DNA from: Candidatus Daviesbacteria bacterium
Lineage (GTDB): Bacteria > Patescibacteriota > Microgenomatia > Daviesbacterales > UBA10151
Assembly: GCA_016183245.1 (NCBI GenBank)
Contig: JACPEY010000035.1
Location: 1 to 33,788 of the forward strand
Length of the DNA: 33,788 bases
Direction of reading: 5' to 3'
The notes beneath the pieces were generated by a model, which was given only the letters and a program-made list of their open reading frames with translations, did no database searches and had not been told where the DNA came from. A program made the position numbers and the translations under genes. Positions 1 to 33,788 of this stretch are shown one piece after another. Within the stretch, counting starts at the first letter, position 1. Each line of letters starts with the position of its first letter.

Positions 1-57
1 ACTTTCTATAGTGGTGAGTCAACTTAAATTCAGGGGAAATATGATAGAGTTATTGTA

Positions 58-1233
58 ATGCCTAATGAGCGTGGCTTTTTTACCCCAATCATAGCTTTTA
101 TTATTGTTGCTTTTCTTGCCGCTACAATAGCAGGCTTTTTATTCTATAAACAAAGGGAGGTTAGTAACACTGATCAGATTACCAATGAGGTACCTCTTCC
201 CCCTACTAAGTCATATTCCAAAGAAATTACCAATGAGAAACCAATAACTTTAACAGGCAATCAGATTTTGGAAATTAGCGATACTCACTATATCCAAAAA
301 AATGACATCACCTTAAAAGATAATGCCAAACTAATCATTCAAAACTCATTTTTTGAACATCTTGGTGATAGCTCGTTCCAATACTGGCTAAAAGCCTATG
401 ACAACGCCCAGGTTATTGTAGAAAACAGCAAGCTCAGATCTTCTCCCTGGCTTAACTGGAATTTCTATAACTCCTCCTCGCTCACATTATTAAACGTTGA
501 CCAAAGCGAATCAGGAATTTGGCATTATTTTCCTGATGATGCAAAAGTTATTGTTAAAAATGCCAGTTTTCATGGCACTTTGGATAATAATGCCCAAGCT
601 GATATTGACGGATCAAAAGACACCTTTATTGAACTGGTTTTTCTGCCCGGTTCAGTAGTTGATGAAAGCTTGCCCAAAACAACAACCGGCACCTACACCT
701 TCCCCAACCAAAACGATAAACTGCCGGGAAAAATGAAACTTAGCTTAACAAACTCCACCACTCCTAACTGGGGTATCACTGTTACCGAAGAAGACAAAGT
801 TACCATCCGTGACACAGAAAATTTAACTGTTACTTTTTCTTTTGGTTATAAGTTTATTAATGAAACAATTGAACTTTCAGATCTAAAAGTTAAAAAATAT
901 AATGATCAAACCTGGAATTTCAAAGATACTTACCTTCGTTTGATTAACACAAAAACAAATAAATGGAGCCCTATTGTGGGTGTGGACAATACTTTAATTA
1001 TCAAAAACTCTGAGTTGGCAGACAATGCCTTTAGTAATACCCGGGCAAAAATTATTATCGAGGATAGTACTGCTCAATTTTTAAGGGCTAAAGATAGCGT
1101 CCAGATGACCGTTAAAAATTCTACAGTTGAGGGTGATGTGGTAGCAGAAGATAATGGCAGAATTACTTTAGTTAATACTAAAATTGGAGGCCAACAGGTG
1201 CAAAAGGGAAACGGACAAGTAATCAATCAGTAA
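58..1233 (+). CDS. Membrane-anchored secreted protein with beta-helix-like repeats
   Basis: The 391-residue product has a short N-terminal tail and one hydrophobic helix (about residues 8-30, FFTPIIAFIIVAF onward). The rest is a long extracytoplasmic region. From about residue 75 to the end there are recurring short strands of the pattern VIVENS, LTLLNV, VIVKNA, LIIKNS, IIIEDS, MTVKNS, ITLVNT. This pattern of alternating aliphatic residues with Asn/Ser turns is typical of right-handed parallel beta-helices. The Gly-Phe just before the membrane helix recalls a class III prepilin site, but the Glu5 of type IV pilins is absent, so I do not call it a pilin. The likely role is a cell-surface protein; the ligand is unknown. 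A possible -10 (TATGAT) lies 12 nt before the ATG, and no Shine-Dalgarno is visible. Confidence 0.7.
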   Translation: MPNERGFFTPIIAFIIVAFLAATIAGFLFYKQREVSNTDQITNEVPLPPTKSYSKEITNEKPITLTGNQILEISDTHYIQKNDITLKDNAKLIIQNSFFEHLGDSSFQYWLKAYDNAQVIVENSKLRSSPWLNWNFYNSSSLTLLNVDQSESGIWHYFPDDAKVIVKNASFHGTLDNNAQADIDGSKDTFIELVFLPGSVVDESLPKTTTGTYTFPNQNDKLPGKMKLSLTNSTTPNWGITVTEEDKVTIRDTENLTVTFSFGYKFINETIELSDLKVKKYNDQTWNFKDTYLRLINTKTNKWSPIVGVDNTLIIKNSELADNAFSNTRAKIIIEDSTAQFLRAKDSVQMTVKNSTVEGDVVAEDNGRITLVNTKIGGQQVQKGNGQVINQ

Positions 1234-1308
1234 ATTCTTAGACAAATTGACTCGTATTTTCCAAACCCCCTTTTCCCTAAAAACTGGTATTGTTTGGCGT
1301 TTTGCTAC

Positions 1309-1369
1309 AAATTCACGCTATTTTGTCAATTTATCGTGAATTTAGTGCCATTTTCGGGATAAATTCACG
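1309..1369. repeat. Three copies of a 9-bp motif in alternating orientation
   Basis: AAATTCACG occurs at 1309-1317 and 1361-1369, with its exact reverse complement CGTGAATTT at 1335-1343. The first and second copies could form a hairpin, or all three could be protein-binding half-sites. The motif lies in the 353-bp gap 1234-1586. The rest of that gap holds a coding-like remnant (1390-1518) and the promoter of the next gene. Confidence 0.5.
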
Positions 1370-1389
1370 GTTTTTAAAAGTTCGAGTAA

Positions 1390-1518
1390 GCAACATCCGG
1401 CTCCCCATCCCTTGAGTTATTATACCGGGATTTAAGTAATAAAAGTTATATTGCCGAACTTAGACAGCGGTGGAAAGAAATCAAAATATTAAATCTAAAT
1501 TATGCAGTCTCACCTTAA
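1390..1518 (+). pseudogene. Possible C-terminal coding remnant
   Basis: A 42-codon open stretch without a start codon ends in TAA at 1516-1518. It reads like real protein: SLELLYRDLSNK is followed by YIAELRQRWKEIKIL. No family is recognised and nothing upstream continues it, so at best it is the decayed tail of a lost gene. It could also be chance. Confidence 0.25.
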
Positions 1519-1549
1519 TGTTAAGTTCTATTTTCATAAATCCTATAGT

Positions 1550-1578
1550 TTGTCTTTTAGGTTCCTTTTTGCTATAAT
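1550..1578 (+). promoter_or_regulatory. Sigma-70 promoter, leaderless configuration
   Basis: -35 TTGTCT (1550-1555), 17-bp spacer, -10 TATAAT (1573-1578) preceded by TGC, which makes an extended -10. The ATG of the next gene begins 8 nt after the -10, so the predicted transcript starts at or next to the start codon. Confidence 0.7.
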
Positions 1579-1586
1579 ATTTATCT

Positions 1587-2390
1587 ATGAGAATAGAGAC
1601 TATTATTCAAGAAGAAGGCCTCGCTGATCCACGGCTATTGCCAGGTATCTTAAAAGGCAACAGGTACCTCAACGCATCTGAATATCTTTTTAGGTTTATC
1701 CTAAGCGATGATGACCCTAGGTGGGCAATTGCTGCTGGATATACCAAAGCTAAACAGGCAAATAGATTTAAACCCGTTAGTTTTGAATCTGCCCTCTCAG
1801 CTATATACTTATCTGATAGACCAAGTTTTAGAGGTGGTTATGGTATGTATAATAGTCCCCCAACCTTAAGACAACTTTGTAGAGCAGTTATCAACATTGG
1901 TTGTTATCCAGAATTAAAGGCTGTATTTGATAAAACCTCTAACGCTTCAGGGTTACCGGAAGGTTTAAGTTGGGAATTCGCAAGAACAGAAAGAATTCTT
2001 TCTGGAACAGATAGAAGAGGCATTACCGGATGCCCGGAAGCCTTATATCAAGTTAGGGTGTTTTGCCAAGGAACAGAGACTTCTTGCCAAGGAAAATATC
2101 TAGGTAGAGTTGGCTTTAATATACATACAGAAGGAGAATCTCAAGTCATGTCTGTAACTAATTTACAAGGAATTCCTTGTGGGCCAGATTGTTATCACTG
2201 TTTTACACAAAGGTTTGGGATCAAGTTTTTCAATGCATTAGTTAACCAGGCTAAAAGAATGGCAGCAGAACACCCAATCCCGATTCAGTTAAAGGGTCTT
2301 AAAAACCCCAACTGCATTGGAAGTAGCGGACTATATAACGCCACTTTTAAAACCGAGGGCATACAAAGAGTTTCCTTTAAACGGTTATAA
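1587..2390 (+). CDS. Cys-rich protein of unknown function
   Basis: The 267-residue product has no signal peptide or membrane segment and I do not recognise a family. It contains eight cysteines in the C-terminal two thirds. These include a VFC...TSC pair near residue 160 and a tight cluster (IPCGPDCYHC near residue 200), a C-x4-C-x2-C spacing that could bind a metal, plus one more Cys near residue 243. The N-terminal 60 residues (DDDPRWAIAAGYTKAKQ) look like a helical cytoplasmic domain. It is preceded by a strong promoter with only 8 nt between the -10 and the ATG. It stands alone, followed by a weak hairpin (ACGGG/CCCGT near 2403-2426). Zinc or iron-sulfur binding is only a guess from cysteine spacing. 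Confidence 0.75.
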   Translation: MRIETIIQEEGLADPRLLPGILKGNRYLNASEYLFRFILSDDDPRWAIAAGYTKAKQANRFKPVSFESALSAIYLSDRPSFRGGYGMYNSPPTLRQLCRAVINIGCYPELKAVFDKTSNASGLPEGLSWEFARTERILSGTDRRGITGCPEALYQVRVFCQGTETSCQGKYLGRVGFNIHTEGESQVMSVTNLQGIPCGPDCYHCFTQRFGIKFFNALVNQAKRMAAEHPIPIQLKGLKNPNCIGSSGLYNATFKTEGIQRVSFKRL

Positions 2391-2477
2391 TAAAGGCCCT
2401 TACGGGTGTGACTAGCTCCCGTTATTAGACACAATAAGAACTTTTAATTACCCTCAACTAGGAAACTTTGCTTATGC

Positions 2478-3281
2478 TTAGGAAAACCTACCAAAATCTA
2501 TCCTACTACCCAAAGAGGGTACTTGTTGAGGTAAATGAACAACCCAGTCGGCTCCTCCTTTACCAAATGGAACACCACTTAAATTGGCATAAGGACGAAA
2601 ATCAATCATAAACTCTAGATGAGCTAAACCAGCCTTGCTTACGGCACCTGTTAATATTGTTGGTCCTTTAGCTTCACCTCCAGCGAAATGAACATTTACT
2701 GCAGGAACTAGTTCTTCCATCAACCTTCTACCAACCGAAGGTACTCCCTCACTAACATAGTATTTGGTTGTATGAAACCCACCAATAAGAACAGCTACTT
2801 TAGAATTAGAGTCTACTTCAAGTAATCTGTTAATGTTTTCTGTAAGACAAGCTTCTCTTGCTTCTTTGCTTGGTTTAGTTTTCTGGTCAATATCTATAGC
2901 AACAACTTGAATACCTTGAGCTGCTAACGCCCTAATAGCTGTTTCATAATCTGCTCTACCTGGACCGACATCTACTTTGGACAAATCAACTGCCTCACCT
3001 CTGTTTAATCTTTCAAAGACAGCATTTCCAGCTTCGTTTGCTTCAATAGCATAATGAGTTATCCCTGCTGCTTTTATGTCCCTCGCATGTTGAGCTAAAT
3101 GATGTCTAATTGGATGATTACCGTGGTTTTCTGCTAAAAATAACACTCTATTGTCAGCTAACATTTGAGCATAATCAACAGGTTGATGTCTGTTTTTTAT
3201 TTCCTTAGCAGTATCGGCAGGATTTAACCAAGGGTCTGAGGGTTTTTGTCCTTCACTACTTTCAAGATTTACTATATTCAT
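2478..3281 (-). CDS. ChaN/EreA/TraB-Tiki superfamily-like protein
   Basis: The 267-residue soluble protein shows the motif series of the ChaN/erythromycin esterase-like/TraB-Tiki fold. These are VLFLAENHGN near residue 50 (E-x-H motif), HYAIEANEAG near residue 77 (conserved Glu), a VVAIDID strand near 127, and VLIGGFHTTKY near 165 (GG-x-H motif). Family members act as metal-dependent hydrolases or haem-binding proteins. The substrate cannot be told from sequence. There is no lipobox or signal peptide, unlike secreted ChaN lipoproteins, so it is probably cytoplasmic. The start is supported by an extended -10 (TGCTATAAT) ending 11 nt upstream. Superfamily assignment is moderately sure; function is not. 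Confidence 0.6.
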   Translation of the reverse strand: MNIVNLESSEGQKPSDPWLNPADTAKEIKNRHQPVDYAQMLADNRVLFLAENHGNHPIRHHLAQHARDIKAAGITHYAIEANEAGNAVFERLNRGEAVDLSKVDVGPGRADYETAIRALAAQGIQVVAIDIDQKTKPSKEAREACLTENINRLLEVDSNSKVAVLIGGFHTTKYYVSEGVPSVGRRLMEELVPAVNVHFAGGEAKGPTILTGAVSKAGLAHLEFMIDFRPYANLSGVPFGKGGADWVVHLPQQVPSLGSRIDFGRFS

Positions 3282-3292
3282 AATCTAACTAT

Positions 3293-3301
3293 ATTATAGC
3301 A
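3293..3301 (-). promoter_or_regulatory. Extended -10 promoter for the ChaN-like gene
   Basis: On the minus strand TGCTATAAT, 11 nt before the ATG at 3281. No good -35 is visible, as expected for an extended -10 promoter. The predicted 5' UTR is about 4 nt. Confidence 0.55.
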
Positions 3302-3370
3302 GGATAGAAATTATTGTCTTTGGATAAAATATAATTAGTTTAGATCGTCCTAATACTCTAAACTCAACTT

Positions 3371-3445
3371 TGGCTCCCCCGCGTGGATTCGAACCACGAA
3401 CCTCGATCTTAACAGGATCTCGCTCTACCATTGAGCTACAGGGGA
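3371..3445 (-). tRNA. tRNA-Asn (GTT)
   Basis: Read on the minus strand: acceptor TCCCCTG pairs with CGGGGGA with one G-U pair, D-arm GCTC/GAGC, anticodon loop CTGTTAA giving GTT, T-arm CGTGG-TTCGAAT-CCACG, discriminator G. The 3' CCA is encoded (3371-3373). The outermost anticodon-stem pair is mismatched (A27/G43). Confidence 0.95.
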
Positions 3446-3466
3446 TCACCTGCCTATTTTACTATA

Positions 3467-3511
3467 CTTAAGGTTGCAAAAAAAGCTCCTTTTTGCATAA
3501 TCACCCTTAAG
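3467..3511 (-). terminator. Possible terminator hairpin
   Basis: An inverted repeat has outer arms CTTAAG/CTTAAG (3467-3472, 3506-3511) and inner arms GCAAAAA/TTTTTGC (3476-3496). On the minus strand it gives a small hairpin with a T-run downstream of the DUF4870-like gene. The stem is AT-rich, so confidence is low. Confidence 0.3.
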
Positions 3512-3566
3512 ATGCAATAGAGGTAAAAAGGGAAAGAGAGTTACAAAATATGCAAGTTCTAAATTC

Positions 3567-3863
3567 CTATTTAATTATAGTTATATTGCCTATAAAAGGT
3601 ATTGGTTTCATTTCTCCTTTTGAAGCATTTATAATCCCTAATATCCAAAGGATAAAAAGACCTATACTTGCAATTGGAGCTACAACCCATCCTATTACAG
3701 GCACCATCCCAAATACCATTATTACAATCCCTGCAATTAAAATTATCAGGCCTTGATTTGCATGATATTTTGCAAATTGTGAATTAGGTGCCAATATAAG
3801 CGGTAAAAAGAAAATAAAATAAGCCAAAATGGCCATACCTTTATCTTGAGGAACAGAATTCAA
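3567..3863 (-). CDS. DUF4870/Tic20-like small membrane protein
   Basis: A roughly 98-residue protein with three to four hydrophobic helices. The N-terminal PQDKGMAILAYFIFFLPL, then SQFAKYHANQGLIIL, followed by a Gly-Pro-rich hydrophobic segment and WILGIINASKGE, match the layout of DUF4870/Tic20-like proteins. These are small integral membrane proteins of unknown role. I choose the TTG start at 3861-3863. The upstream in-frame GTG (3870-3872) lies inside the near-perfect Shine-Dalgarno AAGGGGGTGAT, and the TTG start gives the family's usual short N-terminus before QDK. It follows rpoD on the same strand but has its own promoter in the gap. Confidence 0.65.
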   Translation of the reverse strand: MNSVPQDKGMAILAYFIFFLPLILAPNSQFAKYHANQGLIILIAGIVIMVFGMVPVIGWVVAPIASIGLFILWILGIINASKGEMKPIPFIGNITIIK

Positions 3864-3867
3864 AAAA

Positions 3868-3916
3868 ATCACCCCCTTCTTAATTTAAGTACACACTAAA
3901 AAGGGTTTATTGTCAA
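3868..3916 (-). promoter_or_regulatory. Promoter and strong Shine-Dalgarno
   Basis: Minus strand: -35 TTGACA (3911-3916), 17-bp spacer, weak -10 TGTACT (3888-3893), then the ribosome binding site GGGGGTGAT (3868-3876) a few nt before a TTG start at 3863. This is one of the few clearly leadered, SD-driven genes here. The site contains the upstream GTG and argues against it as the start. Confidence 0.5.
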
Positions 3917-3919
3917 CAA

Positions 3920-5011
3920 TTATTCAAGGTAATCTCTTAGCTTCTTAGCTCTGGTGGGGTGCTTTAATTTTCTAATGGCTTTGGCCTCAATTTGCCTGAT
4001 TCTTTCCCGGGTGACTCCAAACTCTTTGCCCACTTCCTCCAAAGTCCGCTGTTTCCCATCTTCCAGTCCAAACCGCAACTGTAAAACTCTTTTTTCTCTG
4101 GGAGAAAGACTGCCCAATACTTCATCCAGGTGAATTTTGAGAAGTTCCCGGGTAGCCTGTTCATCCGGCTGCAAACCCTGATCCGCAATAAAATCCCCCA
4201 GATGCGAATCTTCCTCATCCCCTACCGGAGTTTCCAGAGAAGTCGGTTCCTGAGACACTTTAATAATTTCCCGGGCTTTGCTTTCATCAATCCCCAAAGC
4301 TTTGGCTACCTCCTCCGGTTGAGGTTCCCTGCCTAACTCCTGCATCAACCTTCTTTGAGTTCTATTAAACCGGTTTATAGTTTCTACCATATGCACAGGA
4401 ATACGGATAGTTCTTGCTTGATCAGCAATTGCCCGGGTAATAGCCTGCCTGATCCACCAGGTAGCATAAGTGGAAAACTTATATCCCCTTCTCCAGTCAT
4501 ACTTATCTACTGCTCTCATCAGTCCAATATTGCCCTCCTCAATCAGATCCAGCAAACTCATGCCTCTGCCGACATATTTTTTGGCAATTGACACCACCAA
4601 CCGCAAATTGGCGCTTATTAGTTTATCCCGGGCAACTTTGACATTTTTTTCTGCCCGTTTGGCAAGTTCTATTTCATCCTGGGCTGTCAAAAGCGGGATC
4701 TTGCCGATATCACGAAGGTATTGCCTGACCGGGTCTGTAACAGAACCGCCCTCAAGAGTTGACAGAATTTCCAACTCTTTTTCAAGTTCAGTAGTAGACT
4801 TGGTCTCTGCTTCCAGCTCCTCAGCAGTTGTTTCAAAAACATCAATGTCTTCCTCAATTAATTTAATGAAGAATTCATCTAACTTTTCTACTGCTTCCTC
4901 AGGCTTGGGGAAAACCTGCAAAATCTCTTCCTGAGTCACAAAGCCCCGATCTTTTCCAAGCTTTAATAATTTTTTTACATCAAGTTGTACTTGTTTTTTT
5001 TGTTTAGCCAT
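3920..5011 (-). CDS. rpoD: Primary sigma factor (sigma-70/RpoD)
   Basis: A 363-residue primary sigma factor. A short region 1.1 ([18 protein letters not shown]) precedes region 1.2 ([19 protein letters not shown], about residues 97-115). Region 2 covers about 130-210 with the -10 recognition helix ([18 protein letters not shown]). Region 3 follows ([11 protein letters not shown]), then region 4 with the -35 helix-turn-helix ([20 protein letters not shown]) near the C-terminus. It lacks the large non-conserved region of proteobacterial RpoD, like Gram-positive SigA. It directs RNA polymerase to housekeeping promoters, consistent with the TTGACA/TATAAT sites seen across this window. It lies 11 bp downstream of dnaG, the classic macromolecular-synthesis arrangement, so the two are probably co-transcribed. 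No Shine-Dalgarno precedes its ATG. Confidence 0.97.
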
Positions 5012-5022
5012 ATTAATAAATT

Positions 5023-6798
5023 TTAAAGATTCTTCAATTTTACCGACAAATCACGGAATCTCTTGTTTAGATTCTCAACCATTTCCATCTTATCAAATGC
5101 CTGGGCATTTTTGATCTCCAAAGAAAGTTTTTCCAAAGAAGCCTTAATCAGCGCTTTTTTAAGCTCTGAGACCACTTCATCCAGCTCCTTTTTCCACGGT
5201 TTTTCATCCAAAAGCTTTCTATCAAGTTCCATTAAGTATAATCTATCTACTTCACGAGTCAACTCTTTTGGTAAATTAAGCACAAACTCGTTAATATCAA
5301 ACGCCCTGCTTTTAAAAGAAATTGAATCCAGATAAAGCACCAGTAAAACATAGATCTGGCGCCAAATTTCAGCCAAAAATATTGTTTCCGGGAAATTCGG
5401 GACAAAATTTGCCTCAGCGGGCGGGTGCAAAAGCAGAGCAATCAAGTATTCTTCCAATAATTCTCTTCTGGATTTTAACGATACAATATTATCCTGACTT
5501 GTCTTTTGCAAAAGACCAGTATAACTTTTTTCCGGATTTTTACGCATTTTTTCTACCGCATTCCTTAGAATACCCTCATCGGTTTTTAAAAATGCCGTTA
5601 ATTTTTGAATATATAATTCCCTGACCAAATCATCACTGATCTTGGCCCATACCGGAATTAACTCTTCCCCGATTTTTTTCAAATCTGCAGAGCTTTTTAT
5701 ATCATACCTTTTGGAAGCTGAAACAAGGTAATAATCATAAATAGGCACTGCTTCTGAAATGGCTTTTTGCCACAGCTTGGGATCCTCCCTAACTACTTCT
5801 GCTGCATCTTTGCCCTGATCAAGCTGGACTACTTTAATATCTAATCCTGCTTTGTCTGCCATCTCAATCCCGCGCCTACAGGCACTGTCTCCTGCCAAAT
5901 CCATATCAAAACCTAAAAGTATATTTTCAGTATATTTTTTTACAAGTTCAATTTGTCCCTCGGTCAAAGCAGTGCCTTTTGAGGCAATAATATTTTTAAT
6001 GCCTGCCTGAAAAGATAAAATCATATCCATCTCCCCTTCCACCAAAACTGCCTCTTTTTTATTCCTGATCTCACCTTTTGCTAAATTTAAGCCAAAAAGA
6101 TAACTGCTTTTATCAAAAACCGGAGTTTGCGGAGTATTGATATATTTCGGTTCAGCAGCATAAAGCACCCTTCCTGAAAAACCCCGCAGTTTTTCTTTAC
6201 CATCAATTAGGGGAAATGTAATCCTGCCCCTGAATCGGTCATAACAGCCGGATTTGGAAGCCACCCCCAGACCGGATGCAATAATTTCTCCAACAGTAAA
6301 CCCTCTTTTGAGTAAAAATTTAGTCAGGGATTCCCAGGAATTAGGAGCATAACCAATACCAAACTCTTCAATAGTTTCTTTAGTTAATCCTCTTTTTTGT
6401 AAATATTCAAGGGCATTTTTGCCTAAATTGTGCTTAGTTAAAATATAATGAAAAAATTCCTGGGCTTTTAAGTTGACCTCAAACAACCTGTCTTTGAAAT
6501 CTTTTTTGTCATCAGTTCTTTTCTGCAAAACTATGCCGGTTTTTTTTGCCAGCATTTCCAAAGCTTCTTTAAAATCCAATCCTTCTTTTTCCATTAAAAA
6601 AGTAAAGGCATCACCTGATTTTTGACAGCCGAAACATTTAAAAATTTGCCGCTCAGGAGAAACCACAAAAGAAGGGGTTTTTTCCTGATGAAAAGGACAA
6701 GGGGCTTTAAAATTTACACCGGCTTTTTTTAAAGGGATATATTCGGAAATTAAATCTACAATATTAATTTTCTGCTTGATCAACTCAACATCATCCAT
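5023..6798 (-). CDS. dnaG: DNA primase DnaG
   Basis: Synthesises RNA primers at the replication fork. With the start at 6798 the protein is 591 residues and begins [20 protein letters not shown], the normal family N-terminus. An ORF extension to 6888 would add 30 residues unlike any primase. The CHC2 zinc finger is C34, H37, C55, C58 (CPFH...CFGC). The catalytic TOPRIM core follows, with VEGEMDMI (acidic Glu), GFDMDLAGD and [10 protein letters not shown] around residues 250-335. The last 170 residues are less conserved and should form the helicase-binding domain. No Shine-Dalgarno is visible; a possible -10 (GATAAT) lies 10 nt before the ATG. Downstream is rpoD. Confidence 0.95.
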
Positions 6799-6927
6799 TT
6801 TTTTTGCAATTATCCCAAAAGTCCATACGAAATTGAGGCTTCCAGGTATTGCTGGCGCGATTGTACACCAAATAAGTCCCGAAGGCAAGGTAAGAAAAGA
6901 TTATTGCAAAGTAAGGCTAATGAGGTT

Positions 6928-7191
6928 TCATCTTGCAAGACCCTCAAAAATCATTTGCTTGATTAATGACTGATAAGGAACATCCATTTTATGCGCTCGT
7001 ATTTTGAGACGGTCAATCACATCCAACGGCAAACGCAAGGTAATTGGTTTAGTAGTGAGCTTGAGATTAGGGAAACGCCAGTTTTCCAAAGATTTATACT
7101 CCACATATTCTGTCGAATCGTGAGTTTGCCAAAACTCCCGTTCTTCTTTCTCGCTTTTAAACTTGGGGATTCTTTTTAACTCTTTTTTCAT
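6928..7191 (-). CDS. CopG/BrnA-like antitoxin
   Basis: An 87-residue protein with the typical architecture of CopG-type antitoxins partnered with BrnT. The N-terminal toxin-binding part contains FKSEKEEREFWQTHDSTEYV, then a linker, then a C-terminal ribbon-helix-helix (KPITLRLPLDVIDRLKIRAH...PYQSLIKQMI) that binds DNA as a dimer. Its ATG lies inside the end of the toxin gene (35-nt overlap) and is preceded by a strong Shine-Dalgarno (AAGGAGG, 4 nt spacing). It should therefore be translated much better than the toxin. It is expected to neutralise the toxin and, with it, repress the operon through the palindrome at 7472-7492. Confidence 0.85.
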   Translation of the reverse strand: MKKELKRIPKFKSEKEEREFWQTHDSTEYVEYKSLENWRFPNLKLTTKPITLRLPLDVIDRLKIRAHKMDVPYQSLIKQMIFEGLAR

Positions 7192-7471
7192 ACAACCTCC
7201 TTTCTTTCTGATTGGCTATCCTTGCTGAAATTACTCTGATCTTATGTTTCCTCAAAGTAAAAACAACAAACAAAATCCTTGCAACTTCATTTTTGCCAAT
7301 CGCAATATACCTGGTTTCTTTCTCCTGATGTTTAATATCTTTCTCTATTTGTACACCCTCATCGGTAAAAACTTGCTCAGTTTCATTCGGTGTAATACCG
7401 TGTTTTTGATAACTTTTGTCAATATTCCCTTTATCCCATTCAAAACTGATAATTTTACTCAGGTCTATCAC
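7157..7471 (-). CDS. brnT: BrnT-family toxin (RNase)
   Basis: With a GTG start at 7469-7471 this is a 104-residue BrnT toxin, a RelE-fold ribonuclease that inhibits translation. Family signatures are FEWDKGNIDKSYQKHGI near the N-terminus, then RYIAIGKNE...ILFVVFTLRKHKIRVISARIA and the terminal KERRLYEK. A longer ORF beginning with TTG at 7507 is rejected: that TTG is the first triplet of the -35 box TTGACA and the extension spans the promoter. The GTG sits 7 nt after the -10, so the message should be leaderless. The toxin-before-antitoxin order with overlap matches known brnTA operons. Confidence 0.85.
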   Translation of the reverse strand: MIDLSKIISFEWDKGNIDKSYQKHGITPNETEQVFTDEGVQIEKDIKHQEKETRYIAIGKNEVARILFVVFTLRKHKIRVISARIANQKERRLYEKRVKKNPQV

Positions 7472-7507
7472 TGTACATATATTACATGTACAAACTTTCC
7501 TTGTCAA
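7472..7507 (-). promoter_or_regulatory. brnTA promoter with palindromic operator
   Basis: Minus strand: -35 TTGACA (7502-7507), exact 17-bp spacer, -10 TAATAT (7479-7484). An inverted repeat, TGTACAT and ATGTACA separated by 7 nt (7472-7492), encloses the -10. A bound BrnA-type ribbon-helix-helix dimer would block polymerase, giving autoregulation. The toxin GTG starts immediately after the palindrome. Confidence 0.75.
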
Positions 7508-7532
7508 GATGGACTAATATTGAAAGTCCAGC

Positions 7533-7538
7533 TATAAT
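7533..7538 (+). promoter_or_regulatory. -10 box, probably the original tRNA-Ser(GGA) promoter
   Basis: TATAAT ends 10 nt before a copy of the first 11 nt of tRNA-Ser(GGA) at 7549. The intact tRNA gene lies 326 bp further on, with a TATAAT only 2 nt before its 5' end, too close to drive it. This fits an insertion that separated the tRNA from its promoter. Confidence 0.45.
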
Positions 7539-7546
7539 AGAACAAC

Positions 7547-7559
7547 TTGGAGAGGTCGC
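7547..7559 (+). repeat. 13-bp direct repeat, left copy (tRNA-Ser 5' fragment)
   Basis: TTGGAGAGGTCGC, identical to 7873-7885 at the 5' end of tRNA-Ser(GGA). The two copies bracket the GIY-YIG gene and look like a target-site duplication. Confidence 0.7.
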
Positions 7560-7616
7560 GCCACATTCGCTAAAGCGAAGTAGGCGTCCCTGCTTCCGCA
7601 AAGCGGAATGCGGGAC
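7559..7616. repeat. Two tandem hairpins upstream of the GIY-YIG gene
   Basis: Hairpin 1 (7559-7586) has CGCC/GGCG outer arms and TTCGC/GCGAA inner arms. Hairpin 2 (7586-7616) has GTCCC/GGGAC outer arms and TTCCGC-AAA-GCGGAA inside. GC content is much higher than in the surroundings. Confidence 0.65.
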
Positions 7617-7628
7617 ATAGTGGTCTTT

Positions 7629-7871
7629 ATGTTTTATGTATACATATTATTAAGTACAAAAGATCACAAATATTATTATGGTTCAACAAATAATATTGAA
7701 AGGCGTTTTTTTGAGCATAATTGTGGTAAGGTGGATTCGACTAAAAACCGTAGACCATTAAAACTTCATTATGTTGAAACTTTTAATGAAAGAAAGGATG
7801 CTTTAAAAAGAGAATTTTTCTTTAAAAAAAGATCCGGCTATAAGTGGCTTAAAATGAAAGAGATTATATAA
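7629..7871 (+). CDS. GIY-YIG nuclease domain protein
   Basis: An 80-residue single-domain GIY-YIG protein of the small UvrC/YhbQ-like type. FYVYILLS supplies the first Tyr motif, KYYYGSTNNIERRFFEH the second motif with the catalytic Arg, and the terminal Lys-rich KREFFFKKRSGYKWLK is typical of the family. The start at 7629 gives the canonical MFYVYIL N-terminus; the ORF could be extended to 7608, but that adds residues from a hairpin repeat. The TAA stop is 3 nt before tRNA-Ser(GGA). The gene lies between 13-bp direct repeats derived from that tRNA, so it is probably a recent mobile insertion, self-mobilised or carried by a flanking repeat. Confidence 0.85.
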   Translation: MFYVYILLSTKDHKYYYGSTNNIERRFFEHNCGKVDSTKNRRPLKLHYVETFNERKDALKREFFFKKRSGYKWLKMKEII

Positions 7872-7872
7872 T

Positions 7873-7885
7873 TTGGAGAGGTCGC
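7873..7885 (+). repeat. 13-bp direct repeat, right copy
   Basis: TTGGAGAGGTCGC, identical to 7547-7559. It covers 2 nt upstream plus the first 11 nt of the intact tRNA-Ser(GGA). Confidence 0.7.
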
Positions 7886-7959
7886 ATAGTGGCCTAGTGC
7901 GCGCGCTTGGAAAGCGCGTATACCGCAAGGTATCGAGGGTTCAAATCCCTCCCTCTCCG
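7875..7959 (+). tRNA. tRNA-Ser (GGA)
   Basis: Acceptor GGAGAGG/CCTCTCC, anticodon stem CGCGC/GCGCG around TTGGAAA giving GGA, long variable arm (TATACC-GCAA-GGTATC) diagnostic of serine, T-arm GAGGG-TTCAAAT-CCCTC, discriminator G. CCA is not encoded. Its 5' end is duplicated at 7547 and its 3' end at 8066. Confidence 0.95.
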
Positions 7960-7960
7960 C
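7943..7960 (+). repeat. 18-bp direct repeat, copy in the tRNA-Ser 3' end
   Basis: AAATCCCTCCCTCTCCGC forms the T-arm and acceptor 3' side of tRNA-Ser(GGA). It recurs exactly at 8066-8083, with 105 bp of hairpin-rich DNA between. Confidence 0.75.
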
Positions 7961-8020
7961 AGATTTCGAAGAAATCAAGGAGAGGAGAAAACAAACTGCT
8001 TTGTTTCGTGAGGATTTGAA

Positions 8021-8053
8021 GGGTTTTTCTTTATGCTTTGCATAGAAAAACCC
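8021..8053. repeat. Long hairpin between the 18-bp repeats
   Basis: GGGTTTTTC...GAAAAACCC arms continue inward to TATGC-TTT-GCATA, giving a stem of about 14 bp. It could terminate tRNA transcription or be part of the inserted segment 7961-8065. Confidence 0.6.
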
Positions 8054-8065
8054 AGGCCCGAAGGG

Positions 8066-8083
8066 AAATCCCTCCCTCTCCGC
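8066..8083 (+). repeat. 18-bp direct repeat, displaced tRNA-Ser 3' copy
   Basis: Exact copy of 7943-7960, the att-like 3' end of tRNA-Ser(GGA). It is not part of a complete tRNA. Confidence 0.75.
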
Positions 8084-8088
8084 CTTCG

Positions 8089-8146
8089 CCTCGCCGAAGT
8101 CCCGCTTAAGCGGGACGAAGGCGGGCTTCGCTGAAATTCGGCGAGG
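8089..8146. repeat. Cruciform-capable nested palindrome
   Basis: Outer arms CCTCGCCGAA (8089-8098) and TTCGGCGAGG (8137-8146) enclose an 18-bp perfect palindrome, GTCCCGCTTAAGCGGGAC (8099-8116). An alternative pairing is CGCCTTCG/CGAAGGCG (8081-8088, 8116-8123). It is GC-rich against AT-rich surroundings. Confidence 0.75.
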
Positions 8147-8172
8147 CTCCGGCGAGATAAATCCGCTAGGTG

Positions 8173-8178
8173 TATAAT
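8173..8178 (+). promoter_or_regulatory. -10 box for the cupin gene
   Basis: TATAAT ends 6 nt before the ATG at 8185, a leaderless arrangement. Confidence 0.5.
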
Positions 8179-8184
8179 CATTAA

Positions 8185-8536
8185 ATGATAAAGAAATTCA
8201 AAATTTTTAACATCTCCCAAGTGCCGTTCGAAAGCATTCATGATATGCCTAATTCCAGGCAAACTTTAGCCACAAAAGATGATCTTGTTTCTGATAATAT
8301 CGATGCACTAACAAAAGGTATGCTTCAATCAGGATCTAAATGGGATTGGCACAAACATGAACAATATGATGAACTAGGCATTGTTTTAAAAGGAAAAGGC
8401 AAATTTTATTGGAAAGATGAGATAGTTGAATATAAACCGGAAAGATGTAATCATTATTCCGGCAAATACTACCCATAAATTTGAAGCTAAAGGAAGGGAA
8501 ACCAGTGAGTTTTATTTCGTCCGAATTAAAGTATAA
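8185..8536 (+). pseudogene. Cupin-domain protein, frameshifted
   Basis: Residues 1-85 read as a small cupin: SGSKWDWHKHEQYDELGIVLKGKGKFYW contains the His-rich first cupin motif (H-x-H...E) and the Gly turn. Frame 1 then ends in a short wrong tail with a stop at 8476-8478. One base on, from about 8441, the next frame continues the fold: KDVIIIPANTTHKFEAKG (second cupin motif), then EFYFVRIKV and a TAA at 8534-8536. The shift lies at CCGGAAAGAT (about 8437-8446). It is either a true pseudogene or a sequencing/assembly error; a programmed frameshift is less likely. Cupins of this size bind metals or small molecules; the substrate is unknown. Confidence 0.75.
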
Positions 8537-8537
8537 T
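8532..8537 (+). promoter_or_regulatory. -10 box for the DUF5652-like gene
   Basis: TATAAT overlaps the cupin stop codon and ends 8 nt before the ATG at 8546. Leaderless configuration. Confidence 0.5.
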
Positions 8538-8545
8538 GTATTTAT

Positions 8546-8791
8546 ATGTTTAACTGGCAAATGCCGGATTTGGGGGCAGGAATATTTTTACTCATCATAT
8601 GGGAGATTTTTTGGAAAGGAGTCGGTCTTTGGAAATCTGCCAAAAAAGGTGACTTAATCTGGTTTGTGGCTATACTTTTGATTAACCTGTTTGGGATTAT
8701 CCCTCTTTTTTATCTTTGGAAAACCAAACAACTAGAACCAGCCCTCAAGGATATCCAAAATTTCTTCAAATCAAAGTTTAAGAAGAAGTAA
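8546..8791 (+). CDS. DUF5652-like small membrane protein
   Basis: An 81-residue protein with two hydrophobic helices. GIFLLIIWEIFWKGVGLWKSAKKGD is followed by LIWFVAILLINLFGIIPLFYLWK, with a Lys-rich tail. The W-E-x-x-W-K-G-x-G-L-W pattern and the second helix ending in Ile-Pro-x-x-Tyr-Leu match small CPR membrane proteins grouped as DUF5652 (from memory). No function is known. Its 3' end overlaps the convergent tlyA-like gene by 21 nt. Confidence 0.65.
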   Translation: MFNWQMPDLGAGIFLLIIWEIFWKGVGLWKSAKKGDLIWFVAILLINLFGIIPLFYLWKTKQLEPALKDIQNFFKSKFKKK

Positions 8792-9358
8792 ATATTCTTT
8801 GTTGCCTGCACCCCCCAAAATTGGTGAGTCCATGATTTCCTGTACCCTGTAACCTGTACCCTGTAACCTGGCCACTATCTCATTTCTCACTTCTTCAGCT
8901 CTTTCAGGAGGTAAAACCCCTTTGATTAAATCCTTTTTATCAGCTTGATATTGAGGTTTTAGTAAAGCAATAATAAAACCATCAGGTTTAAGAAATTTCT
9001 TTACAATAGGTAAAATCAATTCCAGCTTAGTCCAACCGGCATCAATGGTAATTAGGTTCACTGGCTCGGGTAAACTTTCTAAATGTAAAATATTAGTCCG
9101 TTCCATGACCACTACCCGCGGATCATTTCTTAACTTCCAGGCCAACTCCCCATAACAGGTATCTACGGCATAAACTTTTTTGGCACCGTTTTGCAGCAAA
9201 CAATCCACAAAACCACCAGTGGAAGATCCAACATCCAGACAGGTTAAATTTTCAATGTTCAATTTCCCCTGCCTGCCGGCAGGCAGGAATTTTTCAATCG
9301 CAGCCAGAAGCTTAATTCCACCCCGAGAAACGAATTGACTTTTGTCATTCTGAGGCAT
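8771..9358 (-). CDS. TlyA-like rRNA 2'-O-methyltransferase lacking the S4 domain
   Basis: The 195-residue product covers the FtsJ-type methyltransferase half of TlyA. It shows SRGGIKLLAAIEKF (family entry motif with the catalytic Lys), CLDVGSSTGGFVDCLLQNGA (SAM-binding loop), YAVDTCYGELAWKLRNDPRV, then TIDAGWTKL (usually D-V-S-F) and ALLKPQYQ (usually KPQFE). TlyA proteins normally begin with an S4 RNA-binding domain of about 60 residues; here it is missing. The first residues MPQNDKSQ are encoded by the end of a repeat element (9343-9432) that occupies the S4 position. A PAGRQG insertion at about residue 26 comes from a 20-bp palindrome. TlyA enzymes methylate 16S/23S rRNA ribose; loss of S4 may weaken rRNA binding. 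Confidence 0.8.
   Translation of the reverse strand: MPQNDKSQFVSRGGIKLLAAIEKFLPAGRQGKLNIENLTCLDVGSSTGGFVDCLLQNGAKKVYAVDTCYGELAWKLRNDPRVVVMERTNILHLESLPEPVNLITIDAGWTKLELILPIVKKFLKPDGFIIALLKPQYQADKKDLIKGVLPPERAEEVRNEIVARLQGTGYRVQEIMDSPILGGAGNKEYLLLLKL
9268..9287. repeat. 20-bp perfect palindrome inside tlyA
   Basis: CCTGCCTGCCGGCAGGCAGG, also found exactly at 24607-24626, with a related copy at 14496-14514. On the minus strand it encodes LPAGRQG in frame with the methyltransferase. Confidence 0.85.
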
Positions 9359-9432
9359 CGCCGAAGAATCTCTGAACTTGTTTCAGGAAGACTCGCATTT
9401 GCGAGAGATCCTTCGCTACGCTCAGGATGACA
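9343..9432. repeat. MITE-like element A, copy 1
   Basis: A 90-bp element with terminal inverted repeats TGTCATTCTGAG and CTCAGGATGACA (11 of 12 positions complementary). It supplies the start codon and first codons of the tlyA-like gene at its left end and the TGA stop of the NUDIX gene at its right end. Related copies: 10989-11041, 18787-18901, 24526-24638. Confidence 0.8.
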
Positions 9433-9835
9433 CCCCTTTCATTTCTAATGCTTTTCTAAGCAAGGATTTATCCTGAGAAAAAGTCAACTGCTTTAAAGCT
9501 TCCTCCGGCTCAAACCAGCCAATATCAGAAACTTCCCAGTCATGATCTTTGATATCTCCTGAGATATATTTCATCAAAAAATAAGTCACCACTTTAAATA
9601 CCTTCTCATCGTTAAAATGATAGACATACTTTGAATAACCTACTTTACCCACAATTTCCGCTTGCACCCCGCCCTCTTCCCTAACTTCTCTTAAAGCAGA
9701 CTCTTCCATAGTTTGTTCCGGATGATCTAGCAAACCCTTGGGGAAACTCCAGTGTTTGTTTTGAGAATGCTGGGTCACCAAAACTTGCCCTTTATCATTA
9801 AAAACTATACCGCCAGCAGAAAACTCCCGTTTCAT
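9422..9835 (-). CDS. NUDIX hydrolase
   Basis: A 137-residue NUDIX-fold pyrophosphatase. The N-terminal strand FSAGGIVFNDKGQVLVTQH and WSFPKG lead into the NUDIX box GLLDHPEQTMEESALREVREEGGV (split here only by function: metal-binding Glu residues are in REVREE). The box has one residue more than the consensus between the first Glu and the Arg-Glu. The Ap4A-hydrolase-like W-F-E-P-E-E-A-L motif occurs near the C-terminus. It cleaves nucleoside diphosphate-X substrates; the exact substrate is unresolved. The last residues (GVSS) and TGA stop come from element A. The ATG is followed by KREFSAGG, a normal family start. Confidence 0.88.
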   Translation of the reverse strand: MKREFSAGGIVFNDKGQVLVTQHSQNKHWSFPKGLLDHPEQTMEESALREVREEGGVQAEIVGKVGYSKYVYHFNDEKVFKVVTYFLMKYISGDIKDHDWEVSDIGWFEPEEALKQLTFSQDKSLLRKALEMKGVSS

Positions 9836-9874
9836 ATGTAATTACACTGCAATTATAGTACAATAACACCGCCT

Positions 9875-9947
9875 GCGCCCGTAGTTCAATGGACAGAACG
9901 CATGGTTGCGGTCCATGTGGTTGGGGGTTCGATTCCCTCCGGGCGCG
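9875..9947 (+). tRNA. tRNA-Arg (GCG)
   Basis: Acceptor GCGCCCG/CGGGCGC, anticodon stem CATGG/CCATG around TTGCGGT giving GCG, D-loop AATGGACA with the A20 identity base, T-arm GGGGG-TTCGATT-CCCTC, discriminator G. CCA is not encoded. GCG is unusual, since most bacteria read CGU/CGC with an edited ACG anticodon. Confidence 0.9.
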
Positions 9948-9972
9948 CACTTCACTATACTCCGAGTAAAAG

Positions 9973-10057
9973 GGTGGGGTCGCATAGTGGCCTAGTGCGC
10001 TGGTTTCGAAAACCGGTATACCGCAAGGTATCGTGAGTTCAAATCTCACCCCCACCG
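9973..10057 (+). tRNA. tRNA-Ser (CGA)
   Basis: Acceptor GGTGGGG/CCCCACC, anticodon loop TTCGAAA giving CGA, the same D-arm and long variable arm as tRNA-Ser(GGA) at 7875, T-arm GTGAG-TTCAAAT-CTCAC, discriminator G. CCA is not encoded. Confidence 0.93.
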
Positions 10058-10067
10058 CTACCAACAT

Positions 10068-10143
10068 GTGCCCGTAGCTTAATGGACAGAGCATCAGATT
10101 CCGGATCTGACGATTGGAGGTTCGAATCCTCTCGGGCACGCCA
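10068..10143 (+). tRNA. tRNA-Arg (CCG)
   Basis: Acceptor GTGCCCG/CGGGCAC, anticodon stem TCAGA/TCTGA around TTCCGGA giving CCG, D-loop with A20, T-arm GGAGG-TTCGAAT-CCTCT, discriminator G and encoded CCA (10141-10143). Confidence 0.93.
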
Positions 10144-10154
10144 AGGACGCATAT

Positions 10155-10757
10155 TTATCTATGGACGTTTTCTAAAGGGAAATGTTTTTGTAAAGATTCT
10201 GACCATTTTTCCATCCATGATTTATAGGGGACTTCAACATACGGCAGAAAACGGGCAACAACTTTTTTGATTTTTTCTTCATTTTCATTGCCCAACACTA
10301 GCATGAGTTGAGCCGGAAAACGCAGACGCGTCTGAATATGCAATATTGTTATTTTATCTTTCTCTTTAAACCAAAAAGCATCTAAAAAATGCCAAAAATA
10401 AAAGTCTTCCCCTATAGTTATACCCTGGGTGGAAATTTTATACCTGATATTGTGCGGCGGCACAAAAGCCAAAACATAAGTCACAAAAGCCACGGAAAGT
10501 ATGGCCCCAATCAACAAATAATCATGCAGCCAAAAAACAACAGTAAAAACTACCAATATGACTAAAATAGTAATTGTCGTGTAATATGAACGGTCTTTTT
10601 TCCGAAAAGGGCGGGATGGAGCTTCCCAGGAAAGTAAAGTCTTAATCTCTTCTGCTTCCATCATTTTAGGGGTAAAAAATTCAGGAGGAACAGACTGCAC
10701 CGGCCTTGGCGGCTGATTTTCCTTAGGTGGGTTGTGTTTAGGAGTATCTTTGGGCAT
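10155..10757 (-). CDS. Two-TM membrane protein with cytosolic flanks, unknown function
   Basis: A 200-residue protein. The first 60 residues are Pro-, Lys- and Glu-rich and probably disordered. Two adjacent membrane helices follow (TTITILVILVVFTVVFWL and LLIGAILSVAFVTYVLAF, about residues 60-100). A beta-rich C-terminal domain (YKISTQGITIGEDFYFWHFLDAFWF, given here in part, then ITILHIQTRLRF and LGNENEEKIKKVVARFLP) resembles the bacterial PH-like domains attached to membrane hairpins, but I cannot confirm the family. It lies among tRNA genes and has its own TTTACA/TAAACT promoter 8 nt before the ATG. Confidence 0.7.
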   Translation of the reverse strand: MPKDTPKHNPPKENQPPRPVQSVPPEFFTPKMMEAEEIKTLLSWEAPSRPFRKKDRSYYTTITILVILVVFTVVFWLHDYLLIGAILSVAFVTYVLAFVPPHNIRYKISTQGITIGEDFYFWHFLDAFWFKEKDKITILHIQTRLRFPAQLMLVLGNENEEKIKKVVARFLPYVEVPYKSWMEKWSESLQKHFPLENVHR

Positions 10758-10765
10758 TTGTTTTT

Positions 10766-10794
10766 AGTTTAACCTGAAAAGAATATTATGTAAA
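10766..10794 (-). promoter_or_regulatory. Promoter, leaderless configuration
   Basis: Minus strand -35 TTTACA (10789-10794), 17-bp spacer, -10 TAAACT (10766-10771), 8 nt to the ATG at 10757. Confidence 0.6.
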
Positions 10795-10795
10795 G

Positions 10796-10877
10796 CGGAG
10801 GAGGTGGGGGTCGAACCCACATGCCCTTTCAGACCCCAGTTTTCAAGACTGGTGAGCCACCATTGCTCAACTCCTCC
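10796..10877 (-). tRNA. tRNA-Ser (TGA)
   Basis: Minus strand: acceptor GGAGGAG/CTCCTCC, anticodon stem CCAGT/ACTGG around CTTGAAA giving TGA, long variable arm, T-arm GTGGG-TTCGACC-CCCAC, discriminator G. CCA is not encoded. Confidence 0.94.
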
Positions 10878-10882
10878 TTAAG

Positions 10883-10968
10883 CGGAGGGTACAGGATTCG
10901 AACCTGTGGACGGCTATTCACCGTCGCGGATTAGCAATCCGCTCCATTAACCACTCTGGCAACCCTCC
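10883..10968 (-). tRNA. tRNA-Ser (GCT)
   Basis: Minus strand: acceptor GGAGGGT/ACCCTCC, anticodon stem GCGGA/TCCGC around TTGCTAA giving GCT, long variable arm GACGG...CCGTC, T-arm ACAGG-TTCGAAT-CCTGT, discriminator G. It is transcribed 5 bp upstream of tRNA-Ser(TGA), probably together. Confidence 0.94.
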
Positions 10969-10988
10969 AACAGGCCTAATTTTAACAG

Positions 10989-11041
10989 AATCTGAGATCC
11001 TTCGCTACGCCGATTCAGACTTGGCTACGCTCAGGATGACA
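10989..11041. repeat. Element A, copy 2 (partial)
   Basis: Contains the internal ATCCTTCGCTACGC block and the right end CTCAGGATGACA, but no intact left end. It lies between tRNA-Ser(GCT) and comFC. Confidence 0.65.
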
Positions 11042-11050
11042 AAAGATAAA

Positions 11051-11776
11051 CTATCTGGCCAAAGTTAGGGCCCAGACTTTTTTTGCTCCATTCCGTTTTA
11101 AAACATAACAACATTCCCGCAGGGTTGAACCTGTAGTCCAGACATCATCGATAAGCAGGATGTTAGAGTCTAGAGTCCCGCCGAAGGCGAAGCTCGCCAA
11201 GGGCGGCAAGAGTCTAGAGTCTAGAGAAAAAGCGTTGCGGATGTTTTGGTGACGGTCATAACCTTTTAATTTCGCTTGAGGCTTAGTATAGCGGATACGC
11301 CTTAAGGCTTCACAGTAGTCTAACCCTAATTTTTTGGACAAGAGTTGCGCAATAAGCGCAGACTGGTTAAAACCTCTGTCATTATTCCTCCACCAATGCA
11401 GCGGCACAGCCACGATTGCCCACCCTGCCCCTCTATCTTTTTTAATCTGATCCAGAACAAACGGCTGGTATTTAGCCCAGTATTCTATCAAAATATCAAC
11501 TAAAGTTTCTGTAAGTCCTTTAACCCGGCCATATTTTAACTGCTTTATTGCCTCTCTTAAGGGATTTTGATATATACCCAGACTCCAAAGTCCATCAAGC
11601 CCAAATCGCCTCTTGCAAACAGGGTGGGTCTGACCTCCGACAGCCGGTTTCTCACACCTGGGACAAACAAGATCTGTTTGCAAGATACTGCAAATACAGT
11701 CCTTGCAAAAATATGTATCAAACTTGCCGCAGCCTGCACACTTTTTTGGAAATAGTATATCTAATAAAAAATTCAC
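11051..11776 (-). CDS. comFC: ComFC-like phosphoribosyltransferase-domain protein
   Basis: The 241-residue product has the ComF layout: an N-terminal four-Cys zinc region (CAGCG...CKDCI...CPRCEKP) and a C-terminal phosphoribosyltransferase-fold domain (VPLHWWRNNDRGFNQSALIA, then the PRPP-loop ILLIDDVWTTGSTL). ComFC proteins assist DNA uptake during natural transformation, probably in the cytoplasm with ComFA. An insertion of about 20 residues (LDSRLLPPLASF...GGTLDS) just before the PRPP-binding strand is encoded by repeat DNA (11166-11226). It starts 12 bp after the GT-C-like gene and is likely co-transcribed. Confidence 0.88.
   Translation of the reverse strand: MNFLLDILFPKKCAGCGKFDTYFCKDCICSILQTDLVCPRCEKPAVGGQTHPVCKRRFGLDGLWSLGIYQNPLREAIKQLKYGRVKGLTETLVDILIEYWAKYQPFVLDQIKKDRGAGWAIVAVPLHWWRNNDRGFNQSALIAQLLSKKLGLDYCEALRRIRYTKPQAKLKGYDRHQNIRNAFSLDSRLLPPLASFAFGGTLDSNILLIDDVWTTGSTLRECCYVLKRNGAKKVWALTLAR
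11166..11226. repeat. In-frame repeat insertion in comFC
   Basis: TCTAGAGTC-type repeats (around 11168 and three times at 11210-11226) flank a GC-rich hairpin core (CCGCC...GGCGG, 11179-11206). The same TCTAGAG/CTAGAGTC text appears in the intergenic DNA at 33567-33580, so it is repeat material rather than ancestral comFC sequence. Confidence 0.6.
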
Positions 11777-11788
11777 AAAATTATTCCC

Positions 11789-13198
11789 TTATTCTGAACG
11801 TTCGTAAACCGTACCAGTTTGGTCTTCATAAACCTTTTGCCACTTAGCTTTTTGAAGTCTGTCTTCAAAGCCTTCTATATGTTTGTTTTTAGGCCAAAGG
11901 ACAAACTGCACTTGATATTTATCCAAAATTTTCAACCCGTCAATATTGTTTAACACCTGATCATATTCATCAAAAGCTGCAGAACTTTCCTGCTGGTAAG
12001 GCGCCTGCCATCTCCAGGAAGGCATCCTGCCATCTACAAAAACTTTTTGTTCAGGCAGTTTCCAAATCAAATACCCGCCCCAATGATAACTGCTAAAAAT
12101 TCTCCCTGACCGGGAGCGTTGCTTTAGAAACTGCACAGCCTGTTGAGGATAAAAATTTTTTTCCTGCCGCTTTTTTAAATCTCCGACATAGAAAAAAGCT
12201 TCCAAGGCTAAAAAGAAAAAAGCAGCTATCAGAAATACTTTATATGCTTTATTAAACCTTTCCTGGGCAAACTTAATATTGCCAATTTCCTTATAGAAAA
12301 ATCCCAGGGTTTGAATAGTCAAAGGCAATGCTGTCAAAACCCAAAGAGGGGTATGCCTTCGGCTGGACAAACCTGCCAGCATCAAAAAGACGTAAAGGCT
12401 TATTTGCGTTAAAGTCAGCTTTGATCTGTAACGGTAAATTAAAATACCGGATAAAACAGCAAGCGGCATAAAAGCAAGCAGCGCCCAATCAAGGCCCAGA
12501 AAAAGCGGAATCCATTCCATGATAGCCGAGCGGAGATTATTATCAGACAACTGCTGCCAGACTTCTTTCCATAAATTAAACCCATATGGATTGAGCAGGG
12601 TTACCAATATAGAGGACAGGACTACGACTAAATCGCTTGTGAAGATCTTCCGCTGAACCAGGCTTTTTAAGGCTGAAACAAAAATTAATATTACCAGTCC
12701 TAAAACAAAACCACCATGCAGATTAGCCCAAAGCACAAAATAAACAGGCAAAAACCACCTCCATTTTACCCAAAGACGATCATCAGTGACAACTTTAAGT
12801 AAAACTGCAGTTAAAGCCCATGTTTCAACTTGCGGCCTAACTCCCAAAAAAGGCAGCAGCACGGCACAAGCAAGCAGAAACGGAGCCAGCGCAAAAGCGC
12901 TGCCTTCATTCTGCGGTTTAACTACCAAAAGGGCAAGTAAAGCAATTGCTGCAAACAGCAAAGCCATGACTGCCATGCCAACATTTTGATAAAGGTCATA
13001 AAAAATAATGTTAGTCAGCCATTCATGGTCTACAAAAGGAAAACTCGGCATGGTGTAAGAAAAAGGGTCGGTTGAAGGAATGCCCTGCCTGGAAATTAAT
13101 TCCCCCAGCTTCAAATGCCAGCCAAAATCAGGATCAAGGAAGGTCAGGTTATTAACAAAGAAGACCACCAGCACAAATAGAATGATTGCAATATGCAC
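11789..13198 (-). CDS. GT-C-like polytopic membrane protein
   Basis: A 469-residue protein with about ten hydrophobic helices. After the first helix comes DPDFGWHLKLGELISRQGIP, then DPFSYTMPSFPFVDHEWL, a loop with Asp/His residues typical of the first extracytoplasmic loop in GT-C glycosyltransferases that use lipid-linked sugars. GVRPQVETW and NLHGGF occur in later loops. The C-terminal 110 residues form a soluble domain (GRIFSSYHWGGYLIWKLP, KVFVDGRMPSW, then a Trp/Lys-rich end). It probably acts in the cytoplasmic membrane in cell-surface glycosylation, but donor and acceptor are unknown. Its ATG lies 18 nt after the tmRNA 3' end, so transcription may read through from smpB-ssrA. Confidence 0.7.
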   Translation of the reverse strand: MHIAIILFVLVVFFVNNLTFLDPDFGWHLKLGELISRQGIPSTDPFSYTMPSFPFVDHEWLTNIIFYDLYQNVGMAVMALLFAAIALLALLVVKPQNEGSAFALAPFLLACAVLLPFLGVRPQVETWALTAVLLKVVTDDRLWVKWRWFLPVYFVLWANLHGGFVLGLVILIFVSALKSLVQRKIFTSDLVVVLSSILVTLLNPYGFNLWKEVWQQLSDNNLRSAIMEWIPLFLGLDWALLAFMPLAVLSGILIYRYRSKLTLTQISLYVFLMLAGLSSRRHTPLWVLTALPLTIQTLGFFYKEIGNIKFAQERFNKAYKVFLIAAFFFLALEAFFYVGDLKKRQEKNFYPQQAVQFLKQRSRSGRIFSSYHWGGYLIWKLPEQKVFVDGRMPSWRWQAPYQQESSAAFDEYDQVLNNIDGLKILDKYQVQFVLWPKNKHIEGFEDRLQKAKWQKVYEDQTGTVYERSE

Positions 13199-13216
13199 CT
13201 TTTCATTCTATCAAAA

Positions 13217-13633
13217 TGGTGGAGATGCCCCGCTGTGAGCGGGGGTCCAAAATTGTTACTTAAAAATCTTCTACAAGCTTAGCTAATTAATTTTTGTTCA
13301 TCAGTTGTAACCAATTAGCAGGAAAACTAATGAATGATTGAATTGTCTTTTGCAATTTTGGATCAACCAACACCAAAATTGCAGCATCCTGACTTTGTAC
13401 GTACCTTAGTATCCCGTCAGAAAGAGGATAAATTCTAAAGCACCCTTTTAAGAAAAGGCTGGGGCAGCGGTAAAGCTACCTTGACCTAGTAAAGCCATAA
13501 GGCCTTGCATTTTACCCTCAAGGGAACGAGCAATTTTATTGCCGTTTGTGTTTTGAAACAATATTTTACGCTTAATGTTTCCTGAGCGGCTTGCAGTTTT
13601 TAAAGAGCAATCCTGTCGAAACTATACATCCCC
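13217..13633 (-). ncRNA. ssrA: tmRNA (ssrA)
   Basis: The 417-nt gene, minus strand, rescues stalled ribosomes with SmpB. The 5' end GGGGATG-TATAGTTTCGACAGG is the canonical tmRNA start and pairs with CATCTCC at the 3' end, followed by A and an encoded CCA (13217-13219). The likely tag reading frame runs from a GGC resume codon at 13541-13543 to TAA at 13448-13450. It has 31 codons, beginning GNKIARSLEGK and ending GSFTAAPAFS, longer than the usual 8-15 and hydrophobic at the end, as degradation tags are. The T-arm is CCCCG/CGGGG with loop CTCACAG; it keeps the T55-C56 equivalent but not the T54/A58 pair. It lies 47 bp downstream of smpB with its own promoter. Confidence 0.9.
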
Positions 13634-13641
13634 AAGTTTGT

Positions 13642-13670
13642 ATATTACCATAAAATGAACCTAAATACAA
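13642..13670 (-). promoter_or_regulatory. tmRNA promoter
   Basis: Minus strand -35 TTGTAT (13665-13670), 17-bp spacer, extended -10 TGGTAATAT (-10 at 13642-13647). The mature tmRNA 5' G is 8 nt after the -10. This calibrates where transcription starts relative to the -10 boxes of this genome. Confidence 0.7.
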
Positions 13671-13680
13671 CCCCTCTCAG

Positions 13681-14121
13681 CTATTCTTTGCCTCTTAACT
13701 CTTGTTCTACTCTGCGGGCGTGATCTCTTTCTTTGATAATTTTTCTTTTATCAAATTCTTTTTTGGATCTGGCCAACCCCACTTCCACTTTAAACCTGTT
13801 ATTTTTTTCATATATTGAAACAGGCACTAAAGTTACAGATTTTCCGGATACTTTACCAATAAGTGAACTGATTTGATGTTTATGTAAAAGCAGTTTCCTT
13901 GATTTTTGAGCATCATATTCTTTATCTGCAGCCTGATTATACCGGGGGATATTGGCATTAACGAGGTATGCTTCCCTGTTTAAAATCCTGACATAAGATT
14001 CCCCCAAATCTATCCTGCCGGTCCTGATTGATTTCACCTCAGCGCCGGAGAGGACAATCCCTGCCTCCAATTGCTCAAGGATATGGTAATTATGTAGAGC
14101 TTTTTTGTTGATAATACGCAT
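13681..14121 (-). CDS. smpB: SsrA-binding protein SmpB
   Basis: A 146-residue full-length SmpB. NKKALHNYHILEQLEAGIVL, the signature GAEVKSIRTGRIDLGESYV, ANIPRYNQA, RKLLLHKHQI, VPVSIYEKNNRFKVEVGLARSKK (shown only in part by family) and a basic tail (DKRKIIKERDHARRVEQEL) are all in the expected order. It binds the tRNA-like domain of tmRNA and delivers it to stalled ribosomes; the tail enters the mRNA channel. The tmRNA gene follows directly on the same strand. Confidence 0.96.
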   Translation of the reverse strand: MRIINKKALHNYHILEQLEAGIVLSGAEVKSIRTGRIDLGESYVRILNREAYLVNANIPRYNQAADKEYDAQKSRKLLLHKHQISSLIGKVSGKSVTLVPVSIYEKNNRFKVEVGLARSKKEFDKRKIIKERDHARRVEQELRGKE

Positions 14122-14126
14122 ACTTT

Positions 14127-14263
14127 AAATTTACAATTCTCAGTTTTCAATTTACAATGAATTTTCAATGTATTAATTTTCAATGTTTGACCAAGTCTGA
14201 CTTAGTTTGAAAATTGTTAAATTGGAATTTGATTGAAAATTACTAAATTGGTACTTGAAAATT
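14127..14263. repeat. AT-rich inverted-repeat element B, copy 1
   Basis: The left half is built of TTTTCAATTTACAAT-type units, the right half of their complements (TTGAAAATT, AAATTGG, TTGATTGAAAATTA). A closely similar arrangement is at 31931-32047, and half-copies flank the gene at 20460-20825. It fills the gap between smpB and the PP2C-like gene. Confidence 0.6.
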
Positions 14264-16148
14264 ATTTCAAGTCCACTTGAAATATCTTACTCCCCTCAAG
14301 CAAATATATCTTCTTCCCAATCTCATCCACCACCAAATCCGTAATAGTTGCAAACTTGCTGCCTGTAATTTGCTCTTTATAACTGCCTGTCTTAGTTAAT
14401 ATCAAAATCCGGGAATTTCCGGAATCCAGGACATATAAATTCTCAGTTTCAGAAGAAACAAATATGCTTTTTGGGTCTTTTACATTTGAAGGCCCGCCTG
14501 CCGGCGAGGCAGGCAGTCCTGCATAAGAAAAATTATCCTTGTCCCCTTTTGTAAACCTTAAAATCTCCCCCCCGCTTTTTAAGATATAAACTGATGATTC
14601 TATCTGCATTCTCAAAGCAGTGCTGAAATCAGCCGTTGTTCCTTTAGTCAAATATTCCCTTTTATCAGAGTAACCCTCAGACGCTGGCAGGTATTTCCAT
14701 ATCTGATTATTGCTTTTATCCAAAAGGTAAATATTGCCGGCAAAACCATAAATATCGGCAATCTCTCCCCAACCTTTATCAATTTTGGAAACCGTGATCA
14801 GCTTTTGACTCCCGGTATCAAGCCTTAAAACCCCTTTATCTTTTGAATAACCAAACACCAGTCCCCCGTTTAATGAAGCAAACAAGGCTTCCCCTAATTT
14901 CTCAGAACCGGCCAGAATTTGATTACTTTTTTTGGCAAGATCTATTGATACTAAAGTTTTTATCCCTGTATCCAAAAGCAACAGTTTGTTTCCTGACAAA
15001 CTCATCTGGTTGGCACGGAAGTCCTTTTTAACCAAATCTAGGTCCAAAAATAGCGGAAAATCAGCTACTTCTGCTTGTTTCAAAATAGTAGATGATTCTT
15101 CTTCTATCTGCTTTTTAAAGTTCTGAGCCTCCCCATTATTTGACTTTAAGGCCAAAGCCTTATTAATTTTATCCTTGGCCAAATCAAGTTTAATTTTGGC
15201 TTCATTAGGATTTAAGCTGGCCAGCCCTTTGGCCCCTTCAAAAGCATCTTTTGCCTCCTGCAAAGTCTGGTTAAATTCTGCCTGCATTTTTTCGTCACGG
15301 CTTAATTTGTATTTATAGCCTGCGCCCAAGACAATGACAACAATCAAGACAACCGCAATAATTAACCTGCCCCGGCCGCTTTTAGGGAAAAAAGACCCTA
15401 ATAATTTAAATAAATTGAATACAGCTGGAAAAACTTGCAGAAGATTGAAAAACTTTTTGGGAGGATTTTCACTTATTTCCTGATCTTCTGTTTGATCTGA
15501 TCCTTGAGAAGAAACGGGAGAAATTTCCAGATTCTCCTCCATTACCTCTACTGCCAAAGCAGCCAGGCCCTGATCTTCTAAATCAGACCCTCCGATTTTG
15601 CTTCCTACCTCTTCTTCAAAAGTTTCAATAGGCAAGCTGAGGGATTTTTCCAGTTCCGGACCCAGAAATGAAATCAGGCTGTTAGTGCAAAGCAAAAATC
15701 TATCACCGCTTTGCAAAAATCCGGAAATAAGCTGTGACGGGGTACCTACTGATAAAAGGGGTGATAATTTCCCCTCGCGTTTTAGGTAAACCTCAACCTG
15801 GCCTTTGCCAATCAAATACAATACCTTGCCGGAAACTGTTGCCAAAACCAAGTCCCATCCAGAAGGTGGTCCTTCTTTGACGGAAAAATCGCCACTGGAG
15901 AATTTAGCCTCAGCCTCGGCAAAAGTGGCATTTAATTTTTCAGTTGCACTTCCTTCAAACTCAAAATAGAAATCTTCCAGTTCAGATAAGGCTTGTCTGC
16001 CTCTGGTAAAAGCATCATCGCAAACAAGTTCCAAAACTGCAAAGAAACTGCTTGCCTCTCTGGTAGAAGAGGTAACTTGAGCCGCTTTTTGATCAGTATT
16101 TAAACCAATTACCTGGGCTATTTTAAGTTTCACTACAATATCCCCCAT
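14262..16148 (-). CDS. PP2C-like pseudophosphatase with TM helix and beta-propeller
   Basis: A 628-residue three-part protein. Residues 1-180 resemble a PP2C-type phosphatase, ending in LQSGDRFLLCTNSLISFL. The usual motif is GD-x-LLLCTDGL, and the metal-binding Asp is replaced by Asn with Ser for Gly. No D-G-M-G-G motif is seen earlier, so it is probably catalytically dead. One membrane helix follows (about 259-281, RLIIAVVLIVVIVLGAGYKY). An extracytoplasmic coiled coil comes next (about 285-345), then repeated strands such as NKLLLLDTGIKTLVSIDL, GNIYLLDKSNNQIWKYLP and ENLYVLDSGNSRILIL, typical of NHL/six-bladed propellers. A PAGG insertion from a palindromic repeat lies near residue 550. It overlaps the small membrane gene upstream by 16 nt, so they are co-expressed. 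Probable role: envelope sensing or scaffolding. Confidence 0.7.
   Translation of the reverse strand: MGDIVVKLKIAQVIGLNTDQKAAQVTSSTREASSFFAVLELVCDDAFTRGRQALSELEDFYFEFEGSATEKLNATFAEAEAKFSSGDFSVKEGPPSGWDLVLATVSGKVLYLIGKGQVEVYLKREGKLSPLLSVGTPSQLISGFLQSGDRFLLCTNSLISFLGPELEKSLSLPIETFEEEVGSKIGGSDLEDQGLAALAVEVMEENLEISPVSSQGSDQTEDQEISENPPKKFFNLLQVFPAVFNLFKLLGSFFPKSGRGRLIIAVVLIVVIVLGAGYKYKLSRDEKMQAEFNQTLQEAKDAFEGAKGLASLNPNEAKIKLDLAKDKINKALALKSNNGEAQNFKKQIEEESSTILKQAEVADFPLFLDLDLVKKDFRANQMSLSGNKLLLLDTGIKTLVSIDLAKKSNQILAGSEKLGEALFASLNGGLVFGYSKDKGVLRLDTGSQKLITVSKIDKGWGEIADIYGFAGNIYLLDKSNNQIWKYLPASEGYSDKREYLTKGTTADFSTALRMQIESSVYILKSGGEILRFTKGDKDNFSYAGLPASPAGGPSNVKDPKSIFVSSETENLYVLDSGNSRILILTKTGSYKEQITGSKFATITDLVVDEIGKKIYLLEGSKIFQVDLK
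14496..14514. repeat. Palindrome variant inside the PP2C-like gene
   Basis: GCCTGCC-GGCGA-GGCAGGC, related to the 20-bp palindrome at 9268 and 24607. It encodes the in-frame PASPAGG segment of a propeller loop. Confidence 0.6.
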
Positions 16149-16369
16149 GCCAAAATGATCAGTCCTATGGCAAAACCGGCATGCAAGATGGAAATAGCCT
16201 TCACAACCGGCGAAACACTGCTGATTAAAGTTTTACTCATCAGATCAACCTGCCTGACAATAATCAAAGCAAATATAGCGTAAAACACTAAAATAATCAA
16301 AATAGCAACTTTTAGAAAAATTAAGGTAACCCCTGAATCAAAAATATTAGACGGGATGGTGGTCGGCAT
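16133..16369 (-). CDS. Small two-TM protein (DUF5657-like)
   Basis: A 78-residue protein with two hydrophobic helices (VTLIFLKVAILIILVFYAIF and ILHAGFAIGLIILAWGIL) joined by ALIIVRQVDLMSKTLISS. The F-A-L-x-V-R-Q-V-x-x-M pattern recalls CPR small membrane proteins grouped as DUF5657 (from memory, unverified). It overlaps the genes on both sides (23 nt with the PH gene upstream, 16 nt with the PP2C-like gene downstream), so translational coupling in a three-gene unit is likely. Confidence 0.6.
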   Translation of the reverse strand: MPTTIPSNIFDSGVTLIFLKVAILIILVFYAIFALIIVRQVDLMSKTLISSVSPVVKAISILHAGFAIGLIILAWGIL

Positions 16370-16919
16370 GCCTCCCCTTTCCGTGTATTTTGTGCACTTC
16401 GTCTAAAATGAAATCTGCCACCTTGTGCGGTTTAGGGATATCAATAAAGTCAATGTTCCGGGAAGCACCTGCTGTTTGTATAAAAACATTACCATAATGA
16501 AAAATAGAACTTAAAATCCCGCCCATTGAAGAGGAGGTATCTTCTATATTCCTGAGTGGTGCCACATCAATATTTTTAAACAGGAGCGAGTGAAAATCTA
16601 CGTCTATTATATTTTTATCAGTCACAATATAGACATTAAAATACCAATATAAAAAACCTTCATAGGTAATCACCAGTACTAACAGATAGTTAATAATTAA
16701 AAATACCAGCGCAAAAGACTGCGGCAGCCAGGATAAATCCAACCTTAAGAAGGCTAAAATAGCAGGGATAAAAAACGGGGCAATAAAAAGTAAAATAGCC
16801 GGGATAATCCATTGTAAATTTGTGATAGGATGAGCTCTTAAAAGCAGCAGAATTGTTTCGTCCGGGTCTTGTCCTTCAAAGCGGTAATGTAGAGGATGTT
16901 CAATATATGCCGGGAACAT
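16347..16919 (-). CDS. PH-domain (YdbS-like) membrane protein
   Basis: A 190-residue protein. After the N-terminal GQDPDETILLLLRAHP it has two membrane helices (IIPAILLFIAPFFIPAIL and FALVFLIINYLLVLVITY, about 39-95). A bacterial PH domain follows: YWYFNVYIVTDKNIIDVDF, VAPLRNIEDTSSSMGG, IFHYGNVFIQTAG, then IDIPKPHKVADFI. The W-Y-F-N-V-Y-I-V-T and L-x-x-I-E-D-x-x motifs are family hallmarks. The role is unknown; such proteins are membrane-associated and often stress related. It is followed by overlapping small-TM and PP2C-like genes. Confidence 0.8.
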   Translation of the reverse strand: MFPAYIEHPLHYRFEGQDPDETILLLLRAHPITNLQWIIPAILLFIAPFFIPAILAFLRLDLSWLPQSFALVFLIINYLLVLVITYEGFLYWYFNVYIVTDKNIIDVDFHSLLFKNIDVAPLRNIEDTSSSMGGILSSIFHYGNVFIQTAGASRNIDFIDIPKPHKVADFILDEVHKIHGKGRHADHHPV

Positions 16920-16948
16920 TAGCCTAAGTATAGCATAAGAGTAATCCG

Positions 16949-18679
16949 CTATTTTTTCTCTATATTAAAAAAGGCAAAGCCGCTTTGGGGAATAGACATC
17001 CTGCCCGGAGCCCTTAAATTAAAGGCTTTTTTAAAATCTGCTCCCTGCAAACTCACACCATCAATAGTTACCTGATTTGTACTGCCATTACCCTGAACTA
17101 CACTGACGCTTGATGCCGAAGATATGCCTCCATATTTGCCGGCTACATTTTTTAGCTCATCCATGCTGTAAGGGTTTCCTCCCCAGCAGGAAGATATTGG
17201 AGTAATCCGGGATGCCTCTTCGCTGCTGCCTTTGATAAGCACCAGGGCCGCATTTACAATATCAGCCATTTCCGTACCATTTAACCAGGGGTTTGACCGT
17301 CCGCATTTATCACTGTTAACGCTGTAGCCCTGCGTGTACCAGGCTTTATAAACCCAGGGCGACCCGCCTGATTTTTCGAAAGATTTATCAACAAAATTTC
17401 CTCCGCCCCCTCCATCCGTAGTATCCCAGCCAATAGCAGGAATAAATACTCCATGGGTGGAAGCATAAAAGGTTACTACATCCTCTATCACCTGCCCGCG
17501 GGTGGCATTCACCGCATCTTTCCAGGACTGGGGTGAATCATCAGCTTTGGATCTGGAAAATACCTGGCAGGCCTCGGTTGTACAAATCGCCTGGCCGTTT
17601 AGTTTATACCGGTAAGCATAGGTCCTGGCTGCTACAGCCTGGGCTTTTAAAGCCTCCGGATGCCAGCTGGAAGGCATTTCCGCAATACCGTATAAATATT
17701 TTTCCTCAAAATTCATTGATCCATAGCCGGAAACATTAATATCTCCACCGGTATCTTTGCTCACCGGTTCCTTACCATAATAAGCTTTTAATATTGCTTT
17801 ATAGTCCTGGCCTGAGGAAGCCCTGCCTCTTGCCCCGTATTGGCTCATGCCTTTCCGGTGCGTATGGGCACCAAAGGAAAATACGGCAAAAGAACCGGCC
17901 GGAGCTGCCTCCCTAAAACCTTTAATAGAAGCATTGTAGTCATCTGCCAGCTCGCTGTCTCCAATGCTGGCAATAAATTGGCCTGACCTTGCTGCCAAAA
18001 TTTCCTGCTGTTTTTGCGAAAGCTCGGCAATTTTGCCGGTTAAATCTGCCTGGTAGTCTTTGGCCTTTTTAATCTCCCCGCCTAAAAAGTTGGCATTTTT
18101 GTCAACTTCTCCCTGAAAGGATGCCAATTTCACCTTATCTTTTTCAAGTTTAGTTTTTTGAGTCAAAAGATCAACTACTTCAGCAGTAATTGAAGAAATA
18201 ATTGACCGGTCTTCCCTGGTAACAGATTGGCGGTATGACAGATCCCTGAACAAATCCCCTGCTCCTATTGAGGAAAAAATCACCAGCAGCGGGTCTGCCA
18301 GATACGAACGGATATAGTAGGCCTTGACTCTTTGCTCCAAAAGCGCCTGTTGCAAAGCCAGCTTGTCTTCTCTGACATCCAGATCCTTTTGCTTGGCTTT
18401 TATATTAGTTGATAAATTGTTTAAACTGGCTTGTATTTGAGCCAATTGCCGCTTTAAAGATTCCAGCTGCCCCTCCAAAGGCTTGGTGGCTTTGACAGAT
18501 AATTGCCTTGCCTCATTTAACTCGTCAATTTGTTTTTGTAAGTCTTCTATCTCATCAGCAAAAACAGTTGGTAGTTGGTAGTTAGTAGCAAGTAGTAAGG
18601 AAATAAAAATAATAAGCAGAAAGAAAAGTTTTCTACGAACTATGAACTTAAAACTTCGAACTAATTTGCGGGCGAACAT
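16949..18679 (-). CDS. SpoIID/LytB-domain protein with N-terminal coiled coil
   Basis: A 576-residue secreted protein. The signal peptide or anchor is residues 1-41 (RRKLFFLLIIFISLLLA then VFADE). A coiled coil follows (about 42-125 and 165-235: EDLQKQIDELNEARQ, LESLKRQLAQIQASL), like the PcsB/CwlO-type regulators of cell-wall hydrolases. The C-terminal SpoIID domain (about 265-560) has GAHTHRKGMSQYGARGRA, YLYGIAEMPSSWHPEALKAQ (the catalytic Glu motif) and AVAARTYAY. SpoIID enzymes are lytic transglycosylases acting on denuded peptidoglycan; here a general cell-wall role is more likely than sporulation. The fusion may combine regulator and enzyme. Its promoter gives a near-leaderless start. 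Confidence 0.85.
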   Translation of the reverse strand: MFARKLVRSFKFIVRRKLFFLLIIFISLLLATNYQLPTVFADEIEDLQKQIDELNEARQLSVKATKPLEGQLESLKRQLAQIQASLNNLSTNIKAKQKDLDVREDKLALQQALLEQRVKAYYIRSYLADPLLVIFSSIGAGDLFRDLSYRQSVTREDRSIISSITAEVVDLLTQKTKLEKDKVKLASFQGEVDKNANFLGGEIKKAKDYQADLTGKIAELSQKQQEILAARSGQFIASIGDSELADDYNASIKGFREAAPAGSFAVFSFGAHTHRKGMSQYGARGRASSGQDYKAILKAYYGKEPVSKDTGGDINVSGYGSMNFEEKYLYGIAEMPSSWHPEALKAQAVAARTYAYRYKLNGQAICTTEACQVFSRSKADDSPQSWKDAVNATRGQVIEDVVTFYASTHGVFIPAIGWDTTDGGGGGNFVDKSFEKSGGSPWVYKAWYTQGYSVNSDKCGRSNPWLNGTEMADIVNAALVLIKGSSEEASRITPISSCWGGNPYSMDELKNVAGKYGGISSASSVSVVQGNGSTNQVTIDGVSLQGADFKKAFNLRAPGRMSIPQSGFAFFNIEKK

Positions 18680-18688
18680 GGCCCTAAA

Positions 18689-18697
18689 ATTCTACCA
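18689..18697 (-). promoter_or_regulatory. Extended -10 for the SpoIID gene
   Basis: Minus strand TGGTAGAAT, 9 nt before the ATG at 18679. No Shine-Dalgarno. Confidence 0.5.
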
Positions 18698-18786
18698 TAA
18701 TTTCCTTAACCATTGACTCCAGTAACTAACCTCTCTTTCAAAATTATGCTAAGCCACAACTGGGAAAATAACACGAATTTCACAGT

Positions 18787-18901
18787 TGTCATTCTGACCC
18801 GCCTCTCAGCCGGAGGCAGTGAGGGCGGGGAATAATCTCTTGTGAATACAAGTCTGAAACAAGTTCAGAGATCCTTCGTCGTTTCACTCCTCAGGATGAC
18901 A
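18787..18901. repeat. Element A, copy 3
   Basis: 115 bp with ends TGTCATTCTGA and TCAGGATGACA. It contains a hairpin (CCCGCCTC...GAGGGCGGG) and the ATCCTTCG block. With the neighbouring direct repeat it accounts for the 295-bp gap 18680-18974. Confidence 0.75.
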
Positions 18902-18924
18902 GAAAGCGCAAAACTCGTAAATGA

Positions 18925-18954
18925 TTGTGGTAAACTGAATTTAATGGGTAAAAA
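18925..18954 (+). repeat. 30-bp direct repeat, left copy (duplicated promoter and start)
   Basis: Identical to 19367-19396. It carries TGGTAAACT, 7 nt, then ATGGGTAAAAA, that is the promoter and first codons of the pilin-like gene at 19386. Here the reading frame stops after six codons. Confidence 0.8.
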
Positions 18955-18956
18955 AG

Positions 18957-18965
18957 TGGTATAAT
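18957..18965 (+). promoter_or_regulatory. Extended -10 for the DUF433 gene
   Basis: TGGTATAAT, 9 nt before the ATG at 18975. Confidence 0.55.
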
Positions 18966-18974
18966 TTAAAAATT

Positions 18975-19250
18975 ATGAAAAAAGCTCAAATTATATCTAA
19001 TCCAAAAATTTTAGGCGGTAAACCAGTGATTGCCGGTACGAGAATTTCTGTCGAGTTGATCCTGGATAAAATCTCCGCAGGCATGAGTGAAAAAGAAATC
19101 CTGCAAGATTACCCCCATTTAACCTCTAAGCAAATCCAAACCGCAGTAGCTTATGCCAAGAAAATAGTGGCCCAAAAGAAAGGTATCGACGCTGCCAGAA
19201 GAAAAGAAATTCCACCAATTATTCTCTATACTCATGAAATTTCTCGCTGA
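18975..19250 (+). CDS. DUF433 antitoxin-like protein
   Basis: A 91-residue DUF433 protein: IISNPKILGGKPVIAGTRISVELIL, shown in family order as P-x-I-x-G-G-K-P-x-I-x-G-T-R, then ISAGMSEKEILQDYPHLT and KQIQTAVAYAKKI, a winged helix-turn-helix-like fold. DUF433 genes usually pair with a DUF5615 PIN-like toxin and act as its antitoxin and repressor. Here the toxin gene begins inside its 3' end (19234) but is broken, so the antitoxin appears orphaned. The pair lies between 30-bp direct repeats. Confidence 0.85.
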   Translation: MKKAQIISNPKILGGKPVIAGTRISVELILDKISAGMSEKEILQDYPHLTSKQIQTAVAYAKKIVAQKKGIDAARRKEIPPIILYTHEISR

Positions 19251-19319
19251 TGAAGATTTCCCAAAACCGAAGGGAAAATATTAAAATTCAGCAAGCAAGG
19301 GCTGGAAATAATCCGTTGA
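19234..19319 (+). pseudogene. Decayed DUF5615-type toxin remnant
   Basis: ATG at 19234 overlaps the DUF433 gene and opens MKFLADEDFPKPKGKY before TAA at 19282-19284. MKFLADE-x-FP is the N-terminus of DUF5615 PIN-like toxins, including the first acidic residues. A second frame reads ILKFSKQGLEIIR to TGA at 19317-19319, which resembles the next helix of the same family. The remaining two thirds of the toxin are gone. Confidence 0.7.
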
Positions 19320-19366
19320 GCATTTTTAATCCCTAACCCCTAGACCCTAAACCCTAATTTCTAACT

Positions 19367-19396
19367 TTGTGGTAAACTGAATTTAATGGGTAAAAA
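19367..19396 (+). repeat. 30-bp direct repeat, right copy (functional promoter and start)
   Basis: Same 30 bp as 18925-18954. It includes the extended -10 TGGTAAACT (19370-19378), 7 nt, and the ATG of the pilin-like gene at 19386, so this message should be leaderless. Confidence 0.8.
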
Positions 19397-20408
19397 TACC
19401 ATCTTTCCAATATTTGCTTTAATCGTTTTTTTTATATTTCCTAATATAGTTAGTGCTGCTCCTTCTATAGCACCTCCGCCTACCGGGGACCTGGATCCTG
19501 GTACAACAAAACTAGTTACCGTGGATGGATTAGAAGCTAATAAGACATATGCTTGGACAGCTAAAAAAAAGACGTGTGCAAGTTTTTGTCTCTTTGCGGA
19601 TCCTTATTCAACCATTGTAACAACTTGCTATGAATCAAATAGTAGCGGCCAAATAACCAAGGAATTAGGCCCTTTTTCAAACCCGGGACTTTATCGTTTA
19701 GATATCTATAAAGCAACTGCAAACAACAATGTTTGTATACCTGCGGGCGACTCAATAATTTCACAAGAGTTTTCTGTTGGAGGGCCTACAAAAACAAGTT
19801 GCTGTGATAGCATTAGCGGCGCTCCATTTTATGACAGAAATAAGGATGGTTGTTATCAAGATCCCAATGCTTGGAATGATAGTGCCATAACGAATAAAAA
19901 GCCAACCAATTGCGAAGGCGAAAAAACTTTCTGTGAACCGGAATCTCTCCAATGCTTTAAAAAGAAAACTCCACTTATATCTGGGAAAATATGCATATAT
20001 AAAGAATATCCCGACTTTGAAGAGAAAAAGAAGGACACAAAAAAATATACTGAATGCAGTTTGGGAGGAGGGAAAATAATTCCAGGTTGTGGGGTCAAAG
20101 ATAACCAGGGCAAGGAAGATCCAAGAGGTCCGGGTATTCCTACTGCCATAGGGTGTATACATACCAATCCGGCTGAGCTTGCCAAGGACCTTTTGACCTG
20201 GGTTATAGGTATTGGAGGAGGGTTGGCGTTTTTGATGATGCTGATGGGAGCTTTCCAGATGCTGACATCAGCCGGCAATCCTGAGACTTTAAATGCCGGC
20301 AGGGACAGACTGACAAGTGCTGTCATAGGGTTGCTTTTTGTTATCTTTTCCATTTTGCTTTTGCAAATAATAGGGGTAGGGATTTTGAATTTACCAGGAT
20401 TTAAGTAA
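19386..20408 (+). CDS. Secreted Cys-rich protein with C-terminal VirB2-like two-TM domain (paralogue 1)
   Basis: A 340-residue protein. The signal peptide is residues 1-24 (IFPIFALIVFFIFPNIVSAA). An extracytoplasmic domain of about 230 residues carries some 14 cysteines, probably disulfide-linked. The C-terminal hydrophobic hairpin (about 270-340: LTWVIGIGGGLAFLMMLMGAFQ, the short loop MLTSAGNPETLNAGRDRL, then TSAVIGLLFVIFSILLLQII) is the same module found in five other genes of this locus. It resembles TrbC/VirB2 pilins of type IV secretion systems. It likely sits in the membrane, with the large domain outside. This is the only paralogue with a large ectodomain. Confidence 0.75.
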   Translation: MGKNTIFPIFALIVFFIFPNIVSAAPSIAPPPTGDLDPGTTKLVTVDGLEANKTYAWTAKKKTCASFCLFADPYSTIVTTCYESNSSGQITKELGPFSNPGLYRLDIYKATANNNVCIPAGDSIISQEFSVGGPTKTSCCDSISGAPFYDRNKDGCYQDPNAWNDSAITNKKPTNCEGEKTFCEPESLQCFKKKTPLISGKICIYKEYPDFEEKKKDTKKYTECSLGGGKIIPGCGVKDNQGKEDPRGPGIPTAIGCIHTNPAELAKDLLTWVIGIGGGLAFLMMLMGAFQMLTSAGNPETLNAGRDRLTSAVIGLLFVIFSILLLQIIGVGILNLPGFK

Positions 20409-20459
20409 ATTCAAACAAGAATTTACAATTTACAGTTTTCAATTTTCAATAAATTTACA
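20409..20459. repeat. Element B half-copy, left of the four-helix-bundle gene
   Basis: TTTACAATTTACAGTTTTCAA-type units run up to the ATG at 20460, which is itself within the repeat (TTTACAATG). The complementary half lies at 20822-20866. Confidence 0.55.
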
Positions 20460-20825
20460 ATGAATCAATTTTCAAACTATTACAACCTGGAAGAAAGAAC
20501 CGCTAGGTTTGGAGAATCAGTTATCGGGTTGTGCAAAAAATTAAAACAGGATACTATCTCTTCACCGATTATTAACCAGCTGGTCCGCTCGTCTACAAGC
20601 ATTGGGGCAAATTACATGGAGGCAAATGGAGCAAGTTCTAAGAAAGATTTTCAGAACAAAATTTTTATTTGCAAAAAGGAATCACAAGAAACTAAGCATT
20701 GGCTTAGAATGTTAACAAAATGTTTTCCAGATATAATTACAGACACTAGAATTTTATGGAAAGAGGTGCAAGAATTAACTTTAATATTCCAAAAAATAGG
20801 TTCTTCATTAAAAATTAAAAAATGA
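20460..20825 (+). CDS. Four-helix-bundle protein (23S rRNA IVS-type)
   Basis: A 121-residue all-helical protein of the TIGR02436/S23-like family: TARFGESVIGLCKKLKQ, then the hallmark NQLVRSSTSIGANYMEANGA, SSKKDFQNKIFICKKESQE and TKHWLRML. Family members form pentameric four-helix bundles. They are encoded in 23S rRNA intervening sequences or alone in CPR genomes; function is unknown. Here the gene lies inside AT-rich inverted repeats (left 20409-20459, right 20822-20866), interrupting the pilin cluster. This suggests arrival as a cassette. Its start codon is part of the left repeat. Confidence 0.88.
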   Translation: MNQFSNYYNLEERTARFGESVIGLCKKLKQDTISSPIINQLVRSSTSIGANYMEANGASSKKDFQNKIFICKKESQETKHWLRMLTKCFPDIITDTRILWKEVQELTLIFQKIGSSLKIKK

Positions 20826-20866
20826 AAATTGAATGAAAATTAGAAATTAAAAATTGGAAATTAAAA
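20822..20866. repeat. Element B half-copy, right of the four-helix-bundle gene
   Basis: TGAAAATTGAATGAAAATTAG and related AAATTGG units, complementary in type to the left half at 20409-20459. Confidence 0.5.
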
Positions 20867-20867
20867 C

Positions 20868-21173
20868 ATGATACCTGAATTACAAAAGCTTTTTGATAAC
20901 CGTCCGGCTCCTCAGTTTAAAACCCTGGGTGATGTTTTGTCCGGTCTTTTAAACATTGTCTTTTATTTGGCCCTTTTCCTGGCCTTTTTTTACCTGATCT
21001 GGGGGGCATTTGCCTATATTTTATCCCAGGGAGGAAAAGAAGAACTGGCAAAAGCACGGGCCAGGCTTACCTGGGCCATAATCGGATTAATAATAACCCT
21101 GCTGGCATTTTTTATTGCCAAATTTGTCTCTGAAATTCTCCCGCCCGGAAAAGGAGGATTACCATTTCAATGA
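20868..21173 (+). CDS. VirB2/TrbC-like two-TM pilin (paralogue 2)
   Basis: A 101-residue protein without a classical signal peptide. After the amphipathic start (IPELQKLFDNRPAPQFKTLGD) come two long helices. LLNIVFYLALFLAFFYLIWGAF is followed by AYILSQGGKEELAKARARL, then TWAIIGLIITLLAFFIAKFV. The L-W-G-A-F...S-x-G-G-x-K-E...A...A-I-I-G-L core is shared with the other paralogues. VirB2-type subunits sit in the inner membrane before polymerising. Its stop overlaps the next pilin gene by 4 nt (ATGA), implying coupled translation and balanced amounts. Confidence 0.75.
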   Translation: MIPELQKLFDNRPAPQFKTLGDVLSGLLNIVFYLALFLAFFYLIWGAFAYILSQGGKEELAKARARLTWAIIGLIITLLAFFIAKFVSEILPPGKGGLPFQ

Positions 21174-21649
21174 AAATTCAAAATTCAAAATTCAAAATTC
21201 AAAATTATGACGATAAAATCGAGTATCCTCGACAAAGTCGGGACAATTCAAAAATAAAAAGCCCGCCATGGCGGACTACCATACTTTTGACTTTTAACTT
21301 TTTACTTTTAACTTTCCCTTCCCCGGCTTATGCTGCCTGCGTAGACCCTGCAGGCGTTAAAATCGGGGAATGCTTTGGTTTTGGTGATTTTACCTCTTTT
21401 GGGGGGGTAGTCAGCAAATTAGTCCCTGCTGCTTTTTCCATTGCAGCAGCGGCAGTAGTTCTTTATTTTCTCTGGGGAGCTTTTAATTACTTAAAATCAG
21501 GGGGGAATAAAGAAGAAGTGGCCGGAGCCAGACAAATCATTACTCACTCAATAATTGGATTTATCATATTGATATTTGCTTTTTTAATCCTGCAATTCCT
21601 GCTGTCTTCTCTTTTTGGAATTACCGGTTTTCAATTATTCCAAAGTTAA
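21170..21649 (+). CDS. VirB2/TrbC-like two-TM pilin with repeat-derived N-terminus (paralogue 3)
   Basis: A 159-residue protein. The first 40 residues (MKIQNSKFKIQN...) are encoded by a tandem CAAAATT repeat and look non-ancestral. A signal peptide follows (LLTFNFLLLTFPSPAYA, cleavage before ACVDP), then a short Cys-containing region. The conserved hairpin is FSIAAAAVVLYFLWGAFNYL, KSGGNKEEVAGARQI, IIGFIILIFAFLILQFLL, GITGF. The DNA of the signal peptide is almost identical to that of the gene at 25537. The true start may be internal, but no better ATG lies before the signal peptide. It is coupled to the upstream pilin by a 4-nt overlap. Confidence 0.75.
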   Translation: MKIQNSKFKIQNYDDKIEYPRQSRDNSKIKSPPWRTTILLTFNFLLLTFPSPAYAACVDPAGVKIGECFGFGDFTSFGGVVSKLVPAAFSIAAAAVVLYFLWGAFNYLKSGGNKEEVAGARQIITHSIIGFIILIFAFLILQFLLSSLFGITGFQLFQS

Positions 21650-22780
21650 TTACGCAAGAAAATCCAGGTAATTATCCGGGGTAATAATGACAAAATCCTC
21701 AGCCTTAGGATATGCCAATTCCCACTCTTTTGGAGGTAAAACCTTCTCCTTGATCGACCATTTGAATTCATAGGGAAATATTTTCCCTTCCCGCTCTTCA
21801 ATTAAATCAATTTCTTTTTGCTCATAAGTACGCCAAAAATAAGAATACCCATGAATATTTTTGTATGACCTTTTTTTCATCCTCTCTATCATGAGAAAAT
21901 TCTCCCAAAGACTACCTATATCATTTCTTAAATCTAAAGTATTAAATTGTGAGATAACCGCATTGCGTATTCCATTATCATAAAAGAAATATTTTGATGT
22001 GCTGACAACTTCTGATCGCAAATTCCTACTAAAGGCGGTAAGGCGTATAACGACAAATGCCTTCTCCAATAAATCCAGATATCGCCCGACGGTTTTTACA
22101 TCGATTGAAAGGTTCATAGCCAGTTCGTTTAACGAAACCTCATTCCCTACCTGAAAAGCCAACAGTTTCAAAAGATCAAGCAGAATCTTTGAACCCTTTA
22201 CTTGTTGAAGAGCCAGTATATCTTTAAAGATATACGAATTTACCAGTTCTTCAAGGATTTGTATTTTCTCTTCTCTTGATTGTGCGGTGAGAACTTGAGG
22301 ATAGCTGCCAAAAATAAGGTAATCTTCTAAATTTTGTTTGAGCTCATACTTGTTATATTCATTTAAAAGTTCCAGTTGGGCAATAGGATATAAAGTCAGT
22401 GTGGTTTTTCTCCCGGTTAAAGGCTCTCCAACTTGATTAGCCAAGTCAAAAGACGAAGATCCAGTAGCTATCACTTTTAAATCCGGCACTTGATCCACAA
22501 GGATCTTAATTCCCATACCGATATTCGGAATAAGTTGCGCCTCATCAATAACGATTAATTCGTACCCCTTTGTATACTCCAAAATTCTTTTAAAATCCTG
22601 CGAACCCAAGAGATCCTGCATGCGTATGTTGTCTCCGGAATCCAAACGATATTTTAAGGATGTTGTTTTTAAGAAATTTTGCAATAGGGTGGTTTTTCCT
22701 ACTCTGCGGGGGCCATAAATAATCAGCGCGCGGTTTTTCTTTAGAAATGGAGTCAGGATATTATAAAATCTGGTTATCAC
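21650..22780 (-). CDS. AAA ATPase with DUF4143 domain (1)
   Basis: A 376-residue protein with GTG start at 22778-22780. It has Walker A GPRRVGKTTLL, Walker B LIVIDEAQ, sensor ATGSSSFDL, a winged-helix region (LNELAMNLSIDVKTVGRYLD) and the C-terminal DUF4143 part with D...E-x-K (KEIDLI...PYEFKWS), similar to PD-(D/E)XK nucleases. The function of this common prokaryotic family is unresolved; genome-defence or toxin-like roles have been suggested. A longer ORF from a TTG at 22816 is rejected: that TTG begins the -35 TTGACA. The chosen GTG is 7 nt after the -10. The gene runs against the pilin cluster that surrounds it, suggesting independent acquisition. Confidence 0.85.
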   Translation of the reverse strand: MITRFYNILTPFLKKNRALIIYGPRRVGKTTLLQNFLKTTSLKYRLDSGDNIRMQDLLGSQDFKRILEYTKGYELIVIDEAQLIPNIGMGIKILVDQVPDLKVIATGSSSFDLANQVGEPLTGRKTTLTLYPIAQLELLNEYNKYELKQNLEDYLIFGSYPQVLTAQSREEKIQILEELVNSYIFKDILALQQVKGSKILLDLLKLLAFQVGNEVSLNELAMNLSIDVKTVGRYLDLLEKAFVVIRLTAFSRNLRSEVVSTSKYFFYDNGIRNAVISQFNTLDLRNDIGSLWENFLMIERMKKRSYKNIHGYSYFWRTYEQKEIDLIEEREGKIFPYEFKWSIKEKVLPPKEWELAYPKAEDFVIITPDNYLDFLA

Positions 22781-22787
22781 AAGCAAA

Positions 22788-22816
22788 GATATATCATATT
22801 TCCATAAATTTGTCAA
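22788..22816 (-). promoter_or_regulatory. Promoter of the DUF4143 ATPase, leaderless
   Basis: Minus strand -35 TTGACA (22811-22816), 17-bp spacer, -10 TATATC (22788-22793), then 7 nt to GTG. Confidence 0.65.
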
Positions 22817-22845
22817 ATTTTATGGAGTGATATTCCATAAATTTG
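22801..22845. promoter_or_regulatory. Operator-like repeats over the -35
   Basis: TCCATAAATTTG occurs at 22801-22812 and 22834-22845, and the inverted AAATTTTATGGA at 22815-22826. The first and inverted copies form an imperfect palindrome centred on the -35 box, suggesting repression, possibly by the ATPase's own winged helix. Confidence 0.55.
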
Positions 22846-22898
22846 CCATACAATTATCCTCTCTTTTTGGAATTACCGGCTTCCTTATTTAAAATCAA

Positions 22899-23747
22899 TT
22901 AAGGAGGCTCGTCAGGAACAGCTCCATCACCAGCTCCAGCACCACCAGCATCTTGACCAGTATCTCCTCCTGCACCAGTTTCGGCCCCCTTTCCGCTCAA
23001 CCAATTTCTAACCCAATTTATTCCTCTTCCCGGTAAACCCGCTAACCGCCTAATTCCATTCCCAATTTGTCTCCTAAATACTACTAATGTGCCTAATACG
23101 GCGAGCCCGACCGTAACTTTCCCTATAGGCTCCCACGGAATCTCTGAGGTATTGCTACCTCCTGATTCTGTAGTAACTGCGTAAGTAGGACTTGGCCTTG
23201 GCGGTGCTTTAGCTATAACAGTTGCCTCTGCTCTAGCTGTAGCAGCCGCTTTTCTATCTGCAAGTTCTTTAACAACAGCCTTCTCTGTAGCTTCTTGAGT
23301 AGCTTGAACATTCGGTGTAACTATAGGAACAGGCGTGTCAGGAGGCTTTGGTGTACCTGTCGGCTTCTGGGTTTCAGTTGGCTTAGGAGTATTAGTGGGT
23401 GTTACTGCTAAGGCTGTTGCTGTTGCTTTCATGCCAGCCAGGATTTCATCCTTCTTACGGTTTTTTTCCGCCTCAGTAATGACTGTCTGCATAGCAGCTA
23501 TCTCTCGATCCTTTACATCAGGTGTGGAAGTTGGAGTAAAAGTAACTGTCGGTGTTAATGTAGGTGTTAATGTAGCTGTTCTTGTAGGTGTAGTAGTTGG
23601 GGTTTCGCCTGCCGCACTAATAGATCCTGCTCCTCTATCAACTCCCAAAAAACCAATTGCGGCCGTACCTGCTGCTGCCACTGTTAAAGCCGCCTTCTTT
23701 TTCAAACTGCTTCTTTTTTCCGGTAATTCCGGATTAAATTCTGCCAT
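22899..23747 (-). CDS. Thr/Pro-rich membrane-anchored surface protein
   Basis: A 282-residue protein with start MAEFNPELPEKRSS at 23747. An N-terminal hydrophobic segment (AALTVAAAGTAAIGFLG) is followed by a low-complexity stalk with repeated TPT, TATLTPT and NTPKPTETQKPTGTPKPP units, split by a charged helix (about 85-115). A C-terminal membrane helix (IGKVTVGLAVLGTLVVF) and a basic then Gly/Ala/Asp-rich cytosolic tail follow. The Thr/Pro stalk would suit O-glycosylation and spanning of the wall. It lies between pilin paralogues but on the opposite strand. An upstream GTG start is rejected because the extension reads through the -10 box. Confidence 0.7.
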   Translation of the reverse strand: MAEFNPELPEKRSSLKKKAALTVAAAGTAAIGFLGVDRGAGSISAAGETPTTTPTRTATLTPTLTPTVTFTPTSTPDVKDREIAAMQTVITEAEKNRKKDEILAGMKATATALAVTPTNTPKPTETQKPTGTPKPPDTPVPIVTPNVQATQEATEKAVVKELADRKAAATARAEATVIAKAPPRPSPTYAVTTESGGSNTSEIPWEPIGKVTVGLAVLGTLVVFRRQIGNGIRRLAGLPGRGINWVRNWLSGKGAETGAGGDTGQDAGGAGAGDGAVPDEPP

Positions 23748-23753
23748 ATTTAA

Positions 23754-23762
23754 ATTATAGCA
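23754..23762 (-). promoter_or_regulatory. Extended -10, leaderless
   Basis: Minus strand TGCTATAAT, 6 nt before the ATG at 23747. Confidence 0.6.
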
Positions 23763-23820
23763 TAGCACAATTAAACGATTTATGCAAATTTTATAGGCTT
23801 ATTCCATTGTTGTCTTTTTA

Positions 23821-23829
23821 TGGTAATAT
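23821..23829 (+). promoter_or_regulatory. Extended -10, leaderless
   Basis: TGGTAATAT, 6 nt before the ATG at 23836. Same sequence as the tmRNA -10. Confidence 0.6.
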
Positions 23830-23835
23830 ATTTTT

Positions 23836-24495
23836 ATGGTTATTTATAAAATTTTTGTAACTGCTATTATTCTTATCCTATTTCCATTAACAAACATAAC
23901 CAATGTATTTGCCATAAGCGAAACAGGTCAATGCGATCCTTTAGACTTTCAACCTAATCATGGTTGTGATACGGGTTTATTATGCAAATCTTTTACAGCT
24001 GACCCTAATCGTGGATCTTGTGAAAAACCTATAACTGAAACAGGCCAATGTAGCCCTAATGACTTATTACCTAATCATGGTTGTGATACGGGTTTATTAT
24101 GCAAATCTTTTACAGCTGACCCTAATCGTGGATCTTGTGAAAAACCTGCAGGTAGCGCGCAAAATAGAATACCAGATATCTTTGGTAAAATTTCACCTCC
24201 TTCTGCTTTACAAAACCTTTTAAAAAATGATCCGACTGGTGCCGGGGCTATCAGTAAATTTTTATCCAACGGCGTAACCTTAATTTATTCTATAGCAGCT
24301 ATTATATTGCTTTTTATGTTTCTGTGGGGGGCATTCCAATGGCTGACCTCAGGAGGAGACAAGGAACAACTGGCTGCTGCCCAGAAAAGGATTATCAATG
24401 CCATTATCGGCATCATCCTTTTTGCCGTAGCTTTTGCAGTAATACAGGTTCTGGGACAATTTACCGGCTTTACCTTTTTTGCAGGACAAAAGTAA
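23836..24495 (+). CDS. VirB2/TrbC-like pilin with duplicated Cys-rich ectodomain (paralogue 4)
   Basis: A 219-residue protein. The signal peptide is about residues 1-26 (IFVTAIILILFPLTNITNVFA). Two tandem 39-residue units (29-67 and 68-106) follow, each with four cysteines in the order GQC, HGCD, LLCKS, GSCEKP. The pilin hairpin is at about 145-215: LIYSIAAIILLFMFLWGAFQW, LTSGGDKEQLAAAQKRI, NAIIGIILFAVAFAVIQVLG, FTGF. The C-terminal hairpin is closest to paralogue 5. The Cys units probably form disulfide-stabilised modules on the outer face. The near-identical DNA of the repeats indicates recent duplication. Confidence 0.78.
   Translation: MVIYKIFVTAIILILFPLTNITNVFAISETGQCDPLDFQPNHGCDTGLLCKSFTADPNRGSCEKPITETGQCSPNDLLPNHGCDTGLLCKSFTADPNRGSCEKPAGSAQNRIPDIFGKISPPSALQNLLKNDPTGAGAISKFLSNGVTLIYSIAAIILLFMFLWGAFQWLTSGGDKEQLAAAQKRIINAIIGIILFAVAFAVIQVLGQFTGFTFFAGQK
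23920..24153 (+). repeat. Tandem 117-bp intragenic duplication
   Basis: Unit 1 at 23920-24036 and unit 2 at 24037-24153. A stretch of roughly 75 bp (from CTAATCATGG to AAAAACCT) is identical at the nucleotide level; differences are confined to the first third of each unit. Confidence 0.85.
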
Positions 24496-24525
24496 GAGGT
24501 AAGTGTTCAGGAGTTGTCAAAACTT

Positions 24526-24638
24526 TGTCATCTTGACCCGCCTCTCAGCCGGAGACAGTGAGGGCGGGGAAAGATCTCTAGATTAATCTTGAGATTCCTC
24601 ACTACGCCTGCCTGCCGGCAGGCAGGTTCGGAATGACA
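24526..24638. repeat. Element A, copy 4, with nested palindrome
   Basis: 113 bp from TGTCATCTTGA to CGGAATGACA. It shares the CCCGCCTCTCAGCCGGAG block with copy 3 (18787-18901) and carries the exact 20-bp palindrome CCTGCCTGCCGGCAGGCAGG at 24607-24626. Confidence 0.75.
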
Positions 24639-24676
24639 ATTTACTGGAAAACTCTGAATAGTTACAGCGAGGGGTC

Positions 24677-24711
24677 TTGACAAGTGGTTTAGGATGTGGA
24701 ATAGTTAAACT
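24677..24711 (+). promoter_or_regulatory. Promoter upstream of pilin paralogue 5
   Basis: TAAACT (24706-24711) ends 6 nt before the ATG at 24718. A perfect TTGACA lies at 24677-24682, but its spacing to TAAACT is 23 bp; with 17 bp the -10 would be the poor AATAGT. The exact start is therefore unsure. Confidence 0.4.
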
Positions 24712-24717
24712 ACAGCT

Positions 24718-25107
24718 ATGAAAAAATTAGTATTTTTAGGGTCTGCCATCACTGCCTTTTTAACACCTGTCCAGGCACTGGCAGCCAACATAAATATTGC
24801 TCCCCCTACGCAAGGATTTAGAGACATAGGGGATGCTATTTCCAAGATTTTATCTATCGCTTTTGTAGTAGCTCTGTTGTTAGTCCTGATAATGCTTATC
24901 TGGGGGGCATTTGAATGGATTGCTTCCGGCGGTGACAAAGAAGCAGTCGGCAAAGCCAGGGGTAAAATCCTCAATGCCTTAATCGGTATAGCAATTTTGG
25001 CTGTTGCCTTTGCTTTATTCAGGTTTGCCGGTCAATTTGTAGGGTTTAATATTGAAGACTCAGGCAGTATTAATCTATCTGTACCCGTACCTGCTAAACA
25101 GCCCTAA
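24718..25107 (+). CDS. VirB2/TrbC-like two-TM pilin (paralogue 5)
   Basis: A 129-residue protein of classical pilin-precursor form. The signal peptide is KKLVFLGSAITAFLTPVQALAA (about 1-23). A short mature N-terminus (NINIAPPTQGFRDIGD) precedes two helices, LSIAFVVALLLVLIMLIWGAF and NALIGIAILAVAFALFRFAG, joined by EWIASGGDKEAVGKARGKI. The tail is short and polar. This is the most VirB2-like of the six in size and layout, and a good candidate for the major subunit. Confidence 0.78.
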   Translation: MKKLVFLGSAITAFLTPVQALAANINIAPPTQGFRDIGDAISKILSIAFVVALLLVLIMLIWGAFEWIASGGDKEAVGKARGKILNALIGIAILAVAFALFRFAGQFVGFNIEDSGSINLSVPVPAKQP

Positions 25108-25169
25108 CAATTGATTCTAAATTCAATCCATCATTGATCTTTGCAAAGCATTAGTGGTAAGTTTAAATA

Positions 25170-25487
25170 ATGAATCCAGACCCTGCAGGATTAGATCAAA
25201 TTCAACAAATGGTTGGGAATGTGATCTCCGTGATAGTGTACTTAGGATTTATTGCCATGCTTGTCTTTGTCCTTTGGGCAGGGATTAAATACTTGACTTC
25301 CGGCGGTGAACCTAAAGCTATCCAGGCTGCCCACTATACCTTGACCTGGGCTATTTTAGGACTTTTTTTTATGGTTATAGCCTGGCTGATTTTGCAGCTT
25401 ATAGCAGGCTTTACCGGAATTGATATCACGGTGTTTAATATTAAAAAATTATGCGGAAATAGCTTTGAATTTTGCAAAACACCTTAA
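25170..25487 (+). CDS. VirB2/TrbC-like two-TM protein (paralogue 6)
   Basis: A 105-residue protein without signal peptide. The first helix (VISVIVYLGFIAMLVFVLWAGI) leads to KYLTSGGEPKAIQAAHYTL and the second helix (AILGLFFMVIAWLILQLIAG), then FTGIDITVFNIKKLCG with two Cys at the C-terminus. It has W-A-G-I in place of W-G-A-F, making it the most divergent core. It is directly followed by the VirB6-like gene. A weak -10 (TGGTAAGTT) lies 6 nt before the ATG. Confidence 0.75.
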   Translation: MNPDPAGLDQIQQMVGNVISVIVYLGFIAMLVFVLWAGIKYLTSGGEPKAIQAAHYTLTWAILGLFFMVIAWLILQLIAGFTGIDITVFNIKKLCGNSFEFCKTP

Positions 25488-25536
25488 TGAGATCGCAAAA
25501 CTTGCAAATAAGGTCTGTTTGTTTTACTGTTAAAGC

Positions 25537-27378
25537 ATGCTTCAAAAATTGAAAATGCAAAATTTAAAATGCAAAATTGCAATTCAAAAGTTAAAATGTC
25601 TAAAAACTTTTGAATTTATACTTGTATTTTTGACTTTTAACTTTTTACTTTTAACTTTCCCTCTCTCTGTTTTAGCTCAGACTGCCACCCCTTCTGCTTT
25701 TCCTGTTTCTTCCCCTGCTACTTACTACCCGCTACCAGCTACAGTTTCCCCCACTTCCCCCCTTTATACAGATTTACTGGTAAATAATCTTTTTCACTCT
25801 TTTTCCTGCCTGGCAATTGGACAATCAGTCATCGGACAGCCATGTTTATCTTATCAGGTAACCCAAAATGCCCAGGGGGCTTTGCAGGGAGTGCCGGTAC
25901 TCTCTCAAGTCAATACATCAGGGGGCGTTTTAGGGGCTACAACCTCTTTAATCGGGGCGCTTTATCAAAACCCGCCTGTCAGGACTGTTGATTATCTGGC
26001 ATCAGTGGGAGAGGGTTTTGGAATAGTTAAAACTGCCAATGCCCAGGTAGTTGGATCCGGTGCAGCAGTTTTAAGTCCCATACTAAAACTTTGGCAGGTT
26101 TCCAGGAATATTTCCTATGTGATTATGATCCTAGTATTTCTGGTTATTGGGCTTATGGTCATGTTTAGGAATAAAATCAATCCCCAGACAGTCATTTCTG
26201 CCCAGGCAGCTTTACCGGGTCTCGTAATCGGCCTGGTTATGATTACTTTAAGTTACTTTTTAGCAGGATTAATTTCTGATATAGCCTTTGTAGGAACAAA
26301 CGTCGTTGGTTATTATTTTGTTGCTGCCCAGGGGCAAATAAATAGCGCTGACCCGCAATGGATCGACCAACGGAATTTGGCTAAACAAATTTCCCCTGAA
26401 AGCATCCTTAGTGTTTTTAGTCGTTTTGTAGGTATCATTACTAATGAAAGAGCACAGGATGCCTTAGCAGCTATATTTAATAATTTCAGCGATGGTGTCC
26501 AATCGCAAATCAGGTGGCTTGCAGGACTGCTAGCTTTCCAATTTTCATCTCAACCAGGACAAGCAATTCCGGTAATAGGCCAGTTTGTAGGTCCAATTAT
26601 CGGACTTATTGGAGCTGCTGCGACAGCCGGCGATCCAACAGCCATTTTGGGGTATATCTTGGCGTTTGTAGCTACTTTTATATTGATTTATCAAATGATA
26701 CAGTTACTTTTGCGTTTAATTACTACTTATCTCACTATAGTCTTTTTAACTTTAACTGCTCCGTTTCAATTTTTAATAGCTGCATTACCAGGCAGGCAAG
26801 GGATTGCGACAGGTTGGATTCTAAATATGTTAGCTAATATTTTGGTATTTCCTGCAGTTTTAGCGGTATTTTATTTTGTAGCATTTATCTTAGGACAGTC
26901 ATTCGGTCCATTCAGGGTCGCCAACCTTAACCAAAAACAAAATAGTACTTTTATACCTGTTGTATATGCACAAGAGAAAAACCAAATAATCGGGACTAAT
27001 ACTTTCCCTCTTTTTGGAGGTATGAACTTAGGTTTTATAAATGTGCTTCTGGCTTTTGGCGCACTCATTGCGCTTCCTACAGTCCCGGAGATAGTAATCC
27101 GAACACTCGGAAAAGCTTCTCAAGCAGGGCAATTAATAGGACAGGAAATAAGTGGAGGAATTAGAGGAGGCCAAGGATATGCAGGTAGAACTCCAGGACT
27201 GGCACAAGGGGCGGCGCAAGGTTTAGGTACAGGTATCGCAGGAGAAAGGACAATTAGCTGGACACCGGAAGGAGGAGCAAAACTAGTGACAACTAAGATT
27301 GGTGGGTGGCATATCTTAAAAGACTTACGAAAACCGAAAACTCCTACATCAGGACCAAACAGTAGCGGGCCATCTTAG
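25537..27378 (+). CDS. VirB6/TrbL-like polytopic membrane protein
   Basis: A 613-residue protein. The N-terminus is built from repeat DNA (QKLKMQNLKCKIAIQKL), followed by a signal peptide or first helix (FLTFNFLLLTFPLSVLAQ). A 130-residue extracytoplasmic region follows, then at least six membrane helices (about 185-310 and 330-530), including YVIMILVFLVIGLMVMF, LPGLVIGLVMITLSYFLAGL, ILAFVATFILIYQMIQLLLR and NMLANILVFPAVLAVFYF. The C-terminal 80 residues are Gly-rich and cytosolic. The segment LTAPFQFLIAALPGRQG between helices resembles the VirB6/TrbL core of type IV secretion channels. Its position after six VirB2-like genes supports a conduit role. Assignment rests on topology and context. 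Confidence 0.65.
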   Translation: MLQKLKMQNLKCKIAIQKLKCLKTFEFILVFLTFNFLLLTFPLSVLAQTATPSAFPVSSPATYYPLPATVSPTSPLYTDLLVNNLFHSFSCLAIGQSVIGQPCLSYQVTQNAQGALQGVPVLSQVNTSGGVLGATTSLIGALYQNPPVRTVDYLASVGEGFGIVKTANAQVVGSGAAVLSPILKLWQVSRNISYVIMILVFLVIGLMVMFRNKINPQTVISAQAALPGLVIGLVMITLSYFLAGLISDIAFVGTNVVGYYFVAAQGQINSADPQWIDQRNLAKQISPESILSVFSRFVGIITNERAQDALAAIFNNFSDGVQSQIRWLAGLLAFQFSSQPGQAIPVIGQFVGPIIGLIGAAATAGDPTAILGYILAFVATFILIYQMIQLLLRLITTYLTIVFLTLTAPFQFLIAALPGRQGIATGWILNMLANILVFPAVLAVFYFVAFILGQSFGPFRVANLNQKQNSTFIPVVYAQEKNQIIGTNTFPLFGGMNLGFINVLLAFGALIALPTVPEIVIRTLGKASQAGQLIGQEISGGIRGGQGYAGRTPGLAQGAAQGLGTGIAGERTISWTPEGGAKLVTTKIGGWHILKDLRKPKTPTSGPNSSGPS

Positions 27379-27386
27379 GCAGTAAT

Positions 27387-30300
27387 TTATGGTCTTTCAA
27401 CTTTTTGCCTAGGTCTAATTTGTCCGAGTGCCGATTTATATGTCTCTTTGTATACAGGACTCTCTGTATAATAAGTAGCCATAGTTTCAGGGAATCTTGA
27501 ATGCATCCCAAACGGCAACCAGTAATCTATTATTACTGTTTTATAGGTACTTTTCTTTGAATCTTCGTACGGTTCATATTTACCGCTTGGAAGCATTCCC
27601 ATCTTTTGTCCATTCAGAATTTCATCTCTTAGTTCTTTTGGGAACGAATCAATTAATCCCTCCACAACAGTGTCGTCGGTCTCATTCGCCACCCAGTGAG
27701 CGCCTTTCGCTGTACCATCATTATTTCGTAAAATTTCTTCTGTTTGCTCCACACCTTTGTCTATTCTAACTTTATATCTTATTATCTCTCTCTTGTCCGA
27801 CTTCTTAACATAACCCAGCATTATTTTATCCCAATCAGTATCTGAATAAATTAGACCTTCGTCTTCCTGTAAAACAGTATGCATAAAATATCTGGCTAAA
27901 TGCAAGTTTCCATCTATTGCATACCCGGGCTTTGATCTATATTCCGGACTTGTATCCATCCATTTGCTCACCGCATACCAAAGTAAGGTATTTAAGAATT
28001 TTGCAGATTCAGGATTGCGTCCAAAAGTACTTTCAACAGTGTTTTTCATATATGCAAGGAGCGGGCCTATGGTGCTACCTGCAAGTTCAATACCATCTTT
28101 ACGATGGGCCTCCGTAGAATCTTGAATTGCTTCACTAGGCTTTTTTATAGCAAAATCCTCTTCGTTTACATGTTCGCTTTTATAATAACCGCTTTCAATT
28201 TTAAGATGTCCTCTGCTATAATTCGTCCAACGAAACATGCCTGAGAACGGACCTGATTTAAGGATTCCCGGACCCCCTTCTTTACTACCTTTAGTCATAC
28301 TCTCATACTGAGCAACAACCTTTTTAAATCTATTCAACCAAGCTTCCATATCTCTTGGGCCTTCTATTATTCCTGCATACCCTGTTTGTCTAAAAATAAC
28401 TTCATCTCCTCCTTTAACCAAACCCAACCATTGCCTGAGAGGAGATCTCGTACCACCATAATCCTTAGCAGGATCCTGTTCCCCCATCAGCATTTTATCG
28501 GTTAAATCACTAATCCAGCTGGTACGGGCTGAAATACCATAGATGGGATCAAGGATATTTCTGATATCTTTGACACCTGCCCCTTTTGTATCATGTCCCG
28601 GGTAGTTAAAATATTTGGGAAACATTTGTCTCATCACCAACTGCACTAACAAATGCATCCTTCTTTCCTCTTCTGCCCACTTTGCTCCCGCGTTTTTCTC
28701 GTCTAAGCCGCTCTTTTTTTCAGTCTTCAATGCTGCACGCAAACCAACTTCATTATGGTTAGCATCGTAAACAATATCTTTATAAACTCCATCCAACATA
28801 ACAGCCGGCCTTCCGGTATCGTGTGCCCCTAGATTCCAGGCAGCATAAGTAGGCAAATCAAGATCAAAGCCCATTTTCGTTAATAGATAATGAAACTTAA
28901 AGCGCCTCTTGGCTGGTGGCTTAGCTTGATCTTCTCTTAAAAGAGCTTGCATTATTACCCGGTACAATGTTTTATAAGGTACTGTGTCTTTATCAGAAAT
29001 CTTCGGTAATCTGGCTGGCTCCAAAAATCTGTTAAATTTAGCAACCATTGCTTGAGTTTTAACTTGATCAATTTCATCGGTCTCTGGATCCCGCACTTCA
29101 GGAGTAAACCACGCAAGAGCAGACATCGAATCTACCAAAAATGCCCTGGCAACTTTTTCTGCTTTATCTAAAGTATTTTTGATTCTTCTTCTTTTTGCCC
29201 GTTTATATGCACTGTCAGTATTAACTCGAGGATCGTCTTCAAACATATCATCAAGTTCATCAACTGCCGTCGTCACTCCGCTTTGCACATCTACATATCC
29301 AACCGGCCTCAAAACCCTAGCTAAAGGGTGCTGGAATGTTACCCGCTCTGCTTCTCTGGGATCCCCAAACTCGCCCGTTTTCTCCCATTGTAAAGCTTTC
29401 CGGCAATACTCTACCCAACGGGTTTCCGTAGTAGGATTTTTATCAGCATCCAAAATACGGCCATTATTTTTCGCTTTATCTTCCGAATCTTCAAGATCGT
29501 ATTTTGCTTTTAATCTTTGAAAAGCAGGATGATTGGGTACTCCATATCCAGTAATATTTCCGTGTTGATCAAGAGTAAGGTTTAACAAATCATCCATTCG
29601 CCGCAATTTTTTTTCCATCAAGCTTTTTTCAATTTCTTTTCTTCTTCTTATTTGCCATCTTTGTAATTCAGCAACTTTAGCCTTTGTAGCTGTATCTACA
29701 GATTTCTCGCCATATCTCCAAAAAATTCCATCATCTTTTGAAAATTCTTCCAGAGCCAGCATTGTTTCTCCATGCTTATCAAGCAAAACTGCATCAGCAA
29801 AGTGGTCTTGGTATTTAGTATCCTCGCAAGAACTGGCGATAAATTCTGAAAAATGGAAAAAACCATCCCAGCCTTTTCTCACCCGCTCCGAAAAAATTTC
29901 ACTTCCTTGTAAGTTAAAATCCCCAGAAATTTCTGACACTGCCCTTCTAAATTGACTCGCTGTCTCAAAATCGTAAGCAGCCAGACCGCTATCCATTTTT
30001 CCTTTTTCTTGCTTTAATGTTTGATAAGAAGTCTCCTCATCCCCGCTACCTAATTTTCTTACTACCTTAATAATAATATAGGGCGACATCTCTCTTAACT
30101 CTTCTACATCATCTGCTACGAATTGAATCCATGTTTCATAATCACCGCGATTTGGAATCCAAGGATTTTGAATTCTGGCTCCTTGAATTATTTCCCTCAC
30201 ATCGGCAAAGTTTTTCGCTGTGATAATTCCGTCATCATCCTTTAAAGGACGCCCCATTTTATTGGTAATAACTGTATCCCAGATATCTTGTATGCCATTA

Positions 30301-31808
30301 TCAGCCAACTCCACCCGACGATCATTTACTACCTGTGCGACCATATTCAAGCCTTCGCGGTTAAAGTAATCAATACACCCTCCAATGCCCTCTTCCAGGG
30401 TATTCATTCCGTATTTTTGTTTAAAAGCAGCAACATCCCCTTGCATATTTTCTATCGCTGCTATTTCGGCTCTATCCCAATAGCCGCTCTGTTCTTCTCC
30501 TAAAAATATCCCACTATCATTTACAATCTGCATAACCCGACCAGTTCGATCTTCAATAACAACGTTGGGATTAAGCACTTGCTGTAATGTGCCCAATCTT
30601 TCCAGCACGCCGCCCTGCCCCTTATATTCATCTATGCCTAATTTTTCTTTTTGCCCCACGCCTACCCTCGAGTCATAAAAAAGCTTTACCAAGGGATCTC
30701 TTGCTACTTTAAACAAATCAATTCTTTCTCCATTGGGCTTCTTTAATGCGTCGATTTCACTAAAAAGAGTTCTTATATTACTTATTTCTGCTTGCTCCAA
30801 AGCTGCATTACCAGTTCTTCTCGCATTCTCAAGCCGGTCAAAAATTTGTTCAAAATAAGAACGAGACTGTACCGGAGGTGTTTCTGGTACCGGAGGCATT
30901 TCAGCTGTTATTCGCAAACCTTCTAGATCGGTTAAAACTTGTTGAGCTAGTGCTGCATCTTGTACCGCCCCGCCATCAACTAACCCCTCAATACGCGTCG
31001 AGATTCTTCTTAAAAACTGTTCATCTCCACGATTAGCTTTACCAGTTGCGACTACTTGTTCAATAATTCGTTTTAACCCCGGTTCAGTATCATACTCATG
31101 TGAATTTACATTTTTTTCTAAGGCAGTAAATTCGGAGGGAGGAAGAATACCCACTAATCCTGCCTCAAAAAGTTTACGCCTCTCTTCTGCGTTAAAGACT
31201 TCTTCTCCTGTTTCTGTTTTTTCTCTCCCAATCCTTACCTTCTCTTTAATTTCAGCGGGATTGTAATTAAAAACGCCTGCGCCTGGGCGATCCTTTCCTA
31301 CCTCGTGCATTCTCAAAAGAGCTTGTTTTTGCTGTTCGGACAGTTCTTTACCCTCTCCGTACAACAGCTCTCCTGCAGCTCGCTTGCGATCTTCGTCCCC
31401 AAGTCCGGCATTACGCAGCACAGCTTCTTCTGCCACTTTGCCATTAACTACTTGTCCGGGGACTAGCGGCATTTGAGGAGGCAGTGTTGGAGTTGTATCA
31501 GCTAATTCTGCGCGTATACGCGCTGCTTCCTGTTCGGCATCCTCAAGAAACTCTTCATGAGTTTGATGTTGGGCCTGACGCAACTGAATAACATCAAGGG
31601 AATGACGCTTGGTTAATGTTTCATATAAATCAGGTGGCATACCAGCAATAGGCGATTTAGGCTCTATGTTTCCTACTTGAGAGCTCGGTACTGCAACTTC
31701 TGTTCCTGGGCCGGATGTTCCTTCTGCCATATTTGATCCCCTTCGACTGGTTCGACTTCGCTCACCACTTCCAGTTCGCTCAGGGTTATAACTTTCTGCT
31801 TGTGCCAT
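27387..31808 (-). CDS. 1473-residue soluble protein of unknown function
   Basis: By far the largest gene here; I recognise no domain. There is no signal peptide or membrane helix. Residues 1-130 are Ser/Gly/Pro-rich and likely disordered (GERSRTSRRGSN, TTPTLPPQMPLVPG). Residues 150-450 are helical and charged. The remainder is a mixed, Trp- and Tyr-rich globular region with segments such as WIPNRGDYETWIQFVADDV, FHFSEFIASSCEDTKYQDHF and PETMATYYTESPVY. No Walker A or catalytic signature is evident. It converges on the VirB6-like gene with 8 bp between stops, so a functional link to that locus is suggested but not shown. A broken copy of its first 20-odd codons is at 33468-33551. Confidence 0.85.
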   Translation of the reverse strand: MAQAESYNPERTGSGERSRTSRRGSNMAEGTSGPGTEVAVPSSQVGNIEPKSPIAGMPPDLYETLTKRHSLDVIQLRQAQHQTHEEFLEDAEQEAARIRAELADTTPTLPPQMPLVPGQVVNGKVAEEAVLRNAGLGDEDRKRAAGELLYGEGKELSEQQKQALLRMHEVGKDRPGAGVFNYNPAEIKEKVRIGREKTETGEEVFNAEERRKLFEAGLVGILPPSEFTALEKNVNSHEYDTEPGLKRIIEQVVATGKANRGDEQFLRRISTRIEGLVDGGAVQDAALAQQVLTDLEGLRITAEMPPVPETPPVQSRSYFEQIFDRLENARRTGNAALEQAEISNIRTLFSEIDALKKPNGERIDLFKVARDPLVKLFYDSRVGVGQKEKLGIDEYKGQGGVLERLGTLQQVLNPNVVIEDRTGRVMQIVNDSGIFLGEEQSGYWDRAEIAAIENMQGDVAAFKQKYGMNTLEEGIGGCIDYFNREGLNMVAQVVNDRRVELADNGIQDIWDTVITNKMGRPLKDDDGIITAKNFADVREIIQGARIQNPWIPNRGDYETWIQFVADDVEELREMSPYIIIKVVRKLGSGDEETSYQTLKQEKGKMDSGLAAYDFETASQFRRAVSEISGDFNLQGSEIFSERVRKGWDGFFHFSEFIASSCEDTKYQDHFADAVLLDKHGETMLALEEFSKDDGIFWRYGEKSVDTATKAKVAELQRWQIRRRKEIEKSLMEKKLRRMDDLLNLTLDQHGNITGYGVPNHPAFQRLKAKYDLEDSEDKAKNNGRILDADKNPTTETRWVEYCRKALQWEKTGEFGDPREAERVTFQHPLARVLRPVGYVDVQSGVTTAVDELDDMFEDDPRVNTDSAYKRAKRRRIKNTLDKAEKVARAFLVDSMSALAWFTPEVRDPETDEIDQVKTQAMVAKFNRFLEPARLPKISDKDTVPYKTLYRVIMQALLREDQAKPPAKRRFKFHYLLTKMGFDLDLPTYAAWNLGAHDTGRPAVMLDGVYKDIVYDANHNEVGLRAALKTEKKSGLDEKNAGAKWAEEERRMHLLVQLVMRQMFPKYFNYPGHDTKGAGVKDIRNILDPIYGISARTSWISDLTDKMLMGEQDPAKDYGGTRSPLRQWLGLVKGGDEVIFRQTGYAGIIEGPRDMEAWLNRFKKVVAQYESMTKGSKEGGPGILKSGPFSGMFRWTNYSRGHLKIESGYYKSEHVNEEDFAIKKPSEAIQDSTEAHRKDGIELAGSTIGPLLAYMKNTVESTFGRNPESAKFLNTLLWYAVSKWMDTSPEYRSKPGYAIDGNLHLARYFMHTVLQEDEGLIYSDTDWDKIMLGYVKKSDKREIIRYKVRIDKGVEQTEEILRNNDGTAKGAHWVANETDDTVVEGLIDSFPKELRDEILNGQKMGMLPSGKYEPYEDSKKSTYKTVIIDYWLPFGMHSRFPETMATYYTESPVYKETYKSALGQIRPRQKVERP

Positions 31809-31930
31809 AGTTTTGTTTTAGATAAGTTTTCCAAAACCTATGGACTAATTCCCTTCGATCCTTTGACTATTACTCAGGACTCAGGGTTATAACCAGTTTA
31901 GGGCTTTGGCTAACTCACTGTCAATCTCCG

Positions 31931-32047
31931 TAATTTTTAATTTTCAATTTTTGATTTACATTGAATTTTCAATGGTTCAATGTTTAATATCTGAAAATGA
32001 ATACATTGATATTTGATTGAAAATTGTAAATTGGTATTTGAAAATTA
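31931..32047. repeat. AT-rich inverted-repeat element B, copy 2
   Basis: TTAATTTTCAATTTTTGATTT-type units on the left and TTGATTGAAAATTG, AAATTGG, TTGAAAATTAC on the right, closely matching 14127-14263. It fills most of the 339-bp gap 31809-32147. Apart from a possible promoter at 32093 I see nothing else there. Confidence 0.6.
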
Positions 32048-32092
32048 CTTTTGTATTGTAATGAAGACAAAAGTTTGGCGCTTGATTTAATC

Positions 32093-32121
32093 TTGACAAA
32101 ATCCTGACGGATTAGTATCTA
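32093..32121 (+). promoter_or_regulatory. Promoter-like sequence facing an antisense direction
   Basis: TTGACA (32093-32098), 17-bp spacer, TATCTA (32116-32121) on the plus strand. No plus-strand gene follows; transcription would run antisense into the DUF4143 ATPase. It could be chance. Confidence 0.3.
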
Positions 32122-32147
32122 GAAAGTAGTTAGTAATGTAGGCCGGG

Positions 32148-33326
32148 TTAAAGATCAGACGCTATAATAACTTTCTCTTCCTTGCTATATTCCTTAGAAA
32201 CAACATAATATGCTGTTAAATTCAGCGATTTTGCCTTCGCCTTTAAATGGGCCAAATCCCTTTTTGAAACACTGGTTTTAACCTCACAGGCAACACCGCC
32301 ATCAATAATAAAATCAATTTCGCTCGCATCCTTATAGAAGAAGTCAAGTTTATAATAAGGTCTTAAGTCTTGAAAGACAGCCTGTTCGAATAACTGCCCT
32401 TCAGAAACCTGCCCTAATACATTGGCCATACCGGCATCACACAGATAAAGCTTTTTGCTGCCGGCTGCCTGCCTATCAATGCTTTTGGAAAATTTAGACA
32501 AAAATGTCACAAAATAGGTATGTTCCAAAAAAGTCAGATAATTATAGACTGTCTGACGGGAAACACCTAAACTATTGGCTAATTTAGCGATTTCAATACG
32601 TCCTCCTACCCTAGGAATTAGCAACAAAATCAAATCCCGAAGTTTACCTGTATCTTCAAAATCTGCCAAGGTTTTCACATCCTGTTCAAAATACGATTTA
32701 AACACATCTAAAAGCAGTGTCCTCTTACGCTCCGGATTTGTTTCCAATACGACTTTAGGGAAACCACCAAACTCCATAAATTCCTGATAATAAGGCATCA
32801 ACCGTTCATAACGGATACGATTTTTTGCCGCCGCGGCTTGGGCGAAATCAACCATCACCTTTCTTGAAAAACCCTTAAAAACCAAAAACTCGGCAAAGGT
32901 CAACGGGAACATTTCAAAAACAATTTTCCTGCCGGCCAAAGATTCCGGAAAAAGGTTCTTAAGATAAAAACTGCTGGAACCTGTCAGGATAAACTTAATA
33001 TCATAGTGATCAGAAAGGTACTTAACCACTTGGCTAATAACAGGCAGATTTTGTATCTCATCTAATAAGATAAACGCTTTTTCTTTATTGGTAATCCCAA
33101 AGTCAGCTAAATTATTCCAAATAGCATCAAAGTTATCAGTTTCAAATATTTTCCTGTTGATAGGACTTTCCAGATCTAATAAGACTTTATTTGAAGTTGA
33201 GATTTTAGAAAACAGGTGCTCTAAGGCAATAGTCTTTCCCACCCTGCGCATACCGGTAATAACCAGATTTTCCCTGGTAGTCAACTCCTTTTCTAATTGA
33301 GCAAATATAAATCTTGGATAGATCAT
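32148..33326 (-). CDS. AAA ATPase with DUF4143 domain (2)
   Basis: A 392-residue protein with Walker A ITGMRRVGKTIAL, Walker B FILLDEIQNLP, sensor LTGSSSFYLKN, a clear helix-turn-helix (IAKLANSLGVSRQTVYNYL) and a C-terminal nuclease-like D...E-x-K (SEIDFIIDGG...CEVKTS). It is only distantly similar to the copy at 21650, so it is an independent family member rather than a recent duplicate. A TAATAA box ends 7 nt before the ATG at 33326; a TTGACA lies 23 bp further upstream. The gene sits between repeats and next to a transposase remnant, consistent with mobile or accessory DNA. Confidence 0.88.
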   Translation of the reverse strand: MIYPRFIFAQLEKELTTRENLVITGMRRVGKTIALEHLFSKISTSNKVLLDLESPINRKIFETDNFDAIWNNLADFGITNKEKAFILLDEIQNLPVISQVVKYLSDHYDIKFILTGSSSFYLKNLFPESLAGRKIVFEMFPLTFAEFLVFKGFSRKVMVDFAQAAAAKNRIRYERLMPYYQEFMEFGGFPKVVLETNPERKRTLLLDVFKSYFEQDVKTLADFEDTGKLRDLILLLIPRVGGRIEIAKLANSLGVSRQTVYNYLTFLEHTYFVTFLSKFSKSIDRQAAGSKKLYLCDAGMANVLGQVSEGQLFEQAVFQDLRPYYKLDFFYKDASEIDFIIDGGVACEVKTSVSKRDLAHLKAKAKSLNLTAYYVVSKEYSKEEKVIIASDL

Positions 33327-33364
33327 GTGTCTATTATTAGACTACATATGAGGGGGGGTATTTG

Positions 33365-33551
33365 TCAAGTAGTAAATTGATCTGCCGGATCACGGCAAAC
33401 AGCAATCTTTATTTTAGGGTTAGCTACAACGCCCTTTTTCAATAGTGCTACAACCTTCTTACGTATTTCTTCGCTCGCCTCTTCCAGTTCGCTCAGGCCT
33501 TCGGTTCTGAGGCTCAGACTCGAAGAGGTTATAACTTTCTACTTGTGCCAT
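33365..33551 (-). pseudogene. Broken duplicate of the start of the giant gene
   Basis: ATG at 33549-33551 opens MAQVESYN, which matches MAQAESYN of the giant gene. A 30-nt insertion follows, then PERTGRGERR against PERTGSGERS, and a stop after 30 codons. One base over, another frame stays open to TGA at 33365-33367 and reads like real protein (SELEEASEEIRKKVVALLKK, then NPKIKIAVCRDPADQF). So this is a frameshifted or chimeric remnant: a duplicated 5' end joined to a different short coding segment. Confidence 0.5.
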
Positions 33552-33659
33552 AAATTCCTTTCTTTAGAGTCTAGTGGCTAGAGTCAAGAATCAAGAATCT
33601 AAGGCTTAACTCCAGCATAGAACTTCCTAAAAATAGAGTCAAGAATCTGTACAGGATGC
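33552..33659. other. Non-coding stretch with short direct repeats
   Basis: AGAGTCAAGAATC occurs at about 33571 and 33635, and TCTAGTGGCTAGAGTC-type text similar to the comFC insertion is present. It probably includes the end of the insertion sequence whose transposase lies to the right; no terminal inverted repeat can be fixed without the other end. Confidence 0.35.
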
Positions 33660-33788
33660 CTAGATAACGTACACTTCTCCTTTCTGTGTTTGTTGGTAAT
33701 TATAGACATATTCAGAGGGGGTTTGGTAGTGGATGGCAGCATGGAATCTTCTGTTGTTGTATTTGTCATTGAACATTTCACATCTTAA
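33660..33788 (-). CDS. Transposase C-terminus (integrase-core, IS3/IS481-like), partial
   Basis: The reading frame is open from the window edge and ends at TAG (33660-33662), giving 42 residues: MFNDKYNNRRFHAAIHYQTP followed by SEYVYNYQQ. The N-x-x-R-x-H-x-A...P-x-E/Y pattern is the standard end of DDE integrase-core transposases (rve_3 region) of IS3/IS481-type elements. The catalytic domain lies outside the window, so intactness cannot be judged. The 60-residue ORF overlapping it in another frame is a shadow. Confidence 0.75.
   Translation of the reverse strand, partial: LRCEMFNDKYNNRRFHAAIHYQTPSEYVYNYQQTQKGEVYVI

Follow-up and report, generated by a model that had tools for sequence, protein, structure and literature searches.

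In tRNAs the elbow is built by the GG of the D strand, which contacts the T-loop through G18-Psi55 and G19-C56, together with the U54-A58 pair. The hairpin loop of the tmRNA T arm lies at the elbow and is usually invariant. Isolated exceptions were described in 2005, namely a UU to GG change in the mitochondrial tmRNA of Reclinomonas and a U342 to G change in Caulobacter (PMC1168896). The 2025 paper on the tmRNA database, as far as its accessible text goes, mentions T-loops only for introns and gives 10 aa as the modal tag length (PMC11915505). In the open literature, itself an incomplete record, we found no paper on a tmRNA or tRNA T-loop change in Patescibacteria, Microgenomates or CPR; it is very likely that the tmRNA database holds such sequences. 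As for the fate of the tagged proteins, in Mycoplasma they are degraded by Lon, the protease set being Lon and FtsH without ClpXP, and in M. florum the protease of the tag is likewise Lon (PMC8138137).

The DNA analysed here, a stretch of 33,788 nucleotides that we call the window, belongs to a Daviesbacteria/Microgenomates-type Patescibacterium whose genome is available as a 73-contig draft, 90% complete. A preliminary description had placed a tmRNA gene in it and had named a covariance-model search (Infernal, Rfam tmRNA) as one check. Indeed, cmscan matches RF00023 end to end (model 1-374 of 374, 110.2 bits, E 1.8e-42, gathering score 47) at 13633..13217 of the minus strand, and this is the sole match above cut-off in the 1.08 Mb genome (Table 1). 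Like the standard one-piece tmRNA, the gene has an alanine-type acceptor stem, GGGGAUG/CAUCUCC, with G3.U70 and a genomic ACCA after it, a pseudoknot region, a tag frame with its stop at the conserved resume place and an SmpB partner encoded in the genome. Judged by its sequence, it is a genuine ribosome-rescue RNA (tmRNA) gene. It differs from the standard molecule by a T-loop without U54 and A58, a D-loop without the first G of GG, and a 31-aa tag where the modal length is 10. The 7-nt U54-A58 loop is typical of tmRNAs, although the RF00023 model does not require it and accepts the sequence; the CTCACAG loop marks a tmRNA variant, not a non-member, and the gene belongs to a known family, its elbow being what is unusual. 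A phage origin was considered and discarded, as no similar DNA was found in 50,697 phage records.

Table 1. Features of the tmRNA locus (window positions)
Feature	Position	Strand	Remarks
tmRNA (ssrA) gene, 417 nt with genomic ACCA	13217..13633	-	RF00023 full length
Acceptor stem, 5' strand GGGGAUG, has G3 of G3.U70	13627..13633	-	pairs with CAUCUCC 13227-13221
D-loop strand UAUAGUU-UCGAC	13615..13626	-	canonical GG (18-19) reads A13623 G13622
Possible hairpin with resume codon, AACG GCAAU AAA AUUGC U CGUU	13525..13546	-	9/9 pairs here
Predicted tag frame GNKIARSLEGKMQGLMALLGQGSFTAAPAFS, 31 aa	13448..13543	-	GGC 13543 opens, TAA 13450-13448 closes
T arm, stem CCCCG/CGGGG + C54:G60 + UCACA pentaloop (proposed reading)	13228..13244	-	sequence, relatives, covariation
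Acceptor stem, 3' strand CAUCUCC + ACCA	13217..13227	-	read from sequence
smpB, 146 aa	13681..14121	-	47 nt upstream of tmRNA, same direction

In the standard reading of the T-arm region (GGAC CCCCG CTCACAG CGGGG CATCTCC ACCA), the 7-nt loop lies at 13239-13233 and C stands at both position 54 and position 58, so that the U54-A58 pair is impossible, as had been noticed at the outset. The preliminary description had also foreseen that relatives might expose CTCACAG as a sequencing error. The draft state of the genome leaves room for an error of sequencing or assembly, but the same loop is found in an unrelated family (G118), nine genomes of the family carry UCACA as a 5-nt loop, and the flanking stem is fully compensated; this explanation is refuted by the relatives and we give it practically no weight.

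The relatives were sampled in the form of tmRNAs from 105 class genomes, with 86 more from elsewhere in the phylum; 103 and 84 loops, respectively, were parsed. tmRNAs without a 7-nt U54...A58 loop make up 66/103 in the class versus 5/84 in the rest of the phylum. Within the family (n=35) the loop has 5 nt in 16 tmRNAs, 6 nt in 4 and 7 nt in 15, the 5-nt loops being UCACA, UCACU, UCAAU and UCAUA. The commonest short arm, UCGGC UCACA GCCGA, carries the same UCACA as the Daviesbacteria gene, which has one C:G pair more beneath it. Every one of the 35 family tmRNAs has a fully paired T-stem, for which 12 different sequences are used; the T arm is therefore under selection.

We then considered 34 distinct non-canonical arms with 7-nt loops, an alignment that leaves out four more distinct arms (those beginning with AGC or GGC, and GGAAGAG of family f30). 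When 54:60 is counted into the stem, 93% of its six pairs form in this set, and the covariation is 0.859 versus 0.212 after shuffling (0/500). For 54:60 alone the values are 0.510 versus 0.152 (0/500), with GC, UA, UG, AU and CG all seen, and a plain permutation on the 28 distinct loop sequences gives p=0.018, whereas 54:58 displays neither pairing nor covariation. The lower five pairs are always kept, with many compensatory changes, while C56 is invariant and U55 and A57 are nearly so. The sixth pair is common, not universal: 14 of the 34 positions 54:60 hold non-standard pairs, mostly C.A. On energy alone, the favoured fold is even a stem of 7 bp and a CAC triloop.

Could the arm nevertheless adopt the standard 7-nt fold, with an unusual C.C 54.58 pair and an elbow effectively unchanged? 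The constancy of U55, C56 and A57 at their positions fits such a fold, as do the 17-nt arms kept by G000 and several relatives. However, it is the 54:60 and not the 54:58 combination that pairs and covaries, the 5- and 6-nt loops of the same genus cannot adopt a 7-nt fold, and G18 is lost in step with the T-loop change, all of which makes the standard fold quite improbable. The covariation of 54:60, added to the 5-nt length of 16 of the 35 family loops, argues instead for reading CTCACAG as a putative sixth T-stem pair, C:G, that closes a UCACA pentaloop, in preference to a broken 7-nt T-loop.

The D-loop accompanies this change. In the Daviesbacteria tmRNA the equivalent of G19 is kept and that of G18 is A, together with the UCACA loop. 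Across the 187 tmRNAs, loops with U54-U55...A58 go with GG in 71 cases versus 3 without, and the other loops with GG in 5 cases versus 108 without (Fisher 2e-41); among the 7-nt U54-A58 loops, the combinations G55/A18, G55/G18, U55/A18 and U55/G18 occur 35, 2, 0 and 71 times (Fisher 2e-26), both values ignoring shared ancestry and kinship being addressed at the family level, by family counts. Thus A18-G55 is spread over 17 families and G18-U55 over 48, f57 having both. GG accompanies UUCNA and AG accompanies UGCNA, and the rebuilt loops hardly ever come with GG, the assignment of D-loop positions depending on the alignment where D-loop length varies; when placed two bases from UCGAC, the distance found in most sequences, the two G18/G55 exceptions give AG. 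Taken together, these sequences indicate that in most of the class the T-loop of 7 nt, with U54-A58 and with U55 facing G18, is replaced by a UCA-built loop, the D-loop GG having become NG. The UCA loops close either by the extra 54:60 pair, C:G here, or in a shortened 15-nt arm.

These data bear on the expectation that the gene should lack the elbow. The U54-A58 pair is absent as had been stated, but the D-loop has changed with the T-loop while G19 and C56 are kept, which argues for an elbow rebuilt rather than lost. An erosion of the T-loop by relaxed selection in a reduced genome, with SmpB making the elbow unnecessary so that the loop sequence hardly matters, would account for the many different loop sequences of the class and for the GGAAGAG loop, without U55 and C56, of two f30 genomes (visible by eye in both sequences, correctly parsed in one). 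Decay of this kind seems rather unlikely to us, since the aligned arms, a set without the few arms that lack the UC core (f30 among them), show C56 unchanged and U55 and A57 almost so, since 54:60 covaries, and since random erosion does not predict the joint change of D-loop and T-loop state seen in many families.

Two groups of tmRNAs depart further from the standard. The f30 members L018 and L021 (G136 and G096) combine the GGAAGAG loop with a D strand devoid of GG, and all of their standard elbow contacts appear to be gone. In L255, L240, L260, L252 and L209 (G151, G225, G238, G212 and G263), a UUUAACU loop, in which C56 has become U, always comes with a D strand readable as G18 A19. This is possibly an exchange of G-C for A-U at 19:56; alternatively, the GG is shifted by one.

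Within the window, the change is confined to the tmRNA. The seven tRNAs of the window are canonical, with GG and a UUC-R-A loop, and keep all three elbow contacts; the tmRNA shares with them the G19 and C56 positions, but it alone has lost 18-55 and 54-58 in their standard form. The exceptions of 2005 likewise involve changed bases at T-loop positions 54/55 (PMC1168896), but the Daviesbacteria-type change differs from them by being class-wide and by the shortening to 5 nt, the 54:60 pair and the matched D-loop change. We also observed that four tRNA-Ser genes (GGA, CGA, TGA, GCT) and two tRNA-Arg genes are gathered within 3.1 kb of the window (7875-10968).

Loss of TruB, the Psi55 synthase, might be thought to have caused the T-loop change. 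The enzyme is absent from the host genome and from 119/138 class relatives (G000-G137), and present in 96/145 genomes when the phylum is sampled more widely, with about ten class members among them. However, within the class a hand count finds the non-canonical loop about as often in TruB-positive (7/12) as in TruB-negative genomes; there being no association, TruB loss was rejected as the cause and we regard it as very improbable. Despite the absence of TruB, the tRNAs of the window retain U55.

The tag frame also stood up to the alignment. The conserved resume site in the family is CAAAACACAAAC immediately followed by GGC, and the relatives keep the resume codon at GGC 13543, where it had been proposed with a 31-aa tag ending in APAFS; the possibility raised beforehand, that an alignment would place it elsewhere, did not come true. 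A resume codon ACA two codons upstream, by analogy with the GCA of E. coli, was discarded, as class alignments put GCN/GGN after A-A-N-[CT]. The C-terminal half of the tag matches AKDKLASRVQGLMALMGQGQFAPALA, the tag of G029, from another genus of the same family; the tag frame is therefore conserved, and APAFS corresponds to APALA. Tag lengths are 25-38 aa in the same genus (median 31, n=11), 10-40 aa in the family (median 26) and 11-36 aa in the rest of the class (median 25), for frames chosen by a rule favouring 8-45 aa and small hydrophobic ends, some being set by hand; the lengths are fair for genus and family, where they were checked by alignment; outside the class, where some of the chosen frames begin 3' of the true resume codon, they are rough. 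The predicted 31-aa tag is thus long against the database mode of 10 aa and ordinary in its own lineage. The earlier statement that it has two to three times the usual length holds against that mode (PMC11915505), but not against the same-genus range.

The resume codon may lie within a 9-bp hairpin with a bulge, kept in many family members through changed pairs: 7-9 of the 9 pairs form in about half of them. A similar element in other tmRNAs is helix m, which is itself weakly supported (PMC1168896).

Which protease would read this tag? In the host genome, 90% complete, ClpP has no match and nothing scores above the cut-off for ClpX, both absences being provisional, while full-length Lon and FtsH are encoded; the Mycoplasma-type situation, Lon present without ClpXP, is thus provisionally found here. 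Lon as the reader of the 31-aa tag is a reasonable and likely inference. That the long tag is itself an adaptation to the loss of ClpXP, with a switch to Lon as in Mesoplasma, is a more tentative proposal, to which we give somewhat less than an even chance. Besides the host protease set and the role of Lon in M. florum (PMC8138137), it is favoured by the 27-aa Mollicute tags recovered by ARAGORN, which end in AFA or VFA, and by the class itself: a clear ClpP (>150 bits) is present in 8/138 genomes, and in the seven whose tmRNA is readable the tag measures 12-14 aa versus a median of 26 elsewhere in the class (p=0.0004), though these seven come from three families only. Outside the class, however, most genomes have ClpP, ClpP-positive tags are also near 20 aa, and tag length shows no dependence on ClpP (p=0.18, with rough frames). 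As an explanation of tag length, ClpXP loss therefore holds within the class and fails outside. The likeness to the Lon-read tags of Mycoplasma and Mesoplasma lies in the long tag, the hydrophobic end and the Lon and FtsH set without ClpXP (PMC8138137). These lineages are unrelated, however; the Daviesbacteria tag ends in AFS and theirs in AFA, and its reading by Lon is putative.

The SmpB protein is complete in appearance, and its nearest named relatives are from Candidatus Daviesbacteria and other Microgenomates genomes. It can be aligned over its whole length with E. coli SmpB, the C-terminal KKEFDKRKIIKERD region being retained. In a by-eye comparison we found no clear SmpB residue that tracks the T-loop type, and a single residue separating the two loop types was dropped as an idea. 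On the other side of the gene, just 3' of the tmRNA end, a 9-nt inverted repeat, ATAGAATGA / TCATTCTAT (13211-13177), spans the GTG at 13198 with which the next ORF begins; it is possibly a terminator or a processing signal.

Our preferred explanation, which we consider probable, is that the product of this locus is a functional RNA for trans-translation in a Microgenomates bacterium, its tRNA-like elbow having been rebuilt. AlaRS would charge it through G3.U70, and on stalled ribosomes it would add Ala and the 31-residue tag; since no ClpXP was detected, the tagged protein may then be handed to Lon or FtsH. In the elbow, the G19-C56 contact would still dock the D strand on the T arm, the G18-Psi55 and U54-A58 parts being presumably gone or replaced, and SmpB may hold, tolerate or support the structure. 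In lineages with 7-nt loops, an A18.G55 combination would stand in place of G18-U55. The general form of this model, for which we see a little better than an even chance, is that the Microgenomates elbow has been rebuilt with a T stem of 6 bp (or 5 bp) that carries a UCANN pentaloop, G19-C56 being the main contact that holds the D strand, and that elsewhere in Patescibacteria A18.G55 replaces G18-Psi55. As the tmRNA has changed and the tRNAs of the same genome have kept the standard elbow, SmpB would have to tolerate or compensate for a different elbow.

In conclusion, two consequences follow for these bacteria. ARAGORN, run on the window, returned the seven tRNAs and not the tmRNA; in the class genomes G000-G137 it recovered 26/37 tmRNAs with standard U54-A58 loops versus 1/68 with other loops. 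ARAGORN-based annotation will therefore report the tmRNA as absent, and such an absence can be an artefact. On the other hand, a co-changed elbow contact in so large a clade would offer natural double mutants for testing which of the elbow contacts matter.
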